From contig NVQB01000001.1 in NCBI GenBank assembly GCA_002319075.1, positions 2,418,001 through 2,482,000 on the forward strand: a stretch of 64,000 bases of DNA, given 5' to 3'. Shown here piece after piece: positions 1 to 64,000 of the stretch. The notes under the pieces are model-generated. The model saw nothing but the letters and a program-made list of their open reading frames with translations. It searched no databases and was not told the origin of the DNA. The translations under genes were made by a program, and so were the position numbers. Numbering within the stretch: the stretch's first letter is position 1; every line of letters begins with the position of its first letter. The stretch is from Sphingobacteriaceae bacterium. Its GTDB lineage: Bacteria; Bacteroidota; Bacteroidia; B-17B0; Aurantibacillaceae.

Positions 1-431
1 GAACAGGCGATATTCAAATCAGTTTGTGTAGCCAGGTTCCTGTAACAGGCGCTGTTGTGGTTTGTACGCCGCAAGAAGTGGCTATTTCTGATGCGAGAAA
101 AGGAATTGCTTTATTTCAATTACCACAGGTAAATGTTCCAATACTCGGACTTGTAGAAAACATGGCCTGGTTTACTCCTGAAGAATTGCCTGAGAATAAA
201 TATTACATTTTTGGTAAAGACGGTGTAAAACATTTAGCCGAAGAATTACAGGTACCACTTATTTCACAAATACCTTTGGTGCAAAGTGTGCGTGAAGCCT
301 CTGATGCTGGTCGCCCGGCGGTGATGCAGGAAAATACACCGCAAGCATTAGGCTTTTTAGAGCTTGCGCAGAATGTGGCTCAGCAAGTTGCTATTAGGAA
401 TGCATCAACTACTGTTGAGGCTACCGTTTAA
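1..431 (+). CDS. mrp: Mrp/ApbC-family P-loop ATPase, C-terminal part
   Basis: This is the C-terminal 142 residues of a gene that begins left of the window; the open frame runs from base 3 without a start. The family consists of cytosolic P-loop ATPases that carry or transfer iron-sulfur clusters. The stretch TGDIQ followed shortly by PVTGAVVVCTPQEVA and DARKGI is the conserved region after the Walker and switch motifs, and VPILGLVENMAWF is the conserved segment that follows. Bacteroidota Mrp proteins usually carry an N-terminal DUF59/MIP18-like domain and the Walker A motif, which would lie outside the window. The stop codon is TAA. The next gene lies convergently on the other strand 17 bases away, so this is the end of its transcription unit. 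Family assignment is firm; the exact role in cluster assembly is inferred from homologues. Confidence 0.9.
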   Translation, partial: TGDIQISLCSQVPVTGAVVVCTPQEVAISDARKGIALFQLPQVNVPILGLVENMAWFTPEELPENKYYIFGKDGVKHLAEELQVPLISQIPLVQSVREASDAGRPAVMQENTPQALGFLELAQNVAQQVAIRNASTTVEATV

Positions 432-448
432 TTTTAAATTTTCGGTAT

Positions 449-1096
449 CTATTGTTCGAATGTAAACTCTGAAATTAAAGAGTATTCATATCCAGAATTG
501 TCGGAAGTATTTTTTTCTGAGGTCAAAACAATTTTCTTGTTTCTGAGTTCCTTAATAGTGTAAGTTAAGTCGGTGCTGCTTCCCTTAGAAAATGTTGAAT
601 ATCCGCCTCCAACATATCCGCCTCCACCAATTGGATTCAAGTATTGACTAACATACGAATCGAGGTGTATAACAATTTGCTCCTTATTTTTATGAGTACC
701 TATTCCTGCAGTAAAATTCCATGTTCCTTTTTGGGTAATTCTGCTTTGATTATCTGTGATCATTTCTGAAAAAAATTCTCCATTTTTTTTGAACTCCATA
801 GTATAAGAGACTGATCCCGTGTAATTATCTGAGAAAGCATTTCCTGCGGAGTCACTGTAAGTGGTTGTACTGGAATAGCGAGCGTCAGTGTAACTGGTAG
901 AAATACTATTTGCCGAAGCGTTATTTCCTGTAGAAGAAGTATTATAGTTTTCAGTACCGCTTTTTATCTTCCATTCTCCTACAACCCTTGCCTTACGTGT
1001 TCTCAAAGATAACAAAGGATCATCTTCACCTTTTTTGCAGTTTGTAAATAATTGACAGAGAAGTAAAGTTATAAATGCAAAATTTAGTATTTTCAT
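449..1096 (-). CDS. Lipoprotein of tandem CKKGEDDP family, copy A
   Basis: Predicted 215-residue lipoprotein with no recognised function. A hydrophobic signal of about 19 residues ends in FTNC, so Cys20 should be lipidated; it is followed by KKGEDDP, then SLRTRKARV and a Trp-Lys (GEWK). Lys plus clustered acids right after the lipid Cys fits the surface lipoprotein export signal described for Bacteroidota. The middle is Ser/Tyr/Thr rich, a GTWNFTAGIG motif lies near residue 140 and the protein ends FTFEQ. These landmarks recur in the two genes just upstream on the same strand. An in-frame TTG lies 15 bases earlier, but I chose the ATG because it starts the signal peptide cleanly. It is the last gene of the apparent three-gene run. 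A lipocalin-like beta fold is possible but unproven. Confidence 0.8.
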   Translation of the reverse strand: MKILNFAFITLLLCQLFTNCKKGEDDPLLSLRTRKARVVGEWKIKSGTENYNTSSTGNNASANSISTSYTDARYSSTTTYSDSAGNAFSDNYTGSVSYTMEFKKNGEFFSEMITDNQSRITQKGTWNFTAGIGTHKNKEQIVIHLDSYVSQYLNPIGGGGYVGGGYSTFSKGSSTDLTYTIKELRNKKIVLTSEKNTSDNSGYEYSLISEFTFEQ

Positions 1097-1177
1097 AGTC
1101 TTTGGGTTCAATTATAATGCTTGTGTAGTAAAATATTGCAGGGAAATTCCCTCGGGTAACTTATAAAGAGCTTAAAA

Positions 1178-1705
1178 TTATTGTTCGAAAGTAAACTCTT
1201 CGTTAAAGCCATTTGCATTATACTGGTATCCTCTGACCAGCACGAGCTTTTTCGCTCTTAGTTCCTTAATGTTATAAACAATGTCTGAGGGGAAAATGAC
1301 ACGAGAATCATGAAGCAAGATTTCTTCCTTATTTTTTTTCCCACCAATTCCTCCGGTAAAATTCCAAGTACCTACAATACCATGTCTGTCGTTGTATTCT
1401 AGCTGACGAGACTCATTTACCTCACCATTTTTTTTAAATTCTATAAAATAGAATATGTCTCCTTTTTCTGTTTGATTAGACCCTGTATATTTTTGTATAT
1501 ATTCATTCCTCGTATATTCAGTCGTGGTAGTCCACGACGGAAAACTAACAGTTGTTTTTAGACCACTTACGAGTTTCCATTTTCCTACAACCCTTGCCTT
1601 TCGTGTTCTCAAAGATAACAAAGGATCATCTTCACCTTTTTTGCATTCGGTGAAACAAAGACTTAATAAAAGTAGAACTGACAAATAGATTTTTTGGGAT
1701 TTCAT
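1178..1705 (-). CDS. Lipoprotein of tandem CKKGEDDP family, copy B
   Basis: Predicted 175-residue lipoprotein, paralogue of its two neighbours. The signal peptide ends FTEC with Cys21 as the lipidation site, followed by KKGEDDPLLSLRTRKARV, the same segment as copy A. GTWNFTGGIG and KNKEEI lie in the middle, KELRAKKLVLV near the end, and the C-terminus is FTFEQ, all shared with the other copies. The rest is diverged. The DNA around the lipid Cys is almost base-for-base identical to copy A although the remainder is not, which suggests gene conversion. It sits 36 bases downstream of copy C and 81 bases upstream of copy A, all on the minus strand, so co-transcription is likely. Function unknown; expected to be anchored in the outer membrane, possibly facing out because of the acidic residues after the Cys. 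Confidence 0.8.
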   Translation of the reverse strand: MKSQKIYLSVLLLLSLCFTECKKGEDDPLLSLRTRKARVVGKWKLVSGLKTTVSFPSWTTTTEYTRNEYIQKYTGSNQTEKGDIFYFIEFKKNGEVNESRQLEYNDRHGIVGTWNFTGGIGGKKNKEEILLHDSRVIFPSDIVYNIKELRAKKLVLVRGYQYNANGFNEEFTFEQ

Positions 1706-1741
1706 AAGAAGTTGAATAGGGGACGAAACTACACATTTATT

Positions 1742-2272
1742 TTATTGTTCGAATGTAAATTCTTCTGAGTAAGTAAAATTAGTATTGATATTAGAATTTC
1801 TGCAGAGTACAAGTTTTTTATTTCTTAATTCTTTAATGGAATAAACAACTTCCCTATTTACACTTGTTTGAGGATCGACAATTACGAGTTGCTCCTTGTT
1901 TTTCAACTTTCCAACCCCACCCGTAAAATTCCACGTTCCGCTCATGGTATAAGAACCTGCAGATGCCAAAAGATTTTGGATATCTACAGCGCCGTTCTTA
2001 TTAAAATTTATTTTAAAGAATGACTCACCTTCGCTAACAATTTGCTTGCCGTCAAAAGTACTCACCTGCCGGTAGGAGTCGCGGGTGAAAGTAGTCTCTA
2101 TGACGGAACCAAAAACGTATTGGGAATGGATGCCTTTTGTCATCTTCCAGTTTCCTTCCACGCGCGCTTTGCGTGTGCGCAGAGAAATTGCGGGATCATC
2201 TTCTCCTTTTTTGCAGCTTGTGAGAAGTAGAGAAAATAATAAAATAGGCGTTATGAGCTTAAGTGTTTTCAT
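1742..2272 (-). CDS. Lipoprotein of tandem CKKGEDDP family, copy C
   Basis: Predicted 176-residue lipoprotein and the promoter-proximal member of the three-gene run. The signal peptide ends LLTSC with Cys20 as lipidation site, followed by KKGEDDPAISLRTRKARV. It shares GTWNFTGGVG, KNKEQLVI, KELRNKKLVL and the terminal FTFEQ with its paralogues. Unlike copies A and B, its codons around the lipobox use different synonymous bases, so it is the older or unconverted copy. No exact TAnnTTTG element was found upstream. Function unknown. The conserved Trp-Lys after the RKARV motif and the GTWNF motif resemble the start and middle strands of small lipocalin-like Bacteroidota lipoproteins, but that is only a resemblance. 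Confidence 0.8.
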   Translation of the reverse strand: MKTLKLITPILLFSLLLTSCKKGEDDPAISLRTRKARVEGNWKMTKGIHSQYVFGSVIETTFTRDSYRQVSTFDGKQIVSEGESFFKINFNKNGAVDIQNLLASAGSYTMSGTWNFTGGVGKLKNKEQLVIVDPQTSVNREVVYSIKELRNKKLVLCRNSNINTNFTYSEEFTFEQ

Positions 2273-2425
2273 AGTTTTAAAGGTTTAGTAAACTATATAA
2301 ATATGACGGAAATATGTAACGTTTAGCTTTGTAATTTATGTGGCGATCTTTATCAGCGATTATGGATTTAACATTTTCCGGCATCATATCTGTTACTCTT
2401 ATTTAAATTAATTTAACCCAAACCT

Positions 2426-3367
2426 ATGAAAAAAAGCATTCACTATTTAATCCTGATCAGTACTTTACTTGTTTTTTCCTGTAGAAAAGATAAAAAGTCC
2501 GAAAGCGAGTCTTCACCGGAAACACCTGTTGTAATAGACAACTACACTTCACTAAGTGATTTTTATTTAAAGAATGGAGTGCAAAAAGAAACATTTACTT
2601 TTAATGCCGGAACAGGTGGTAGTTTTATATCACAGCAAGGAACTACTATCAATATAGCGCCCAATACTTTCACTCCAGCTTCAGCAAGTGTTGTAATTGA
2701 GTTTAAAGACATTTATAAAAAAAGCGATATGTTATTGTCTGACATGCCTACACAAGCGTATGATGGTACGATTTTAAAGTCTGCAGGCGAATTTTTTATT
2801 AAAGCTCTTATAAATAATAATGCGGTGGAATTAAAGTCAAACGCCAAGATCCAAATTTTACAGCCATTAAAACAAGCTCTTGACACAGGCATGAAACCTT
2901 TTGTGATATTAGTCGATACTAATAAAACCGGGTCTGGATGGTATAACAATCCAGGCGACTCTGTTTTTTATACTACGTCAAATTATGTTTATGACCTGTA
3001 TAATTTTTCGAGTCCTGCAAGTAGCGGCACCTGGTGTAACAGCGATAATCCAAACTATTTTTCATCTTCTGTTCAAACAACTCTCACTATTCATGCTAAC
3101 CAAACCGGTAATTTGAATAATATTTTTCTCGTTTTTAAGGATGTAAATAGTATGGTTCATGTATATAAATATAACCAGGCAGACGATTATATTTATAACT
3201 ATGCTCCAACCGGCCTTAAATGCACGGTGGTAGCTTTAGGAGTGAAAGACAACAAACTCTATTCGTCCTTTACCCCCATCACTATAAGCTCCAACCAAAC
3301 GGTTAGTTTTGACCTGATTGAGACAACTACTGAAAATTTTAAGGCCGCTTTAAAAGCGCTCGACTAG
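2426..3367 (+). CDS. Hypothetical lipoprotein with GTxxxIxPNxF-type domain
   Basis: Predicted 313-residue lipoprotein. The signal peptide ends VFSC, making Cys19 the lipidation site, followed by a Lys/Ser/Glu linker of about 20 residues. Residues about 60 to 150 contain GTGGSFISQQGTTINIAPNTF and VVIEFKDIYKKSDM, a beta-rich pattern I have seen in many Bacteroidota surface lipoproteins in which a hydrophobic IAPNTF-like strand is followed by a conserved KD; no enzymatic motif is visible. The C-terminal half is also beta rich. Transcribed divergently from the lipoprotein triplet, 153 bases apart, and convergent with the barrel gene downstream. Probably an outer-membrane anchored surface protein; function unknown. 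The ATG follows an A/C-rich leader and starts the signal peptide directly. Confidence 0.75.
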   Translation: MKKSIHYLILISTLLVFSCRKDKKSESESSPETPVVIDNYTSLSDFYLKNGVQKETFTFNAGTGGSFISQQGTTINIAPNTFTPASASVVIEFKDIYKKSDMLLSDMPTQAYDGTILKSAGEFFIKALINNNAVELKSNAKIQILQPLKQALDTGMKPFVILVDTNKTGSGWYNNPGDSVFYTTSNYVYDLYNFSSPASSGTWCNSDNPNYFSSSVQTTLTIHANQTGNLNNIFLVFKDVNSMVHVYKYNQADDYIYNYAPTGLKCTVVALGVKDNKLYSSFTPITISSNQTVSFDLIETTTENFKAALKALD

Positions 3368-3400
3368 CCAACTCAAAGCACAGCTGCATATGATTACTTA

Positions 3401-4096
3401 TTACTTTAGTGGCTCATAATGATAAGGACGGAAGCGATAAGCTAATCCTAATTCCATTAAGGCTCCTCTTTCGTAACCAACTTCCAGATTGAAGGCAAGG
3501 TTAGTTGTGATGTAATAACGGTAGCCAAGTGTTGGAGCAATATACAAACCATTGGGAAGTTTTACATCCGCAAAGCCATATCCGTAAGTTCCTGTCTGTG
3601 AAACTGTAATTGCTAAGGAGTTTTTGGTAAATCCAAAGGCACATCCTACAAATAAATCGGACTTTACACTTTCAAGCGGAATGTGATAATTAGGCCTTAG
3701 TCCGAGGGATCCGCTACTAAGCCTGTAGCTATATTTATCTTCCATTTGTTTTCCGGCCTGTGTACCATTGGCAACGGTATAAGAGTCGGTTACTCTGATC
3801 TCAATGCCATACCATGCAAAACTCAATCCCAGAGAGAAGTTTTTTGTGAGGGCGTATTCGTATTTTAAACAAAGAGGATTTGTTCCTTTTATTTTAGTTT
3901 GAATAGCCCCTTTAAAGCCTTCTTTAAAAGAAGTCTTCTCTGTTTGAAGGCGGGTAATAGATTTGTTAAGGTGCGGTATACCAATGCCCGCGCTACAAAT
4001 AGCATCTTTTTTCTGAAAGGCCTGTGCAATTAAAAGTGTATTTACTACCATCAATACCAGAAGGAGGCAGCACTTTTTTTGGGTAAGAAAACGCAT
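3401..4096 (-). CDS. Outer-membrane beta-barrel family protein
   Basis: Predicted 231-residue exported protein. The N-terminus has a basic stretch and a hydrophobic core ending at AQA near residue 26, a type I signal peptide. The mature part shows alternating hydrophobic and polar residues with repeated aromatic girdle positions such as LCLKYEYALTKNFSLGLSFAWY and LAFNLEVGYERGALMELGLAYRFRPY, typical of a small porin-like barrel of eight to ten strands. It lies 5 bases downstream of the threonine dehydrogenase gene on the same strand and is probably co-transcribed with it, though no functional link is obvious. No specific family name can be given. Confidence 0.75.
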   Translation of the reverse strand: MRFLTQKKCCLLLVLMVVNTLLIAQAFQKKDAICSAGIGIPHLNKSITRLQTEKTSFKEGFKGAIQTKIKGTNPLCLKYEYALTKNFSLGLSFAWYGIEIRVTDSYTVANGTQAGKQMEDKYSYRLSSGSLGLRPNYHIPLESVKSDLFVGCAFGFTKNSLAITVSQTGTYGYGFADVKLPNGLYIAPTLGYRYYITTNLAFNLEVGYERGALMELGLAYRFRPYHYEPLK

Positions 4097-4101
4097 GCGT
4101 G

Positions 4102-5046
4102 TTATTTAAGATTCTCCAGCATATTCTCTACCAGTTTTGGAAGATCGTATTTTACTTTCCAGTTCCAGTCTTTTTGCGCGTGCGAATCGTCAATACTTTT
4201 CGGCCAGCTGTCGGCAATGGCCTGGCGGAAATCTGGATTATAAGAAATCTTAAAGTCAGGAATATGTTTTTTTATTTCTGCAGCTATTTCTTTAGGACTA
4301 AAACTGATTCCTGATAGATTGTAAGCACCTCTTATTTTAATACTTTCGGCAGGAGCGTGCATGATTTCAATGGTTGCGCGGATAGCATCTTCCATGTGCA
4401 TCATAGGTAAAGCTGTGTTTTCACTTAAGAAACATTCGTAGCTTCCATTTTTTAAAGCTTCGTGAAAAATATGGACAGCATAATCCGTAGTTCCCCCACC
4501 CGGAGCGCTTTTCCAGCCAATTAAACCCGGGTAGCGTAAACTTCTAACATCTACACCATGTTTTTTAAAATACCATTCGCACCATCTTTCACCCGCTTGT
4601 TTACTGATCCCGTAAATAGTAGAGGGCTCCATAACGGTGTATTGTGGGGTGTTTTCGCTTGGTGTAGTAGGACCAAAAACCGCGATAGAACTTGGCCAAT
4701 AAACTTTAGAAATGTGTTTTTCTTTAGCAAGATCTAATACGTGAAATAAGCTTTCCATATTGAGTTTCCAGGCTGACATAGGTTTTTGTTCGCCTGTGGC
4801 AGATAATAAAGCCGCAAGATGATACACCTGAGTGATACCATGTTTTTTTACTATGGAAAACATCGCATCCTTGTCCAAAGCATCCAGTCTTTCAAAAGGA
4901 TTATTTTTAAAAGCATCTTCCGGTGCTTTTAAATCTGAGGGAACTACATTTTCAGCCCCATAAATGTTAGATAAATTTTCGGTTAATTCTAACCCGATTT
5001 GCCCTCCGGCCCCTATTATTAATACCTTTTCCTGCGTATTCGACAT
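4102..5046 (-). CDS. NAD-dependent L-threonine 3-dehydrogenase, SDR type
   Basis: A 314-residue extended short-chain dehydrogenase. The Rossmann motif GAGGQIG sits at residues about 12 to 18, and the catalytic SS...YGISK set is at roughly residues 118 to 147 (SSIAVFG, then STIYGISKQAGERW). YPGLIGWKSAPGGGTTDYA and MMHMEDAIRATI match the substrate-side motifs of the threonine dehydrogenases related to UDP-galactose epimerase, found in Flavobacterium-type bacteria and animals. It would oxidise L-threonine to 2-amino-3-oxobutyrate in the cytosol, feeding glycine and acetyl-CoA formation. A partner 2-amino-3-ketobutyrate CoA ligase is not in the window. The length matches the family. A generic NAD-dependent epimerase is the alternative, but the combined motifs favour threonine dehydrogenase. 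Confidence 0.88.
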   Translation of the reverse strand: MSNTQEKVLIIGAGGQIGLELTENLSNIYGAENVVPSDLKAPEDAFKNNPFERLDALDKDAMFSIVKKHGITQVYHLAALLSATGEQKPMSAWKLNMESLFHVLDLAKEKHISKVYWPSSIAVFGPTTPSENTPQYTVMEPSTIYGISKQAGERWCEWYFKKHGVDVRSLRYPGLIGWKSAPGGGTTDYAVHIFHEALKNGSYECFLSENTALPMMHMEDAIRATIEIMHAPAESIKIRGAYNLSGISFSPKEIAAEIKKHIPDFKISYNPDFRQAIADSWPKSIDDSHAQKDWNWKVKYDLPKLVENMLENLK

Positions 5047-5080
5047 GACTTATATCACTTATGTTTTAGAACAATTTTTG

Positions 5081-5088
5081 TATCTTTG
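5081..5088 (+). promoter_or_regulatory. Promoter -7 element for trhO
   Basis: Exact match TATCTTTG to the Bacteroidota -7 consensus TAnnTTTG. It predicts transcription starting about 4-6 bases downstream and an untranslated leader of about 80 bases before the chosen ATG at 5172. It lies in the divergent region between the threonine dehydrogenase gene and trhO. Confidence 0.55.
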
Positions 5089-5171
5089 CAATCGTTTGCA
5101 AACGTAAAAAGAATTTTTGATTTAAAAAGCGCTTTTTGCACGATAATATAACCTGCAATTATTTTTATCAG

Positions 5172-6236
5172 ATGTCAATTTTAGTAAACCGTACCGACAA
5201 AAACGTTCTTAAGCAACGTTTAAAAGAAGAAAATATCAAACGTAAAACCATTTCGTTTTACCGCTACGTTCAGATTCCTGAACCTCATGCATTAAGAGAT
5301 GAACTTTTCAAAAGCTGGAACGACCTGAATTGTTTTGGCCGCATCTATCTTGCCAAAGAAGGAATTAATGCTCAAATGAGCGTTCCAGAGGAAAATTGGG
5401 AAGCCTTTGTAGCTTTAGTTCATGGCTTGCCTTATTTTAAAGATGTGCCTTTTAAGCACGCAGTAGATGGCAATGGAAAATCCTTTTACAAACTTATCGT
5501 AAAGGTGCGTGAAAAAATTGTGGCGGATGGAATCGAAGATGAAAATTTTGATCCCGCCAACACAGGTTCTTATTTAAATGCCGGGGAATTTAATAAAGCC
5601 GTTGCCGACGAAGATACCATTGTGATTGACATGCGCAATCATTATGAGAGTGAGGTAGGAAGGTTTGACAGAGCATTTTGTCCGGACGCGGATACTTTTA
5701 GAGAGGAGTTACCTTTAGTGATTGATCATTTAAGAGGTCAGGAAGACAAAAAGATTGTAATGTATTGCACGGGAGGTATTCGCTGTGAAAAAGCCAGTGC
5801 TTATTTTAAACACAAAGGGTTTAAAGATGTGCATCATTTAAAAGGCGGGATTATTCAATACGCGCAGGAAATAAAAGAACAAAACCTTGAAAGCAAATTC
5901 AAAGGGATGAATTTTGTTTTTGATGAGCGTATTGGAGAACGTATTACGGAAGATATTTTATCAGAATGTCACCAATGCGGCAAACCTTGCGACACACACA
6001 CGAATTGCAAAAACGATGATTGCCACCTGTTATTTATTCAGTGTGCCGAATGTGCTGAGAAAATGAACGGCTGCTGCACCCCGGATTGCGTTAGAATTGC
6101 AGCGCTTCCGATAGAAGAACAACGCGAGCTTCGCAAAGGCAGAGTTAAGAATGGTCCGGAGTGTTTATCTGTTTATAAAAGCCGCCTGCGCCCCAATTTA
6201 AAGGAGATATTGAAAAATAACCTATCTTTAAAATAA
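5172..6236 (+). CDS. trhO: tRNA uridine(34) hydroxylase TrhO (rhodanese-related)
   Basis: A 354-residue cytosolic enzyme that hydroxylates uridine 34 of certain tRNAs to 5-hydroxyuridine in an oxygen-dependent reaction. The N-terminal part carries SFYRYV and AKEGINAQ, which are strongly conserved in the family; a rhodanese domain follows at about residues 120 to 230 with the catalytic-loop cysteine in YCTGGIRCEKAS near residue 199 and the KGGI motif. The C-terminal Cys-rich segment (CHQCGKPCDTHTNCKN, then CAECAEKMNGCCTPDC) resembles the family's metal-binding tail. An in-frame TTG 36 bases earlier could extend it, but homologues begin near the chosen ATG. It is monocistronic by spacing. Confidence 0.93.
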   Translation: MSILVNRTDKNVLKQRLKEENIKRKTISFYRYVQIPEPHALRDELFKSWNDLNCFGRIYLAKEGINAQMSVPEENWEAFVALVHGLPYFKDVPFKHAVDGNGKSFYKLIVKVREKIVADGIEDENFDPANTGSYLNAGEFNKAVADEDTIVIDMRNHYESEVGRFDRAFCPDADTFREELPLVIDHLRGQEDKKIVMYCTGGIRCEKASAYFKHKGFKDVHHLKGGIIQYAQEIKEQNLESKFKGMNFVFDERIGERITEDILSECHQCGKPCDTHTNCKNDDCHLLFIQCAECAEKMNGCCTPDCVRIAALPIEEQRELRKGRVKNGPECLSVYKSRLRPNLKEILKNNLSLK

Positions 6237-6258
6237 ATAAAATTAACCCCCCACACAC

Positions 6259-6819
6259 ATGAAAAACGCAGCCATAGTAATTTTAGCTGTCCTGGTATTT
6301 GCAGGGATTACCTCCTGCCAAAAAACAAAAGATGAAGTAAATAAAGCTACGGCGTTTGATATGAATTATACCACAGGTGATATTACGATACCATCATCTA
6401 CTTTAGCGGCTGTAGTTACAGGTACAACTCAAACTGTTGAGTTTAATACTCCTGAAATTTCAACCGCTTCGGCAAGTCGCTTCACATCAGAATCTACCAC
6501 ACAAGATCTTATTGAAGAAATTAAAATGACAAAGTTTACTATTTCTAACTCTAGTGGAAATTTGAACTTTTTAAAATCCATTAATATTTACATTAAGACG
6601 AGCGGACTAGGCGATCTTCTTATTGCGACTAAAACTGTTATTCCGCAAAATGTTTCTACGGTTAATGCAGATTTAACGGATGTGAACATAAAACAATTTA
6701 TTTTCAAGGATAAAATTCAATTTAAAGTAAGTGTTACTTTGATTGCAGGAACTAATGCATCGGGAGATCAAAAATTAAAGACCTCGCAAACCATGCACGT
6801 AAAAGGAAAACGTATTTAA
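6259..6819 (+). CDS. Hypothetical lipoprotein
   Basis: Predicted 186-residue lipoprotein: basic start, hydrophobic core and lipobox ITSC with Cys20 as lipidation site, followed by QKTKDE. The mature part is beta rich with Ser/Thr-rich strands and no Cys or catalytic motif. Its pattern of alternating hydrophobic residues around FLKSINIYIKT and QFKVSVTLIAG is compatible with an immunoglobulin-like or LEA-like sandwich, but I do not recognise a named family. It lies 22 bases after trhO and 17 bases before hmgA on the same strand, so it may be co-transcribed with either. Function unknown. Confidence 0.7.
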   Translation: MKNAAIVILAVLVFAGITSCQKTKDEVNKATAFDMNYTTGDITIPSSTLAAVVTGTTQTVEFNTPEISTASASRFTSESTTQDLIEEIKMTKFTISNSSGNLNFLKSINIYIKTSGLGDLLIATKTVIPQNVSTVNADLTDVNIKQFIFKDKIQFKVSVTLIAGTNASGDQKLKTSQTMHVKGKRI

Positions 6820-6836
6820 AATTTAAAAGCATCCCT

Positions 6837-7994
6837 ATGCCGATCTATCACAAGCTTGGAGAAATTCCACAAAAAAGACATACAATTTTTAAAGACAAAA
6901 AAGACAACTTTTATTACGAGCAATTGTTCGGAACGGAAGGGTTTCACGGTATGTCTTCGTTGCTTTACCATGTGCACCGTCCTACTCAGGTAAAAGAAAT
7001 AATCAAAAGTTATTCGGTTGAGCCTAAAATAGCCATTGGTAAAAACATTAAAGCGCTTTTATTAAAAGGTTTTGAAATTAAACCTGAAGCAGATTTTTTA
7101 GCAAGCAGAAAAACACTTTTAATTAATTCTGATTGTGCAATTGGTTTAGCAGCCCCCACTCAAAGTCAAACCGAGTACTTTTATAAGAATGCCGATGCCG
7201 ACGAAATGCTTTTTATTCATAAAGGGAAAGGCACTTTGAAAACAATGATGGGTAACATTGACTTTGAATACGGCGATTACCTGATCATTCCGCGTGGCAT
7301 GATTTATCAAATGCATTTTGAAACGAGCGATAACCGTTTGTTGTTTTGCGAAAGTCATTCGCCCTACTACACGCCGAAACGTTACAAAAATTCGCAAGGG
7401 CAATTGTTAGAACATTCACCCTTTTGCGAGCGCGATTATAAATTACCAACGGTTATAGAAACGCATGATCAAAAAGGAGACTTCTTGATTAAGATAAAAA
7501 AGGAAGGTATGATGCATGAAGTGATTTATGCTACGCATCCTTTTGATGTGGTGGGTTGGGACGGTTATAATTTTCCATGGGGGTTTTCTATTCATAATTT
7601 TGAACCTATAACAGGTCGCATACATCAACCGCCTCCGGTGCATCAGACTTTCGAAACAAACACTTTTGTAGTTTGCAGTTTCTGTCCACGTTTATACGAT
7701 TATCATCCTTTAGCAGTGCCCGCTCCATACAATCACAGCAACATTGATAGCGATGAGGTTTTGTATTATGTAGATGGGGATTTTATGAGCCGTAATAATA
7801 TTGAACAAGGCCATATTACTTTGCATCCAAAAGGCATTCCTCATGGTCCGGCCCCCGGAGCTATGGAGCGCAGTATAGGTCATAAGGAAACACAAGAACT
7901 GGCTGTAATGATTGATACCTTTAAACCTTTGATGGTGACTGAAGAGGCCATGGGTATTGATGATGGAAAATATTACAAGAGCTGGGTTGAATAG
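6837..7994 (+). CDS. hmgA: Homogentisate 1,2-dioxygenase
   Basis: A 385-residue cupin-fold non-heme iron enzyme that opens the ring of homogentisate to maleylacetoacetate in tyrosine and phenylalanine breakdown. The N-terminus MPIYHKLGEIPQKRH and the segment GFHGMSSLLYH are typical. A cupin stretch at about residues 120 to 175 carries DADEMLFIHKGKGTL. The iron ligands are expected in YNHSNIDSDEVLYYV (a His followed by a Glu seven residues later) and IPHGP near residues 305 and 336. Bacteroidota members are shorter than the human enzyme (445 residues), and this length fits that branch. The rest of the pathway (HppD, FahA) is not nearby. A following small secreted-protein gene lies 15 bases downstream. 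Confidence 0.92.
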   Translation: MPIYHKLGEIPQKRHTIFKDKKDNFYYEQLFGTEGFHGMSSLLYHVHRPTQVKEIIKSYSVEPKIAIGKNIKALLLKGFEIKPEADFLASRKTLLINSDCAIGLAAPTQSQTEYFYKNADADEMLFIHKGKGTLKTMMGNIDFEYGDYLIIPRGMIYQMHFETSDNRLLFCESHSPYYTPKRYKNSQGQLLEHSPFCERDYKLPTVIETHDQKGDFLIKIKKEGMMHEVIYATHPFDVVGWDGYNFPWGFSIHNFEPITGRIHQPPPVHQTFETNTFVVCSFCPRLYDYHPLAVPAPYNHSNIDSDEVLYYVDGDFMSRNNIEQGHITLHPKGIPHGPAPGAMERSIGHKETQELAVMIDTFKPLMVTEEAMGIDDGKYYKSWVE

Positions 7995-8009
7995 ACGACA
8001 AAGGCATCG

Positions 8010-8591
8010 ATGAAATGGTTTTATCTTTTTGGTTTGCTTGTGTATTCAGTGTCAATAAAGTCGCAGAACATGCTGGCATGGGACAAAAATTATCAGCTTC
8101 AATTTTCTGATTTTCAATCACCCGCAACTCAGGTAGGACAAGGAAGTAATTACAGTATATATTCCACTGCTAGTTTCGACTATTCCTTTTACATGCTTCA
8201 GGCAGAATTTATGTTCACTAAAAACTTTAATTCCAAAGTAAATTGCTCATTTCAACGGAATGCTTCTTCCATTGTTGCTGTTGACAGCACAATGGCGTAT
8301 CAGCTTTTGAACTTTGGAAGGTATTCTTTTGATCTTGCGGAATTGTATGCGAGAAAATTCAGAAAGAAAATTTACGAAGAGAAGACTGCTTTTTCCGATG
8401 TAAGTTTTTGCAAGCCTATCTATGAGGAAATGTCTCAGGCACTTAATACGCAACATGCTTTTGCGGCAAGACAATGCGATCTCGGTAGGAATGAAGAAAA
8501 GCTCAAACAACTGCATGGAGAAATTTTAAAAGAAATAGAAATGCTTTCAGATTTCTGTAAAACTTGTAAACCTCCTAAAAAGAAAAAATAA
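8010..8591 (+). CDS. Hypothetical secreted protein, DUF922-like
   Basis: Predicted 193-residue exported protein with a signal peptide ending about residue 19 (SIKSQ). The mature start LAWDKNYQLQFSDFQ followed by a serine-rich strand and SFDYSFY resembles the opening of the Bacteroidota DUF922-like proteins, in which a tryptophan-bearing strand is followed by SDF. Two Cys pairs (CSF/ CKPIY and CDLGR / CKTC) could form disulfides. The last residues are a Lys-rich tail (PPKKKK). No catalytic His-Glu motif is visible, so a protease role is not supported. It lies 15 bases downstream of hmgA on the same strand and its stop codon touches the converging trpS gene. Confidence 0.65.
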   Translation: MKWFYLFGLLVYSVSIKSQNMLAWDKNYQLQFSDFQSPATQVGQGSNYSIYSTASFDYSFYMLQAEFMFTKNFNSKVNCSFQRNASSIVAVDSTMAYQLLNFGRYSFDLAELYARKFRKKIYEEKTAFSDVSFCKPIYEEMSQALNTQHAFAARQCDLGRNEEKLKQLHGEILKEIEMLSDFCKTCKPPKKKK

Positions 8592-9563
8592 TTAGTACCC
8601 CAAAACCTCTCGTATCTGCTTCAGCTTATCATTCGCCATTTTATTAGCCTTCGCTTCTCCAATAGCTAGTTCTTTTTCAAGTAAATCAGGATTAGCCATA
8701 AAGTGATCGTAAGTTTTACGGGGCTCTTTATATTTTTCGAGAATCAAATTCAACAAGGCCGTTTTTGCGTGACCATAACCAAAGCCGCCTTTCAAATAAT
8801 TCTGGCGCATGGTTCCTGTTTCTTCGGGGCTTGCTAAGAGCGCGTACAATTTAAATGTATTATCTGTTTCCGGATCTTTGGGATCCTCCAGGCTCTTGCT
8901 ATCACTTACAATGCTCATGACTACTTTTTTCAATTCTTTTTCCGGAAGAAAAATATTGATGAAATTGTTATAAGACTTACTCATTTTTTGCCCGTCGATT
9001 CCCGGAACGATCATTACACGAGAATCTGTCAATCCTTCAGGAACGACAAGAATTTCCTTCTCCAGTTTATGGTTAAATGATCTTGCAATGTCCGCAGCGA
9101 TTTCCAAATGTTGCATTTGGTCTTTTCCAACTGGAACAAATTGCGCATCATACAATAGAATATCAGCCGCCATTAAAACCGGGTAAGTAAATAAACCGGC
9201 ATTTACATCACTCAAACGCTCACTTTTATCTTTAAAAGAATGCGCGTTGGCCAACATTGGAAAAGGGGTGAAACAATTCAAATACCAGGTTAACTCCGTA
9301 ACTTGTGGCACACGACTCTGACGGTAAAAAACCGTTCTATGCGGATCGAGTCCGAAAGCCAACCAGGTGGCTGCTACTGACTTTGTACTTTCTTTAATAA
9401 ATTCAGCGTCCTTCTTACTGGTTAAAGTGTGAAGATCTGCAATAAAAAATAAACTGTCGTTCTCAGCTTTTTTACTTAGTTCAATGGCAGGTATAATAGC
9501 GCCCAGCAAATTACCAAGATGCGGAACGTTAGTGCTTTGTATACCAGTTAAAATTCGTGACAT
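8592..9563 (-). CDS. trpS: Tryptophanyl-tRNA synthetase
   Basis: A 323-residue class I aminoacyl-tRNA synthetase that charges tRNA-Trp. The HIGH-box equivalent is PHLGN at residues 14 to 18, after GIQSTN, and the KMSKS signature is present near residue 195 (DGQKMSKSYNN). ADLHTLT and VPVGKDQMQHLEI are further family hallmarks. The length is that of bacterial TrpS. The stop codon abuts the end of the converging gene. An exact TAnnTTTG element lies 13 bases upstream of the ATG, inside the short gap after the upstream flavoprotein gene, so it probably has its own promoter rather than depending on read-through. Confidence 0.96.
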   Translation of the reverse strand: MSRILTGIQSTNVPHLGNLLGAIIPAIELSKKAENDSLFFIADLHTLTSKKDAEFIKESTKSVAATWLAFGLDPHRTVFYRQSRVPQVTELTWYLNCFTPFPMLANAHSFKDKSERLSDVNAGLFTYPVLMAADILLYDAQFVPVGKDQMQHLEIAADIARSFNHKLEKEILVVPEGLTDSRVMIVPGIDGQKMSKSYNNFINIFLPEKELKKVVMSIVSDSKSLEDPKDPETDNTFKLYALLASPEETGTMRQNYLKGGFGYGHAKTALLNLILEKYKEPRKTYDHFMANPDLLEKELAIGEAKANKMANDKLKQIREVLGY

Positions 9564-9575
9564 AATTTAAAAATA

Positions 9576-9583
9576 CAAATGTA
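9576..9583 (-). promoter_or_regulatory. Promoter -7 element for trpS
   Basis: TACATTTG on the minus strand matches TAnnTTTG exactly. It lies 13 bases before the trpS ATG and predicts a leader of fewer than 10 bases. It is squeezed between trpS and the upstream gene that ends at 9590. Confidence 0.5.
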
Positions 9584-9589
9584 CTATTT

Positions 9590-11164
9590 TTAGTAATTCA
9601 AACTGTTGGCGCAGCGCTCGCCATCCATGGCGGCACTTACAATACCTCCGGCATAACCTGCCCCCTCTCCACAAGGAAAAAGATTTTTCAATTGGGGATG
9701 ATAGAGCAGATCTTTATCGCGTGGAATTCGCACAGGAGTTGAGGTGCGCGACTCTACGCCAACTATCAAAGCTTCGTTTGTCATGTAACCGCGCATCTTA
9801 GTTCCAAAAGCTTTAAAACCTTCTTTTAAGGCGGGGCCAATTAACCTGCCTAAAACTTGTTGCATTTCTACACTTTTTAAACCTGGTTGATAGCTGCAAT
9901 CTGGTAAAGAAGAACTTACTCGCCCATTTGTAAAGTCTTGCAGACGTTGGGCTGGCGCTGTCTGTGTCTTTCCGCCAAAAGCCCAGGCGGTGTGTTCAAA
10001 TTGTTTTTGAAATTCAAGCCCGGCCAATGCCCCAAATTTTTTATAGGGTTCAAAATCTTTTAATTCCAGTCCCACAACAATTCCACTATTAGCATAGGGA
10101 TTATTTCGTTTACTCGGGCTCCATCCGTTAGTTACCACTTCTTCCTGGCTTGTAGCGCAGGGCGCTATGATTCCGCCCGGGCACATACAAAAAGAATAAA
10201 CGCCATAACCTTTTACCTGTTGAACCAAACTATAACTTGCGGCCGGTAAAAATTCGCGTTTCTCAATAACTTCATTCAGACTTCCACAATGATATTGTAT
10301 ACTGTCTATTAAGGATTGAGGATGTTCGACGCGAACACCAAGCGCAAAAGGTTTTGCTTCGAGGAGGATGTTTTTAGCGTTGAGCAATTCATAGATGTCG
10401 CGCGCAGAATGCCCTGTGGCCAGGATAACATTTTGTACGGGAAAATCTTGTTCGCCTTTTTCGCTTGATAATTTTATAGAAGTGAGCTTTTCATTGCTAG
10501 TAGAAAAGTCAATTAACTTAGAATTAAAATGTACTTCACCACCAAATTGCAAAATGGTTTCGCGCATAAATTGAATCAATTGCGGCAATTTATTAGTACC
10601 AATGTGAGGATGCGCGTCAATTAAAATTTCTTCGCTGGCACCATGATAAACAAAGGTCTTAAGTATTTTATCAATGTCACCGCGCTTATTTGACCTTGTA
10701 TATAGCTTGCCATCGCTGTATGTTCCGGCACCACCTTCTCCGAAACAATAATTACTTTCGGGATTTACGATCTGTTCTTTATTGATAGCGGCAAGATCTC
10801 TCCTTCGTGCTTTCACATCTTTACCGCGCTCTATAATAATTGGTTTTATGCCCAGTTCCAGGCAACGTAATGCAGCGAATAATCCTGCAGGTCCTGCCCC
10901 TATAATGTGACAGGTTTTGGCAGATGACGAAACATCGGGATAAGTAATGTGAATTTTTTCACGCAGAATCTCTTCATCCACTGCCGCCTGAACAGTAAGG
11001 TTAATTCGGATCTTTCTTCCACGTGCATCAATACTTCGTTTTAGAATTTTTATGTGAAGCGTTGAATCTGATTTCAAAGAGAGCTGTTCGCGCACTTCTT
11101 CTTTTAGCAGGACTTCGTTTAAAGCCGTTTGAGGACTAACCTGTAGTTGTAGTTTTGTTTGCAT
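9590..11164 (-). CDS. COG2509-type FAD-dependent oxidoreductase
   Basis: A 524-residue uncharacterised flavoprotein. An N-terminal domain of about 90 residues precedes the dinucleotide-binding motif GAGPAGLFAALRCLELG at residues about 88 to 104, closed by IIIERG. FGEGGAGTYSDGKLYTR and a second nucleotide-side motif VILATGHSARD are hallmarks of the family. FCMCPGGIIAPCATSQEE and the C-terminal GEGAGYAGGIVSAAMDG complete the FAD site. The physiological substrate of this family is not known; proteins are cytosolic. It reads toward trpS, with a 26-base gap. The ATG begins MQTKLQLQV and is supported by the length typical of the family. Confidence 0.9.
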   Translation of the reverse strand: MQTKLQLQVSPQTALNEVLLKEEVREQLSLKSDSTLHIKILKRSIDARGRKIRINLTVQAAVDEEILREKIHITYPDVSSSAKTCHIIGAGPAGLFAALRCLELGIKPIIIERGKDVKARRRDLAAINKEQIVNPESNYCFGEGGAGTYSDGKLYTRSNKRGDIDKILKTFVYHGASEEILIDAHPHIGTNKLPQLIQFMRETILQFGGEVHFNSKLIDFSTSNEKLTSIKLSSEKGEQDFPVQNVILATGHSARDIYELLNAKNILLEAKPFALGVRVEHPQSLIDSIQYHCGSLNEVIEKREFLPAASYSLVQQVKGYGVYSFCMCPGGIIAPCATSQEEVVTNGWSPSKRNNPYANSGIVVGLELKDFEPYKKFGALAGLEFQKQFEHTAWAFGGKTQTAPAQRLQDFTNGRVSSSLPDCSYQPGLKSVEMQQVLGRLIGPALKEGFKAFGTKMRGYMTNEALIVGVESRTSTPVRIPRDKDLLYHPQLKNLFPCGEGAGYAGGIVSAAMDGERCANSLNY

Positions 11165-11220
11165 AGTTGGAAGATTTTTATTCTTCAGTTGGACACGAAG
11201 TTTATCAATTTTTTCGGTTC

Positions 11221-11979
11221 CTATCCTTCAAAGGTAATACTAAATACCACCATTCGTGAACGTATTTTATCGATGCTATTTGTAAATACACTATTCTCTT
11301 TTTTAAGGAGATTTTTAGTTCCTATCAATAATTTTAATTCAAAACCCAGTTTAAAATATTGCAGATAGAAATCGGTGCCCGCACCGGCACTGTAAAAGTA
11401 GTCATCACGCAAAACTTTTACATTATCATCCAATTGATTTGGGCCCCCTGTTGAACCATTTCCGGCTTTCTTTCTTGCAGAGAGATCGAGTGTATAACCA
11501 CCGCCGCCAATAACATAAGCAGAGAAATTAGCCTGACGTTTTGATTGTATTTTAACTTCCATCGGAAAAATGAGAAAAACAGATTCTACTGTTTTTTCAA
11601 AGATCTTTACACTATCTCTGTCAGGCGTATTAAGAGTATATTGAATTTTGCGGGTCCCAAAACTAATGTTAGGCGTAAATCTTAAACGCACATATTGTGC
11701 AATTCGGGCGTCTCCAACCAGGCCTATAGCGAAACCTCCCGAGGGTTTAGAGTAAATGGTTTTAATTTGATAACGAGAGTCACCTATCAATGTATCAGGA
11801 AAGAAAGAATTGGGCACGGGATTAATTCTAAAATCGGTTTGATTTCCGGCAATAGTAAATCCGAAATGAATTTTTTGTTGATAGAACCTTGGCAGGTTAA
11901 CTCCGTAACCATCACTTTCCTGCGACAAAAGAAAGGCTGAGTATAAAAACGCGGTAAGTATTAAGGCTATTCTTTTCAG
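11221..11979 (-). CDS. porT: T9SS protein PorT, second tandem copy (unusual start)
   Basis: Outer-membrane barrel needed for type IX secretion and, in gliding species, motility. Landmarks match the PorT/SprT family: LPRFYQQKIHFGFTIAGNQTDF, LRFTPNISFGTRKIQY, VFLIFPMEVKIQSKRQ, YVIGGGGYTLDL, TDFYLQYFKLGFELKLLIG, and the terminal SRMVVFSITFE. By eye it shares about 80 percent of residues with the copy upstream. The only standard start (TTG at 11928) would cut off the signal peptide. Translated further upstream, the frame reads KRIALILTAFLYSAFLLSQ, a full signal peptide, preceded by CTG at 11979 and then a stop a few codons earlier; there is no ATG, GTG or TTG. I therefore mark CTG as the probable start, with low certainty. 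An alternative is a copy that has lost its start. Confidence 0.8.
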   Translation of the reverse strand: MKRIALILTAFLYSAFLLSQESDGYGVNLPRFYQQKIHFGFTIAGNQTDFRINPVPNSFFPDTLIGDSRYQIKTIYSKPSGGFAIGLVGDARIAQYVRLRFTPNISFGTRKIQYTLNTPDRDSVKIFEKTVESVFLIFPMEVKIQSKRQANFSAYVIGGGGYTLDLSARKKAGNGSTGGPNQLDDNVKVLRDDYFYSAGAGTDFYLQYFKLGFELKLLIGTKNLLKKENSVFTNSIDKIRSRMVVFSITFEG

Positions 11980-12012
11980 AGAGATGATAAGTAATTTACA
12001 CGTTTAAATGTG

Positions 12013-12020
12013 CAAAGTTA
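12013..12020 (-). promoter_or_regulatory. Promoter -7 element before porT copy 2
   Basis: TAACTTTG on the minus strand is an exact TAnnTTTG match. It would place the transcript start near 12008, about 30 bases before the proposed CTG start at 11979. No clear -33 TTTG is visible. The same region is recognisable, with the T-A-n-n pair changed, upstream of the other porT copy. Confidence 0.45.
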
Positions 12021-12096
12021 TTGATTTAGTTGAGTTTAACCGGAGTATAAAACTAATAAAAAAACCTAAATCTTCTCTTCGTATTCAAGGTAAAAG

Positions 12097-12858
12097 TCAG
12101 GGGCCCTCAAAAGTAATGCTAAACACAACCATACGTGAACGTACCTTATCGATACTGTTTGTAAAAACGCTGTTCTCTTTTTTCATGAGATTTTTGTTTC
12201 CTATAAGGAGTTTCAATTCAAATCCGAGTTTGAAATAATTGAGATAAAAATCGGTTCCTGCACCGGCGCTATAAAAATAATCGTCGCGCAAAATCTTTAC
12301 GTTATCGTCTAATTGGTTAGCGCCACCTGTAGATCCGTTTCCGGCTTTTTTTCTTGCTGAAAGATCGAGCGTATAACCACCGCCACCAATTACGTATGCC
12401 GAAAAATTGCCCTGACGTTTGGATTGTATTTTAACTTCCAAAGGAAAAATGAGGAAAACAGATTCAACAGATTTTTCGAAGAACTTTAGAGTATCCCTAT
12501 TCTGACTTGCTAGAGTATATTGAATTTTGCGCGTTCCGAAACTAATGTTGGGTGTAAATCTTAAACGGAGATACTCTGCTACTCGTTTGTCTACGACCAA
12601 TCCAATAGCGAAGGCAGATGAAGGTTTCGAGTAAACGGTTTTTACAGTGTAACGTGATTCTCCCATAAGTGTATCTGGAAAAACAGAATTAGGAACAGGG
12701 TTAATTCTAAAATCTGTTTGATTGCCGGCGATAGTAAATCCGAAGTGGATTTTATCCTTGTAAAATCTGGGCAGATTAACGCCATATCCATCGCTAACCT
12801 GTGAGAAAAGAAGTGCTGAGTGTAAAAAAGCACTGACTATTAAAGCTATTCTTGCCAG
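12097..12858 (-). CDS. porT: T9SS protein PorT, first tandem copy (unusual start)
   Basis: Paralogue of the adjacent downstream gene and a PorT-family outer-membrane barrel of the type IX secretion system. It has the same landmark motifs (LPRFYKDKIHFGFTIAG, FTPNISFGTRKIQYTL, IQSKRQGNFSAYVIGGGGYTL, FSITFEG). The frame stays open upstream to a TTG at 12930, which would add a 24-residue non-signal extension. The signal peptide itself reads ARIALIVSAFLHSALLFSQ, and the codon before it is CTG at 12858, aligned with the CTG in the other copy. The TTG at 12930 lies upstream of the region homologous to the promoter of copy 2, so it is probably not transcribed. I chose CTG with low certainty. It is divergent from panD. 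Confidence 0.8.
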   Translation of the reverse strand: MARIALIVSAFLHSALLFSQVSDGYGVNLPRFYKDKIHFGFTIAGNQTDFRINPVPNSVFPDTLMGESRYTVKTVYSKPSSAFAIGLVVDKRVAEYLRLRFTPNISFGTRKIQYTLASQNRDTLKFFEKSVESVFLIFPLEVKIQSKRQGNFSAYVIGGGGYTLDLSARKKAGNGSTGGANQLDDNVKILRDDYFYSAGAGTDFYLNYFKLGFELKLLIGNKNLMKKENSVFTNSIDKVRSRMVVFSITFEGP

Positions 12859-12947
12859 GTAATAATAACGCGAAAAAATGAGGTTAAATTGTGCAAAGCA
12901 GTTGATTTTAGCGGGTTTTTTATTCTTCAATTACTAATAAAAAACCC

Positions 12948-12955
12948 TAAATTTG
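12948..12955 (+). promoter_or_regulatory. Promoter -7 element for panD, near-leaderless
   Basis: TAAATTTG, an exact TAnnTTTG, ends 7 bases before the panD ATG. With the usual 4-6 base spacing to the start site, the mRNA would have a leader of only about 1-4 bases. Confidence 0.6.
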
Positions 12956-12962
12956 TAGCCTT

Positions 12963-13313
12963 ATGGAAATTCAGGTTATGAAATCTAAACTGCATTGTGT
13001 AACTGTTACACAGGCGGAATTGGATTATATAGGAAGTGTTACTATTGATGAAGATTTGATGGATGCTGCAAATTTGATTGAGAACGAGCAGGTGCACATT
13101 TTGAACAAAAATAATGGTGAACGTTTTATCACTTACGTCTTAAAAGGAGAGAGGGGAAGCGGAGTAATTTGCCTGAATGGTCCTGCAGCTTTAAAGGTAA
13201 AATTGAGTGATGTTGTTATCATCATTTCATACGCGAACATGGATTTTGAAAAAGCAAAAACATTTCGTCCCTGGGTTGTTTTTCCGGATACTACAACAAA
13301 TAAACTAAAATAA
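12963..13313 (+). CDS. panD: Aspartate 1-decarboxylase
   Basis: A 116-residue pyruvoyl enzyme that makes beta-alanine for pantothenate and CoA. The start [29 protein letters not shown] matches the family, which usually opens M-x-I-x-V-x-KSKIH; that supports the first ATG rather than the second one 15 bases later. Autocleavage occurs between the Gly and Ser of YIGS at residues 24-25, giving the pyruvoyl group from the Ser. [24 protein letters not shown] and the later VIIISYANM are conserved. It is followed after one base by the flippase-like membrane gene, so the two are probably co-transcribed with rfaE2. Confidence 0.95.
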
Positions 13314-13314
13314 T

Positions 13315-14340
13315 ATGGGCAAAAATACCAGGTCAATTATACAGTTTGTTGTTTTATTGGGTATTGGTATTTTGTTAATCTGGTTATCTGTCAGCGGAAT
13401 TACACCCAAACAGAAGCAAGAAATTTATGTGGCATTTCAAACCGCAGATTATCTGTGGGTAGCAGTGGCAATGGTAATTTCTTTTTTCAGCCACTTTTTA
13501 AGGGCTTACCGTTGGAATTATTTATTACAACCCGTAGGGTATAAAACAAATTTGCTGAATGCTACCTGTCACGTCTTAGTCGGTTATTTTGCAAATTATG
13601 GCATTCCCCGCATGGGTGAAGTAACACGCTGCACGCTAGCTTCCAAATACGATAAAGTGCCTTTTGAAGTGGGCTTTGGAACAGTGATCACAGAAAGGAT
13701 TATAGATTTCATTTTGTTTCTTATCATTTTTGTGTTGACCCTCGCATTACAATTTTCTGAATTAATAGGGCTTGCAAATAAACTTATTTTTGATCCGCTT
13801 CGTCTTAAACTAGCGGGAATGGGTGCTAGCCCCTTAAAATTGGTCATACTGGCTAGTGTTGTTCTTGGTTTTTTTGCAGTACTATTTTTATTAAGAAAAA
13901 AATTTACAGCTCTTTTAAAAGGAAAGCTGGGAGGCATTGTAAAAGGGATGGGGGAAGGCATTGGTTCTGTTAGGAAAATGGAAAGTCCTTTAAAATTTAT
14001 AGGACTTAGTTTAATGATCTGGGCCTGCTATTTTTACTCGCTCTATTTTTGTTTTTTCGCATTGCCAGGAACTTCGCATTTGGGACAAAAAGAATGTTTG
14101 ACCTTATTGCTTTTCGGAACGTTTGGTGTGATCTTTTCGCCGGGCGGATTGGGAGCCTATCCAGCCATTCTTGGAGGAATTTTGATCACCACTTACAACA
14201 TCGACAAAGTTTCTTCTTTTGCTTTACCTTGGCTTTCCTGGACCAGTCAATTTATACTAATTGTTTTTCTTGGAATTATAAGCCTGATAATTTTACCACT
14301 TTACAACCGTAAAAAAGATGTCGTTTCACCAACTGCTTAA
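13315..14340 (+). CDS. Lysylphosphatidylglycerol synthase TM region/flippase-like membrane protein
   Basis: A 341-residue integral membrane protein of the COG0392/AglD-like family with about eight transmembrane segments. LWVAVAMVISFFSHFLRAYRWNYLL, RMGEVTRCTLASKY and FGTVITERIIDFILF are the conserved cytosolic-face motifs (GEV R then ER.iD). Members flip or help transfer lipid-linked molecules in other bacteria; here there is no lysyl transferase domain, so a transport role is more likely than lipid modification. The gene starts one base after panD and overlaps rfaE2 by 23 bases, which suggests tight translational coupling. Confidence 0.88.
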   Translation: MGKNTRSIIQFVVLLGIGILLIWLSVSGITPKQKQEIYVAFQTADYLWVAVAMVISFFSHFLRAYRWNYLLQPVGYKTNLLNATCHVLVGYFANYGIPRMGEVTRCTLASKYDKVPFEVGFGTVITERIIDFILFLIIFVLTLALQFSELIGLANKLIFDPLRLKLAGMGASPLKLVILASVVLGFFAVLFLLRKKFTALLKGKLGGIVKGMGEGIGSVRKMESPLKFIGLSLMIWACYFYSLYFCFFALPGTSHLGQKECLTLLLFGTFGVIFSPGGLGAYPAILGGILITTYNIDKVSSFALPWLSWTSQFILIVFLGIISLIILPLYNRKKDVVSPTA

Positions 14341-14809
14341 AGATAAAATTGTAAGCAAAGAAGAGGCTTTAAAAAAGTTAGAAGTCTATCGCAATGCCGG
14401 TAAAAAAATTGTTTTTACAAATGGCTGTTTTGACATTTTACATCCGGGTCATGTGGATTATCTGAGCCAGGCGAGAGACCTCGGAGATACTTTGGTTCTT
14501 GGCTTGAATACCGACAATTCTGTAAAACGTTTACAAAAAGCTCCTAATCGTCCCATAAACTCGGAAGAAACGCGTGCCATTGTTTTGGCTGGATTAGCCT
14601 GCATTGATTTGATTGTTTTTTTCGACGAAGAAACACCTTACGAGCTCATTCAATTTTTGCAACCTAACGTACTCGTTAAAGGTGACGATTACAAAGCTGA
14701 GAATATTGTAGGCTACGATATTGTAAAAGCAAATGGCGGAGAAATTAAAACTATTCCCATGGTTCAGGGATACTCAACTACCAAAATCATTGCAAAAATT
14801 CTGCAATAA
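14318..14809 (+). CDS. rfaE2: D-glycero-beta-D-manno-heptose 1-phosphate adenylyltransferase
   Basis: A 163-residue nucleotidyltransferase that adenylates heptose 1-phosphate on the way to ADP-heptose for LPS core. It has GCFDILHPGHVDYL, with the HxGH nucleotide-binding motif, at about residues 35 to 48, and the second motif YSTTKII near the C-terminus. The free-standing short form is the RfaE C-terminal domain (HldE-C) without the kinase domain. The start lies inside the end of the membrane protein gene (23-base overlap). The converging lptD gene ends 10 bases downstream, so two envelope genes meet here. A ribose or glycerol 3-phosphate cytidylyltransferase is the alternative, but the sequence fits RfaE2 better. 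Confidence 0.92.
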   Translation: MSFHQLLKDKIVSKEEALKKLEVYRNAGKKIVFTNGCFDILHPGHVDYLSQARDLGDTLVLGLNTDNSVKRLQKAPNRPINSEETRAIVLAGLACIDLIVFFDEETPYELIQFLQPNVLVKGDDYKAENIVGYDIVKANGGEIKTIPMVQGYSTTKIIAKILQ

Positions 14810-14819
14810 AAATTTAACG

Positions 14820-17444
14820 TTAGTAGCTATCTAATCTTGGGATACTGCGTTTCGGAATTTTGACATCGCTTAGCATAGAAGATTTTAGATTTACAGTCAG
14901 GTTATAACTTTTGTTAGGTCCAAAGGGAATCCAGTCTATACGAGCCTCCCAGCATTTAAGATCACGGTAAATATTAACGCTGGTGTAACTTAAGCGTCTT
15001 GTATTAAAATCAAAACCACTGGTAATACCAAGTTTCCAGAATTTGGTAGGCATCAAGTCTCCCGAAAAATTAAGTAGCTGACTGGTAAGAACTTTTCTAT
15101 CATTGTTATTGGTCAAATTAAGATTATACCCCACACGTAAGTTCCAGGGAAGTTTTTCCTGGGCATTTAAATCGTTTTGTGCGCCACGCTCAGCTCCGTT
15201 AGTCTGATCGGTTGGCTGCCTTGTTTTTCGCAAAGCTTCGAGCATATTACTGCCTATAGAAGTATTAATACCAACGCCGGCGTTTGTAAACCGCGCTAAA
15301 CGACCATCGGCACTGTAAACATAGTCTTTGGTTCTGTTGCCTGAAATTTTATTGTACACATACGGATCAAAAGCAGAACTTGCATTAATATCAAAATATT
15401 TGAACAGCACTGTTCTCAGGGTGATTCCAACTGTACTCATTTTCTGACTATCGGCCGCAAAATTATAAGCGCCATTTAATCCCAGTCCCTGTATCAATGT
15501 AACTTTTTTGTACGTTATTCCGGTGTCGGATTTTTGTTTGAGTTTTGCTTCAATGGTGTTGTTTAAATTTAAAGACAAAGCACTTTGTTTTCCTCTTGCA
15601 GGACCGCCGTATATGCCTTTTTCAAAAATCGAATACTTTGTTTTATTTCCAAGTGTGTCGTACTGTATGTTTTTCCAGATAGTGTATTTAGGTTCGCCAA
15701 AATCGGGTCTGTAGGTATAGGCAAGTGTCGGAATGAGTAAATGCCGTATTTGTTTGACCTTTCCTTTTTTAAACATGTAATCGAAATATACTTTTGTATT
15801 AAAAGAAGTGGAGAAATTTGCGTCGTAGGCTGCTACTAAATCTTTGTTTGTCTTTGTGTTAATAAGGGCCGTATTAACGGTTCTTTGAACAATAACTGAA
15901 TCTTGCCCTGTTACCAGACTTTTAATCGCAAAGTCTTGGAGGGTTGGTTGTGTGGTATAAGTTTTACTGATACTCTTAGTGTACATCACCGAGGTTAAAT
16001 TAATGGCGGGAGTAGCGGTAATGTATTTGAGAATATTAAAATTTGTGCTGATGGGCACTGTATGTCTTATTCCTAGGTTCATGCTATCAAGTGGAGAGCC
16101 TTTAAAAATTGTGGAGTCTGTACCACTCAGTTTATTTTGGGTTTCTAACAAGTAGCTGATTCCAATTTTGTCGATCACAGTTTGTTTTACAGCATTTTGC
16201 CTTTTAAAAGGATAAAAACGGTTGATGTTGAAGGTGAGTTGGGGGAAAACTATTTCCACCTGCTTGTTTGCACTTTGACTGTGCATGGCATTAATGCTTA
16301 AAGAACTGAGTTTGTAGGTTTTTGTGAAATTAATGTTCGACAAAAAGGTATTGGTAAGATACTGCCCGGTATTAATAGCATTAAAGCGGTTGTAACTTTG
16401 GTTTTTTATGAAATTCACATTAGCTCCAAAACGCATGGAAGGATCGCTTTTGTTATCCTGGTTGTGTATCCACCTGATTTCGTATGCCCTTTGCTGCGTG
16501 TAAGATGTTGGCACATCTTTATCACCAATGTTAAATTTGCTATAACTCAGATAAGCCGATCCGCTTGACTTATAGAGTATCCTGTAATTGTTGGTGGTAT
16601 TTAAAGCCCAGGTACCGTTCGCGTATATATCTCCTCGAACGACCATGTCCGTTTTGTCGTTTATACCTATGTAATAGCCCCCATTACGCAAATTCAGACC
16701 TCTTTCGGCGGAGGTTCCAAAGGTTGGCATTAAAATGCCATTGGCTTGTTTTTTCGTATTTGGAAAAAAACCAAACGGCAAACCGAGTGGCGTAGGAACA
16801 TTTCCTATTTCAAGATACATGGGTCCGGTTACAATCTTATCGTCAGGAATTGCCTTGGCCTTCGTGGCCCTAAAGGCAGTTCGGGCATCCGCTTCCTGGC
16901 AGGGGAGGCAACGCATGTCTTTAAAATAAACATTGTTTAAACTATCCTTTTTAATTTCCTTCCCAATCACCAGTATCTCACCTTGCTTGGTGAGTGCATT
17001 AAATATTTTTCCTTTTTTGGTTTTAAGATTGTACATGATCTTATCGGCTTCCATGGTTTCTGAACCATCTTTAAATACCGGGGTCCCCACCAGTTTGCCC
17101 GTACTATCTTTTTTACCGTAAGCCATGATCATATTTTTTGTATAATCAATTTCTATGTATTCGGCTTCAATGTCTGTACTTCCGTAGGTCACTTTTGCTT
17201 TCCCATAAAGCAAAGCTTTGCCTTCATTAGGAAGAGCCACGATACTATCTTGAGCAGAATATTTAACTTGCTCTTCCAGACTTTCAGAATCTTCTTCGGG
17301 TTTTGCGATTGGAGCGGCCATAGTATCAACGCTAACTTTTTTTAACGTATCTCCGGGACCAGTTTGGGCGTTTAACTCGCTAATAATCAAAGATATTAAC
17401 AAGACTAAGAAGAAAACTACTTTATTATGTGTGACGACTATCAA
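14820..17444 (-). CDS. lptD: Putative LPS-assembly protein LptD
   Basis: An 874-residue outer-membrane protein expected to insert lipopolysaccharide into the outer leaflet with LptE. A signal peptide ends at about residue 26 (ELNAQ), followed by an OstA-like jellyroll at about residues 65 to 180 (VKYSAQDSIVALPNEGKALLYGKAKV, then a YIEIDYTKNMI strand) and a large C-terminal barrel from about 220 on, with PLGLPFGFFPNTKKQANGILMPTFG at the junction. A CLPC pair lies at about residues 181 to 184. The start codon is TTG at 17444; no ATG is available in frame near the signal peptide. An exact TAnnTTTG lies 39 bases upstream. It reads toward rfaE2 and is divergent from the amidase gene. Confidence 0.88.
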   Translation of the reverse strand: MIVVTHNKVVFFLVLLISLIISELNAQTGPGDTLKKVSVDTMAAPIAKPEEDSESLEEQVKYSAQDSIVALPNEGKALLYGKAKVTYGSTDIEAEYIEIDYTKNMIMAYGKKDSTGKLVGTPVFKDGSETMEADKIMYNLKTKKGKIFNALTKQGEILVIGKEIKKDSLNNVYFKDMRCLPCQEADARTAFRATKAKAIPDDKIVTGPMYLEIGNVPTPLGLPFGFFPNTKKQANGILMPTFGTSAERGLNLRNGGYYIGINDKTDMVVRGDIYANGTWALNTTNNYRILYKSSGSAYLSYSKFNIGDKDVPTSYTQQRAYEIRWIHNQDNKSDPSMRFGANVNFIKNQSYNRFNAINTGQYLTNTFLSNINFTKTYKLSSLSINAMHSQSANKQVEIVFPQLTFNINRFYPFKRQNAVKQTVIDKIGISYLLETQNKLSGTDSTIFKGSPLDSMNLGIRHTVPISTNFNILKYITATPAINLTSVMYTKSISKTYTTQPTLQDFAIKSLVTGQDSVIVQRTVNTALINTKTNKDLVAAYDANFSTSFNTKVYFDYMFKKGKVKQIRHLLIPTLAYTYRPDFGEPKYTIWKNIQYDTLGNKTKYSIFEKGIYGGPARGKQSALSLNLNNTIEAKLKQKSDTGITYKKVTLIQGLGLNGAYNFAADSQKMSTVGITLRTVLFKYFDINASSAFDPYVYNKISGNRTKDYVYSADGRLARFTNAGVGINTSIGSNMLEALRKTRQPTDQTNGAERGAQNDLNAQEKLPWNLRVGYNLNLTNNNDRKVLTSQLLNFSGDLMPTKFWKLGITSGFDFNTRRLSYTSVNIYRDLKCWEARIDWIPFGPNKSYNLTVNLKSSMLSDVKIPKRSIPRLDSY

Positions 17445-17482
17445 GCAGAATCAGATACTTTTATTCAAAGCACAAGTGTGCA

Positions 17483-17490
17483 CAAAGCTA
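17483..17490 (-). promoter_or_regulatory. Promoter -7 element for lptD
   Basis: TAGCTTTG on the minus strand matches TAnnTTTG exactly. Transcription would start near 17478, giving an untranslated leader of about 34 bases before the TTG at 17444. The element lies in the divergent region shared with the amidase gene. Confidence 0.5.
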
Positions 17491-17529
17491 CAATACTTTA
17501 ACGTATTGCATAACAATTTATTAGGGTTC

Positions 17530-19161
17530 ATGGTTAAAAAATTACAATATTTTATTGTACTGGTAGGTCTTGCTATTACTGGGTTTGCGTTCTCTTATTT
17601 ACATAAAGCGGGCGGAAATGCAATTAAGATAATTGTCATTGATCCAGGCCATGGGGGCAAAGACCCCGGCTGTTCAGGCGCTATTCATAAGGAAAAAGAA
17701 GTAGCTTTAGCTGTTGCCCTGAAACTGGGAAAATACATCGAAGAAAATTTTAAAGATGTAAAGGTCATTTATACCCGTACAACCGATGTATTTGTAGAGT
17801 TAGAAGATCGCGCTCAGATTGCCAATAAAGCCAAGGCAGATCTTTTCATTTCGATTCATTGCAATGCGGCCGGAAAGCCTGTAATGATCAAAGATCCCAA
17901 AACTGGCAAAAAACGTCCGAAGGTCTATAAGAATAAAAAAGGAAAACTCGTTGTAGTAGAAAAGCCAAATCCTGTTCCTTTCGGCACTGAAACTTACGTA
18001 ATGGGTTTAAAAAACGAAGAGGGAAAAATGAAGGTGGCAACACGTGAAAACTCCGCGATTTTTTATGAAGACGATTATGAAAAAAAGTATGGAGGATTTG
18101 ATCCGGAAAGCGAAGAGAGTTATATCATCATGAGTAATTATACTTCGGCTTATGTGATTCAAAGTGCCAGTCTGGCCATGAAAATGCAGGAAGAGTATGG
18201 TAAAAAGGCGGGGCGTATTGACAAAGGCGTTCACCGTCAAAGTATCTGGGTGTTATGGCGCACTTCCATGCCAAGTATTTTAACAGAAATCGGCTATCTT
18301 ACAAATCCTTTGGAAGAAACTTTTTTAGGAAGCGCGAAAGGCCAGGAATATCTTGCCAAGGCTATGTTCAGGGGACTTCGTAAATATAAAGACGAGGTAG
18401 AGGGAAAAAAAAAAGAGTACAATGACGAATTCGAAAACCAGGTAGCCCTTGAAAACGAAAATATAAAGGCAGGAAACATACCCGGCGTGAAAAAAGTAAG
18501 TGACGACGATGAGGATGAAGTGGAAGCGCCCAAAGCTCCGGAGAAAGTTAAGGAAGAGGTTGTTGAAGTAAAAATTTCTGAACCCGATTCGGAAAAAATA
18601 AAATCAAAACCCATCGCTGTTGAACAAGGTTCTGTAGCACTCAAGCAAGAAAATCCACGAGAAGTAGTTCCTGAGGTTAAACAGCCGGAAGTTGTTGTTA
18701 AACAGCCGGAATTGGAAACTGAGCCAGAAAAACAAGAAAAAACGGATACGGTAGTTTCTGCTGCTGCTATAGCTGAAAAATTTAAAAAAGAATTAAAACC
18801 TGTCAACGACCCAAAAAAGGAGGCTGTTGTTGCTGAAAAAAAGGAACAGGAAGTGAAGCTCCAGGAAATAAAGAAAAAAGAGGAAGTACTGAAAACAGAA
18901 ATTCTTTTTAAAGTGCAATTCGCTACAAGCGATATCGCCTTAAATTTAAAACAGGAGAAATTCGCGGCTATTGCAGATGCGGATTTTTACAGAGTAAATA
19001 ATACTTTAAAATATACTTCAGGAAAATTTTTAGCCCTAAAAGATGCTTCTGCACACCAAAATTACCTGAGAGAAAAGGGCTTTAAAGACTGCTTTGTTAT
19101 CGCCTTGAAAAATGGTCAGAGAATAGATTTAGCGGAAGCAAAGAAACTTTCAGGACAGTAA
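17530..19161 (+). CDS. N-acetylmuramoyl-L-alanine amidase with C-terminal SPOR-like domain
   Basis: A 543-residue zinc amidase that cleaves the lactyl-peptide bond of peptidoglycan, probably at division. An N-terminal hydrophobic segment (LQYFIVLVGLAITGFAF) is followed by the Amidase_3 fold: DPGHGGKDPG with the first zinc His, KEKEVALAVALK with the Glu, ISIHCNA with the second His, and ILTEIGYLTN with the catalytic Glu. From about residue 280 to 440 there is a Lys/Glu/Pro-rich linker, then a SPOR-like tail (LFKVQFATSDI, ending near AKKLSGQ) that could bind denuded glycan at the septum. I chose ATG at 17530 over an in-frame GTG 99 bases earlier. A perfect terminator follows. Confidence 0.92.
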   Translation: MVKKLQYFIVLVGLAITGFAFSYLHKAGGNAIKIIVIDPGHGGKDPGCSGAIHKEKEVALAVALKLGKYIEENFKDVKVIYTRTTDVFVELEDRAQIANKAKADLFISIHCNAAGKPVMIKDPKTGKKRPKVYKNKKGKLVVVEKPNPVPFGTETYVMGLKNEEGKMKVATRENSAIFYEDDYEKKYGGFDPESEESYIIMSNYTSAYVIQSASLAMKMQEEYGKKAGRIDKGVHRQSIWVLWRTSMPSILTEIGYLTNPLEETFLGSAKGQEYLAKAMFRGLRKYKDEVEGKKKEYNDEFENQVALENENIKAGNIPGVKKVSDDDEDEVEAPKAPEKVKEEVVEVKISEPDSEKIKSKPIAVEQGSVALKQENPREVVPEVKQPEVVVKQPELETEPEKQEKTDTVVSAAAIAEKFKKELKPVNDPKKEAVVAEKKEQEVKLQEIKKKEEVLKTEILFKVQFATSDIALNLKQEKFAAIADADFYRVNNTLKYTSGKFLALKDASAHQNYLREKGFKDCFVIALKNGQRIDLAEAKKLSGQ

Positions 19162-19181
19162 ATAAAAAAGAATAAACTAAA

Positions 19182-19217
19182 AAACCGGTTAACGTTTTGC
19201 GTTAACCGGTTTCTTTT
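19182..19217. terminator. Bidirectional intrinsic terminator
   Basis: AAACCGGTTAACG and its exact reverse complement are separated by TTTTG, giving a 13-bp stem. A-rich sequence precedes it and TTCTTTTT follows, so it can stop both the amidase transcript and the converging S46 peptidase transcript. Confidence 0.9.
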
Positions 19218-19229
19218 TAAAAGGACTTT

Positions 19230-21503
19230 TTATTTTGTTAGCACTAATTCATCGATGATGTTTTTAGCACCTCCTAATTTGTCAACTACAAATAACAGGT
19301 AACGTACATCTAAACAGATGGTACGGTTAAGTTCTCCGTCGAAGGCGATCTTATGGCTTAAAGCTTCGTAATTTCCATCAAAGGCAAGACCAATTAACTC
19401 TCCTTTAGCGTTTAATACAGGCGACCCGGAATTTCCTCCGGTGATATCGTTTGTAGTAATAAAGCTTACCACAACATCGTTGGCTTTTTTGTCAATGTAT
19501 TGACCGTAGTCTTTAGCTTTTATCAATTCAATCAACTTAGCAGGAGCATCAAATTCATAATCGCCTGGTTGATATTTTTCCATTACGCCATTCAAGGTGC
19601 AAACTTCGCTGTATTTAACCCCATCTTTTGGAGAATAAGATTTTACATTGCCATAAGACACACGCATGGTGAAATTTGCATCAGGATATAAAGCTTGTCC
19701 TTTTTTCATTTCAAGGATCCCTTTTAAGTATAGATTGCTGTACGCATAACCATTAGCAATAAAAGCTGTAAAATACTTCTGGTAGTTTTTTGAAAAGTTT
19801 GAAGTAAAGGCAGTTGCGGTTTTGTAAGCAATATCCTGGTGTAATGTTGCAGTATCTAATTTTGAAAGGAACACACTGTCCATAATATGTATCTCTTTAC
19901 GGAACAGTTCTTTTCTTTCGGTTGACAGGCGTAAACTATCTTCTTTTTTCATTCCTTTTAAAGAAGCGCTATAAACTGAAAGCTCTTTATTTTTTGTAGC
20001 TATTACTTTAGCCGAGTTTAAAAATAGTGTTTTCTCAAAAACAGCATCTGCAAACTTTTTATAAGTCTCATCTGAATTCAGATCGCCATAGTCTTTTTGA
20101 ATCATGTCGTAGAATGCTTGTGGGCGTTGACTTGCATCCACATCAGTATAATACCTTTTTAAAACAACAGCCAGAATTTTTTTGTCAGAAGCCATATTTT
20201 CGCCTTGAGAAAAACGTTCATAAATAGGAGTTACATTAGGACCTTTCTTTAGATCTTCTGGTTTTTTTGCAGCCTTTTCATCAAGTATTCTGCCCATGTT
20301 CGAAGCTACAGACATTAATGGCGAACCTAGAATCCCTTCCGTTAAATAAACACGTCCTTTAGCATAAGGAGTCCATGCATCATAAGTGTTTTTAATATTT
20401 TGAAAAAGATTATCGTATTCTGATTTTCCTTTTGCCCATAATTCAAACGCTTTTTCTTCTTTTTCTTTTTGAGCAAGCACATTGTGTTTTACAAGTTGTT
20501 TACTTTCCCCGTAAAAAAATTTCCAGTAGTTAGCAATACCGGCATAAGAACTTGCCAATTGTATTTTAACTTCAGGATCTTTCACCATTTCAGCCAACAT
20601 CAATTTTAATCTTTCATTTCTGAGATTTACAAGATTTGGATTCTCAACATCAATCTTCAGTTTTACGCCATAAGAAGTTTCATAACGGTTTGTTCCACCC
20701 GGATAGCCATAAATCATAGCGTAATCACCGTCATTCACTCCTTTTAAAGAAACATTTAAAAACTGTTTTGGTTTATAAGGCACGTTGTCTGCTTTGTAGT
20801 CAGAAGGTTTTCCATCTGCTGACATGTAAACACGAAAGATAGAAAAGTCACCGGTATGACGCGGCCATTCCCAGTTATCAGTGTCGCCACCAAATTTTCC
20901 AATACTTTCAGGAGGTGTTCCCACTAAACGCACATCTTTATATGGCTGGTAAGTAAATTGTAAAAACTGATTGCCTTTAAAGAAGCTGCTTATGCGCACT
21001 TCCTGTCCTGTGCCTTCAGAAGCCTTAGCAGACATCTCCGTAAGAATGGCAGGAAGTTTAGAAGTTACTTCATTTGCTTTTACATCCTTCAATTTTTCAA
21101 GAACAACTGCAGTAACATCGTCTATCTTAACCAGGAACTGCACACTTAAACCCGGACAAGGAATTTCTTCCTGTTTTGATTTTGCCCAGAAGCCGTCTTT
21201 TAAATAATTATGTTCTACAGTACTTCTGGCTGCGATTTGATCGTAACCACAATGGTGATTTGTAAATAATAAACCCTCTTTGCTTACTACTTCTGCTGTG
21301 CAGCCTCCTCCAAAAATAACAATAGCATCTTTAAGACTATTTTTGTTCATGCTGTAAAGTTGCTCTTTGCTCAGTTTCAGACCTCTTTTCACCATGTCGG
21401 CGTAAGTTTTTTCACCAATAAGGTGAACAAGCCACATTCCTTCATCGGCTTTAACTGTATTAATCGTAAAGGCTACAATTAAGGCTAGTATTAATTTTTT
21501 CAT
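19230..21503 (-). CDS. S46 family dipeptidyl-peptidase (DPP7-like)
   Basis: A 757-residue serine peptidase that removes dipeptides from peptide N-termini in the periplasm. The signal peptide MKKLILALIVAFTINTVKA is followed directly by DEGMW, the typical mature start. The catalytic triad can be seen as TNHHCGYD (His), DNWEWPRHTGDFSIFR (Asp) and GGNSGSPVL (Ser, near residue 691). The residue 18 after the catalytic Ser is Gly, which by the numbering I recall (Ser655/Gly or Arg673) points to DPP7-like preference for hydrophobic P1 rather than DPP11-like acidic P1. A longer frame upstream to 21662 lacks a signal and was rejected. Confidence 0.92.
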   Translation of the reverse strand: MKKLILALIVAFTINTVKADEGMWLVHLIGEKTYADMVKRGLKLSKEQLYSMNKNSLKDAIVIFGGGCTAEVVSKEGLLFTNHHCGYDQIAARSTVEHNYLKDGFWAKSKQEEIPCPGLSVQFLVKIDDVTAVVLEKLKDVKANEVTSKLPAILTEMSAKASEGTGQEVRISSFFKGNQFLQFTYQPYKDVRLVGTPPESIGKFGGDTDNWEWPRHTGDFSIFRVYMSADGKPSDYKADNVPYKPKQFLNVSLKGVNDGDYAMIYGYPGGTNRYETSYGVKLKIDVENPNLVNLRNERLKLMLAEMVKDPEVKIQLASSYAGIANYWKFFYGESKQLVKHNVLAQKEKEEKAFELWAKGKSEYDNLFQNIKNTYDAWTPYAKGRVYLTEGILGSPLMSVASNMGRILDEKAAKKPEDLKKGPNVTPIYERFSQGENMASDKKILAVVLKRYYTDVDASQRPQAFYDMIQKDYGDLNSDETYKKFADAVFEKTLFLNSAKVIATKNKELSVYSASLKGMKKEDSLRLSTERKELFRKEIHIMDSVFLSKLDTATLHQDIAYKTATAFTSNFSKNYQKYFTAFIANGYAYSNLYLKGILEMKKGQALYPDANFTMRVSYGNVKSYSPKDGVKYSEVCTLNGVMEKYQPGDYEFDAPAKLIELIKAKDYGQYIDKKANDVVVSFITTNDITGGNSGSPVLNAKGELIGLAFDGNYEALSHKIAFDGELNRTICLDVRYLLFVVDKLGGAKNIIDELVLTK

Positions 21504-21523
21504 GTATAGATTGATTTTTGCTG

Positions 21524-21531
21524 CAAAAATA
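21524..21531 (-). promoter_or_regulatory. Promoter -7 element for the S46 peptidase gene
   Basis: TATTTTTG on the minus strand matches TAnnTTTG exactly, 20 bases before the ATG at 21503. It supports the internal ATG as the start, since the longer frame begins upstream of this site. Confidence 0.5.
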
Positions 21532-21640
21532 GCATTGAATTTGATATAACCGGAAGCTTTATTATAAAAGCCGTTTCTAGAGTCATAATTGAGTGGTTGC
21601 AGGGCAAATATCCCCTCTTTAGGGGGAGCGGTAAATATGG

Positions 21641-21648
21641 TATCTTTG
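21641..21648 (+). promoter_or_regulatory. Promoter -7 element for the OmpA-family gene
   Basis: TATCTTTG matches TAnnTTTG exactly, 17 bases before the chosen ATG at 21666. The upstream in-frame TTG at 21597 lies ahead of it and so would not be on the transcript. Confidence 0.5.
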
Positions 21649-21665
21649 TGAAAAGACAGCACCTT

Positions 21666-22583
21666 ATGAACCTCAAACTTTTTTGTCTGACTGCCTTAAT
21701 TTCGTGGCAAGTTGCTTTTTCGCAAAACGAAGAAAAAGAATACAACGATGGTCACGGAGGAAAAATAAAACTTCCTTTAGGAGACATTTCTTTTGCTGAT
21801 AGAGTAATAAGTTATAAACCTGGCAATCCTGCACCTATTGTTGAAAATTCAAAGCCTAACGACGCTGTTGGAAAACCTGATTTTGTTGAAGCAACTGTTT
21901 CGGGTTTTGTTTCTTTAGGCACAGGAGGCGAACTCGTTGTGGCTTTTACCGATAATGCCCTGGTAAATGTGGAAGGCCCTGATCTTTATGTGTTCGAGGT
22001 TGGAAGATATGTGGAAGAAACGTTTTTATATGTTTCGCGGAACGGGAAAACCTGGAAAAATGTAGGAAAAATAAGCGGTGGTAATGCTTTAATAGATATA
22101 GGGGATTCTACAAAGCCGGGAGAACTATTTACCTATGTAAAATTGGTAGATGCTGCAACTCCGCTTAAGAAAGTAGATAAAATGTGGCCGGGTGCCGATA
22201 TCGATGCTATCGCGGCAATTGGTTCTGCCAAACAAATGGCGTTAAATGCACTTTATCTTTTTAATACCAACGAATCAAAAATAAAACCCGAAGCAAAAAA
22301 AGAACTCGATGCTATTGTGGAAGAGTTAAAAAAGAATCCTACGTTTAATCTGGTAGTGAGTGGGCATACAGATAGCACAGGGAACAAAACCTTGAATCAA
22401 AAATTATCGCTGGCGAGGGCCGATGCTATTCAATCTTATTTTATTAATAAAATGCCAGAGCTAAAGGGAAAGATTCGCACAAACGGGTATGCAGATGATT
22501 TTCCGGTGGCAACAAATGCTACTACAGAAGGGCGGGAGAAAAACAGACGCGTAGAAGTGTTTTTTGTGCCGTTAAAAAAATAG
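21666..22583 (+). CDS. OmpA-family peptidoglycan-associated protein
   Basis: A 305-residue exported protein. A signal peptide of about 19 residues ends at VAFSQ. The N-terminal part (about residues 20 to 190) is a beta-rich domain with NDGHGGKIKLPLGDISFADRV and LYVFEVGRYVEETFLYVS, reminiscent of lectin-like exported domains. The C-terminal OmpA domain (about 195 to 305) has ALYLFNTNESKIKPEAKKELD, VSGHTDSTGN and EKNRRVEVFF, carrying the Asp and Arg that bind diaminopimelate of peptidoglycan. It should tether something to the cell wall from the periplasm. The start was set at ATG 21666 because it begins the signal peptide and lies just after a promoter element. Confidence 0.88.
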   Translation: MNLKLFCLTALISWQVAFSQNEEKEYNDGHGGKIKLPLGDISFADRVISYKPGNPAPIVENSKPNDAVGKPDFVEATVSGFVSLGTGGELVVAFTDNALVNVEGPDLYVFEVGRYVEETFLYVSRNGKTWKNVGKISGGNALIDIGDSTKPGELFTYVKLVDAATPLKKVDKMWPGADIDAIAAIGSAKQMALNALYLFNTNESKIKPEAKKELDAIVEELKKNPTFNLVVSGHTDSTGNKTLNQKLSLARADAIQSYFINKMPELKGKIRTNGYADDFPVATNATTEGREKNRRVEVFFVPLKK

Positions 22584-22587
22584 AGTA

Positions 22588-23991
22588 TTAAATATAACGT
22601 GTCCAGATTAACTGTAACGATATAATCAGGCATATCAATGTTATTGAAATCGATAAGAACATCGAAAGTTTTTTTGCACTAAAAAGGCGATTATAAAATA
22701 CAACGAAAAAAAGCGGAACAAAAGGAATAAAATACCTGCCCTGTAAAGTCACAATGAATTCTGCGCCAACGTAATCCCAAATAAGGTGTTGTGACAATAA
22801 AACAAGAAATAAAATGATCACAAAAGAAAGCAGGAAAATAAATTTTGTTCCAAGTCCGACGTGTAGCTGTGAGCTGCCATCTGCCAGGGATAAAAGAATA
22901 AGCGCACAATAAGCACAACAAACCAGCCAAAAAGGAAGCGAAAATTCAAGCCAGCCAAAAGTTCCAATGTACCCGTTGAAATACATGTCGAAAGCAAAAG
23001 TGGAAGATTTCACAACAACATCGTAAAAATACCAGCCTCCGTGTAAAATAAGGTGCATCTGTTTGCCTGCATCAGCACCATTTACAAGGGCCGCCCCATC
23101 GCGAAATTGCGGATTGTAATTTTCGTAATTTATGTAAAGAGGGCTCAGCAGCGTGTTCCAGAAAACAAAAAACACAAGGCCTGCCAAAACTAAAACACCC
23201 AGGTTAAACACACGGTTTTTAAGGCTTGTAAATTTATCGCCTGGAATAACTAATAGTAGCAGGAGTAGTGGTGCGTAAACTAATTTTATAGAAACCAGCA
23301 GTACTATCACTCCTAATAATTTCGCTCTCCGGGTAGCATTAAAAGCAAACGGATCGTAGGCATAGCCAATTACGGTTGCTATAAAAAGAAAACAAACCGC
23401 GTTGGTAATAACATCTGCACTCAGCGACATATTTACGAACAAAGACATAGGTAGTAAGGCCAAAAAAGAAAACAGCCATTTATAAAAAGGAAGAATTTTA
23501 ATAGCGCAAAAAACAAGCATAATCCAGGTTAAAAGCGAGAAGAGGCGTGCAAGATAAAAAGCGTAAAAAGGATTTGCATTACAAAGGTTTGTGATAAAAA
23601 TAGCAATGGCTCCCGGTATATAACAAACAGGAGAGTATAGCGCAGTGTTATTAAAATCGTAAAATTTTTGCTGTTCCTGTTCTAATGGAATTTCCCTGAT
23701 TTTTTGTATTTCCAGATCTTTGATCTTAAAATCCTTTACACCAATCATGCGCGTATAAGAGTGCACTAGTTTTTCGAGACTTGTGGGTAAATTTCCTCCT
23801 ACTCTTTTATCTTGTTTAACCGAAATAAGTTCACCTTCTGCTATCTGCCAGGTGCGGTAAAAATGATTGGGTTCGTCGGGCACCTGGAAAGGTGGAGTGA
23901 TAAATAAAAAACAGAGTCCGAAAAACAGAGAGGTGAAAAGAAAAAACTTTTCTGCACGGACTTTATTAAAAAAAGAAAAGAAAGAAGTCAT
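22588..23991 (-). CDS. DUF2142 multi-pass membrane protein
   Basis: A 467-residue membrane protein with ten or more hydrophobic segments. The early motif TPPFQVPDEPNHFYRTWQIAEGE (the PDE.NHfyr box) and LYSPVCYIPGAIAI are hallmarks of DUF2142, a family related in architecture to GT-C glycosyltransferases that use polyprenyl-phosphate sugars. The acidic DE pair in the first loop could be catalytic by analogy with that superfamily, but this is not established for the family. It converges with the OmpA gene, 4 bases apart, and is followed upstream by the repeat region beside tRNA-Arg. Confidence 0.85.
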   Translation of the reverse strand: MTSFFSFFNKVRAEKFFLFTSLFFGLCFLFITPPFQVPDEPNHFYRTWQIAEGELISVKQDKRVGGNLPTSLEKLVHSYTRMIGVKDFKIKDLEIQKIREIPLEQEQQKFYDFNNTALYSPVCYIPGAIAIFITNLCNANPFYAFYLARLFSLLTWIMLVFCAIKILPFYKWLFSFLALLPMSLFVNMSLSADVITNAVCFLFIATVIGYAYDPFAFNATRRAKLLGVIVLLVSIKLVYAPLLLLLLVIPGDKFTSLKNRVFNLGVLVLAGLVFFVFWNTLLSPLYINYENYNPQFRDGAALVNGADAGKQMHLILHGGWYFYDVVVKSSTFAFDMYFNGYIGTFGWLEFSLPFWLVCCAYCALILLSLADGSSQLHVGLGTKFIFLLSFVIILFLVLLSQHLIWDYVGAEFIVTLQGRYFIPFVPLFFVVFYNRLFSAKKLSMFLSISITLICLIISLQLIWTRYI

Positions 23992-24046
23992 ACGCCAAAC
24001 GTCCTGTTAGAATCTGGCGGTTAAGATAAACTATTTTAAAGAATTT

Positions 24047-24400
24047 GAAGGGATTGGCTACGCCGGACCCTTCTCGTGCGAAGTCATAATTCAAAAGTAA
24101 AATGCTTTGCATTTCCTTTTTGTTTTATCCTCGTCGCTTTAAAGATTGCTTTAGGTTTTTTTTACACTGAAGGGATTGGCTACGCCGGACCCTTCTCGTG
24201 CGAAGTCATAATTCAAAAGTAAAATGCTTTGCATTTCCTTTTTGTTTTACCCCTGTCGCTTTAAAGCAAGCTTTAGGTTTTTTACACCGAAGGGATTGGC
24301 TACGCCGGACCCTTCTCGTGCGAAGTCACAATTCAAAAGTAAAATGCTTTGCATTTCCTTTTTGTTTTATCCCCGTCGCTTTAAAGCAAGCTTTAAGCGC
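24047..24400. repeat. Three tandem ~120-bp repeats with internal hairpins
   Basis: Three copies start at 24047, 24169 and 24289, a period of 122 then 120 bases. Each unit opens GAAGGGATTGGCTACGCCGG and ends its first hairpin in CCCTTC (GAAGGG pairs with CCCTTC around GGC/GCC). A second perfect hairpin is AAATGC-TTT-GCATTT followed by CCTTTTT. A third, TTAAAGC/GCTTTAA, closes units 2 and 3. Copies differ at only a few positions. The array fills the gap between the DUF2142 gene and tRNA-Arg. Nothing indicates coding; it looks like a structured repeat element of unknown function. Confidence 0.85.
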
Positions 24401-24411
24401 CTGGGATAAAA

Positions 24412-24438
24412 CAAAAAAGTTTTGGCATAGCCAAAACA
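24412..24438 (-). terminator. Intrinsic terminator of tRNA-Arg
   Basis: On the minus strand GTTTTGGC-TAT-GCCAAAAC forms a perfect 8-bp stem immediately followed by TTTTTT. It lies 17 bases after the end of the tRNA gene and is oriented to stop its transcript. Confidence 0.85.
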
Positions 24439-24454
24439 CTTTTGCATTTATTCG

Positions 24455-24527
24455 TGACTCCGAAGGGACTCGAACCCCCAACCAACAGAACCGGAATCTG
24501 TCATTCTATCCATTGAACTACGGAGCC
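24455..24527 (-). tRNA. tRNA-Arg (anticodon CCG)
   Basis: A 73-base cloverleaf on the minus strand. The acceptor stem is GGCTCCG with CGGAGTC (one G-U pair), the anticodon stem is ACAGA with TCTGT around the loop TTCCGGT, giving anticodon CCG, which reads CGG. The T arm contains GTTCGAGTC. The discriminator base is A and the following bases are CGA, so CCA is not encoded and must be added by the nucleotidyltransferase. A promoter element lies upstream and a terminator just downstream, so it is transcribed alone. Confidence 0.95.
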
Positions 24528-24551
24528 TTATACCGATAGTAATCGGGAGAA

Positions 24552-24559
24552 CAAATATA
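24552..24559 (-). promoter_or_regulatory. Promoter -7 element for tRNA-Arg
   Basis: TATATTTG on the minus strand, an exact TAnnTTTG, lies 24 bases before the 5' end of the mature tRNA. It predicts a primary transcript with a short 5' leader to be removed by RNase P. Confidence 0.55.
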
Positions 24560-24632
24560 GCACCATATTTGCTCGCGGAGATATAATATTATTGTAATTT
24601 TAGCGTTATAATACAATTGCTGAATTTAAAAT

Positions 24633-26978
24633 ATGATGCGGATACTTAGTTTTGTTTTTACTGTAATTTTTTTTCAGGCTTTTTCACAAATTGGCCCTAG
24701 AACCTGGCAAGATCATTTAGGCATAAATACCTGCAACAGTGTTACAAGGGTTGGCAGCACAATTTACGCTTCGTATTTTAATGGAGTAATCAGATTTGAC
24801 GAAAAAGAACTGGCTCCGCAAACGCTTAATAAAATCAATGGTCTTAGTGATATTGGTGTTAGGCTTGTAAGGGCAAATCCTTACAACAATAAAGTTTTAA
24901 TTATTTACGATAACTGCAACATCGATGTTATTGATGCCAATAAAAACCTTAAAAACTATCCCGATATAAAACTCAAAGCCTTAAATGGAAAAAAATTAAT
25001 TAACGCGGTTACTTTCGATAAACAATTCGCTTACTTATCCTGCGGCTTTGGGATAGTGGTTTTTGATATGGATAAGTTTGAGACTAAGGAAACCTATATT
25101 ATTGGTCCTGATGCTGGCTATCTTGAGGTAAATGAGCTAGCCTTTAATGATTCTCTCATTTTCGCTGCAACTCCAGATGGGATGTATAGCGCGAACCGTT
25201 CCAAAGCGCTGATTAACTATAAAAACTGGCGTCTCGATACTTTAAACAACATGCCACAAGGGTATTTTGGTGGTGTTAAAAACGTAGGCGGTACTATTTT
25301 GACGGTTTACAATCCAAGTCATGTAGATTACGCCAATGCAGGAAAAGATACCCTTTATATCTACAGCAATACGGGTTGGAAAAAATATCCACCTATGGAT
25401 AGCGTTGGCTCTTTTATTCGCTTTTTAGGACCCGTTTATGAGAATTATTTTTCTTTCGCAGATCTTACTGGTTTATGGGTTTTAAATTTAGCTGATGGCA
25501 AGTCAACCCAACACCTCGAAAGTTACAAGGGTGAAGTAGACTACTCCACGTTAAGAGATGCCTATATTGGTAAAGAAGCGAATGGTAACGTGGCTCACTG
25601 GACCGCCGACGCGCGTTTTGGCTTGAATCGTTTTTATTTTTTCTGGGACAATCCTGACAAAATTACAAGGAATGGAATGAATAAAAATACCATAAGCAAT
25701 ACTGATATTTTTAGAGGTAAGGTGGCGGTGTCGCCTTCGTACATTAATAATGCCGGAACAGGAAATTATTCCCGCGAAGGCATTAATATTTTAAAAAATG
25801 GTGAGTGGTCATATTTAAAATGTTTCCAGGACGACGGAGCTATAGTAAATGATGTTACTTCTGTATTGTGGGACAGGCTTGATACCACAGTGCTGTGGGC
25901 ATGTTCGTGGTATTACGGTGTAATAAAGTATAAAAATGGAAAACAGGTAACACCTTCCTATTGGTCGGGAAATTACCCTATGCCTGGTATTCTTCCTGGA
26001 GAACCGCGCTGTTCTGGATTAAGCATGGACAAGAGTGGTAACCTGTGGTTTGCCAACAGCGATGTTAAGAGTTATTTAAGTGTAATTAAAAGAAACGGAC
26101 AGTATCAGAATTTTGGCTTTGAGTCAAATAGGGGATTTATCCGTAAAACATTTGTTGACAAAAACAACCAGATTTGGATTCTACATGAGAGAGATGCCGG
26201 AATAACAGTTTATAATCATAAAAATTTTAATACACCGCAGTTGGGCGTTAACTATAGAATTCTGACGAATGCTGTTGGTAGTGGACGCTTACAATCGAAT
26301 ACGGTTTACGCTATTGCCGAAGACCTTGATGGAAAAATATGGATAGGAACCGGCGAAGGAATCAGTGTTTTTTATAATCCCAGCGCTATTTTTAGCGGCA
26401 ATGATTTCGATGCTCAGCCAATAAAGATTGTTCAGGATGGAAACGTGGAGTTGTTGTTGGGAAAAGAAGTTGTTACCTCTATTAAGGTAGATGGAGCCAA
26501 TAACAAATGGTGCGGCACTTTGTCGGGCGGCATTTACTGTTTCAGTCCCGATGGTCAAAGAGAACTTTATCATTTTACCAAAGAAAACAGCTCTTTATAT
26601 TCAAACACAATAGTTGAGATCAATTACGATGAAGTTACCGGAGACCTTTTCTTTGCTACCGACGCAGGCCTGCAATCCTACCGCGGCATTACACTCGCTG
26701 GCGGAGAAACGTATTCAGATGTATATGCGTACCCAAATCCGGTAAAACCAAATTACACAGGCTCTGTATTAATACGCGGACTAATAGATGACTCAGTAGT
26801 AAAAATTGCTGATGAAAGCGGCAACATGGTTTGGGAAGCTAAATCAACCGGTGGACAAATTGAGTGGCCTGTAACAACTTTCGCTAACAACCGCGTGAGT
26901 TCAGGTGTTTACATCGTATATGCTGCAACAACTACAGGCGAACTAAAAGCACTAACGAAAGTTCTGGTGGTTAATTAA
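24633..26978 (+). CDS. porZ: T9SS attachment-complex protein PorZ
   Basis: A 781-residue exported protein with a signal peptide ending near residue 18 (AFSQ). It shows two-component-regulator-propeller-like repeats throughout (for example FNGVIRFDEKEL, GDLFFATDAGLQSYRG, GKIWIGTGEGISVFYNP), matching the two seven-bladed propellers of PorZ. The last 80 residues (YAYPNPVKPNYTGSVLIRGL to KVLVVN) look like a type IX C-terminal domain, as in PorZ itself. PorZ works on the cell surface with the PorU sortase to attach A-LPS to cargo. The start context is ATGATG; recO overlaps the stop codon by one base, the same arrangement seen in other Bacteroidota. Confidence 0.88.
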   Translation: MMRILSFVFTVIFFQAFSQIGPRTWQDHLGINTCNSVTRVGSTIYASYFNGVIRFDEKELAPQTLNKINGLSDIGVRLVRANPYNNKVLIIYDNCNIDVIDANKNLKNYPDIKLKALNGKKLINAVTFDKQFAYLSCGFGIVVFDMDKFETKETYIIGPDAGYLEVNELAFNDSLIFAATPDGMYSANRSKALINYKNWRLDTLNNMPQGYFGGVKNVGGTILTVYNPSHVDYANAGKDTLYIYSNTGWKKYPPMDSVGSFIRFLGPVYENYFSFADLTGLWVLNLADGKSTQHLESYKGEVDYSTLRDAYIGKEANGNVAHWTADARFGLNRFYFFWDNPDKITRNGMNKNTISNTDIFRGKVAVSPSYINNAGTGNYSREGINILKNGEWSYLKCFQDDGAIVNDVTSVLWDRLDTTVLWACSWYYGVIKYKNGKQVTPSYWSGNYPMPGILPGEPRCSGLSMDKSGNLWFANSDVKSYLSVIKRNGQYQNFGFESNRGFIRKTFVDKNNQIWILHERDAGITVYNHKNFNTPQLGVNYRILTNAVGSGRLQSNTVYAIAEDLDGKIWIGTGEGISVFYNPSAIFSGNDFDAQPIKIVQDGNVELLLGKEVVTSIKVDGANNKWCGTLSGGIYCFSPDGQRELYHFTKENSSLYSNTIVEINYDEVTGDLFFATDAGLQSYRGITLAGGETYSDVYAYPNPVKPNYTGSVLIRGLIDDSVVKIADESGNMVWEAKSTGGQIEWPVTTFANNRVSSGVYIVYAATTTGELKALTKVLVVN

Positions 26979-27694
26979 TGCGGGTTTCAGACAAAGCCAT
27001 TGTTCTACAAGCCATCAAGCATGGCGATAAAAAGTTCATTATAAAGCTTTATACCCGCTCTCAGGGCATGGTAACTGTTTCAACCCACGTTGCAAACGCA
27101 CCTTCCTCTAAAATTAAACCAAGCGCTATCTTGCCTTTAAGTTTGCTCGATGTTGAACTTATCATTAAGCAGAATAAAGAAATTCATCAGCTCACCGAGG
27201 CTTCTTGTTATTATATCAATACAAGCATTTCAAATTCCATCGTAAAGCTTACCATTGCCCAGTTTTTAAACGAAATTCTTATTAAGACGTTAAAGGAGCA
27301 AGGAGCCAATGCCCACCTATTTGAGTTTGTAGAAACCTGTCTTAAATTTTTGAACGATACAGATGAGGCAGTGAACCTGCATCTGTACTTTTTAACGGAG
27401 CTTACAAAATATCTTGGCTTTGAACCACAAAATAATTTTAGTCAGCAAACACCTTATTTTGATTGCAGAGAAGGTAAGTTCTCGGCAATAGGATTAACCA
27501 TGCCTTTGGGACTAACCAAGGAGGACTCTTTTTTATTTTCCGAATTCTTAAAGATCAATAGTTTAAAAACAAACATCAGCAATTCACAGCGTCAACTTAT
27601 TTTGGAAATACTTTTGGCTTATTACAAATTACATATTCCTAATTTTAATGAGGTGAAAAGCCTGGAAGTGCTGCGTGAAGTAATAGTGGGCTAA
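26978..27694 (+). CDS. recO: DNA repair protein RecO
   Basis: A 238-residue protein of the RecFOR pathway that loads RecA onto SSB-coated DNA gaps. The N-terminal OB-fold starts MRVSDKAIVLQAIKHGDKKFIIKLYTRSQG, typical for the family; the central helical part contains IAQFLNEILIKTLKE, and the C-terminal region carries the remnant zinc-finger area (PYFDCREGKFSA) without four cysteines, as is usual in Bacteroidota. Its ATG overlaps the TAA of porZ by one base, so translation is coupled to it. The gene is followed by a 540-base stretch without a supported gene. Confidence 0.93.
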   Translation: MRVSDKAIVLQAIKHGDKKFIIKLYTRSQGMVTVSTHVANAPSSKIKPSAILPLSLLDVELIIKQNKEIHQLTEASCYYINTSISNSIVKLTIAQFLNEILIKTLKEQGANAHLFEFVETCLKFLNDTDEAVNLHLYFLTELTKYLGFEPQNNFSQQTPYFDCREGKFSAIGLTMPLGLTKEDSFLFSEFLKINSLKTNISNSQRQLILEILLAYYKLHIPNFNEVKSLEVLREVIVG

Positions 27695-28234
27695 GGCAGC
27701 TAATCACAAACTCTCGATTCCCATAGGTTTATGTAAGCTCTTCCATTTTAGAGTTAACTTCTCAATTTCGTAACACTAGCTTAAAGAGGTTTGTAGTTTA
27801 TCTCTGTAATTTTGTTTCGTTGAAAAGCGGTTTTGGTAGTTCCGTTTTTCAGATATAGATTGGTTAACCGCTTTCAGCTGCAAAAGGGAAGGCGGTTTTT
27901 CATTTAATATACTCCGAGTCAATCTGAAAAGTTGGAAAAAGTTGAAAGAATACGCTTTCAGTTTAACAGTCTGGAGTGATTTTCTGGCCAGGCTCCCTTT
28001 AAACCCGGGAGGCCACTTTTCTTGATCAGGTCCAAAAGGAGTGGTGTAAAACTCACCAGCTTTATACCAGCTCCTTGGTTCCTTGCACAATACTCCCTAC
28101 TTACCCCGTACATATCCCGTCTTTTAGTATAAAATACATCCATTCACTCAGCTTCTCATACACCTTCCCTCAGAGGTCAAGGCACTCTTACTCATTCGTC
28201 AAATTTTTCGTTCAATTTCGAGGTATCTTTGTAT
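27695..28234. other. 540-base gene-free stretch
   Basis: No supported gene. Weak minus-strand open frames (27776-28090 and 27958-28143) have no recognisable domain, no signal peptide and no good start context. A promoter element sits at its right edge for the next gene. A GC-richer island near 27970-28020 is the only compositional feature. A small RNA cannot be excluded. Confidence 0.5.
28224..28231 (+). promoter_or_regulatory. Promoter -7 element, leaderless gene
   Basis: TATCTTTG is an exact TAnnTTTG. Its last G lies only 3 bases before the ATG at 28235, so the expected transcript start coincides with the start codon. Confidence 0.6.
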
Positions 28235-28828
28235 ATGGCATTTCAGGTCGGTGATATAAAACTCTCAGGTACTGTAAATGGTATTTCTTTTTACCACAGT
28301 GTCTTTGGCTGGCTGGCCAGGGCCAAGGGAGGGCCGGGCCGCAAACAATTCAAAACCTCACCGGCATTTGTCCGATCAAGAGAGAACAGCGAGGAATTCA
28401 CAACTTGTGCACGGGCTGCTGCTGCTCTGCGCCGCCTGGTAATAAAACACACTGCTCATAGAGACAAAAGCCTTTACCACCGGCTCATGAAGTTGATGCG
28501 CCTGCTCGCAGATAACGATAAGGACTCTCTTCGTGGAAAGCGCGATCCAATGAAAGGGATGCAGACAATAGAAGCCAGGGCACTTTTAAAGGAATTCAAA
28601 ATAAGCGAAAATCTTTGCCTGTATGATCTTCTGCTCATAGAAGGGTTGATTAAAAAATCTCATGAGAAAGTGAAGGCATCCAAGACACCTGCTATCCCGT
28701 CAGCAGCTATTAAGCGAAGACGAACCAAACAGCTTTCGCCTTTTTATACTCTTTCTAAAGCTCTGCCGGCACACTTATCTTTAAGCCAGATCCGGAAACA
28801 AATACAGGGTAACACCGCTTTCGGTTAA
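28235..28828 (+). CDS. Hypothetical protein of a Bacteroidota-specific GTVxGISFY family
   Basis: A 197-residue basic protein without signal peptide. The N-terminus LSGTVNGISFYHSVFGWLARAKGG, then SPAFVRSRENSEEF and an Ala-rich AAALRRL helix, matches a common Bacteroidota protein pattern (GT-x-G-x-x-FY ... R-x-K-GG ... F-x-R-x-R-E-N-x-E-F) that I recognise but that has no named function. The middle is helical and strongly basic; the C-terminal part (SKTPAIPSAAIKRRRTKQLS) is positively charged, so nucleic-acid binding is conceivable. The ATG at 28235 was chosen over the TTG 6 bases upstream because the latter overlaps the -7 element. It stands alone between two gene-poor gaps. Confidence 0.75.
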   Translation: MAFQVGDIKLSGTVNGISFYHSVFGWLARAKGGPGRKQFKTSPAFVRSRENSEEFTTCARAAAALRRLVIKHTAHRDKSLYHRLMKLMRLLADNDKDSLRGKRDPMKGMQTIEARALLKEFKISENLCLYDLLLIEGLIKKSHEKVKASKTPAIPSAAIKRRRTKQLSPFYTLSKALPAHLSLSQIRKQIQGNTAFG

Positions 28829-28984
28829 AGCCGCAGATAGAAAGCTATTTATAGGATTAGCATCTACACTACAATCAAACTTTATTTTCTTCCCCATGGC
28901 ATTTGAGCATGATCCCAACTTTCGCGCCTGATCCCCTTTCCGATTGATTTAGGATTTTAATGAAGGTTCATGGGAAAAGCAAAA

Positions 28985-29018
28985 AAGCCGTACGGAGATC
29001 CGGACGGCTTCAATTTTT
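28985..29018. terminator. Bidirectional intrinsic terminator
   Basis: AAGCCGT and ACGGCTT form the outer stem, with CGG/CCG inside around AGAT. Poly-A precedes it and CAATTTTTT follows, so it can serve the gene ending at 28828 and, on the other strand, rpmH. Confidence 0.8.
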
Positions 29019-29032
29019 TAAACAAAAGAATT

Positions 29033-29188
29033 CTATTTGTGAGTTTTTTCGCTGCTAACAGTCAATTTTGCGCGGCCTTTTGCACGGCGGGATGCTAAAA
29101 CACGACGTCCGTTTGCAGTTGCCATACGCTCTTTAAAACCATGTTTATTTTTTCTCTTGCGTTGCGATGGTTGGAAGGTCCTTTTCAT
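29033..29188 (-). CDS. rpmH: 50S ribosomal protein L34
   Basis: A 51-residue ribosomal protein: [20 protein letters not shown] opens it, followed by [19 protein letters not shown], which is the diagnostic L34 signature. The C-terminal extension [11 protein letters not shown] makes it slightly longer than the 44-46 residue standard, as in many Bacteroidota. It is too short to appear in many ORF lists. It has a textbook promoter upstream (TTTG, 19 bases, TATATTTG) and a hairpin terminator just downstream. rnpA and dnaA, the usual neighbours in other phyla, are not here. Confidence 0.97.
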
Positions 29189-29233
29189 GATATTCTGTAA
29201 TTAAAATGTGTTTATATTCCTAAAAATGGAGTG

Positions 29234-29264
29234 CAAATATAGGGCTAATTTTGGTATTGACAAA
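29234..29264 (-). promoter_or_regulatory. Canonical -33/-7 promoter of rpmH
   Basis: On the minus strand TTTG at 29264-29261 and TATATTTG at 29241-29234 are separated by exactly 19 bases, the best match in the window to the Bacteroidota primary sigma promoter (TTTG, 19-21 bases, TAnnTTTG). Transcription should start near 29229, about 40 bases before the rpmH ATG. Confidence 0.75.
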
Positions 29265-29337
29265 TTTTATTTCGAAAAAGCAGACATATAAAACTGCCAA
29301 ATTACAATTAAATGACAGGACTAATCAATTTATCGCC

Positions 29338-29345
29338 TAATTTTG
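29338..29345 (+). promoter_or_regulatory. Promoter -7 element for the ABC exporter, near-leaderless
   Basis: TAATTTTG, an exact TAnnTTTG, ends 8 bases before ATG 29354, predicting a leader of only 2-5 bases. It lies after the alternative upstream ATG at 29312, arguing against that start. Confidence 0.5.
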
Positions 29346-29353
29346 TGCCTTCT

Positions 29354-31195
29354 ATGGCGAAAAGACAAGAACAGGCAGCAGAAAAACCCATTACAAAGGA
29401 CGAGTTACCAAAAAGTAAACTTACTCTTGCAAACCTCAGGAAATCAACGCGTTTGTTCTCCTATTTGGGCAAACAGAAATGGAAATTTATCCTTGGTTTG
29501 ATCTTTTTGGCTGCCAGTGCGGGAGTTGGTCTTGTATTCCCCATGAAGTCTGGAGAAATGCTGGGATACATTGGAGATAATTCTAAAACCGGCGGGGCTC
29601 TTAGGCAGGAATTAATGGAAATAGGAGTGGTATTGCTTGTTATTCTGGTTGCCCAGGCGGCGTTTTCTTTTGGAAGGGTTTATTTATTTGCACAGGTAAC
29701 TGAAAATGTTTTAAAAGCCATTCGTAAAGATACCTTTGATCGTTTGATTCAAATGCCTATGAGTTTTTTCTCAAAAAACCAGGTCTCAGAATTAAGTAGT
29801 CGTATAGCGACAGATATAAACGTAATATCGGAGGCCTTTACTGTAAACATCGCCGAAATTATTAGGCAATCTATTGTTGGTGTTGGTGGCCTGGTGCTTT
29901 TAATGGCCACAACAAAATGGGTTATTGCCAAATGGTTTCTTATCATCATTCCGCCACTTACTATTGTTGCAATTTTGTTTTCCAGAAAAATTCGCAAGTT
30001 CTCAAAGAGTTACCAGGAAAAAATTGCAGAGTCTAACGTTATTGTTGGAGAGGCGTTTACCGGTATTACCAACGTAAAGACTTTTACAAACGAACAGTAT
30101 GAAATTAATAAATACGATGTTGTAACAAATGGCGTACGAGAATTTGGTTTAAAATACGGTATTTTCAGAGGTTTGTTTTTTTCGTTCGTTATGCTTTTTG
30201 TTTTTGGGTCTATCTTTTTTATCCTTTGGCAGATGCTTTATGCACTAAAAGTTGATGGAAGTATTCAACCTAAAGAATTCGGAACTTTTATGATGCTTTC
30301 TCTTTTTGTAGCAGGATCATTAGGTGGTCTTCCCGAACAGATCGCGTCTTTGCAAAGAGCTCTGGGAGCTACTGACAGGGTGTTTGAGTTAATAGATGGC
30401 GATATTGAAAGTATCGATCTTTTAAAAGATAATAAAGTTGCCGGAAGTTACACCAAAGGCGAAATTCAATTCAACAGCGTTTCGTTTAATTATCCTTCAC
30501 GCCCTGATTTTAATGTATTAAAAAATGTTGACTTTAAAGTAGAAGCGGGGCAAACGGTTGCTCTGGTGGGATCAAGCGGTTCCGGCAAAACTACTATTGC
30601 CTCTTTAATTCTTAGGTTTTATGATCCTACAAGCGGCACCATAACCATCGATGGAATTAACAGCACCTCTATTTCTTTAACTGAACTCAGAAAACAAATT
30701 GCTCTTGTTCCGCAGGATGTTATTTTGTTTGCAGGAATTATAAAAGATAACATTGCCTATGGCAGACCAAATGCAACGGATGCTGAGATTGAAGAAGCGG
30801 CGCGTAAAGCCAATGCCTATGACTTTATTATTTCTTTTCCTGATCAATTTAAAACATTGGTTGGAGAACGCGGCATTCAGTTATCAGGCGGACAACGTCA
30901 GCGTATAGCCATTGCCAGGGCAGTTTTAAAAGATCCGAGCATTTTAATATTAGATGAGGCCACCAGCAGTCTCGATAGCGAAAGTGAATACCTTGTACAA
31001 GAAGCCCTGGATAAATTAATGGTTGGTCGCACCAGTGTGGTTATTGCCCACCGTTTGTCCACCATTAAAAAAGCAGATAAAATTATTGTTCTTCAGGATG
31101 GCGTAATTCAGGAAACCGGAACGCACCAGGAATTAATTTTAAACGACAAAGGACTTTACTACAAACTTAGTAAAATGCAATTTGAGCTTTCTTAA
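29354..31195 (+). CDS. ABC exporter half-transporter, MsbA/multidrug type
   Basis: A 613-residue half-transporter with an N-terminal six-helix membrane domain (about residues 35 to 330) and a C-terminal ATPase domain. Walker A is GSSGSGKTT near residue 405, the signature LSGGQRQRIAIARA, Walker B ILILDEATSSLD, and the H-loop IAHRLST follow in order. Such proteins work as dimers in the inner membrane to export lipids or drugs; the family is often annotated as MsbA-like but the substrate cannot be read from sequence. I start it at the second ATG, which directly follows a promoter element; the frame opens 14 codons earlier at 29312. A hairpin lies about 35 bases after the stop. Confidence 0.9.
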   Translation: MAKRQEQAAEKPITKDELPKSKLTLANLRKSTRLFSYLGKQKWKFILGLIFLAASAGVGLVFPMKSGEMLGYIGDNSKTGGALRQELMEIGVVLLVILVAQAAFSFGRVYLFAQVTENVLKAIRKDTFDRLIQMPMSFFSKNQVSELSSRIATDINVISEAFTVNIAEIIRQSIVGVGGLVLLMATTKWVIAKWFLIIIPPLTIVAILFSRKIRKFSKSYQEKIAESNVIVGEAFTGITNVKTFTNEQYEINKYDVVTNGVREFGLKYGIFRGLFFSFVMLFVFGSIFFILWQMLYALKVDGSIQPKEFGTFMMLSLFVAGSLGGLPEQIASLQRALGATDRVFELIDGDIESIDLLKDNKVAGSYTKGEIQFNSVSFNYPSRPDFNVLKNVDFKVEAGQTVALVGSSGSGKTTIASLILRFYDPTSGTITIDGINSTSISLTELRKQIALVPQDVILFAGIIKDNIAYGRPNATDAEIEEAARKANAYDFIISFPDQFKTLVGERGIQLSGGQRQRIAIARAVLKDPSILILDEATSSLDSESEYLVQEALDKLMVGRTSVVIAHRLSTIKKADKIIVLQDGVIQETGTHQELILNDKGLYYKLSKMQFELS

Positions 31196-31233
31196 AGCCT
31201 CTTGGAAGAAACGGTCAGTGTTTGAACATAAAA

Positions 31234-31261
31234 AAACAGGCTGCCTTTCGGAAGCCTGTTT
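31234..31261. terminator. Terminator-like hairpin after ABC exporter
   Basis: AAACAGGCT pairs with AGCCTGTTT around GCCTTTCGGA (with inner GCC/GG pairs). The T run is short on the plus strand but long on the minus strand (seven T), so it is stronger in the reverse direction; no minus-strand gene lies nearby to need it. Confidence 0.55.
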
Positions 31262-31482
31262 GGCGATAACCTTTTTGTTCTTCTAACTAAACACTAGAGC
31301 GTAACAATCTATAATTACTGGGTTAATAAAATCTAGCCTTGGTTATCACCTGTTCACTCATCTTTTACAGGGTAATACAAACAAATACAAAGTGTTTTAA
31401 AGAAGCGTTGGGTTCAGCCGGAAATTTAACACTCGCCGGGCCTATTGATTTTATAACTACTGAATTCCCAATTAGTTATAAT

Positions 31483-31490
31483 TAAATTTG
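31483..31490 (+). promoter_or_regulatory. Promoter -7 element for the AsmA-like gene
   Basis: TAAATTTG is an exact TAnnTTTG, giving a transcript start near 31495 and a leader of about 67 bases before ATG 31562. Confidence 0.5.
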
Positions 31491-31561
31491 GTATGGCGTT
31501 AAATTCGATTTTGTTCCCCTAATTCTTCTTATTTTTAACACATCTAAAATTTAACATAACT

Positions 31562-34384
31562 ATGACCACTCCAAAACCTAAGAAAAGCTTAATCAGACGC
31601 ATTTTAAAATGGACAGGCATCTCTTTGCTTGTAATTATTCTTTTGTTGATTGCCGCACCTTTTATTTTTAAGGATAAAATTGTTGCGATAGTAAAAGAAC
31701 AGGCAAATGCTAACCTGAACGCAAAAGTAGATTTTGGAGATTTTGATCTCAGTTTGATCTCCTCTTTTCCTGATTTCCGATTTAAAATTCAAAAAGTAAG
31801 CGTTATTGGAGTGAATGAATTTGAAGGAGACACGCTGGCTTATATTGGCGAATTAAAAACCGATATTAATTTAAAAAGTGTTTTAAGTGGTGATCAGTAC
31901 CAGATTAATTCTATTGTGATCGATAAAGCACGCATCCAGGTGAAAGTTCTAAAGAGTGGTAAAGCTAATTACGATATCGCCAAACCAAGCGCTGACACAA
32001 TAGCTGCAGCTCCCGATACTTCAGCTCCTACAAAATTCAAAATGCAGTTAAAAGAATTTAAAATCAGTGAAGCTTATATTGTATATGATGATCAGCAAGG
32101 CAACATGTACAGCAAGCTTGAGAATTTTAATTACACAATGAATGGCGATTTCACGCAGGATGTTTTTGTAATGAACAACTTAATTGACATTGCAAAAACC
32201 ACTTTCAAAATGGATGGTGTTGCTTACTTAAACGAAGTACATACCAAAATGAAAGCTGATCTGGATATGGACATGCTTAAAATGAGATTCGGATTTAAAG
32301 AAAATGAGTTGAGTCTCAACGATCTTACTTTAGGATTTGATGGCTACGTTTTAATGCCTGATACTAATATTGATATGGATCTGAAATTTGCCGCGAAACA
32401 AACAGAGTTCAAAGCTATTTTGTCCTTGATTCCAAGCGTTTACAGCAAAGACTTTGCTTCGGTAAAAACTTCCGGAAAGTTAAAATTAGATGGACATGCT
32501 AAAGGCAGGTACAATGCTGCACAAATGCCCGCATTTGGTGTTAATCTGGCTATCATGGATGCGATGTTTAAATATCCTGATCTTCCGAAAGCGGTTAATA
32601 ATATTAATATCGACGTAAAAGTTCTTAATCCAACAGGAGTATTAGATGCAACTACAGTTGATGTAAACAAATTTCATATCGAGATGGCGGGTAATCCTAT
32701 AGACATCGTAGCTCACGTAAAAACTCCGATTTCAGATCCAGGCATTAGGGCTAATATCAAAGGCTTGATCAATCTTGCTTCTGTAAAAGAGTTTGTACCG
32801 ATGGATAAAGGGGATGATTTAAGTGGGATCATTAAAGCCGACATTAGTGCTGATGGTCACATGAGTGCTATCGACAAAAAAGAATTCGACAAATTTCAAG
32901 CTAGTGGTTCGTTCGAAATTGATAAGATGAATTACAAAACGGCCACTCTTCCTTACGAAGTAAAATTAAATACCATGAAGTTGAACTTTACAACTCAGTT
33001 TGTAGAGTTAGCGGCATTTGATGCCCTAATGGGTAAAAGTGATATCAAGGCTTCGGGACGTATTGACAATTTACTTCAGTATATTTTTAAAGACGATTTA
33101 ATCAAAGGCTCCTTTGCGTTAAACAGTAATTTGATGGATCTGAATGAACTGATGGCTTCTACCGATACTTCAGCTGCGGCTACGGCAACTGTGGCGGCTG
33201 ATACTGCAGCTGCAAGTGTTTTTGTAGTTCCTGCTAATTATGATTTTAATCTGGATGCAAAAATCGGCAAGGTACTTTACACAAACCTCGTGTTAGATAA
33301 CATGATTGGTAACATAGTTGTGCGTGATCAAAAAGTAGACATGACCAATTTAAAAATGAATGTTATCGGAGGTGGTCTTACTGTAAATGGGTACTACGAA
33401 ACAACCAATCCTAAAAAACCAACAGTTTCCATGAATTTAAAAATGGAGAACTTTGACATTCAAACAACCTTCAAAACTTTTAATACTGTTGCAAAACTCG
33501 CTCCTATTGGTCAATACGCCAAAGGAATGTTTACTGCGACTCTGGAGAACTTTAAAACTTCTTTAAATGAAAAAATGGAACCAGATTTGAATGCTGTTGA
33601 CGCACATGGTGTTTTCAAAACAAACAAAGTAAGTGTAGGTGGTTTTCCTCCTTTTGTAAAATTAGGCGAAGCATTAAAAATTGAGCAGCTGAAAAATATG
33701 GAAGTGGATAATGTAAATGCAAAATACTTTATCAAAGCAGGACGTTTAAACCTCGAACCATTTGATGTAAAAATTGCTGGTATTAATACAAACATAAGCG
33801 GAAGCACTGGATTAGATCAAACCATTGATTACAAATACAAAATGGAGATTCCACGCAAAATGTTTGGTGGAGCGGCTAATAATGTGTTAGATGGGCTTAT
33901 GGCACAAGCGAACTCAAAAGCAGGCACCAATGTATCTTTAGGAGAAAAAATAAATGTCAATGTTTCTATGGGTGGAACAGTAACCAATCCAACCATTAAA
34001 ACAGGCATGAAAGGCACTGAAGGTCAGCCGAGTGTTGTGTCAACAGTTACAACACAAGCTCTGAACGCAGGTATTGATAAAACCAACGAAGAAGTACAAA
34101 AAATTCTGGAAGATGCAAAAGCCCAGTGTGAAAAACAAAAAGGAGAAGCGCAGGCTCAGGCTGAAAAACAAAAACAAGAAGGTTACGCAGCAGCAGATAA
34201 ACTGGTGGAACAAGCCAGCAATCCAATAGCGAAAGTAGCCGCTAAAAAGGCAGCAGAAAAAGCAAAACAGGAAGTCGATAAAAAAGTTGTAAAACTCATC
34301 AACGACGCAGAACAGAGATGTATCAAAGAAATGGAAGATGCCAAAGTGAAAGCGGATGCTAAGGCGGCGGCTAATAAGAAGTGA
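31562..34384 (+). CDS. AsmA-family protein with C-terminal coiled coil
   Basis: A 940-residue envelope protein. After a basic start (KPKKSLIRRILKW) a single membrane helix (ISLLVIILLLIAAPFIF) anchors it in the inner membrane. Most of the rest is the repeating beta-groove of the AsmA/TamB-like superfamily, for example KVDFGDFDLSLISSFPDFRFKIQKV and GGGLTVNGYYETTNPKKPTVSMNLKM, thought to bridge the periplasm and help lipid transport. The last 100 residues (about 840 to 940) are a highly charged Ala/Lys/Glu/Gln helix rich in KQKQE-type runs, likely a coiled coil. It stands alone between its own promoter element and a strong terminator. Confidence 0.87.
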   Translation: MTTPKPKKSLIRRILKWTGISLLVIILLLIAAPFIFKDKIVAIVKEQANANLNAKVDFGDFDLSLISSFPDFRFKIQKVSVIGVNEFEGDTLAYIGELKTDINLKSVLSGDQYQINSIVIDKARIQVKVLKSGKANYDIAKPSADTIAAAPDTSAPTKFKMQLKEFKISEAYIVYDDQQGNMYSKLENFNYTMNGDFTQDVFVMNNLIDIAKTTFKMDGVAYLNEVHTKMKADLDMDMLKMRFGFKENELSLNDLTLGFDGYVLMPDTNIDMDLKFAAKQTEFKAILSLIPSVYSKDFASVKTSGKLKLDGHAKGRYNAAQMPAFGVNLAIMDAMFKYPDLPKAVNNINIDVKVLNPTGVLDATTVDVNKFHIEMAGNPIDIVAHVKTPISDPGIRANIKGLINLASVKEFVPMDKGDDLSGIIKADISADGHMSAIDKKEFDKFQASGSFEIDKMNYKTATLPYEVKLNTMKLNFTTQFVELAAFDALMGKSDIKASGRIDNLLQYIFKDDLIKGSFALNSNLMDLNELMASTDTSAAATATVAADTAAASVFVVPANYDFNLDAKIGKVLYTNLVLDNMIGNIVVRDQKVDMTNLKMNVIGGGLTVNGYYETTNPKKPTVSMNLKMENFDIQTTFKTFNTVAKLAPIGQYAKGMFTATLENFKTSLNEKMEPDLNAVDAHGVFKTNKVSVGGFPPFVKLGEALKIEQLKNMEVDNVNAKYFIKAGRLNLEPFDVKIAGINTNISGSTGLDQTIDYKYKMEIPRKMFGGAANNVLDGLMAQANSKAGTNVSLGEKINVNVSMGGTVTNPTIKTGMKGTEGQPSVVSTVTTQALNAGIDKTNEEVQKILEDAKAQCEKQKGEAQAQAEKQKQEGYAAADKLVEQASNPIAKVAAKKAAEKAKQEVDKKVVKLINDAEQRCIKEMEDAKVKADAKAAANKK

Positions 34385-34402
34385 TCAAAGTAGTTTTAAA
34401 GG

Positions 34403-34438
34403 AAGCCCTGCGTTTATTACGCGGGGCTTTTTATTTTT
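34403..34438 (+). terminator. Intrinsic terminator of AsmA-like gene
   Basis: AAGCCCTGCGT pairs with ACGCGGGGCTT (one G-U pair) around TTATT, followed by TTTTATTTTT. It lies 18 bases after the stop and also separates the converging murI gene. Confidence 0.88.
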
Positions 34439-35270
34439 ACAAAGCCAAATGCACAGAAGCCACATCCTTCCCATAAAACAAACTCGCTGCTTTATCAAAG
34501 GTTTCCGGGAGGTCGGTGGTAAAAAAATGAAGGGATTTATTTTTACTGCAAACTCTTTCTATTTCGGGGTGACGATTTAAATAGTCTTTTAACCCCTTGG
34601 CCACAATGGTTCCCTGAGAGAGTAATTCGACATTTGCAGGAAGGTATTTTTTTATTTTATCCTGGATCAGAGGATAGTGTGTGCAACCCAGAATAATGGC
34701 ATCAATTTCTTTTTGTTGCTGCATCAAATGTTCCACGTGTCGCTTGATAAAAAAGTCAGCGCCTTCATTATCAAATTCATTGTTCTCAATAAGCGGAACC
34801 CACATAGGGCAAGCTTCCTGGTAAACCTTTAAATCCGGAAAAAATCTTTCAATTTCTACAAGGTAGGATCCGGAACTAACGGTTCCCTGGGTGCCGAGAA
34901 CGCCTACGTGTCCACTTTTACTATGGTGACCAATAATTTCTGTGGTCGGACGAATAACGCCTAGCACGCGATTATCAGGCGCAAGAACAGGAAGATCTTT
35001 TTGCTGAATGGTACGCAAAGCTTTAGCCGATGCAGTATTACAAGCTAATACGACGAGATGACAACCTTTATCAAATAAGTGTTTTACGCATTCCAGCGTG
35101 TAGTCGTAAACCGTTTCAAAACTTCTCGATCCATAAGGCGCGCGCGCATTGTCGCCAAGGTAGAGGTAATCATATTCAGGCAATTGTGAAACGATTTCTT
35201 TTAAAACAGTTAAGCCTCCGAAGCCGCTATCGAAAACGCCTATAGGTTGGTATTTTTTTTCTTCTGGCAA
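34437..35270 (-). CDS. murI: Glutamate racemase
   Basis: A 277-residue racemase that supplies D-glutamate for peptidoglycan. It opens GVFDSGFGGLTVLKEI with the conserved Asp/Ser pair near residues 13-14, has LACNTASA with the first catalytic Cys near residue 76, and LGCTHYPLI with the second near residue 190. The start codon is TTG at 35270 (MPEEKKYQ); no in-frame ATG exists between it and the promoter element, and the encoded N-terminus fits homologues that start near KKxxPIGVFDSG. In Bacteroidota murI usually follows bamA and two Skp/OmpH genes; here a PorG-like gene is divergent and bamA is absent. Confidence 0.94.
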   Translation of the reverse strand: MPEEKKYQPIGVFDSGFGGLTVLKEIVSQLPEYDYLYLGDNARAPYGSRSFETVYDYTLECVKHLFDKGCHLVVLACNTASAKALRTIQQKDLPVLAPDNRVLGVIRPTTEIIGHHSKSGHVGVLGTQGTVSSGSYLVEIERFFPDLKVYQEACPMWVPLIENNEFDNEGADFFIKRHVEHLMQQQKEIDAIILGCTHYPLIQDKIKKYLPANVELLSQGTIVAKGLKDYLNRHPEIERVCSKNKSLHFFTTDLPETFDKAASLFYGKDVASVHLAL

Positions 35271-35289
35271 TGCGTGTATTTTAGAACCA

Positions 35290-35297
35290 CAAATCTA
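35290..35297 (-). promoter_or_regulatory. Promoter -7 element for murI
   Basis: TAGATTTG on the minus strand, exact TAnnTTTG, lies 19 bases before the TTG start at 35270 and predicts a short leader. It lies in the divergent region shared with the PorG-like gene. Confidence 0.5.
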
Positions 35298-35438
35298 AGC
35301 AAACTATAAATGGATTAATACTTCACGAGTAGTAATTTACCAGGCTTTAGCCTCCTTAAGACCCTTAAATATTTAGAGTTTTTATGACTTATCCTCCCGA
35401 AAAAGCACAATAAAAGGGTTAAATTTACGTTTCTAGTA

Positions 35439-36284
35439 TTGATTTTGTTAAAAAGAGTCCTTTTATATTTTTTCTGCCTCCTCACCCTTGCGGGCGCTGC
35501 CCAATTCAGGAGGTCGATCGCCAAGATTAAGAAACGTACTTTTTCCCAAAGAGAATTAGGTTTTTTTGGTGGCGCATCTTACTATATTGGTGACATTAAT
35601 CCTAGGGGCCATTTCAAAGCCTCCAGCCCTGCAGTGGGCATTTTTTACAGGCATGCACTCAGTTATCGTTATGCTCTGCGTTTTGGCTTTAACTATGGAC
35701 AAATTAGTGGGAGCGATGCTGCGAGTGGAGAACCTGACCAGGTAGAAAGAAATCTCAATTTTAAAAGCCAAATTTTAGAATTAAACGGTACGGGGGAATT
35801 TAATTTTGTGGAATACCGCATTGGTAACGACCGTTACAAATTTACCATGTTTGTTTTCGCAGGTTTTGCCTGTTTTTATTTTAATCCAAAAGCCAATGTG
35901 GATGGCACTTATATTCCTTTAAGAGATTTACATACAGAGGATCAAACCAAATCCTACCGTAAAATTCAAGTGAGTATTCCGTTTGGTGTTGGACTCAAAT
36001 GGAATATGGGCGAGAAGGTTGGTTTGGGCATAGAGTGGGGCCCCAGAAGAACATTTACAGATTACCTGGATGATATTAAGGGGGCATATCCCAATTCAGT
36101 GGGTACCGACAATGCGGGAAGTTTAACCGATCGTACACTTGATGGCTCTGCTAGTCCGGGAAGTATGCGCGGAAACCCGAGCACCAGGGATTGGTATTTT
36201 TACTACGGAGTTACTTTAAACATCAAATTACGCGATCGCAGAAAAGATTGTCATGGCATTGGTCGCCGTGCGCGCTCTAATTAA
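35439..36284 (+). CDS. DUF6089/PorG-like outer-membrane barrel
   Basis: A 281-residue exported protein. The signal peptide LLYFFCLLTLAGAAQ is followed by a family-typical opening ELGFFGGASYYIGDINPRGHF, then FYRHALSYRYALRFGFNYG, FNFVEYRIGNDRYKFTMFVFAGFACF, SIPFGVGLKWNMG and WYFYYGVTLNIKL near the end. These are the DUF6089/PorG motifs; PorG binds the PorK/PorN ring of the type IX secretion system. The start is TTG (35439, or 35445), with no in-frame ATG. It is divergent from murI, a neighbour kept in many Bacteroidota, but the usual uppS and bamA partners are missing. A function in secretion is inferred from the family. Confidence 0.82.
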   Translation: MILLKRVLLYFFCLLTLAGAAQFRRSIAKIKKRTFSQRELGFFGGASYYIGDINPRGHFKASSPAVGIFYRHALSYRYALRFGFNYGQISGSDAASGEPDQVERNLNFKSQILELNGTGEFNFVEYRIGNDRYKFTMFVFAGFACFYFNPKANVDGTYIPLRDLHTEDQTKSYRKIQVSIPFGVGLKWNMGEKVGLGIEWGPRRTFTDYLDDIKGAYPNSVGTDNAGSLTDRTLDGSASPGSMRGNPSTRDWYFYYGVTLNIKLRDRRKDCHGIGRRARSN

Positions 36285-36287
36285 ATT

Positions 36288-37493
36288 CTACAGCTTTTTC
36301 ATTGTTAGGCGGGTGAAACCAAAAGCTGCAATGAGCAAAGCAACTCCTAAAACAATAAACAGTGTTTCAAAATTTGTTGCCTCTACAAGATTAGAGCACA
36401 GAAAAGGGCCAAAGGTTTGTCCCAAACCCCAGGCAATAGTATACAATGCAGCATACTGACCACGGTTGGTTTCGTTTGAGCGCGAGATCCAGAAAGAATT
36501 CATGAAGGGCATGCTGATAATTTCTCCTACAGTAATGAGGAGAATCATAAAGAGTGTAACATATTTAGCATTTCCGGGAAGCAATAAACTAAAAAACGAT
36601 ACTGCACACACGAATGTGCCCAGGCTTATAAAAAAAACTGTTCTCTTTTTTTGTTCCAGAATATAAACCAATACCATTTCTACACCAACTATTATAAGAC
36701 CATTAACGGCCATTATAAAACCAATATAGTTCTCGCTCAGAAACAAGTTATCTCGCCAATACTTTGGAATAGTAGTGAACATTTGGAAAAAACACAATCC
36801 GAAAATGGTCACTAAAAAAATAAACCATAAATAAGTTTTATCCCGGTAAGCAGACTGTGCAGGTGGAACTTCGGCATGATTCACTTCCACCTTCTTTTCT
36901 ATTTTTGCAGGTCTCAAAAAAATGAAGAGTAAAATCGCCGCGAAAATATTTGTGAATCCATCTACCCAAAACAATAACTCATAGTTGTAGGACGCAATGA
37001 AGCCTCCCAAAGACGCGCCCACTGCCCAACCCAGATTTATCGCAAGACGGTTTAACGAATAAGAACGTGTTCTGTTTTCGGGCTTGCTGTAAAAAGCAAT
37101 GGCAGAAGAGTTGGCCGGACGAAAAGCCTCGTTTACTGCACTCAATAAAAAAGTAAACAAACAAATAAGCGGGTAAGATTTTATCTGACCTAGAATAATA
37201 AATAACAGTCCCCCAAAAATTAAAGTGAAAAGTTGAATTTTAAAGAAGCCGATCTTGTCAGAAAATTTTCCCCCAAAATAGGCGCCAACTATTGATCCTA
37301 AGCCGAACAAACCCATTACGGTGCCGGCCTCCGCCAGCGTGCGATTCATGGTCTTGCCGGTTAAATAAAGCGTCATAAAGGGAACAACCATGGTGCCACT
37401 CCGGTTAATGAGCATAATAAACGAAAGCAACCAGGTTTGTGAAGACAATCCGGTGAATGAGGTTTTATAAAGGGAAACCGTTCGGGTAATCAT
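36288..37493 (-). CDS. MFS family transporter
   Basis: A 401-residue inner-membrane transporter of the major facilitator superfamily with 12 hydrophobic segments. The loop between helices 2 and 3 contains GAYFGGKFSDKIGFF, the classic G-x-x-x-D-(R/K) signature, and the first helix region has RSGTMVVPFMTLYL, as in POT/proton-dependent and drug-efflux-like branches. RPANSSAIAFYSKPENRTRSYSLNRLAINLG is typical of the Bacteroidota branch annotated as MFS exporters. Substrate is not predictable. The converging PorG-like gene ends 3 bases away. The ATG gives MITRTVSLYK, and the upstream neighbour is on the same strand 24 bases away. Confidence 0.87.
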   Translation of the reverse strand: MITRTVSLYKTSFTGLSSQTWLLSFIMLINRSGTMVVPFMTLYLTGKTMNRTLAEAGTVMGLFGLGSIVGAYFGGKFSDKIGFFKIQLFTLIFGGLLFIILGQIKSYPLICLFTFLLSAVNEAFRPANSSAIAFYSKPENRTRSYSLNRLAINLGWAVGASLGGFIASYNYELLFWVDGFTNIFAAILLFIFLRPAKIEKKVEVNHAEVPPAQSAYRDKTYLWFIFLVTIFGLCFFQMFTTIPKYWRDNLFLSENYIGFIMAVNGLIIVGVEMVLVYILEQKKRTVFFISLGTFVCAVSFFSLLLPGNAKYVTLFMILLITVGEIISMPFMNSFWISRSNETNRGQYAALYTIAWGLGQTFGPFLCSNLVEATNFETLFIVLGVALLIAAFGFTRLTMKKL

Positions 37494-37517
37494 TTGATTT
37501 TTAATGGAGGATTGCTT

Positions 37518-38108
37518 TTACAAATTCCGTACCAATTTTAGAATTTCATTTTGCAGGCTTTTTGTTTTATCGGCATTATACCAATTTTGCGTTATCAAAC
37601 CTTTTTCGGTGTGTGATTTATTTTCTTTTTTTAATTGCACCACTATCTCTTGTAACGCGGAAGGCCGGGGTCCCCAAACAAATTTTTCTTCCAGGGTTAT
37701 TTTATCAAGAAAAATAACTTTCGGAATAGAACGCGCCCCGTTAGTAAGATAGCGATCCATAATTTCTAAATGCTCGTCGCGAAGAATGAGTTTTAGTTCA
37801 ATAGCTTCACATGTTTTTTCAATAAGGTGAAAAATAGGAAGATTTTGCGCCGCATCGCCACACCAGCCTTCTGTAATAATTAAAAGAAGATACTTGCCCG
37901 AAACATTTAAAAGGGCTTTTTTTAAATCTTCCTCCAGGTTTATCGTCTTTTCGAGACGCTGCATACGTTGTAAATTTATTTTGGCGTAGGCAATGTATTC
38001 TTCACTCTGATTTGGTCCGGTTGTTTTTCCATGAGCAAGTAAATCTTCTAATAAGCTTCTGTATTGAGCGTAGCTCATGGCTTTGTCAAGTAGTTCTTTC
38101 GTTATCAT
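37518..38108 (-). CDS. Thioredoxin-like protein with a single active-site Cys
   Basis: A 196-residue cytosolic protein (no signal peptide). Residues about 75 to 170 form a thioredoxin-like fold: YLLLIITEGWCGDAAQNLPIF followed by RSIPKVIFLD, the cis-proline strand. The active-site motif is WCGDAA, with only the first Cys of the usual WCxxC present, so dithiol redox chemistry is unlikely; a monothiol or structural role is more plausible. The N-terminal 70 residues are helical. It is a common Bacteroidota type annotated as thioredoxin family. Located 24 bases upstream of the MFS gene on the same strand, likely one operon. Confidence 0.82.
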   Translation of the reverse strand: MITKELLDKAMSYAQYRSLLEDLLAHGKTTGPNQSEEYIAYAKINLQRMQRLEKTINLEEDLKKALLNVSGKYLLLIITEGWCGDAAQNLPIFHLIEKTCEAIELKLILRDEHLEIMDRYLTNGARSIPKVIFLDKITLEEKFVWGPRPSALQEIVVQLKKENKSHTEKGLITQNWYNADKTKSLQNEILKLVRNL

Positions 38109-38257
38109 AAATTTTGGAGAAGTAAATAAACTCTAAAATTACTTATTAGTTCCCATCTTTTTATCGGGCTTTTCGCTATCTGAATAAGTTAATTTCCTTG
38201 TTAATAAACATTTTCCGCCGTTAAAGCAGAAGGGACCCAATTCCCTAATTTTAAAGC

Positions 38258-39262
38258 ATGATGCATAAAAAAATAATAGCTTGTCTTCTTGGACTCACTC
38301 TATTGAGTGCCTGCGTTCCACAAAGAAAAATGGAAGAAACAACTACCAAGTTAACAGCTTGTGAAACCAGTCTGGCAGAGCTTAAAAAAGCAACCATGGA
38401 AAACGACGCTAAACTGGCAGAGTTAAAAGAGAAAGCAGTAAACGATGAAAAAACCATGGTCTCCCTTCGCAGAGACACCCTCCTGAATGGGAATAACTTA
38501 AGAAATCTGGTTTCCAAATACGACAAGCTAAATATTTTGAACGAACAACTTATCGATCGCTTAAATAAGTTAATGAGTGGTGCTGAGAAAGATAACGCCA
38601 AGCTTAGTGGCGATCTTCAAATGACCACGGAACAACTTCTTAGAAAACAAGATGAGTTAAAAGCTTTGGAAACTGTTTTAAATAAACAAAAACTTGATCT
38701 GGATAACTTAAGTACCGAACTTAAAAAACGTGAAGCCCGCGTAAATGAACTGGAAGATATTCTCAAGAAAAAGGATCAGGCGGCTGCAGACTTAAGAAAA
38801 AAACTAAGCGATGCCCTTGTAGGGTTTGAAAATAAAGGACTGACCATTACGCAAAAAAACGGTAAAGTGTATGTGAGTCTGGATGAAAGTTTATTGTTCG
38901 CGAGTGGAAAAACAAATGTAGAAGCTAAAGGGATTGAAGCTTTAAAAAATGTAGCGAAAGTACTCGAGCAAAACACCGATATTAATGTGATGGTGGAAGG
39001 TCACACCGATGATGTAGCTATGAAAGGAGCAGGAGAAATAAAAGACAATTGGGATTTAAGTGTGATGCGGGCCACATCTGTAACTAAAATTTTATTGGGA
39101 AGTGCCAAGATAGATGCCCAGCGTATTACAGCAGCCGGACGCGGAGAGTTTTTTCCATTAGACAAAGGCAAAACACCAGAGGCCAGAAAGAAAAACCGCC
39201 GTACTGAAATTATTCTGACCCCAAAATTAGACGAGTTATTAAAAGTATTGGAAAGCAATTAG
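38258..39262 (+). CDS. OmpA-family lipoprotein with coiled-coil linker
   Basis: A 334-residue lipoprotein. The signal ends LLSAC with Cys19 lipidated. Residues about 25 to 180 are an almost unbroken heptad-rich helix (for example ELKKREARVNELEDILKKKDQ), which would extend from the outer membrane. The C-terminal OmpA/MotB domain (about 210 to 330) contains LLFASGKTNVEAKGIEAL, VMVEGHTDDVAM and ARKKNRRTEIILTP, with the conserved Asp and Arg that bind peptidoglycan. The architecture fits a wall-tethering spacer such as Pal-like lipoproteins. It lies 22 bases before mscL, so a two-gene operon is probable. Confidence 0.88.
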   Translation: MMHKKIIACLLGLTLLSACVPQRKMEETTTKLTACETSLAELKKATMENDAKLAELKEKAVNDEKTMVSLRRDTLLNGNNLRNLVSKYDKLNILNEQLIDRLNKLMSGAEKDNAKLSGDLQMTTEQLLRKQDELKALETVLNKQKLDLDNLSTELKKREARVNELEDILKKKDQAAADLRKKLSDALVGFENKGLTITQKNGKVYVSLDESLLFASGKTNVEAKGIEALKNVAKVLEQNTDINVMVEGHTDDVAMKGAGEIKDNWDLSVMRATSVTKILLGSAKIDAQRITAAGRGEFFPLDKGKTPEARKKNRRTEIILTPKLDELLKVLESN

Positions 39263-39284
39263 TACATTTCGAAAAATTTAAGCT

Positions 39285-39662
39285 ATGGGAGTCATAAAAG
39301 AATTTAAAGAATTTGTATTGCGGGGTAATGTAGTTGACCTTGCAATTGGGGTAATTATTGGCGGTGCCTTTAATAAGATTGTGTCATCACTTATCGAAGA
39401 CGTCATCACCCCGCTTATGCTAAAACCGGTTTTAGAGGCGGCGCACGTAGCCACTCTGCAGGAGTATGCATGGCATGGAGCCAAAATAGGCTTGTTTATA
39501 AGCTCGGTAATTACTTTTATACTAACGGCTTTTGTATTATTCCTTATTATTAAAGCCATGAATGCAGCTAAGAAAAAAGAAGAAGCCATGCCTGCAGCTG
39601 TAGCAGAGATTCCAAACCAGGAAAAACTCCTTATGGAAATAAGAGATGCTTTGAAGAAGTAG
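39285..39662 (+). CDS. mscL: Large-conductance mechanosensitive channel MscL
   Basis: A 125-residue inner-membrane channel that opens under high membrane tension. The N-terminal amphipathic helix MGVIKEFKEFVLRGNVVDLAIGVIIGGAFNKIVSSLIEDVITP is diagnostic and includes the pore-lining glycine pattern of TM1. TM2 is FISSVITFILTAFVLFLIIKAMN, and the cytosolic helix ends in LLMEIRDALKK. The length is slightly shorter than E. coli MscL (136). It lies 22 bases after the OmpA lipoprotein gene and about 117 bases before the phosphate porin. Confidence 0.96.
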   Translation: MGVIKEFKEFVLRGNVVDLAIGVIIGGAFNKIVSSLIEDVITPLMLKPVLEAAHVATLQEYAWHGAKIGLFISSVITFILTAFVLFLIIKAMNAAKKKEEAMPAAVAEIPNQEKLLMEIRDALKK

Positions 39663-39701
39663 CCGCGGAAAACAAGAAAGTAAAGTTTTTTGTTGCTTTT
39701 G

Positions 39702-39719
39702 TTAACCATTCCTTAACAT
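39702..39719 (+). promoter_or_regulatory. Pho-box-like direct repeat before the phosphate porin
   Basis: TTAACCA and TTAACAT are direct repeats 11 bases apart (7-base repeats, 4-base gap), with a weaker third repeat TTTAGTT at 39724. Spacing matches PhoB/PhoP box geometry. A -7-like element (AAACTTTG, one mismatch) begins 17 bases downstream. Confidence 0.45.
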
Positions 39720-39779
39720 TAAGTTTAGTTTAAATAAACTTTGTAATATTTATTTTGCATTCAAATAACATTAAGTTAT

Positions 39780-40997
39780 ATGAACAGAGCAATTTATTTA
39801 TTTTCAACAGTTTTTACTTTACTGTCAGGCCTTCTATTTGCACAGGATCCGCAGACAAAGGCCCCCTATTTTAGTTATAAAAACGGCCTTGGTTTCGCCA
39901 CTCCCGATAGCTCCTATTCTTTAAACATTAGGTTCAGGATTCAAAACAGGGCTTTGATGAATACCCAAAGCGATAACGATTTCGCGCCTGGTTCTTTTGA
40001 AGCAAGGGTGAGAAGGTGTCGCTTAGTTCTTACGGGACACGTGTTAAATCCAAAGTTAAGTTATTACATGCAGCTTTCCTTTGCCAGAGGTGATATGGAT
40101 TGGAGCGTTGCCGATGTAACCTCGCAAAACGTAAGTCCTAATGTGCTTCGTGACGCCATGATTTTTTACAGACCGTCAAAACACCTTTTGTTTGGTTTTG
40201 GACAGGGAAAACTCCCTGGTAATCGCCAACGTATAAATTCTTCGGGGGCTTTACAGTTCTATGACAGATCTTTAGTTAATGTAAACTTTACAACCGACAG
40301 GGACTTCGGTTTTTTTACTACCTACACTATAAAAACAAAAAGTCCCTTCACTACCTTATTAAAAGGCGCCATTACCTCGGGGGAAGGACGAAACTCGAAT
40401 ATTAGTAATTATGGCCTGGCTTATACCGGACGCGTTGAGGTTTTACCTTTTGGCGCCTTCACGGATGGTGGCGATTTTTTTGAGGGAGACCTTGCACGGG
40501 AGCCCAAACCTAAATTAAGTATAGCCGCTGGTTACATGTTTAACGATATGGCAGTGAGAACAGGTGGTCAATTGGGTAAGGACCTTTATGGACAAAAGTC
40601 CTTTAATCTTTATTTTGCGGATCTGATTTTTAAATACCGCGGCTTTTCTTTCTTAAGTGAATATATGAGAAGGGATGCGAATAGCCCCTACCTTTTAGGA
40701 ACGGACAATAAAATGCACCTGATAACCACGGGCGATGGACTAAATAACCAGGTAAGTTATTGCTTTAAAAGTATGTGGGAACTTGCCCTGAGGCAAACAC
40801 TCGTTAGTCCACACCACGACGTAATTAAAGGATTTAACCAGGCAGAGCAATATGCAGTGGGAGTGAGTAAATACCTTAACAAACACAAGGTAAAAGTGCA
40901 GTTTAACCTCCTGTATAATAAAGAACGAAATCTTGCCACCCAAAAGGATATAAGCGGTTATTACACAGCAGTTTTTCAGCTGGAATTGGGAATTTAA
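39780..40997 (+). CDS. Phosphate-selective porin O/P-family protein
   Basis: A 405-residue outer-membrane porin. The signal peptide ends near residue 21 (GLLFAQ). The mature barrel contains SLNIRFRIQNRALM, FEARVRRCRLVLTGHVLNPKLSYYMQLSFARGDMDW and RHMIFYRPSK-type strands (here RDAMIFYRPSKHLLFGFGQGKLPG), the motif set of OprP/OprO-like porins, and ends with an aromatic residue-bearing strand (YYTAVFQLELGI). Such porins take up phosphate or pyrophosphate. It is followed at 62 bases by a PiT phosphate transporter with a matching regulatory repeat, so the two probably form a phosphate-responsive pair. Confidence 0.87.
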   Translation: MNRAIYLFSTVFTLLSGLLFAQDPQTKAPYFSYKNGLGFATPDSSYSLNIRFRIQNRALMNTQSDNDFAPGSFEARVRRCRLVLTGHVLNPKLSYYMQLSFARGDMDWSVADVTSQNVSPNVLRDAMIFYRPSKHLLFGFGQGKLPGNRQRINSSGALQFYDRSLVNVNFTTDRDFGFFTTYTIKTKSPFTTLLKGAITSGEGRNSNISNYGLAYTGRVEVLPFGAFTDGGDFFEGDLAREPKPKLSIAAGYMFNDMAVRTGGQLGKDLYGQKSFNLYFADLIFKYRGFSFLSEYMRRDANSPYLLGTDNKMHLITTGDGLNNQVSYCFKSMWELALRQTLVSPHHDVIKGFNQAEQYAVGVSKYLNKHKVKVQFNLLYNKERNLATQKDISGYYTAVFQLELGI

Positions 40998-41011
40998 CAT
41001 TAACTTAACAT
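40994..41011 (+). promoter_or_regulatory. Pho-box-like direct repeat before the PiT transporter gene
   Basis: TTAACAT-TAAC-TTAACAT is a perfect direct repeat of 7 bases with an 11-base period. It ends 20 bases before the -7 element TAGTTTTG at 41031, i.e. at the place of the -33 box, as PhoB sites do in other bacteria. The same half-site precedes the adjacent porin gene. The first repeat overlaps the porin stop codon. Confidence 0.55.
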
Positions 41012-41030
41012 TCTAAAGGCAATTTACCGA

Positions 41031-41038
41031 TAGTTTTG
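41031..41038 (+). promoter_or_regulatory. Promoter -7 element for the PiT gene
   Basis: TAGTTTTG is an exact TAnnTTTG. It ends 21 bases before ATG 41060, and it overlaps the alternative TTG start at 41036, arguing for the ATG. Confidence 0.55.
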
Positions 41039-41059
41039 CCGCAGATTAAATGGATTAAT

Positions 41060-42463
41060 ATGTTTGGATTAGACACTACCTTAACAGCACTCTTAATAAT
41101 TTGTATTGTACTCGCCTGCTTTTTTGAGTTCATAAACGGATTTCACGACACAGCAAATGCAGTAGCAACTGTAATTTACACCAACTCTTTAAAACCCACT
41201 GTAGCAGTAGTCTATAGCGGTTTGCTTAACTTCTCAGGCGTTATGCTCGGAGGAATAGCAGTAGCCATGGGCATTGTAAACTTGTTACCGATGGACGTGC
41301 TTGTGGATGCAAATCCCTACCACGGTATTGCTATGATTCTTGCGCTTTTATTAAGCTCTATTATCTGGAATTTCGGCACCTGGTATTTTGGAATTCCCTC
41401 GTCGAGTTCTCACACTTTAATTGGGTCTATTTTAGGAATTGGTATAGCTTTTAATTTTTTGCCGGGCGATTTAGGCATGAGCGCCGTTAACTGGGATAAA
41501 GCGAAAGATACAGGCGCCGCTTTATTACTTTCTCCACTTTTAGGTTTCTCAGCAGCTATCATTATAATGTTTGTTTTTAAACGTTTAATTAAAAACGACA
41601 TCATTTATAAAGAACCAATTCCTGGAAAAAAACCTCCTATTTGGATCCGTGTACTGTTATGGGTTACTTGCGGAATGGTGAGCTTTTTTCATGGACAAAA
41701 TGATGGTCAAAAAGGCGTGGGTTTAATTATGATGATTTTAATTGCGGTATTACCTGCGCAATTCTCAGTGGATTCAAGTATTAAATTAAATGAGATAAGC
41801 AGCAATGTTCAAAGAATTGAAACCCTCATGCTTAAAGCCGATACTACAGTGTTGGCTGCAAAAGAAAAGAAATTATATTCACAGCTATTAATTCACGCCA
41901 AACATTTTGAAAAAGAAACGGAAGGTAAAATTAATTCTGACGCCGTTGCTCTTGCTACCCGTTTTACTTTGAGGCAAGATGTAATCAAAATCACAAAAGG
42001 CGCCGATAAAATTATTACTGGAGGCAATTTAACTTTAAGTCTGAACGAAATAAAAGAATTAGGAAAGGAAATTAAAGCCACCAAAAAACTAATTGAATTT
42101 GCCCCTTCATGGGTAATCATTTTAATCTCGGTGTGTTTAGGTATGGGAACCATGGTAGGTTGGAAACGTATTGTAAAAACAGTTGGGGAAAAAATCGGTA
42201 AACAACACATGAGTTACGCACAAGGGGCCAGCGCTGAGATCGTAGCCTCAATCGGTATTGGTCTTGCCAGCTGGAAAGGTCTTCCTGTAAGTACAACACA
42301 CATGCTTTCTTCAGGTATTGCCGGATCTATGGTGGCCAAAAAAGGATTAAAAAATCTTCAGAAAGGAACTATTAAAACAATTGTTTTAACCTGGGTGCTT
42401 ACTCTTCCTGTTACAATTATTTTATCGGGTTCATTGTTCTTACTGTTCAGAGCAATCCTTTAA
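41060..42463 (+). CDS. PiT-family inorganic phosphate transporter
   Basis: A 467-residue inner-membrane transporter that brings in phosphate with a proton or sodium. FEFINGFHDTANAVATVIYT and SSSHTLIGSILG in the first half, FHGQNDGQKGVGLIMM in the middle and ASIGIGLASWKGLPVSTTHMLSSG in the second half are the diagnostic PiT repeats (GANDVANA-like). Residues about 235 to 340 form a mostly helical insertion between the two halves (LNEISSNVQRIETLMLKAD and following), longer than in E. coli PitA. The ORF could begin at TTG 41036, but that codon overlaps the promoter, so the ATG 41060 is used. A perfect terminator follows. Confidence 0.92.
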   Translation: MFGLDTTLTALLIICIVLACFFEFINGFHDTANAVATVIYTNSLKPTVAVVYSGLLNFSGVMLGGIAVAMGIVNLLPMDVLVDANPYHGIAMILALLLSSIIWNFGTWYFGIPSSSSHTLIGSILGIGIAFNFLPGDLGMSAVNWDKAKDTGAALLLSPLLGFSAAIIIMFVFKRLIKNDIIYKEPIPGKKPPIWIRVLLWVTCGMVSFFHGQNDGQKGVGLIMMILIAVLPAQFSVDSSIKLNEISSNVQRIETLMLKADTTVLAAKEKKLYSQLLIHAKHFEKETEGKINSDAVALATRFTLRQDVIKITKGADKIITGGNLTLSLNEIKELGKEIKATKKLIEFAPSWVIILISVCLGMGTMVGWKRIVKTVGEKIGKQHMSYAQGASAEIVASIGIGLASWKGLPVSTTHMLSSGIAGSMVAKKGLKNLQKGTIKTIVLTWVLTLPVTIILSGSLFLLFRAIL

Positions 42464-42487
42464 TTTATATACTACTATTAAAAATGG

Positions 42488-42513
42488 AGCGCGGAGAGAT
42501 CCGCGCTTTTTTT
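42488..42513 (+). terminator. Intrinsic terminator of the PiT gene
   Basis: AGCGCGGA and TCCGCGCT form a perfect 8-bp stem around GAGA, followed by seven T in a row (the stem's last T plus TTTTTT). It lies 24 bases after the stop codon. Confidence 0.92.
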
Positions 42514-42626
42514 ATACTAATAATTTCTTGGAATCTTAAGTAGAATAATTACTTTAGATCATCAGATCTTCCTACAAAATAATTTTCCTATCCATAGCTC
42601 TTCTTGGGCTTACGGTTCATTTTGTA

Positions 42627-43079
42627 TTGATCGCTATCTTTGCAAGTCCTTATACTAAATCAAAAACCAAACTCAACTATTATGCTGAATGGTACGTTTA
42701 CCCGTACTTCTCACAAAACTGGAATTTATTTGCCCCTACTCCAGACACAAACTATAAATTATTTGTAGAATACGAAGACAAGGGAAAACAAAAGACAGAT
42801 CTTTTCCAGGAAATTTTAGTAAAGCACCAAACCAACCGTTTGAAAGGCTACGGACCCTTGGTGCTGGCCTTTTCAAACACCATTCATTATTTCGAAAAAA
42901 GCACAGAGCTCCAAAACAAATTAAACGGTCCGATAAAAGAAGACAAGTATTTTTCTATCCTTGAAAAAAGTGTCTTGAATTATTTACGAGCTACAAGAAA
43001 GACTGACCTCAAAAAAGTGAAAATTCAACTGCTTGTACAGGCTTTGGATTCAAAGGAGATGAAGGTTTATTATAACTGA
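42627..43079 (+). CDS. DUF5819-like protein, start uncertain
   Basis: A 150-residue protein if started at TTG 42627. YYAEWYVYPYFSQNWNLFAPTPDTNYKLFV matches the DUF5819-type pattern (aromatic-rich YPFF-QNW-LF-P). With TTG the frame begins inside a hydrophobic stretch; upstream in frame (42558-42626) the codons encode SSYKIIFLSIALLGLTVHFVL, a membrane helix, but no ATG, GTG or TTG exists before the stop at 42555. Either a rare start (ATC, ATA or ATT) is used or the gene has lost its start. It lies after the PiT terminator and has no close partner. Function unknown. Confidence 0.65.
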   Translation: MIAIFASPYTKSKTKLNYYAEWYVYPYFSQNWNLFAPTPDTNYKLFVEYEDKGKQKTDLFQEILVKHQTNRLKGYGPLVLAFSNTIHYFEKSTELQNKLNGPIKEDKYFSILEKSVLNYLRATRKTDLKKVKIQLLVQALDSKEMKVYYN

Positions 43080-43311
43080 TTCCACAGGCCAGCTTAGCCA
43101 CGATGGCGCGGATTCAACAAATTTTTTACCGAGAAAATTTTAGAAAACAAAAAGTCTGCACAAATAAATTCTAACCTAAGTCCTGCGCAAATCGGCGTCA
43201 AACCTAAGCGCAAAGATCTGTGCAATCAGCGCCATCTGTGGCGACATCTTTTAAATCCAGGTTTGTAATCTTCTAATCTATTGTTTAATTTTAAAGACTA
43301 ACCTATACACT

Positions 43312-45000
43312 ATGCGCAACTACGTAAAACCAGATTTCAGCGTTACCAGCTGGGATTTATTAAAACCATATTTTACCGAATTACAACAACGCCCATTAAA
43401 TTCAGCCGCAGACCTTGAAAAATGGTTAAAAGACTATAGCGAGCTAAGTGCTGTTGTGAGTGAGAACATGGCATGGCGTTATATTAAAATGACTTGCGAT
43501 ACAGCCAATACCGAACTTCGGGACAGCTTTAACGACTTTGTTCAGAACATAGAGCCACACATGGCTCCGATCGCCAATGATCTGAATAAAAAATTAATGG
43601 AGACACCTTTTAAAGATGGTCTTACAAAAACGGGCTATGATATTTATTTACGAGGAATAAAAAACAGCATTGATCTTTTCAGAGAAGAAAACATTCCTCT
43701 CAATACACAATTACAGGAATTGGAGCAGCAGTTCGGTGAAATTAATGGAGCTCAAAGCATTGAGTACAACGGAGAAACAATAACACTTCAAAGAGCTTCA
43801 GTTCATTTAAAAGATCTTGATCGTGGTATTCGCGAAATTGTTTATCACAAAGTACAAAAGCGCAGATCAGAAGATGAAACGGCATTGAATGATTTATTCA
43901 CCAAACTTGTTAAGCTGCGCCACCAGATTGCCGTAAACGCAGGATTTAGAAATTACCGTGATTACAAGCATCAATCCCTTGCACGTTTCGATTACACGGT
44001 TCAGGATTGTTTGAATTTTCACGAAGCTGTAAAATTGCACGCGGTTCCTTTAATTAACGAGCACGACAAAAAACGGAAAGAAAAATTACAACTCGCCGAC
44101 TACCGTCCCTGGGATACCGCAGTAGATGAAGAAAGTCTGCCTCCTCTAAAGCCCTTTGCAAACGCTCAAGAGTTAATTGATCGCACCATAGAGTGTTTTA
44201 ATAAACTCGATCCTTTTTTTGGAGAAAGCATCTCTACTATGCAGAAAATGAAACGGCTCGACCTGGACAGCCGCTTAGGAAAGGCTCCCGGAGGTTACCA
44301 ATATCCTTTGTATGAAACAGATGTTCCTTTTATTTTTATGAATTCCGTGGGGTTACACCGCGATCTTGTGACGATGGTGCACGAAGGGGGCCACGCTATT
44401 CATTCTTTTCTTGATTTTGGATTAGAATTGGTAGATTTTAAATCGCCGCCCAGTGAAGTTGCAGAGCTCGCCAGTATGAGCATGGAACTAATGAGCATGG
44501 AACATTGGGATGTGTTTTTTAAGACCGAGGAAGAGTTAAAGCGCGCCAAACGCCAGCAGCTAGAAAGTGTAATGGACACTTTACCCTGGATCGCCGCTAT
44601 AGATAGATTTCAACATTGGATTTATCTTAATCCGGAACATACCGTAGAGGAACGTTACGAGGAATGGGAAAGAATTATTAGCGACTTTGGCAGTAAAGAA
44701 ATTAATTACAAAGGTCTTGAAGATAATTTACGTCGCCGCTGGCAAGTGCAGCTGCATTTGTTCGAAGTTCCTTTTTATTATATAGAATATGGATTCGCGC
44801 AGTTGGGAGCAATCGCTGTATGGCGCAATTACAAACGTAATCCAAAGAAAGCGGTGGAAGATTATAAGAAAGCTCTGGCCCTCGGCTACACAAAATCTAT
44901 TCCTCAAATTTATGAAACAGCAGGAGTAAAATTTGATTTTAGTCCTGATTACATTAAAGAATTAATGGATTTCGTGAAAGAAGAATACGATAAGATCTAA
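43312..45000 (+). CDS. M3-family oligoendopeptidase
   Basis: A 562-residue zinc metallopeptidase of the M3 family (oligoendopeptidase F/PepF-like). The zinc-binding helix is VHEGGHAIHSFL, the HExxH motif with both His ligands and catalytic Glu, near residue 355; the third ligand Glu lies about 25 residues on in PPSEVAELASMSMEL. The long helical N-terminal half and the C-terminal LGYTKSIPQIYETAGVKFDFS are typical. It cleaves short peptides in the cytosol, recycling degradation products. No signal peptide is visible. The small lipoprotein gene that follows starts 18 bases after the stop, so they may be co-transcribed. Confidence 0.93.
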   Translation: MRNYVKPDFSVTSWDLLKPYFTELQQRPLNSAADLEKWLKDYSELSAVVSENMAWRYIKMTCDTANTELRDSFNDFVQNIEPHMAPIANDLNKKLMETPFKDGLTKTGYDIYLRGIKNSIDLFREENIPLNTQLQELEQQFGEINGAQSIEYNGETITLQRASVHLKDLDRGIREIVYHKVQKRRSEDETALNDLFTKLVKLRHQIAVNAGFRNYRDYKHQSLARFDYTVQDCLNFHEAVKLHAVPLINEHDKKRKEKLQLADYRPWDTAVDEESLPPLKPFANAQELIDRTIECFNKLDPFFGESISTMQKMKRLDLDSRLGKAPGGYQYPLYETDVPFIFMNSVGLHRDLVTMVHEGGHAIHSFLDFGLELVDFKSPPSEVAELASMSMELMSMEHWDVFFKTEEELKRAKRQQLESVMDTLPWIAAIDRFQHWIYLNPEHTVEERYEEWERIISDFGSKEINYKGLEDNLRRRWQVQLHLFEVPFYYIEYGFAQLGAIAVWRNYKRNPKKAVEDYKKALALGYTKSIPQIYETAGVKFDFSPDYIKELMDFVKEEYDKI

Positions 45001-45018
45001 GAATGCGTTATTGTAGGT

Positions 45019-45627
45019 ATGAAAAACTGTCTTGTCTTAATTGCCCTTTCTCTTCTTTTATCTGGCTGTGTTAAGCTCATCTATGGTTTGCACGATACAA
45101 AAGCACTTGATAAAAAAGAGATCGTTGAACTATCGCTGAAAAGAAAAATTCCGGCTGCAGATAATTTTGAGCTGGACACGATGTATTTAATGTTTTTGAA
45201 CAAAGTAGATACATTTAAATACAAAAGTTCAGAGCGTAAAAATCATTATCAACCCTTGCAGGCGCTTTATTACAATAAAGCCGGGGGCTTGGACGCATTT
45301 ATTATCAATTGTTACAGCCGCGGCTTTCCAAATTTAAAATGGAATCGCCGCGGCATACTGGATACTTTTGTTCCAAAAAAACAGGCGCCACCAGACAGCA
45401 TTCTTCCCATGTTTGAACATTTAAAATACCTGAAAGCCTTGCCCGGCGCGCAACGCTTTACCTTTGGCCAGGATGATTATACGGTAATTGTTTACTGGAG
45501 TTATTTTATGGGACGCCAGAGTAAGCGACTTAATAAAGCTATAGAAAAAAATGTAAAATTGGCAAAAGGTAAAAAGGTTCGAATTCTGTATGTAAATACC
45601 GATAACTTTTTTAAGAAAACACTTTAA
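45019..45627 (+). CDS. Hypothetical lipoprotein
   Basis: A 202-residue lipoprotein: signal LIALSLLLSGC with Cys17 lipidated. The mature part begins VKLIYGLHDTKALDKKEIVE and contains QRFTFGQDDYTVIVYWSYFMG, where a hydrophobic strand VIVYWSYF may reflect a thioredoxin-like or alpha/beta core; there is no second Cys and no named family. KGKKVRILYVNTDNFF forms a likely C-terminal strand. It follows the M3 peptidase gene by 18 bases and its stop codon overlaps the converging ftsE gene by 4 bases. Function unknown. Confidence 0.7.
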   Translation: MKNCLVLIALSLLLSGCVKLIYGLHDTKALDKKEIVELSLKRKIPAADNFELDTMYLMFLNKVDTFKYKSSERKNHYQPLQALYYNKAGGLDAFIINCYSRGFPNLKWNRRGILDTFVPKKQAPPDSILPMFEHLKYLKALPGAQRFTFGQDDYTVIVYWSYFMGRQSKRLNKAIEKNVKLAKGKKVRILYVNTDNFFKKTL

Positions 45628-46292
45628 GAATTTTCAGCAACCCTTCCATTATCAAAAGTAAGAGTACGCGACCTGAATTTATTGTAAACCAGCATATCGT
45701 GTGTAGCAAATAAAATGGCGCGACCACTATCGCTGAGATTTTTAAGTAATACTAGAATTTCTTCAGAAGTAGTTGGATCTAAATTTCCTGTAGGCTCATC
45801 AGCGAGAATGAGTTCCGGATCATTCACTAAAGCGCGGCCAATACTAACCCTTTGTTGCTCTCCACCGGAAAGCTCGTGTGGCATTTTATTTTCTTTTCCT
45901 TCGAGATTTACCTTTTTTAAAATTTCCTGGATGCGTTCTTTTATTTTTTTCTCATCGCTCCAACCTGTGGCTTTCATTACAAACTTTAAATTGTTGTATA
46001 TACTTCTGTCGCCCAACAATTGAAAATCCTGGAAAACAATTCCCAGCTTTCTTCGCAGAAAAGGAATTTCCCTTTGTTTTAAGTGGGTGAGGTCAAAACC
46101 ACAACATGCCGCAGTACCTGTGGTTACCGGTAAGTCACCATACAATGTTTTAAGAAAGCTACTTTTACCGCTTCCCGTTTTTCCGAGTAAATACACAAAC
46201 TCGCCCTTGTTCACTTCTAAACTCAGATCATTGATCACAGGACGTTCGTCCTGGAAAATAGTAACATTTTTGTAGTTGATCAATTCACTCAT
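45624..46292 (-). CDS. ftsE: FtsE-like ABC transporter ATPase
   Basis: A 222-residue ATPase that pairs with the FtsX membrane protein to activate peptidoglycan hydrolysis at the division site. Walker A is GKTGSGKSS near residues 37-45, the signature LSGGEQQRVSIGRAL, and Walker B LILADEPTGNLDP. VFQDFQLLGDRSIYNN is the FtsE-type Q-loop region. FtsX is not adjacent here; in Bacteroidota it often lies elsewhere. Other short ABC ATPases (LolD type) are possible, but the sequence and length fit FtsE best. The stop overlaps the converging lipoprotein gene by 4 bases. Confidence 0.85.
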   Translation of the reverse strand: MSELINYKNVTIFQDERPVINDLSLEVNKGEFVYLLGKTGSGKSSFLKTLYGDLPVTTGTAACCGFDLTHLKQREIPFLRRKLGIVFQDFQLLGDRSIYNNLKFVMKATGWSDEKKIKERIQEILKKVNLEGKENKMPHELSGGEQQRVSIGRALVNDPELILADEPTGNLDPTTSEEILVLLKNLSDSGRAILFATHDMLVYNKFRSRTLTFDNGRVAENS

Positions 46293-46449
46293 AGAGACGT
46301 CTAAGTTAAAATGATTGTAACTTTTGTGGCAATCATAGTTATACCAATATCAACACCAGCGGGTTAATAACTGTAGGTCAACACGACGAAAGGGCTCCTG
46401 TAAGAAAACTAAATTTATTGAGATAAAAATTTACTTGGATTTTATTTTA

Positions 46450-49400
46450 ATGAGGTATCTTATAAAGACGAGCTTACTATTGCTTTTTGTGTTCAGTGGA
46501 TTAGTGTTTAAGGCACAAAGAACCGCTATTTACGCGGATGCGGATGCGCTCTACAAACAAGGATTAGATCTCTTCGATAAAAAACTTTACACTTCGGCGC
46601 AGGAAAGTTTCACCGAATTTGCGGCAAAAACAAAATCAACTCTTTTAAAAGCGGATGCTACCTACTATGCAGCGGCTTGCGGCATAGAACTTTTCAATAA
46701 AGACAGCGAATGGTTAATGCGGGAGTTCATCGCAAAATATCCTTCCAGCACAAAAATTAATAACGCCTGGTATTATTTGGGTAAGTCAAATTTCCGGAAA
46801 AAAAAGTACGAAGAAACTATAGAGTATTTAGAAAAAGTAGATCTCTATAAATTGGATAAGGATCAACTGGCAGAATTATATTTTAAACGGGGCTACAGTT
46901 ATCTGCAGGAAAAAAATGAGGCTAAAGCAAAAACAGATTTTTACGAGATCAAAGACGTAGAAAATAAGTATGCGGCTCCGGCAGCTTACTATTACTCGCA
47001 CTTGGCTTACAAGGAAAAAAATTATGAGATCGCTTTGCAGGGCTTTAATAAATTGGTGGGGAATGAAACCTTTGGTAGTGTGGTTCCTTATTACATCACG
47101 CAAATTTATTTTATCCAGGGTAAATTTGATAAAGTAGTTAAAGAAGCGCCGAAATTATTAAATGATACGGCTTACATTCAAAAGGCAGGCGACATCAACC
47201 GCATGATTGGGGAAAGTTACTTCAACATGAAAGACTATGCAAACGCGCTAACCTATTTGAAAAAAACAGAATTAGGATTCGGAATGAATGCTCAGGGAAG
47301 TTATGTGCTGGGTTACTGCTATTATAAAATGAAAGACTACAGCAACGCTGAGAAAAACTTTCAAAAAGCCACCGAAACGAAAGACTCTCTGGCTCAAAGT
47401 GCCTGGTATCACATGGCAGATTGCGATATAAAGATAGGCGAGAAGGTAAAGGCTAAAAATGCATTTTACAGCGCTTATCAAGTAAACTTTGATAAAAAAA
47501 TTGCTGAAGATGCTCTGTTTAGTTTTGCAAAGCTGAGTTATGAACTAGACTTCAATCCGTATAACGAAGCAGTAAAAGGATTTACCAAATATTTAAAAGA
47601 ATATCCTCAATCCTCCCGAAAAGATGAGGTCTATAATTTTTTAATTGTGGTTTATTCTACTACAAAAAATTATGAGGAGGCAATTAAAAGCATTGAAAGT
47701 CTGGAAGGAGGAATTAACGCGATCTTAAAAGTCACTTATCAAAAATTAATCTACTTCCGGGGTGTTGAATATTTTAACAACAATGATTTGATAAATGCAC
47801 GAAAGCAGTTTGACAAATCGCTGAAACAAAATGCCGATTTGAAATTGAATTCTTTGAATCAATATTGGCTGGGAGAAATCTCCTATTTAAACAAAGATTA
47901 CACTACCGCTATCGATGCATGGAAACGCTTTCAGGTAACACAAGGTGCAACCAGTTTATCAGAATACGATTTAAGTAACTATGCTTTAGGTTACGCCTAT
48001 TTTCAGCGTAGAGAAAAAGACGACTATACGAATGCGAATATTTCGTTCCGTAAATTTTTGCTCACCAGGAATACCTACGACGAAAATAAAATTGCCGACG
48101 CAAATATTCGTACGGCAGATTGTTATTTTATGAATCGTGACTTTCAGCAGGCTTCCGATTATTACAAGCGAGCAATTGCTTTAAATAAAATTGACGTAGA
48201 TTATTCCTTATATCAAAAAGCACTTTGTGACGGTTTAAATAAAAACTACACAGAGAAAATTGCAGAGCTTAAAAAAATAGAAACCAAGTATCCGCAGTCA
48301 AATTACATTGTTTCGGCTTTAAACGAAATTGCCGAGACTTATTATAACAATCTGAAAGAAGAGTCGAATGCAATTCTTTATTACGAAAGGATCCTTAAAA
48401 ATTACCCGAATTCGTCTTTCGTAAACAATTCTTATGCACAGCTGGGTAATATTTATTTTGCCAGAAAAGAAGACGAAAAAGCTTTTTCTTACTTCGATAA
48501 ATTTGTAAAGACAGATTCAAAAAGTGAAGCAGCTAAAGACGTTCTGGAACAAATTAAGAAGATCTTTGAAGCCAAGGGCGATGTGGAAGGAATGGAAGCC
48601 TATTTCAAAAATATAGGAAATCCTCTGTCTGAAGGCCAAATAGAAAAGGACACGTACCTTGCAGCTTATAACGCCTATTATACGGATAAAAATTGCGACT
48701 TGGCTATCCAGAAGTGGGAGGCATACATAACAAGATTTCCTAATGGCAAACATGTTGCCGAAGCACAATTCAATGCAGCAGAGTGTTATTACAGTAAAAG
48801 TGTATTTGATAAGGCAATTAATGGGTACCAGTACATTATTACCAAACCTCGAAGTATTTACAGTGAGGTGTCTCTTGCTAAAACATCGTATTTATTTTAC
48901 AAGGATAAAAAATATACCGAAGCTCTGCCATTATTCCAGCAGCTGCAGGAAATTGCGGAAACACCTTCCAACAAAAGCGCCGGTAAATTCGGAGCTATGC
49001 GCTGCGCCTACTATCTTAAACAATACGAGACGGCTCTAACGGAATGCACTAAAGTACTGAGTACTGAGAAACTCACACCACAGGAAACAACAGAGGCAAA
49101 ATATATCAAAGCAAAATCACTTTACGAAACCAATCGTCTGGATGATGCGATGATTGAGTTTAAGGCCATGACTAAAGCCTCTAAAAATTTAACGGGTGCC
49201 GAAGCATATTACTACATCGGTAAAGTTCAATACGCGAAACAAGATTATAAAGAAGTAGAGAAAACAGTAAATAAACTTGTCAGCTACGAATACAGCAACG
49301 ACGACTGGAACAATAAAGGAATGCTATTACTGGCAGATGCTTATATAGCTCTTAATGATGACGCCAATGCGCAAGTTATTTTAGAAACCGTTATTGGTGG

Positions 49401-49626
49401 AAAAGTAAAACAAGAATATGTGGATGAAGCCAACAAACGCTTAAGCGCCTTGAAAGAAAAACAAGCCAAGGCAAACGCCGGGCCAACAGATGTTAATGGC
49501 GTTCCTGTAAATAAGGATTTAAAAATTCAGTATAACCAAAGTAAAAGAGACAGTGCTTTGTTTGCTGAGCCAGAGGTTAAACCCGCTCCGGCATCAACAC
49601 CAACTATAAGCGAACAACCAAAATAG
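46450..49626 (+). CDS. Large tetratricopeptide-repeat envelope protein
   Basis: A 1058-residue exported protein with a signal peptide ending near residue 22 (FKAQ). More than fifteen TPR-like helix pairs follow, visible as repeats of A-x-x-x-Y-x-x-G and Y-x-x-A/Y-L-x-x-x (for example YYHMADCDIKIGEKVKAKNAFYSAYQ and FNAAECYYSKSVFDKAINGYQYI). Tyr-rich repeats are common in Bacteroidota periplasmic TPR proteins. The C-terminal 60 residues are Pro/Ala rich with PAPASTPTISEQPK. It lies 6 bases before a TonB-receptor-like barrel, an arrangement I have seen as a conserved pair, so both may build one envelope complex. Start chosen at ATG 46450; a TTG lies 15 bases before. Confidence 0.85.
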   Translation: MRYLIKTSLLLLFVFSGLVFKAQRTAIYADADALYKQGLDLFDKKLYTSAQESFTEFAAKTKSTLLKADATYYAAACGIELFNKDSEWLMREFIAKYPSSTKINNAWYYLGKSNFRKKKYEETIEYLEKVDLYKLDKDQLAELYFKRGYSYLQEKNEAKAKTDFYEIKDVENKYAAPAAYYYSHLAYKEKNYEIALQGFNKLVGNETFGSVVPYYITQIYFIQGKFDKVVKEAPKLLNDTAYIQKAGDINRMIGESYFNMKDYANALTYLKKTELGFGMNAQGSYVLGYCYYKMKDYSNAEKNFQKATETKDSLAQSAWYHMADCDIKIGEKVKAKNAFYSAYQVNFDKKIAEDALFSFAKLSYELDFNPYNEAVKGFTKYLKEYPQSSRKDEVYNFLIVVYSTTKNYEEAIKSIESLEGGINAILKVTYQKLIYFRGVEYFNNNDLINARKQFDKSLKQNADLKLNSLNQYWLGEISYLNKDYTTAIDAWKRFQVTQGATSLSEYDLSNYALGYAYFQRREKDDYTNANISFRKFLLTRNTYDENKIADANIRTADCYFMNRDFQQASDYYKRAIALNKIDVDYSLYQKALCDGLNKNYTEKIAELKKIETKYPQSNYIVSALNEIAETYYNNLKEESNAILYYERILKNYPNSSFVNNSYAQLGNIYFARKEDEKAFSYFDKFVKTDSKSEAAKDVLEQIKKIFEAKGDVEGMEAYFKNIGNPLSEGQIEKDTYLAAYNAYYTDKNCDLAIQKWEAYITRFPNGKHVAEAQFNAAECYYSKSVFDKAINGYQYIITKPRSIYSEVSLAKTSYLFYKDKKYTEALPLFQQLQEIAETPSNKSAGKFGAMRCAYYLKQYETALTECTKVLSTEKLTPQETTEAKYIKAKSLYETNRLDDAMIEFKAMTKASKNLTGAEAYYYIGKVQYAKQDYKEVEKTVNKLVSYEYSNDDWNNKGMLLLADAYIALNDDANAQVILETVIGGKVKQEYVDEANKRLSALKEKQAKANAGPTDVNGVPVNKDLKIQYNQSKRDSALFAEPEVKPAPASTPTISEQPK

Positions 49627-49632
49627 GAAACG

Positions 49633-51360
49633 ATGAATTCAGGTAACGTGTATAGCGAAAAAAATCTTGATACAGCACCTTTGTTGAGCAAGAGACAGAA
49701 AAAGCAGATAGAGTGGATGCTGATTCTTTTCCTGGTAATTTTTTATGCCCTTGCTGCGGTGGCACAAACTTCGCCAGTGGAAGATATCGTAAAAATGAAA
49801 AGCGTGTTCGAGCCAACAATTAAAGATGTCAAGAAATTCTCAGACATTCCTGAAATTAAAGATAGCGTAAAGCCGATTCAGAATATTAAATATGGAATTA
49901 CCAGTTCTCCTATTTTTCCGAAATACCAAACCCAGCCAATAGAAGCAGCAAAACTTCAAAATGAGCCGCTTACTAAATTATACCATTCTTTATTAAAGTT
50001 AGGATACAGTCCTTTTTACAATATGCCCTACGGTGAGTTTTGGGTGGGTAATACAAGAGCGAAGGAAAGTAGCTATGGCGCGCATTTAAAACATTTTTCA
50101 AGCACTACAACGCTGAAAGATGCTGGTTATGGCGGCTTTAGCGACAATGAAATAAATGTGTTCGGAAAGCGTTTTTATAAAAAACATACTTTAAGCGGAG
50201 ATCTAAATTACGAAAGGAACGTTGTGCACTACTATGGCTATGATCCGGATAAAAATACCTTAGACAAAGATTATACCCGCCAGCGTTATCAGTTGTTTGA
50301 ACCCAAACTTCAATTACAGAGTCATTATACCGACAGTACCCACATCAATCACAACATTCGACTGACTTACTACAATCTGCAAAATCTTTACAGGGAAGCG
50401 GAAAATAATGTGAAGTTAAATGCTCTGGGAACCATGTACATTAATAAAGAAAAATTTAATTTGGGATTTCTAACCGACTTCTACAATCACAAACAGGCAA
50501 ACGACAGTTTGAATGATCTTATTATGAGCATTAATCCCTCTTTTGAAGCTCATGGAAAAAAATGGCATGCCGATATCGGTCTTACCGGCACACTGGATAA
50601 TTTTAATAAGTCGACACGGTTCTATTTTTATCCGCAACTGAACTTACACTACGATATTTACGAGAACATGGTTATTCCATACGCTGGCGTGAGCGGAGGT
50701 TTGGTAAAAAACAGCATGAGAAGTTTAACCCGCGAAAACGCTTTTGTAGATACCACTATTAATTATAAAAACACGAATAACAAATATAATCTCTACGGAG
50801 GTTTGCGCGGTAATTTAAGTAGCAGTACTTCTTACGATGCTAAAATAAGTTATGGTCAATACGATAACCTGCACTTCTTTGTAATTAATTATGGCGGTCC
50901 TAATTTATTGTACAACCAATTTGATGTGCTTTATGGCAATACCAGTGTTTTAAATTTAAGCGGACAATTAAAATACGAGTTCAAAGAAAAACTGAATATT
51001 ATTGGGAAAGGAAATTATTACATCTACAAAACAAAAACCCTAACACGCGCCTATCACAAGCCTGACTTTGATTTAACGGGATCAGTGATCTATAATCTGA
51101 AAAGTAAGATTATTTTACGAGCCGATCTTTTTTTTATGGGCAAACAATGGGCATTAACGCAATTGGATGACGGAGCGTTAGCTAATAAACAATTGAAAGG
51201 CTGGGCAGATATAAATCTTGAGGCCGAATACCGTTACAGTAAAATGCTTAGTTTTTTTGCACGCGTTAATAATCTTGCTGGCCAGCGGTATTACCGTTGG
51301 GAACGTTATCCAAGTCAGCGCTTTAATTTTATGCTGGGCTTAACTTTCGTGCCTTTTTAA
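49633..51360 (+). CDS. TonB-receptor-like outer-membrane barrel
   Basis: A 575-residue outer-membrane protein. The N-terminus is odd: 28 residues with many charges (LSKRQKKQIEW) precede the hydrophobic signal LILFLVIFYALAAVAQ; a start at ATG 49717 would give a normal signal peptide. A short segment (VFEPTIKDVKKFSDIPEIKDS) follows and then a barrel with strands like LQSHYTDSTHINHNIRLTYYNLQ and a C-terminal RNNLAGQRYYRWERYPSQRFNFMLGLTFVPF-like end, here LAGQRYYRWERY, which is typical of TonB-dependent receptors. A full plug domain is not obvious. It is 6 bases from the upstream TPR gene and should form a pair with it. Confidence 0.82.
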   Translation: MNSGNVYSEKNLDTAPLLSKRQKKQIEWMLILFLVIFYALAAVAQTSPVEDIVKMKSVFEPTIKDVKKFSDIPEIKDSVKPIQNIKYGITSSPIFPKYQTQPIEAAKLQNEPLTKLYHSLLKLGYSPFYNMPYGEFWVGNTRAKESSYGAHLKHFSSTTTLKDAGYGGFSDNEINVFGKRFYKKHTLSGDLNYERNVVHYYGYDPDKNTLDKDYTRQRYQLFEPKLQLQSHYTDSTHINHNIRLTYYNLQNLYREAENNVKLNALGTMYINKEKFNLGFLTDFYNHKQANDSLNDLIMSINPSFEAHGKKWHADIGLTGTLDNFNKSTRFYFYPQLNLHYDIYENMVIPYAGVSGGLVKNSMRSLTRENAFVDTTINYKNTNNKYNLYGGLRGNLSSSTSYDAKISYGQYDNLHFFVINYGGPNLLYNQFDVLYGNTSVLNLSGQLKYEFKEKLNIIGKGNYYIYKTKTLTRAYHKPDFDLTGSVIYNLKSKIILRADLFFMGKQWALTQLDDGALANKQLKGWADINLEAEYRYSKMLSFFARVNNLAGQRYYRWERYPSQRFNFMLGLTFVPF

Positions 51361-51399
51361 TTTCAAAATAGCTGTTATCTTAAGCTTTCAAAAAATAAC

Positions 51400-52281
51400 A
51401 TGCCTCGCCTCAACGTTTTAAAAACATACAAGATTTTTATTGGCGGACAATTTCCCCGAACAGAAAGTGGGCGGTATTATGAATTAAAAAATTTGAAAAA
51501 ACAGACGATAGCGAACATCTGTTTGTCGTCGCGAAAAGATGTGAAGAATGCCGTTGTGGCAGCGCGTGGAGCCTTTGCAGGATGGAGTGGTAAAACTGCA
51601 TTTAACCGTTCGCAAATCTTATACCGCATTGCAGAAATGCTGGAGGGGAGAAAATCTCAATTTGTGGAAGAGTTAGTTGTGCAGGGAGTTACCACAAAAT
51701 CTGCTGAAAAGGAAGTGTTGTTGAGCATCGACCGCCTGGTTCATTACGCCGGTTGGTGCGATAAGTATCAACAGATTTTTAGTTCTGTAAATCCGGTTGT
51801 TTCGTCACATTTTAACTTTTCAGTTCCTGAACCAACAGGGGTGGTATCTCTTATTGCGCCGTCAGATTTACCTTTATTAGGCCTGGTAAGTGTTATTGCT
51901 CCCATTATTGCCGGTGGCAATACTTGTGTGGTTCTGGCTTCCGAAAAGTTCCCTTTGTCTTCTATTACCTTCAGTGAAGTGCTTTCAACGTCAGACCTTC
52001 CAGCAGGTGTGGTAAATATTCTCACGGGTTCTCACGGGGAATTGCATTCGCATTTTTCTTCTCACATGGATGTTAACGCAGTCGTTTATTGCGGGTCTAA
52101 AAAAGAGGCAATAAAAAGTATTCAGCAAAATTGTTCTTTAAACGTAAAACGTTTTTTTCACTGGAACAAAGATTGGTTAAAGGAGGAGAATCAAAATCCT
52201 TACCTGATTCTTGATCTACAGGAAGTAAAAACAACCTGGCATCCTATCGAAAACATCGGAATTGGCGGCGCCAAATATTGA
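51400..52281 (+). CDS. Truncated aldehyde dehydrogenase-like protein lacking catalytic residues
   Basis: A 293-residue protein corresponding to the NAD-binding part of aldehyde dehydrogenases: FPRTESGRYYELKN at the start, FAGWSGKTAFNRSQILYRIAEMLEGR, then PTGVVSLIAPSDLPLLGLVSVIAPIIAGGNTCVVL and DLPAGVVNILTG. The catalytic ELGGK Glu and the nucleophilic Cys region, which would follow, are absent; instead the protein ends WHPIENIGIGGAKY. Full-length members are about 480-500 residues. The tail KDWLKEENQNPYLILDLQEVKTTWHP is one I recall from short ALDH-like proteins of the phylum, so it may be a maintained pseudoenzyme rather than a fresh truncation. No full-length partner is nearby. Confidence 0.8.
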   Translation: MPRLNVLKTYKIFIGGQFPRTESGRYYELKNLKKQTIANICLSSRKDVKNAVVAARGAFAGWSGKTAFNRSQILYRIAEMLEGRKSQFVEELVVQGVTTKSAEKEVLLSIDRLVHYAGWCDKYQQIFSSVNPVVSSHFNFSVPEPTGVVSLIAPSDLPLLGLVSVIAPIIAGGNTCVVLASEKFPLSSITFSEVLSTSDLPAGVVNILTGSHGELHSHFSSHMDVNAVVYCGSKKEAIKSIQQNCSLNVKRFFHWNKDWLKEENQNPYLILDLQEVKTTWHPIENIGIGGAKY

Positions 52282-52330
52282 AATGTAACTTTTTCATACA
52301 ACATTTCGTCTTAGTACAAAACCTAAAGCG

Positions 52331-53146
52331 ATGCGATTGATTTTTATTTTAGCCTTCTGTATGATTTGTCATGTAGTTTTTAGCCAGACCTTGTGCAAAG
52401 GCCGTTTAATAGATGTTACCACAAACCAACCCATAGAATTTGCGAACATTGGCGTTGTTGGAAAAGCACTTGGAACCGTTAGCAACGAAAGGGGGGAATA
52501 CAGTTTTACAGTTCCCGATAGCCTTTTATACGAGACGCTTAAGATTTCAATGATCGGTTATAAAAGCGAATCTTTTTCTGTAAAAGAATTTCAAAAACAC
52601 ACTGAAATTAAATTAACACAAAGTGCAACTGTTTTAAATGAAGTAGCGGTTTCTGTAAAAAAAACTAAGATCAAAATTCTCGGCAATGACACAAAAACAA
52701 AATCTGTTTCAGCAGGGTTTAAAAATAACAGTCTTGGCGCTGAATTAGGAATTAAACTCAGTGTGAAGCATCCGCAAACGCATATCCGAAAGGTGATGTT
52801 CAATATCAATACAAACACTTTAGATAAGCTTCCTATTTTTCGGTTGAACATCTATAAAGTAGATAAACAAGGAAATCCAGCGGAAAATATTCTCACTCAG
52901 AACATTATAATCAGCCCCGCTGAGAAAACCGGTTATATAGCATATGATTTAAATCCTTACGGTATTTTTGTAGATGACGATGTTATTATTTCTATTGAGT
53001 GGATTAAAGATCTGGGCGATGCAAAAGGCCTTTATTTTTCTACCAAGATGTTGGGGAGCGGAACCTACTACAGACAAACCAGCCAGGCCAAATGGGAAAA
53101 AATCGCTTCCATAGGCATTGGTTTACATGCGGAAATAGCTTATTAA
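52331..53146 (+). CDS. Carboxypeptidase-like regulatory-domain secreted protein
   Basis: A 271-residue exported protein with a signal peptide ending near residue 18 (VVFSQ). Residues about 20 to 105 are a CarboxypepD_reg-like beta sandwich (LCKGRLIDVTTNQPIEFANIGVVGKALGTVSNERGEYSFTVPDS), the module found at the start of SusC proteins and many Bacteroidota surface proteins. The C-terminal part is a second beta-rich region (VMFNINTNTLDKLPIFRLNIYKVDKQGNP). No TonB-receptor barrel follows, so this is the solitary form. Function unknown. Its ATG follows 50 bases after the ALDH-like gene, possibly in one transcript. Confidence 0.83.
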   Translation: MRLIFILAFCMICHVVFSQTLCKGRLIDVTTNQPIEFANIGVVGKALGTVSNERGEYSFTVPDSLLYETLKISMIGYKSESFSVKEFQKHTEIKLTQSATVLNEVAVSVKKTKIKILGNDTKTKSVSAGFKNNSLGAELGIKLSVKHPQTHIRKVMFNINTNTLDKLPIFRLNIYKVDKQGNPAENILTQNIIISPAEKTGYIAYDLNPYGIFVDDDVIISIEWIKDLGDAKGLYFSTKMLGSGTYYRQTSQAKWEKIASIGIGLHAEIAY

Positions 53147-53182
53147 GCGAAAGATGCTTTACCGTTTAGGCGTTTGTGGGAA

Positions 53183-53332
53183 CTAAAAAGAACCCTTATT
53201 GTGATGCCTTACTTTTTTGTGTTTGGAAACACCAGGGCAAGAATCACATTTATTCTTCTGTAAGAAACAGCTTTCCATACCGCAAATCAGAATCGCAAAA
53301 ACAGAAAGCAGAAGTAAATATCTTTTGAGCAT
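53183..53332 (-). CDS. Small Cys-rich lipoprotein (49 aa)
   Basis: A short gene found on the minus strand: MLKRYLLLLSVFAILICGMES then CFLQKNKCDSCPG and a basic tail ending HHNKGSF. The N-terminus is a basic plus hydrophobic signal; Cys17 (AILIC) or Cys22 (GMESC) could be lipidated. The mature peptide has the pattern KCDSCP followed by Lys/His-rich residues, which resembles small Bacteroidota lipoproteins with a C-x-x-C-P motif. The frame is complete, with its own promoter element 12 bases before the ATG. It lies between the regulatory-domain gene and mlaE. Function unknown; a metal-binding role is speculative. Confidence 0.6.
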   Translation of the reverse strand: MLKRYLLLLSVFAILICGMESCFLQKNKCDSCPGVSKHKKVRHHNKGSF

Positions 53333-53343
53333 AATTATAGCTA

Positions 53344-53351
53344 CAAATATA
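53344..53351 (-). promoter_or_regulatory. Promoter -7 element for the small lipoprotein gene
   Basis: TATATTTG on the minus strand, an exact TAnnTTTG, ends 11 bases before the ATG at 53332. Its presence supports the 49-residue frame as a real gene. Confidence 0.5.
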
Positions 53352-53394
53352 AGCGATTATTTTACTACTTTTAGGCTTTGTCAATTAGAACGTT

Positions 53395-54138
53395 TTGAAG
53401 CTATTTACGCATATAGGACAGTACAGTATGTTGATGTACAAGGTTTTTAAAAAGCCTCAAAAATTCAGTGTTTATGTGCGTCAGATTATTGTTGAAATCG
53501 ATACCATTGGTATTTCTTCCTTATCTATAGTTGCTATCATTTCAGTCTTTATGGGTGGTATTATAGCCCTGCAAACTGCCAACAGCATTTCAAGCCCGTT
53601 AATCCCTCTTTACGCAGTTGGATTTACAACCCGTGAAAGTATTATGCTGGAGTTTAGCCCAACTGTTGTGTGTTTAATTTTAGCGGGAAAAGTAGGATCT
53701 AACATCGCCTCTGAAATTGGTGCCATGCGCATCACAGAACAAATAGACGCTCTGGAAATTATGGGAATAAATTCTGCCGGATATTTAATTTTTCCAAAAA
53801 TTGCGGCAGCGGTTATTATTTTTCCAGTTTTAATTGCGTTGAGTATGTTTTTGGGAATTGCCGGAGGTTATGTCATGGGAGTTTCTTCAGGAGATTTTAC
53901 AGCGTACGAATATGTGTATGGTATACAGGCGTTTTTTGAACCCAGAAAATTATATTACTCTTTCACAAAAGTTTTACTTTTTGCTTTCATTATTACATCG
54001 GTTTCTTCTTACTACGGATACCGAACTTCGGGTGGCGCTCTCGAAGTAGGAAAGAGCAGTACCAATGCAGTTGTTTACGCTAGTATTTTAATTTTGTTGT
54101 TCGATCTTATCCTAACTAACATATTTCCGAAATATTGA
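53395..54138 (+). CDS. mlaE: MlaE-like ABC transporter permease
   Basis: A 247-residue permease of the lipid-asymmetry Mla system, which moves phospholipids between the membranes. It starts KLFTHIGQYSMLMYKVF, the conserved amphipathic opening of Bacteroidota MlaE, so the TTG at 53395 is taken as the start even though no ATG is present there. Five membrane segments follow, with VAIISVFMGGIIALQTA, LEFSPTVVCLILAGKVGSNIASEIGAMRITEQIDALEIMGIN (the conserved EIGAM motif) and YYGYRTSGGALEVGKSSTNAVV. The ATPase gene follows with overlapping stop/start. A substrate-binding MCE protein (MlaD) is not in the window. Confidence 0.93.
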   Translation: MKLFTHIGQYSMLMYKVFKKPQKFSVYVRQIIVEIDTIGISSLSIVAIISVFMGGIIALQTANSISSPLIPLYAVGFTTRESIMLEFSPTVVCLILAGKVGSNIASEIGAMRITEQIDALEIMGINSAGYLIFPKIAAAVIIFPVLIALSMFLGIAGGYVMGVSSGDFTAYEYVYGIQAFFEPRKLYYSFTKVLLFAFIITSVSSYYGYRTSGGALEVGKSSTNAVVYASILILLFDLILTNIFPKY

Positions 54139-54887
54139 TCGAAATAAAAAATATCAATAAAAGTTTTGGGGAGAGGCATGTGGTTAAGGATGTTTCTTTT
54201 CAATTTCATCCCGGCAAAACGAATCTGATCATAGGCGAGAGTGGAAGTGGCAAAACCACTATTCTCAAATTAATGGTGGGATTGCATCAAATCGACTCCG
54301 GAGAAATTATTTACGATGGACAAAATTTTCCGGAATTAAATTCAGACGAACAGCAGGAGATAAGAACCCGCATTGGCATGTTATTCCAGGGCGGCGCTTT
54401 ATTTGACTCTCAGACTCTTGAAGAAAATGTTCGTTTTCCACTGGACATGTTTACCAGTTTAAGTAAAGAGGAAAAACAGGAGCGCGTAAATTTTTGTCTG
54501 CAACGTGTAAAACTGGAAGGTAAAAATGCTTTGTATCCTGGCGAATTGAGTGGTGGTATGAAAAAACGGGCGGCCTTAGCCAGGGCGATCGCAAATAATC
54601 CCAAATATTTATTTTGTGATGAACCTAACTCTGGTTTAGATCCAAAGACCTCTATCGTAATTGACAATTTAATTAAAGACGTTACCGAGGAATACAACAT
54701 CACTACGATTATCGTAACCCATGATATGAATTCGGTGATAGAGATAGGCGATAATATAATGTTTGTTTACAAAGGCGAGAACTGGTGGACCGGCGATAAA
54801 AGCCAGGTTTTAAACAGTAAAAATCAGGAGTTGACAGACTTTGTTTTCGCAAGCTCTTTTATGAAAACAGTTTTTAAAGCGCAATAG
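54135..54887 (+). CDS. mlaF: MlaF-like ABC transporter ATPase
   Basis: A 250-residue ATPase that powers the MlaE permease. Walker A is GESGSGKTT, the signature LSGGMKKRAALARAI, Walker B LFCDEPNSGLDP, and VTHDMNSVIEIGD the H-loop. The start is TTG at 54135 and shares two bases with the TGA of mlaE, so translation is coupled. The C-terminal part (FVYKGENWWTGDKSQVLNSKNQELTDFV) fits the family. Its end overlaps the converging MepB-like gene by 14 bases. Confidence 0.92.
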   Translation: MIEIKNINKSFGERHVVKDVSFQFHPGKTNLIIGESGSGKTTILKLMVGLHQIDSGEIIYDGQNFPELNSDEQQEIRTRIGMLFQGGALFDSQTLEENVRFPLDMFTSLSKEEKQERVNFCLQRVKLEGKNALYPGELSGGMKKRAALARAIANNPKYLFCDEPNSGLDPKTSIVIDNLIKDVTEEYNITTIIVTHDMNSVIEIGDNIMFVYKGENWWTGDKSQVLNSKNQELTDFVFASSFMKTVFKAQ

Positions 54888-55380
54888 TTTTTAGAATAGA
54901 TTTGGCTTTCTCCAGATTTAAATTTTTCCCATCATTTATTTCAAGAAAAAATTCGGATTGCCACTTTTGGGTTTTCTCCGCTTGTTTATTTTCAACACGC
55001 TCCCAGTCGGGATATACCCGAAAGCCACGTTTACCTTCTTTCCCGTGCCTTGATAAGACTCCCTGCTTGATTAAGGCAGATTTTGGAAATACAAATTGTC
55101 CGAAAAAATCTTCTTTCCGAACGCTGATCACATAAAAATTAAAAGGGTCTGTGTCGTTGTGGGGGCAAGTGATTCCGGTTGCATTTCTTTTCCATAAAGT
55201 CACAAAAGCCCCTGTTTTTGTGGGCGTTATTTTTGCCGTTCTAAATTTTACTGGAATTCCGTTCAACACAAAAGTGCTGGCTGAATACTCTTTGCTTTCA
55301 GATTCTTCTATAAAGTCTGAAAGAGTAAAATCTAAAGGATCGTAAAGTAGCTGTTTCGTTAAAATTAAATCAGGAGACAT
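54874..55380 (-). CDS. MepB-family protein
   Basis: A 168-residue cytosolic protein with the MepB pattern: STFVLNGIPVKFRTAKITPTKTGAFVTLWKR, CPHNDTDPFNFYVISV, GQFVFPKSALIKQGVLS, GKRGFRVYPDW, and KTQKWQSEFFLEI. MepB was first named next to a staphylococcal multidrug efflux pump and has no known biochemical activity; its short conserved sequence resembles a DNA-binding or ligand-binding fold. Here it sits alone between mlaF and the ABC-F gene, upstream of the latter's stop on the same strand, 2 bases apart. A regulatory role is not supported by the local context. Confidence 0.85.
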   Translation of the reverse strand: MSPDLILTKQLLYDPLDFTLSDFIEESESKEYSASTFVLNGIPVKFRTAKITPTKTGAFVTLWKRNATGITCPHNDTDPFNFYVISVRKEDFFGQFVFPKSALIKQGVLSRHGKEGKRGFRVYPDWERVENKQAEKTQKWQSEFFLEINDGKNLNLEKAKSILKTIAL

Positions 55381-55382
55381 AA

Positions 55383-57335
55383 TTACATTTCATCCTGGAT
55401 TTCTAACCAGCGCATCGATTTTTGATCCAGCTCTTCCGTTACAGTTTTTAATTCGTCGGTACGTTGCTGAACCTCATTATAATCCGTTAAACCACTCGCC
55501 AGTTCATCGTTGAGACGCATTTTTCTTTCTTCTAAAACAGGAATATCAATTTCCAGTTCTTCGAGTTCACGTTGCATTTTAAAAGATAATTTCTTCGCAG
55601 GCGTTTTAACTTCCTGTTTTGCTGCAGCGGCTTCCTGTTTCTTCTCGACTACGCTCGAAGTGACTTCTGCCGGCTGCTTACTGCCCACTGCTGACTGCTT
55701 ACCGCCCAATGCCTCCTGCTTACTGGCTTCTTTCTGTTCGCTGATCCAGTTTCTGTATTCGGTATAGTTACCCGGGTAATCTTTAATAGCGCCATTGCCT
55801 TCTAACACGAAAGTATGATCTACCAAACGGTCAATAAAATAACGGTCATGGGAAACAATCAAAACACAGCCTTTGAATTCTTCCAAGAAATCTTCAAGTG
55901 TTTGTAAAGTCACAATGTCTAAATCATTGGTTGGCTCATCAAGAATCAAAAAGTTGGGATTCTTCATCAACACCGTTAAAAGAAACAATCTTCTTTTTTC
56001 ACCACCGCTTAATGTATGGGCATAGCTGTATTGCACATTCGGCGGGAAATTAAAGCGTGTCAACAATTGCGAAGCAGATAAGCTCGCCCCATTTGCCAAA
56101 GGAATGTGTTCTGCGATATCCTGGATAATTTCAATAATACGTTTGTCCGTATTAATGATCATTCCTGCCTGAGAATAGTATCCAAACACAATAGTATCTC
56201 CCAGGGCTACTCTTCCTGCATCTACTTCTTCTTTGCCTTGAATAATGTTTAATAAAGTTGTTTTCCCGACACCGTTTTTCCCTACAACACCAATTTTCTC
56301 TCCCGGAATAAAAGTATAAGTAAAGGGTTCAGATAAAATAACTTTGTTGGGATAATTTTTTGTGATGCCATGAAGCTCCACAATCTTAGAACCCATACGT
56401 TCCATCTTCACCGTTAATTCAATTTTTTTCTCAACGCGTTTTTGTTTTGCCTTCTTTTCAATTTCATAAAAAGCATCTACGCGCGATTTTGATTTGGTTC
56501 CGCGGGCCTTTGGCATCTTACGCACCCAAACCACTTCTTTGCGGTATAGGTTTCTGGCTTTATCAATTTCAGCATCGCTGATCTGTTCGCGTTCAGCTTT
56601 TTTCTCTAAATAATAATCAAAGTTTCCTTTGTATTCATAAAGCATGTGGTTATCTATCTCAATGATTTTATCACACACTTCATCTAAAAAATAACGGTCG
56701 TGGGTTACTAATAAAATACTAATTGATCCATCCTGTAAATAATTTTCCAACCATTCAATCATCTCAATATCGAGGTGATTGGTAGGCTCATCCATAATAA
56801 TAAGGTTAGGCTTATTAATTAATGTGAGAGCAAGAGCCACACGTTTTTTTTGTCCACCCGAAAGAGTACTTATGATGCGGCTTGTATCTTTGATCTCTAA
56901 TTTTGTCAGAATCTCCAGGATATTTTTTTCATAATCCCAGGCATCGATCAAATTCATTTCGTTCAAAGCAATTTCCATTCTGTCGGCAACAGAGTCGCTC
57001 GAATCGGTCTCGCTTAGTTTAATAACAGCATCGTAATTACGAATGCAGCGTACAAACTGATTGTCGGCGGTATCAATGAGTTGTTGAATAGTAAGTGTTT
57101 CATCAAATGCAAAGTTCTGTTCTAAAAATCCAACCGTAATGTCTTTTCTAAAAACAACCTCTCCTTCATCAGCTATTTCGATCCCTTTTAAAATTTTAAA
57201 TAAAGTTGTTTTCCCGGAACCATTTTTGGCAACCAGAGCTACTTTTTCGCCGTAATTAATACCGAAACTTATTTTATTAAACAGCACTTTTGCACCGTAT
57301 GCCTTAGAAATATTATTAATAGAGAGTAAATTCAT
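55383..57335 (-). CDS. ABC-F protein, Uup type
   Basis: A 650-residue ATPase with two ABC domains in tandem and no membrane segments. The first has NGSGKTTLFK, LSGGQKKRVALALTL and LIIMDEPTNHLDIE; the second GKNGVGKTTLLN, LSGGEKRRLFLLTVL and FLILDEPTNDLDIV. A C-terminal coiled coil (KMQRELEELEIDIPVLEERKMRLNDEL to MRWLEIQDEM) follows, as in Uup. ABC-F proteins act on ribosomes or nucleic acid junctions. Between the second ABC domain and the coiled coil is a repeat-derived linker (about residues 534 to 566). The ATG 57335 was chosen because the upstream ATG (57353) lies inside the promoter element. It is near-leaderless. Confidence 0.93.
   Translation of the reverse strand: MNLLSINNISKAYGAKVLFNKISFGINYGEKVALVAKNGSGKTTLFKILKGIEIADEGEVVFRKDITVGFLEQNFAFDETLTIQQLIDTADNQFVRCIRNYDAVIKLSETDSSDSVADRMEIALNEMNLIDAWDYEKNILEILTKLEIKDTSRIISTLSGGQKKRVALALTLINKPNLIIMDEPTNHLDIEMIEWLENYLQDGSISILLVTHDRYFLDEVCDKIIEIDNHMLYEYKGNFDYYLEKKAEREQISDAEIDKARNLYRKEVVWVRKMPKARGTKSKSRVDAFYEIEKKAKQKRVEKKIELTVKMERMGSKIVELHGITKNYPNKVILSEPFTYTFIPGEKIGVVGKNGVGKTTLLNIIQGKEEVDAGRVALGDTIVFGYYSQAGMIINTDKRIIEIIQDIAEHIPLANGASLSASQLLTRFNFPPNVQYSYAHTLSGGEKRRLFLLTVLMKNPNFLILDEPTNDLDIVTLQTLEDFLEEFKGCVLIVSHDRYFIDRLVDHTFVLEGNGAIKDYPGNYTEYRNWISEQKEASKQEALGGKQSAVGSKQPAEVTSSVVEKKQEAAAAKQEVKTPAKKLSFKMQRELEELEIDIPVLEERKMRLNDELASGLTDYNEVQQRTDELKTVTEELDQKSMRWLEIQDEM
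55642..55670. repeat. REP-like motif copy inside the ABC-F gene
   Basis: TTCTCGACTACGCTCGAA and its continuation match the 26-base tandem array at 63025-63310 at all but two of 29 positions. It is read in frame within the ABC-F linker as part of EVTSSVVEKKQ. A neighbouring 55675-55735 stretch (repeats of CTGCTTACTGCC type) is also repeat-like. Confidence 0.7.
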
Positions 57336-57340
57336 GGCCG

Positions 57341-57348
57341 CAAAGGTA
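57341..57348 (-). promoter_or_regulatory. Promoter -7 element for the ABC-F gene, leaderless
   Basis: TACCTTTG on the minus strand, exact TAnnTTTG, is followed after 5 bases by the ATG at 57335. The transcript start would fall at about the first base of the start codon. Confidence 0.6.
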
Positions 57349-57421
57349 GTCATTCGTTGTGAATCGCTTATAAATATCCAATCCAGGCTTTTCGTTTTTT
57401 TTAATTAACTTTATTGAACCA

Positions 57422-57574
57422 ATGTCTCCTGAAAAAAAGATATTTATAACTGAAGAGGAAAAACTTCAGATTCGCCTGAATCGTACGCATACGGAGCGTT
57501 TCCGGATGTTGATGAAGCTTATTAAAATCAGTCAGAAACTTAAGAACGCTAAAATTGTTGATGCAAAATCTTAA
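57422..57574 (+). CDS. Small partner protein of nucleotidyltransferase (50 aa)
   Basis: A 50-residue charged protein, MSPEKKIFITEEEKLQIRLN followed by RTHTERFRMLMKLIKISQK and a basic tail ending VDAKS. It has no signal and would fold as one or two helices. The RTHTERF segment resembles short proteins I recall upstream of AbiEii-like or MNT-like nucleotidyltransferases in Bacteroidota. Its stop codon overlaps the start of the next gene (TAATG), so the two are translated together. It could be an antitoxin-like or scaffolding partner; no direct evidence shows that. It is too short for standard ORF lists. Confidence 0.6.
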   Translation: MSPEKKIFITEEEKLQIRLNRTHTERFRMLMKLIKISQKLKNAKIVDAKS

Positions 57575-58063
57575 TGGACCTTCTTGATGATGAAATATTG
57601 CACCTATGGAAAACTCTAAACAAGCACAATACCTTATACATAATAGTGGGAGGCTTTGCTACAACATTTCATGGGTTTAACAGATCAACAGCAGATCTCG
57701 ATGTGTGGATTAAAGACACTTTAGAAAATAGAAAAGGCTTGCGGGCTGCTCTGAAAGAGCTCGAAATTGGTGATTTCGAAAGCATTGAAACAACACAATT
57801 TATTCCTGGATTTACATCTTGCTTTAAATTCAGGCTTTGAACTAGACATTATGACTTCCATAAAAGGATTTGATCAGGTACGTTTTGACGAGTGCTATGA
57901 TCTTGCACCAACAGCTGTGGTGGAAAATATTCCTGTAAAATTCATGCATTTAAACCAATTGATCGAAGCAAAAAAAGCATCCGGAAGAGCTAAAGACTTA
58001 ATGGATATTGAAGAGCTAGAAAAGATAAGAAAAGCAAAAACCCCACCAGAGGCAGGGTTTTAA
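57574..58063 (+). pseudogene. Nucleotidyltransferase-superfamily gene, frameshifted
   Basis: An NTP transferase-like protein broken in two frames. The first frame (57574-57840) gives LYIIVGGFATTFHGFNRSTADLDVWI, with the G-G-x-A motif and the D-x-D metal pair of the superfamily, then stops after residue 88. The second frame (+1) continues LALNSGFELDIMTSIKGFDQVRF, AVVENIPVKFMHLNQLIEAKKASGRAKDL, which is the expected C-terminal half. Homologues read PG-x-TS-x-x-LNSGFELD without break, so a small indel near 57815-57830 is likely; a loss of one of two TTAAA copies (-5 bases) would explain it. A base-calling error cannot be excluded. It follows the 50-residue protein without a gap. Confidence 0.75.
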
Positions 58064-58082
58064 GTTTTTAAGAATTTTATTT

Positions 58083-58568
58083 TTAATTAGCGTGGCTGTA
58101 ATCTTTGGTTCCTGCAACTGCACCATTTTCATCCCAGTTTGTCCAAACACCGGTTTTTTCACCATCAGCATAATTCATTTCAAAACGTTTTTTTCCGTTT
58201 TCATCATACACTAACCAGGTACCGGTTTTTTTACCAAGGTTATAGAATGCAACTGCAGAAGTAGTTCCATTAGCATTAAAACGCACCCATTTTTGATCTT
58301 TCTGACCTTTTGTAAAAGTTCCCTTTTCTAATAAATTTCCAGATGCTGAATAATATGTAGCTTCTCCTTCTACAACGCCTTCTTTAACGGTGAGTTCAGA
58401 TTTAATCCCATTTTTTGTTTCAGAAAGAACACCAGTAAACAATTCTCCGCTAAACTGAGTTGCTGCGTTTTCGCTTTCATTTACGTATAAGCCTTTATCG
58501 TTTAATTTTTGTGCGTTTAAAAAGCTGAAACTCACAACAGATAAAACTAAAACTACTAACTTTTTCAT
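58083..58568 (-). CDS. MORN-variant repeat secreted protein
   Basis: A 161-residue exported protein with a signal peptide ending near residue 19 (FLNAQ). The mature part has MORN_2-like repeats: ELTVKEGVVEGEATYYSASGNLLEKGTFTKGQKDQKWVRFNANGT, KKTGTWLVYDENGKKRFEMNYADGEKTGVWTNWDENG. The repeated G-x-x-x-W and Y-x-x-(D/N)-G motifs are typical of the YwqK-like family, in which they act as antitoxin-like or surface binding repeats. Here a role in the envelope is more likely than a toxin antidote since no toxin neighbour exists. It has its own promoter element and is convergent with the frameshifted nucleotidyltransferase. Confidence 0.85.
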   Translation of the reverse strand: MKKLVVLVLSVVSFSFLNAQKLNDKGLYVNESENAATQFSGELFTGVLSETKNGIKSELTVKEGVVEGEATYYSASGNLLEKGTFTKGQKDQKWVRFNANGTTSAVAFYNLGKKTGTWLVYDENGKKRFEMNYADGEKTGVWTNWDENGAVAGTKDYSHAN

Positions 58569-58610
58569 AACCTTGATTTTTTAAATTGTAAAACAATCAA
58601 TTTGTTGAAT

Positions 58611-58618
58611 CAAAGATA
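58611..58618 (-). promoter_or_regulatory. Promoter -7 element for the MORN-repeat gene
   Basis: TATCTTTG on the minus strand, exact TAnnTTTG, precedes the ATG at 58568 by 42 bases, predicting a leader of about 38 bases. Confidence 0.5.
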
Positions 58619-58730
58619 TTAAGTTAATGGTTTAGAAACAATGAGGTAATAAAAAGATAACTTTAACTTTACCTAAAATACCACAAAAATGGCTGAAAGG
58701 GCTGTTTTTAGCGGTTAAAGTTAGAAAATC

Positions 58731-59051
58731 TTAAAGTGATTTTAAAGAAAGGTCAGAAAAAGCTGTTAAACGTGAAGCTTTTAACTCTAAGGGAGCGTAT
58801 CCTATTGTATTAATGGTAACAGAATAATCTTTATCCATCTTTACTATAAGTTTAAAATTACCATCCATGTCAGCGAAAAAAGTCTCACCCGTTTCCGGAA
58901 CTAAAATCTTTGCACCGGGTATTGCCTCGCCATTCGCATCAGTTATTCGGCCAGCTACAGTTTTATGAGATACTTTTTCTTTATCAGCATTTCCTGCAAA
59001 AGAAGTTGTAGTTAAAGTTATAAAGAGAAGAATGTAAAGAATGTTTTTCAT
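58731..59051 (-). CDS. Small carboxypeptidase-regulatory-domain secreted protein
   Basis: A 106-residue exported protein: signal MKNILYILLFITLTTTSFAG, then KTVAGRITDANGEAIPGAKILVPETGETFFADMDGNFKLIVKMDKDYSV, a single CarboxypepD_reg-like beta sandwich, ending SRLTAFSDLSLKSL. The domain is normally attached to a larger protein; here it is free-standing. It lies 94 bases before trmD on the opposite strand. Function unknown. A TACCTTTA element, one mismatch from consensus, precedes the ATG closely. Confidence 0.8.
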   Translation of the reverse strand: MKNILYILLFITLTTTSFAGNADKEKVSHKTVAGRITDANGEAIPGAKILVPETGETFFADMDGNFKLIVKMDKDYSVTINTIGYAPLELKASRLTAFSDLSLKSL

Positions 59052-59133
59052 TGATATAAAGGTAAAAGCACAGTCTTCGTTTATGGTTATCTCAATATTA
59101 CCAAATCGTTAAGCTGTATTTCCCGGGAAAAAG

Positions 59134-59141
59134 TACCTTTG
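59134..59141 (+). promoter_or_regulatory. Promoter -7 element for trmD, leaderless
   Basis: TACCTTTG is an exact TAnnTTTG whose last base lies 4 bases before the trmD ATG at 59146. The transcript start is predicted at the A of the ATG. Confidence 0.6.
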
Positions 59142-59145
59142 CACC

Positions 59146-59820
59146 ATGCGTATTGATATAATTAGCGCCGTTCCCGACCTTATGACCAGCGCGTTCGGGC
59201 ATTCCATTCTAAAAAGGGCCATTGCCAACAAATTGGTGGAAGTAAACCTTATTAATTTAAGAGACTATTCCACCAACAAGCAAAAACAACTCGATGACTA
59301 TGCCTTTGGCGGCGGTGCTGGTATGGTAATGATGATAGAACCCATTGACAACTGTATTAAGGATTTAAAATCTAAAAATAGCTACGACGAAATTATCTAC
59401 ATGTCGCCGGATGGTGAATTGTTAAATCAAGGTATTTGTAACCAGCTTTCGTTGGTTAAAAACATCATTATTTTGTGCGGACATTACAAAGGCGTCGATC
59501 ACAGGGTTAGAGAACACCTGATAACCCGGGAAATTAGTGTGGGAGACTATGTTTTAAGCGGTGGAGAGCTCGCCGCGGCTATTTTAAGTGACTCTATCAT
59601 CCGCTTATTGCCAGGTGTGTTAAACGACGAAACTTCTGCCCTAAGCGACTCTTTTCAGGACAATTTACTGGCACCTCCGGTTTATACCCGTCCATCTAAC
59701 TACAATGGCTGGGAAATTCCACCCGTTTTATTGAGCGGACACACTGCCAACATTGATAAATGGCGTCACGAACAAAGTGTTGAACGTACTAAAATACGGC
59801 GTCCTGACTTATTGAAATAG
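59146..59820 (+). CDS. trmD: tRNA (guanine-N1)-methyltransferase TrmD
   Basis: A 224-residue SPOUT enzyme that methylates G37 of several tRNAs. [13 protein letters not shown] opens it; the trefoil-knot motifs are [13 protein letters not shown] and [15 protein letters not shown]. The catalytic Asp is in SDSFQDN (the equivalent of Asp169) and the Arg at IIRLLPGVL corresponds to Arg154. [26 protein letters not shown] ends the protein, as in other Bacteroidota TrmD. The gene is slightly shorter than E. coli TrmD (255). It appears leaderless and is followed by a 139-base gap before pntA. Confidence 0.96.
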
Positions 59821-59959
59821 CAAAATTATTAACCTGAGGAGGTTTTATTTTCCCAATAAATTTACGTTATTTGGGACCCTGAATTAATCTATGAAATTGT
59901 AATGTTTATCGAAATCCAAACCCAGGGACGGTAAGCCTTTGTTTCAGTAGATATCTAAA

Positions 59960-61507
59960 ATGATATATATGAAAGTTGGAATCCCAGCGGAACTATTTCC
60001 TGATGAATTAAGAGTTGCGGCAACCCCAAAAACTGTAAAACGACTTCAAAAACAAGGATTTGAAGTACAGATCCAGCACAACGCTGGAAAAAAAGCAAAT
60101 TTTTCGGATAAAGAGTTTGAAGAAGCCGGTGCTAAAATAGTGCAGACTGCTGAACAGATTTATGCAAATTCAGATATTGTGCTTAAAGTTAAAGAGCCTA
60201 CCATTCCAGAAATTGAGATGATGCGCGAAGGTTTGGTTTTGCTGAGCTACTTATGGCCGGCACAAAATCAGGCATTACTTCAAAAATTAGCGGATAAAAA
60301 AGTAAATGCTGTGGCTATGGATGCGATTCCCCGCATTTCGAGAGCACAGAAAATGGACGTTCTTTCTTCTATGGCGAACATAGCGGGTTACAGAGCAGTG
60401 GTGGAAGGCGCTTACCATTTCGGAAGATTTTTAAACGGACAAATTACTGCGGCGGGAAAAGTAGAACCTGCAAAAGTTTTAGTGATTGGCGCTGGTGTGG
60501 CGGGTTTAGCGGCATTAGGAGCGGCAAATTCATTGGGTGCTATTGTGAGAGCTTTCGATACCCGTAAAGAAGTAGCAGAACAAATTGAATCTATGGGCGC
60601 CACTTTTCTCACCGTTGAACTGGAAGAAGACGGCGCAACATCATCGGGCTACTCTAAAGAAATGAGTAAAGAATTTATTGATGCAGAAATGCTTTTGTTT
60701 AAAGAGCAGGCTGCTGAAGTAGATATTATTATAACAACGGCACAAATTCCTGGCAAACCAGCGCCTAAGCTGATTCTTGATTATCATGTGGCCGCTATGA
60801 AGCCTGGATCTGTAATTGTGGATCTTGCAGCTTCTTCTGGTGGAAATTGTGTGCTCACAAAACCAGGAGAGGTTTATACAACCGATAATGGTGTTACCAT
60901 TGTTGGTAAGCTGAGTCAACTACCAAGTCAGGCATCACAACTTTACGGAAACAATCTTTGTCATTTATTAGATGACATGGGCAAAGCCGACAAGTTTAAA
61001 ATTGATATGGAAGACGCGGTGGTTTCCAGAGCAATGGTGACGCATGATGGCAAGATCAATTGGCCACCCGCACCTCTTCCCGTAAGTCCTGCAAAACCAA
61101 AAGTCTCAGCGGCTGTTACGGCAGAGAACGAAAAAGCTTCTGAAGCTCAAAAAATAAAAAAGCAAGCGACTTCCATGGCAATACGTTTAACCTTTATAGG
61201 ATTGCTTTTGTTATTGTTAGGGCAGTTTGCTCCGGCTGAATTTATGCAACATTTCACCGTGTTTGTGTTATCGGTATTTATCGGCTGGCAAGTTATATGG
61301 AATGTATCCCATTCTTTACATACACCTTTAATGGCCGTTACCAACGCCATTAGTGGTATCATCATCGTGGGAGGTTTATTACAAACCAACGATGATTTTT
61401 CAAGTCCGATGACTATTCTGGCCTTTCTCGCTATTTTGGTTGCCAGCATTAATATTGTCGGAGGATTTGTAGTGACACGTCGTATGTTGAACATGTTTAA
61501 AAAATAA
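59960..61507 (+). CDS. pntA: NAD(P) transhydrogenase subunit alpha (PntA)
   Basis: A 515-residue subunit of the proton-translocating transhydrogenase, which exchanges hydride between NADH and NADP. The N-terminal NAD-binding domain (about residues 1 to 380) starts with [23 protein letters not shown] and contains [30 protein letters not shown], the dinucleotide motif. [20 protein letters not shown] is a family mark (here [12 protein letters not shown]). A linker at residues about 375 to 410 is Ala/Glu/Lys rich, and four membrane helices complete the C-terminus, as in the fused E. coli-type alpha chain. pntB follows after 11 bases. A second ATG 9 bases inside is an alternative start. Confidence 0.95.
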
Positions 61508-61518
61508 GAAAAGAGAGT

Positions 61519-62916
61519 ATGGAAATTGGAATTCAAACAGCAGCGTATTTATTCGCAAGTATCTTATTTATTTTAAGTTTAGGTAGTTTGTCCTCGCAGG
61601 AATCTGCAAAACGCGGTGTACTTTATGGTATCATTGGAATGGTGATCGCTATTTTAGCAACTGTTCTCGGAGCGGGTGTTCATGGACAAATCTATATCAT
61701 TGCAGCCATAGCCATTGCCTCTGTTATTGGTTTATTATTAGCTCGCAAAGTAGAGATGACCTCTATGCCTCAGCTGGTAGCAATTCTTCATAGCTTTGTG
61801 GGACTGGCAGCAGTACTTGTAGGTTTTGGCTCTTACCTCGATCCGCATACCCATATGCTTACGGGAACAGAAAGAACTATCCACTTAGTAGAAGTTTTTG
61901 TGGGTGTATTTATTGGAGCTCTTACTTTTACCGGATCTATCATTGCCTGGGGCAAGCTCGAAGGCAAAGTAAGAAGCAAACCTTTGTTATATCCTGGCCG
62001 CCATTTTGTAAATATTATTATGGTAGTTGCCAGTATAGTGTTGGGCGTGTTGTTCGCTAATGCCGAAGGAACAAGCGGAATGACGCAGTTATGCATTATG
62101 ACTGCTATTTCAGGATTTGTAGGTGTGATGTTGGTTATGGCTATTGGTGGTGCAGACATGCCGGTGGTGGTTTCTATGTTGAATTCTTATTCCGGTTGGG
62201 CCGCATCAGCTGCGGGTTTTATGCTTGGAAACGATTTACTGATTGTTACAGGCGCATTGGTAGGTAGCTCAGGTGCTATTCTTTCTATCATTATGTGTGA
62301 AGCAATGAACCGTTCTTTCTTCTCTGTTATTTTAGGTGGATTTGGAAATGCACCTGCTGCAAGTGGCGATGCAAAAGCTATTGAAGGAGAAGTAACTTCT
62401 GTGAGTCATGAAGAGGTTGCTGACTTATTGAAGGAGGCAAAATCTGTAGTAATTGTTCCTGGGTATGGAATGGCTGTTGCAAAAGCGCAGTATCCTATTT
62501 TTGAGATGGTACAACGTTTACGCAAAGCGGGTAAAAAAGTGAGATTCGCTATTCACCCAGTGGCAGGGCGTTTACCTGGACATATGAACGTGCTATTAGC
62601 GGAAGCAAATGTACCTTATGATATTGTTTTAGAAATGGATGAGATCAACGAAGATCTTCCGGAAACAGATGTAGTAATGGTTATTGGGGCTAACGACGTT
62701 GTAAATCCTGGTGCACAGGATGATCCCTCAAGTCCTATTTACGGAATGCCTGTAATAGAAGCATGGAAAGCAGAAAAAGTAATTGTGATGAAACGTTCTA
62801 TGTCTGTGGGATATGCGGGTGTTGAGAATCCTTTGTTCTACAAATCAAATGCAGAAATGCTTTACGGCGATGCTAAAGAGAGCGTTGAGAAAATTTTAGG
62901 CTTTCTAAAAGCTTAA
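61519..62916 (+). CDS. pntB: NAD(P) transhydrogenase subunit beta (PntB)
   Basis: A 465-residue beta subunit with about nine N-terminal membrane helices ([19 protein letters not shown] and following) and a C-terminal NADP-binding domain. The latter contains [48 protein letters not shown] and [29 protein letters not shown], all highly conserved motifs of the family, ending [25 protein letters not shown]. It lies 11 bases downstream of pntA and forms one operon with it. A terminator-like inverted repeat with an embedded repeat array starts 20 bases after the stop. Confidence 0.96.
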
Positions 62917-62935
62917 TTTAAATAGTTTGAAATAG

Positions 62936-63331
62936 AAAAGAGGCTGTCAAAACTACGCATCTTATGACGTGTCACATCGAACGTAGTCTGGATGGTTGTG
63001 AAGGCAGCGGGGTAAGTCGTTCTCGACTACGCTCGAACTGACATCTGCTTGACTACGCTCGAACTGAGATCTGCTTGACTACGCTCGAACTGACATCCGC
63101 TTGACTACGCTCGAACTGACATCTGCTTGAGTACGCTCGAACTGACATCTGCTTGACTATGCTCTAACTGACATCTGCTTGACTACGCTCGAACTGAGAT
63201 CTGCTTGACTACGCTCGAACTGACATCCGCTTGACTATGCTCGAACTGACATCTGCTTGACTATGCTCGAACTGACATCTGCTTGACTATGCTCGAACTG
63301 ACATCTACTCGACTCGGTGACAACCTCTTTT
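62936..63331. repeat. Inverted repeat flanking the tandem array (split terminator)
   Basis: AAAAGAGGCTGTCA at 62936-62949 pairs with TGACAACCTCTTTT at 63318-63331 in 13 of 14 positions, and a T run follows on the right. This looks like a terminator stem whose loop contains the 26-base array. It lies 20 bases after pntB and 24 bases before the end of the converging fdhA gene, so it would serve both. Confidence 0.6.
63025..63310. repeat. Eleven-unit 26-bp tandem array
   Basis: Eleven contiguous units of 26 bases, each beginning GACTACGCTCGAACTGACAT (with small changes such as TATGC, GAGATC, CATCCG). Units start at 63025, 63051, and so on to 63285, with a partial unit at 63311. Units 2-3 (GAGATC then CATCCG) recur as units 7-8, which suggests a five-unit duplication. 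There is no spacer, so it is not CRISPR. It lies inside the pntB terminator-like inverted repeat. Confidence 0.92.
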
Positions 63332-63354
63332 TATTTATTCGAAAATAGATCTTA

Positions 63355-64000
63355 TTAATTTTTGATCATGCCATGCGGATCAATCACAAATTTTTTTGCG
63401 GCGCCCTTATCAAAATCGTGATACCCGCGAACGGAATCCTTTAAGGAAATGACTTCCACGTTTACGGCTTTTGCAATTTCAATCTTACCATATAAAATGG
63501 CATTCATCAATTGTCTATGGTATTTCATAACCGGACATTGACCTGTATGGATAGAGTGAGACTTTGCCCATCCTAAACCAATACGTATGCTTAAGCTACC
63601 TTTTTTAGCAGCTTCGTCTTTTGCACCAGGATCGCCCGTTACATATAAACCCGGAATTCCTAAAGAACCGCCAGCACGTGTAACTTCCATGATGGAATTT
63701 AAAACGGTAGCAGGTTGTTCTTCTCCGCTGTCGTGTCCGTGTCCCTTTGCTTCAAAGCCTACACAGTCTACGGCACAATCTACTTCCGGTATGCCGACAA
63801 TAGCAGCTATCTGATCTCCCAAAGGAATATCTTTTTTCAGATCGATAATTTCACAACCAAAACTTTGCGCCTGCGTTAAACGCTCGTCGATCATATCGCC
63901 AACAATCACTACTGCAGCTCCCAACAAATGACAAGAGGCGGCACAGGCGAGGCCTACAGGACCCGCACCAGCAATGTAAACAATACTTCCCGGACCAACA
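63355..64000 (-). CDS. fdhA: Glutathione-independent formaldehyde dehydrogenase, C-terminal part
   Basis: The last 214 residues of a zinc-dependent medium-chain dehydrogenase whose start is beyond the right edge. The cofactor motif AGAGPVGLACAASCHLLGAAVVIVGD is at the left of the visible part, followed by VDCAVDCVGFEAKGHGHDSGEEQPATVLNSIMEVT and GLGWAKSHSIHTGQCPVMKYHRQLMNAI, which match Pseudomonas putida-type formaldehyde dehydrogenase. It oxidises formaldehyde to formate with NAD bound tightly and needs no glutathione. The catalytic zinc ligands would lie in the missing N-terminal part. An alternative is another member of the zinc alcohol dehydrogenase family with the same tail. Confidence 0.9.
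   Translation of the reverse strand, partial: VGPGSIVYIAGAGPVGLACAASCHLLGAAVVIVGDMIDERLTQAQSFGCEIIDLKKDIPLGDQIAAIVGIPEVDCAVDCVGFEAKGHGHDSGEEQPATVLNSIMEVTRAGGSLGIPGLYVTGDPGAKDEAAKKGSLSIRIGLGWAKSHSIHTGQCPVMKYHRQLMNAILYGKIEIAKAVNVEVISLKDSVRGYHDFDKGAAKKFVIDPHGMIKN

Follow-up and report, generated by a model that had tools for sequence, protein, structure and literature searches.

A probable MITE-like terminator at pntB that encloses a REP-like doublet with one member expanded in tandem

The BrickBuilt element of Porphyromonas gingivalis, in the available portions of its description, is an intergenic MITE that contains a minisatellite of 23-nt units and has ends close to those of ISPg1/ISPg9 (PMC4596501). 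At one locus, strains differ in the number of repeats and hence in the length of the element, and 19 copies are reported in one genome (PMC4596501). The BOX elements of Streptococcus pneumoniae consist of stem-forming outer modules around tandem modules whose number is not fixed, and strain-to-strain variation is greater among the larger elements. The same source, as far as its available text goes, describes SPRITE, a dispersed hairpin with a T-rich tract at gene 3' ends that is a possible terminator, and the insertion of such pneumococcal repeats into one another (PMC3049150). REP, BIME and REPIN sequences are presented in the accessible parts of two accounts as short, multicopy, mostly extragenic palindromes that occur singly, in pairs or in tandem clusters (PMC3733652, PMC12306157), and the tags of REPs are given as GTAG or CGTC (PMC3733652).

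Here we describe an element at positions 62936-63331 of the window, which is the whole stretch of 64,000 nucleotides from a Sphingobacteriaceae bacterium that was analysed. We regard it as rather likely that this element is a composite stem-loop between convergent genes, in which MITE-like, IS1182-end-like terminator arms surround a doublet of REP palindromes and one member of the doublet has been amplified. The upstream gene is pntB, for NAD(P) transhydrogenase subunit beta (61519-62916, + strand; NF006974, E = 2.3e-211). It converges, across 438 bp, with an fdhA-like gene for a glutathione-independent formaldehyde dehydrogenase (63355-63999, - strand; TIGR02819, E = 1.9e-111). The window end cuts the latter gene and leaves 214 aa inside; TIGR02819 is its best match and falls below the cut-off of that model.

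The left arm of the outer inverted repeat (62936-62949, + strand) lies 19 nt past the pntB stop, and the first 12 nt of its core match the AAAGAGGYTGTC family. The right arm (63318-63331, + strand) is followed by a T run and stands 23 nt before the fdhA stop. The arms are 14 nt long, pair at 13 of 14 positions (93% complementary) and have 368 nt between them. The earlier note had reported a 13/14 inverted repeat around an 11-unit array of 26-bp repeats, and both are found at these coordinates. The arms also enclose an inverted REP-like unit, the first member of the doublet (TGTCACATCGAACGTAGTC, 62970-62988, - strand, 3 mismatches). The hexamer GTTCTC (63019-63024, + strand) then completes the palindrome of the first + unit only, and the tandem array follows with eleven 26-bp REP-like units (core GACTACGCTCGAACTGACA plus spacer, 63025-63310, + strand). 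A probable degenerate twelfth + unit (GACTCGGTGACA, 63311-63322) can be read from the sequence, and its TGACA would overlap the right arm. The stretch between the left arm and the inverted unit (62950-62969, AAACTACGCATCTTATGACG) resembles by eye a decayed + unit. No known RNA family matches 62800-63500 at E <= 1.

Repeats occur elsewhere in the window as well. Units of 120 bp are repeated in tandem at 24047-24395 (2.9 copies, 94% matches), and the end of this array has strong inverted repeats. At 55647-55725 a 21-bp repeat, present in 2.8 tandem copies, comes immediately after a lone REP-like unit, which falls within an ORF by a mechanical ORF call.

Tandem Repeats Finder (TRF) places the pntB array at 63025-63314 with a period of 26, 11.2 copies and 93% matches. 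The first unit alone has the complete palindrome, and the remaining units carry spacer in place of GTTCTC. A block of five units that was earlier seen as repeated holds exactly for part of its length: units 2/7 and 3/8 are identical and share private variants, and the pairs 1/6, 4/9 and 5/10 differ by 2, 1 and 2 bases. Because the private variants are common to units 2/7 and 3/8, the sequence suggests duplication of a 130-bp block. Copy number in this array may change by slippage or unequal exchange.

The core of the unit (GACTACGCTCGAAMTGACA) has 317 matches with at most three mismatches in the 5.65-Mb source genome, and the reversed-pattern control has 2. Clusters were sampled in 46 genome regions that hold 273 of these 317 units, with some clusters lying outside the sample. 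A looser scan of the 46 regions, from which single matches with 4-5 mismatches were dropped, gave 337 units in 51 clusters from 45 regions; 32 clusters have at least three units. The array periods include 21, 22, 23, 24, 25, 26, 27, 28, 34/35, 42-45, 59, 80 and 88 bp, and both period and spacer are private to each locus. The complete unit can be written XY-TC-TCGA-CTNCGC-TCGA-Y'X'-TGACA. XY and Y'X' pair as complements in 51 of 59 distinct locus/pair cases, where shuffling gives a mean of 10.8 and a maximum of 20; this supports a structured palindrome.

The unit is multicopy, mainly extragenic (7 of the 51 sampled clusters lie inside an ORF, called mechanically here as in the other position counts below) and palindromic in a way that allows a stem-loop. 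Its conserved end is TGTCA/TGACA, and the GTAG or CGTC tag is absent. We call it REP-like because this tag is missing and no cognate Y1 transposase was found. The source genome has no PF01797 match, and a Y1 transposase match occurs in 29 of 40 genus genomes. The unit (at most one mismatch) is present in 20 of the 40, with 184 matches in the source genome and 31 in the next highest, so that the highest load belongs to a genome with no Y1 match. The unit was rejected as the cognate REP of the genus Y1 transposases, since none of 20 loci examined among the 67 listed had it within 4 kb. Different repeats accompany some of these Y1 loci; L248, for example, has CCCGCTCCGCAGGA five times.

Two further features of the unit were seen across the source genome. 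The stop codon of an ORF of at least 100 codons falls between -12 and +4 of the unit start in 18 of 66 complete head units (random positions, 23 of 2640; mechanical ORF calls), with examples at L179, L189, L190, L193, L194, L197, L198, L212, L213 and L221. In 13 of those 18 the stop abuts or overlaps the unit, as in TAG-TTCTC and T-GATCTC. Many arrays have the palindrome AACATCCANTGGATGTT within their longer units, with 50 occurrences over 14 of the 46 regions (L179, L185, L190, L192, L208, L209, L212, L219, L221, L223 and others), and a second palindrome, AAAAGAGT..ACTCTTTT, is nested in the REP-like unit in 6 regions.

The outer arms could in principle be part of the REP itself. The pntB array has the highest flank score (11) among the 51 unit clusters examined. 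We reject a REP origin of the arms because none of the other clusters has a flanking inverted repeat that scores more than 9. The absence of such a repeat near other array copies had been named in advance as evidence that would count against a terminator loop at pntB. We think that it instead separates the arms from the REP and leaves the terminator idea standing.

Several features bear on whether the arms act as a terminator. They pair in the minimum-energy folds of both strands, and the + strand fold of the whole element is not better than that of shuffled sequences (z = -1.19). A stem and a T run are present at the gene 3' end, as in an intrinsic terminator, and the loop of 368 nt is not short. 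Loops of this size lie far beyond those of usual intrinsic terminators. A scan of both strands between pntB and fdhA found 0 short-loop terminator sites, which leaves the long inverted repeat as the sole candidate observed in this intergenic stretch. Judged from these sequence features, the arms may end transcripts of both pntB and fdhA. The long loop should weaken termination or make it more variable than in short-loop versions, unless pairing between the inner - and + units draws the two arms close to each other. If the arms do work in this way, the transcript ends of both genes may vary between strains, as the earlier note had proposed.

The genus relatives offer a comparison at the same place. 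The 1500 nt after pntB were covered in 23 of 24 relatives (189 nt in L127; G012 was left out because its pntB is split between contigs), and neither the arm motif nor the unit is present in any of the 23. The same terminator lacking the array, which had been suggested as something to look for in relatives, is not seen at this position in them. A simple short-loop terminator of unrelated sequence follows pntB in 9 of the 23, and 14 have no recognisable one. Unrelated terminators in relatives had also been proposed as grounds for giving up the terminator-loop idea. We do not think that they refute it, because the sequences after pntB in these relatives look by reading unrelated to the one in the window.

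It could be argued that the array is surrounded by a hairpin that arose by chance or has decayed, that this long inverted repeat is no terminator and that the transcripts end otherwise. The extreme loop length and the 14 relatives in which a terminator is not recognisable would fit such an account, as would a control in which mismatched pairs of left and right flanks reach a score of 11 in 1.4% of 2538 cases. At that rate one case in 51 clusters is expected, and the pntB score is unremarkable by the flank-pair test alone. However, an equal or better inverted repeat arises in only 27 of 20,000 dinucleotide shuffles of the flanks of the element itself (53 and 51 nt). The arms also share the 12-mer of a hairpin family, whose exact occurrences should number about two per genome by the control count; the right arm is followed by a T run, and the arms stand close to the two stop codons. 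We consequently hold a chance or decayed hairpin to be quite improbable.

Both pntB arms contain exact AAAGAGGYTGTC. This 12-mer is found exactly at five places in the source genome, namely the two pntB arms, both arms of the 5592639-5592753 stem-loop and one coding site. It is not overrepresented as such, with 36 matches at up to one mismatch against 43 for the reversed control, so that weight is given to the exact pairs and the longer motif only. The longer motif, the 18-mer AAAGAGGYTGTCTCAAAA, occurs with at most one mismatch in 17 of 40 genus genomes (control, 1 match), and its exact C form occurs in 29 of 395 class genomes (control, none). An exact copy at 3276440 of the source genome lies, by reading, inside a coding sequence. 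The pntB arms match the family over the outer 12 of 18 nt only: the TCAAAA of the family motif is missing from the right arm, and the left arm lacks TC.

In genome G014 this motif bounds a 1779-bp element (L267 1630-3408, G014:C9) with a 511-aa IS1182 transposase (NF033551, E = 3.8e-130). The outer 12 of 18 nt of the pntB arms match the ends of this element and the remaining nucleotides differ. By reading, the element ends themselves form short hairpins like short-loop terminators, as they also do at L345. An IS1182 match of any kind occurs in 8 of 40 genus genomes, and the G014 copy is the only one seen with these ends. None was found in the source genome, for which reason a resident IS1182 copy that drives the composite was rejected. 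In G255 every one of the ten motif sites is no more than about 100 nt from the end of a contig, and these sites probably represent the ends of a multicopy IS.

A MITE of IS1182 type would be expected in several copies. This is the case in G362, G300 and G265, and the source genome holds one REP-bearing composite and one REP-less stem-loop of 115 bp, as far as was found. The latter has the same arms (5592639-5592753, L224), and similar REP-less stem-loops of about 115 bp occur in G014, G011 and G265.

To see what family hairpins contain, we took 35 genus places listed at up to one mismatch and 66 class places listed as exact. These reduce to 75 distinct sites, of which 30 are short-loop hairpins, 35 have their partner arm 60-260 nt away and 10 are unclassified. 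Seven of the 35 long hairpins are of the REP-less type of about 115 bp. The other 28 were examined for GTCA near the loop start together with TGAC near the loop end, and 12 have both (shuffle mean 0.82, maximum 5 in 500; reversed motif 3, wrong order 1). The same tags occur in 12 of 33 hairpin interiors and in 0 of 125 100-nt windows beside them. Duplicates were removed differently in this second count, which has 33 long and 31 short hairpins in place of 35 and 30 and keeps the REP-less ones.

REP pairs thus recur inside family hairpins, and the enclosed repeats are by eye of at least four types over five taxonomic families. These are CGTCATTGCG in G003 and G403, CATTCTGAA in G001, G051 and G362, CGTCATTCCC in G362 and G208, and TCGACTNCGCTC..TGACA in G300, G132 and G163, with the form of the window itself in G023 and G048. 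A possible fifth type in G151 is less sure. The types were assigned by eye, and the TCGACTNCGCTCAR type and that of the window may be related. The TCGACTNCGCTCAR form is dispersed in G300, G132 and G163 (32, 16 and 33 matches) and absent from G362, G003 and G208; in G132, 6 of the 16 matches sit in three family hairpins. In the hairpin of G048 the parts follow one another as in the window (arm, - unit, spacer, + unit, arm), and the - unit there has an extra palindrome. Because this order recurs at pntB with the + unit repeated eleven times, we read the pntB element as a family inverted repeat around an amplified REP doublet.

The family hairpins favour gene ends. By mechanical ORF calls, 29 of the 32 long hairpins and 26 of the 27 short ones are at ORF 3' ends (random, 567 of 1220), and 15 long and 11 short ones are between convergent genes (random, 121 of 1220). 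Long hairpins are also dispersed as units. G362 has four copies that are 80-98% alike, G300 has three at 81-83%, and G265 has three at 97-98% that contain no REP. The flanks of these copies are 42-52% alike, except in a local G362 pair that has its right flank in common (93%). Since the hairpins of G362 and G300 carry REP pairs, the pntB composite may likewise have arrived preassembled.

An alternative order of events is that an ordinary short-loop terminator of the common hairpin type already stood after pntB, and that a REP doublet inserted in its loop and later expanded. Short-loop family hairpins do occur at ORF 3' ends, three or four of them in the source genome, and simple terminators directly follow pntB in the 9 relatives mentioned above. 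The same -/+ doublet is also found without outer arms at L187 and L195 of the source genome, which demonstrates that it exists alone. The dispersal of composite hairpins as units in other genomes argues against this order. Longer family members, by reading, have both arms extended to AAAAG/CTTTT, an extension that simple insertion would not give; at pntB that part is missing. On balance we find insertion into a resident pntB terminator unlikely, if less so than a chance hairpin.

We prefer the reading that a composite stem-loop element follows pntB. The outer arms would be the two ends of an inverted repeat that is MITE-like, resembles IS1182 ends and also works as an intrinsic terminator in both directions, and the interior would have held an inverted pair of REP-like palindromes. 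One member of this doublet could then have been amplified in tandem to eleven 26-bp copies, partly through duplication of the 130-bp block. The composite may have come to pntB as a unit. The earlier proposal that a REP-like unit entered the pntB terminator loop and expanded is thus retained in part: a + unit between terminator-like arms has been amplified in tandem, and no short-loop terminator accompanies it. The unit need not have entered a terminator that belonged to pntB, as the arms resemble the IS1182-end family and preassembled composites exist in G362 and G300.

A broader possibility, to which we give somewhat less than even weight, is that one IS1182-end hairpin, a terminator, serves as a class-wide chassis whose loop has captured unrelated REP types on several independent occasions. 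The pntB element would then be the case in which a captured REP grew into an array. Either extruded hairpin loops would be preferred landing sites for REPs, or the chassis would mobilise the REPs that it holds. Such nesting may be mirrored in the REP itself, where longer palindromes lie beside or inside the core at many loci.

What makes these observations interesting is less the single pntB locus than the repeated finding of REPs within one type of hairpin. If REPs do repeatedly enter one terminator-like loop, this would be a route by which they spread without a transposase of their own and land at gene 3' ends. Natural terminators whose loop changes by whole repeat units would make it easy to test the influence of loop size on intrinsic termination. 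The source genome has hundreds of REP-like units in about thirty arrays that differ in period, with no Y1 transposase found, and is suited to the study of array growth.

REPs enclosed by this inverted repeat are not described in the available parts of the REP, RAYT, REPIN, terminator, MITE, BOX and IS1182 literature within a scope that excludes most subscription journals. Within the same scope the core sequences of the unit are not mentioned, and the arm sequences have an unrelated mention only.

Tandem repeats within inverted-repeat ends, the organisation that defines BOX and BrickBuilt, are nevertheless present at pntB. BrickBuilt is also from the Bacteroidota and also has short tandem units inside IS-like inverted-repeat ends. 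It differs in its unit and end sequences and in having 19 copies where one REP-bearing composite was found here, and the accessible text does not call its repeat a REP (PMC4596501). BOX shares the arrangement of tandem modules within a stem-forming frame, but belongs to another phylum and has other sequences, as judged by name rather than by direct alignment; the available account states neither a terminator role nor REP content (PMC3049150). SPRITE resembles the pntB element as a terminator-like hairpin at a gene 3' end, and differs in that no enclosed repeat pair is part of its description there (PMC3049150). The REP-like unit, finally, has the same organisation as REP, BIME and REPIN sequences in the portions of those accounts available, and is distinguished from them by its TGTCA/TGACA tag, by the lack of any Y1 transposase found and, at pntB, by the foreign arms that surround it.
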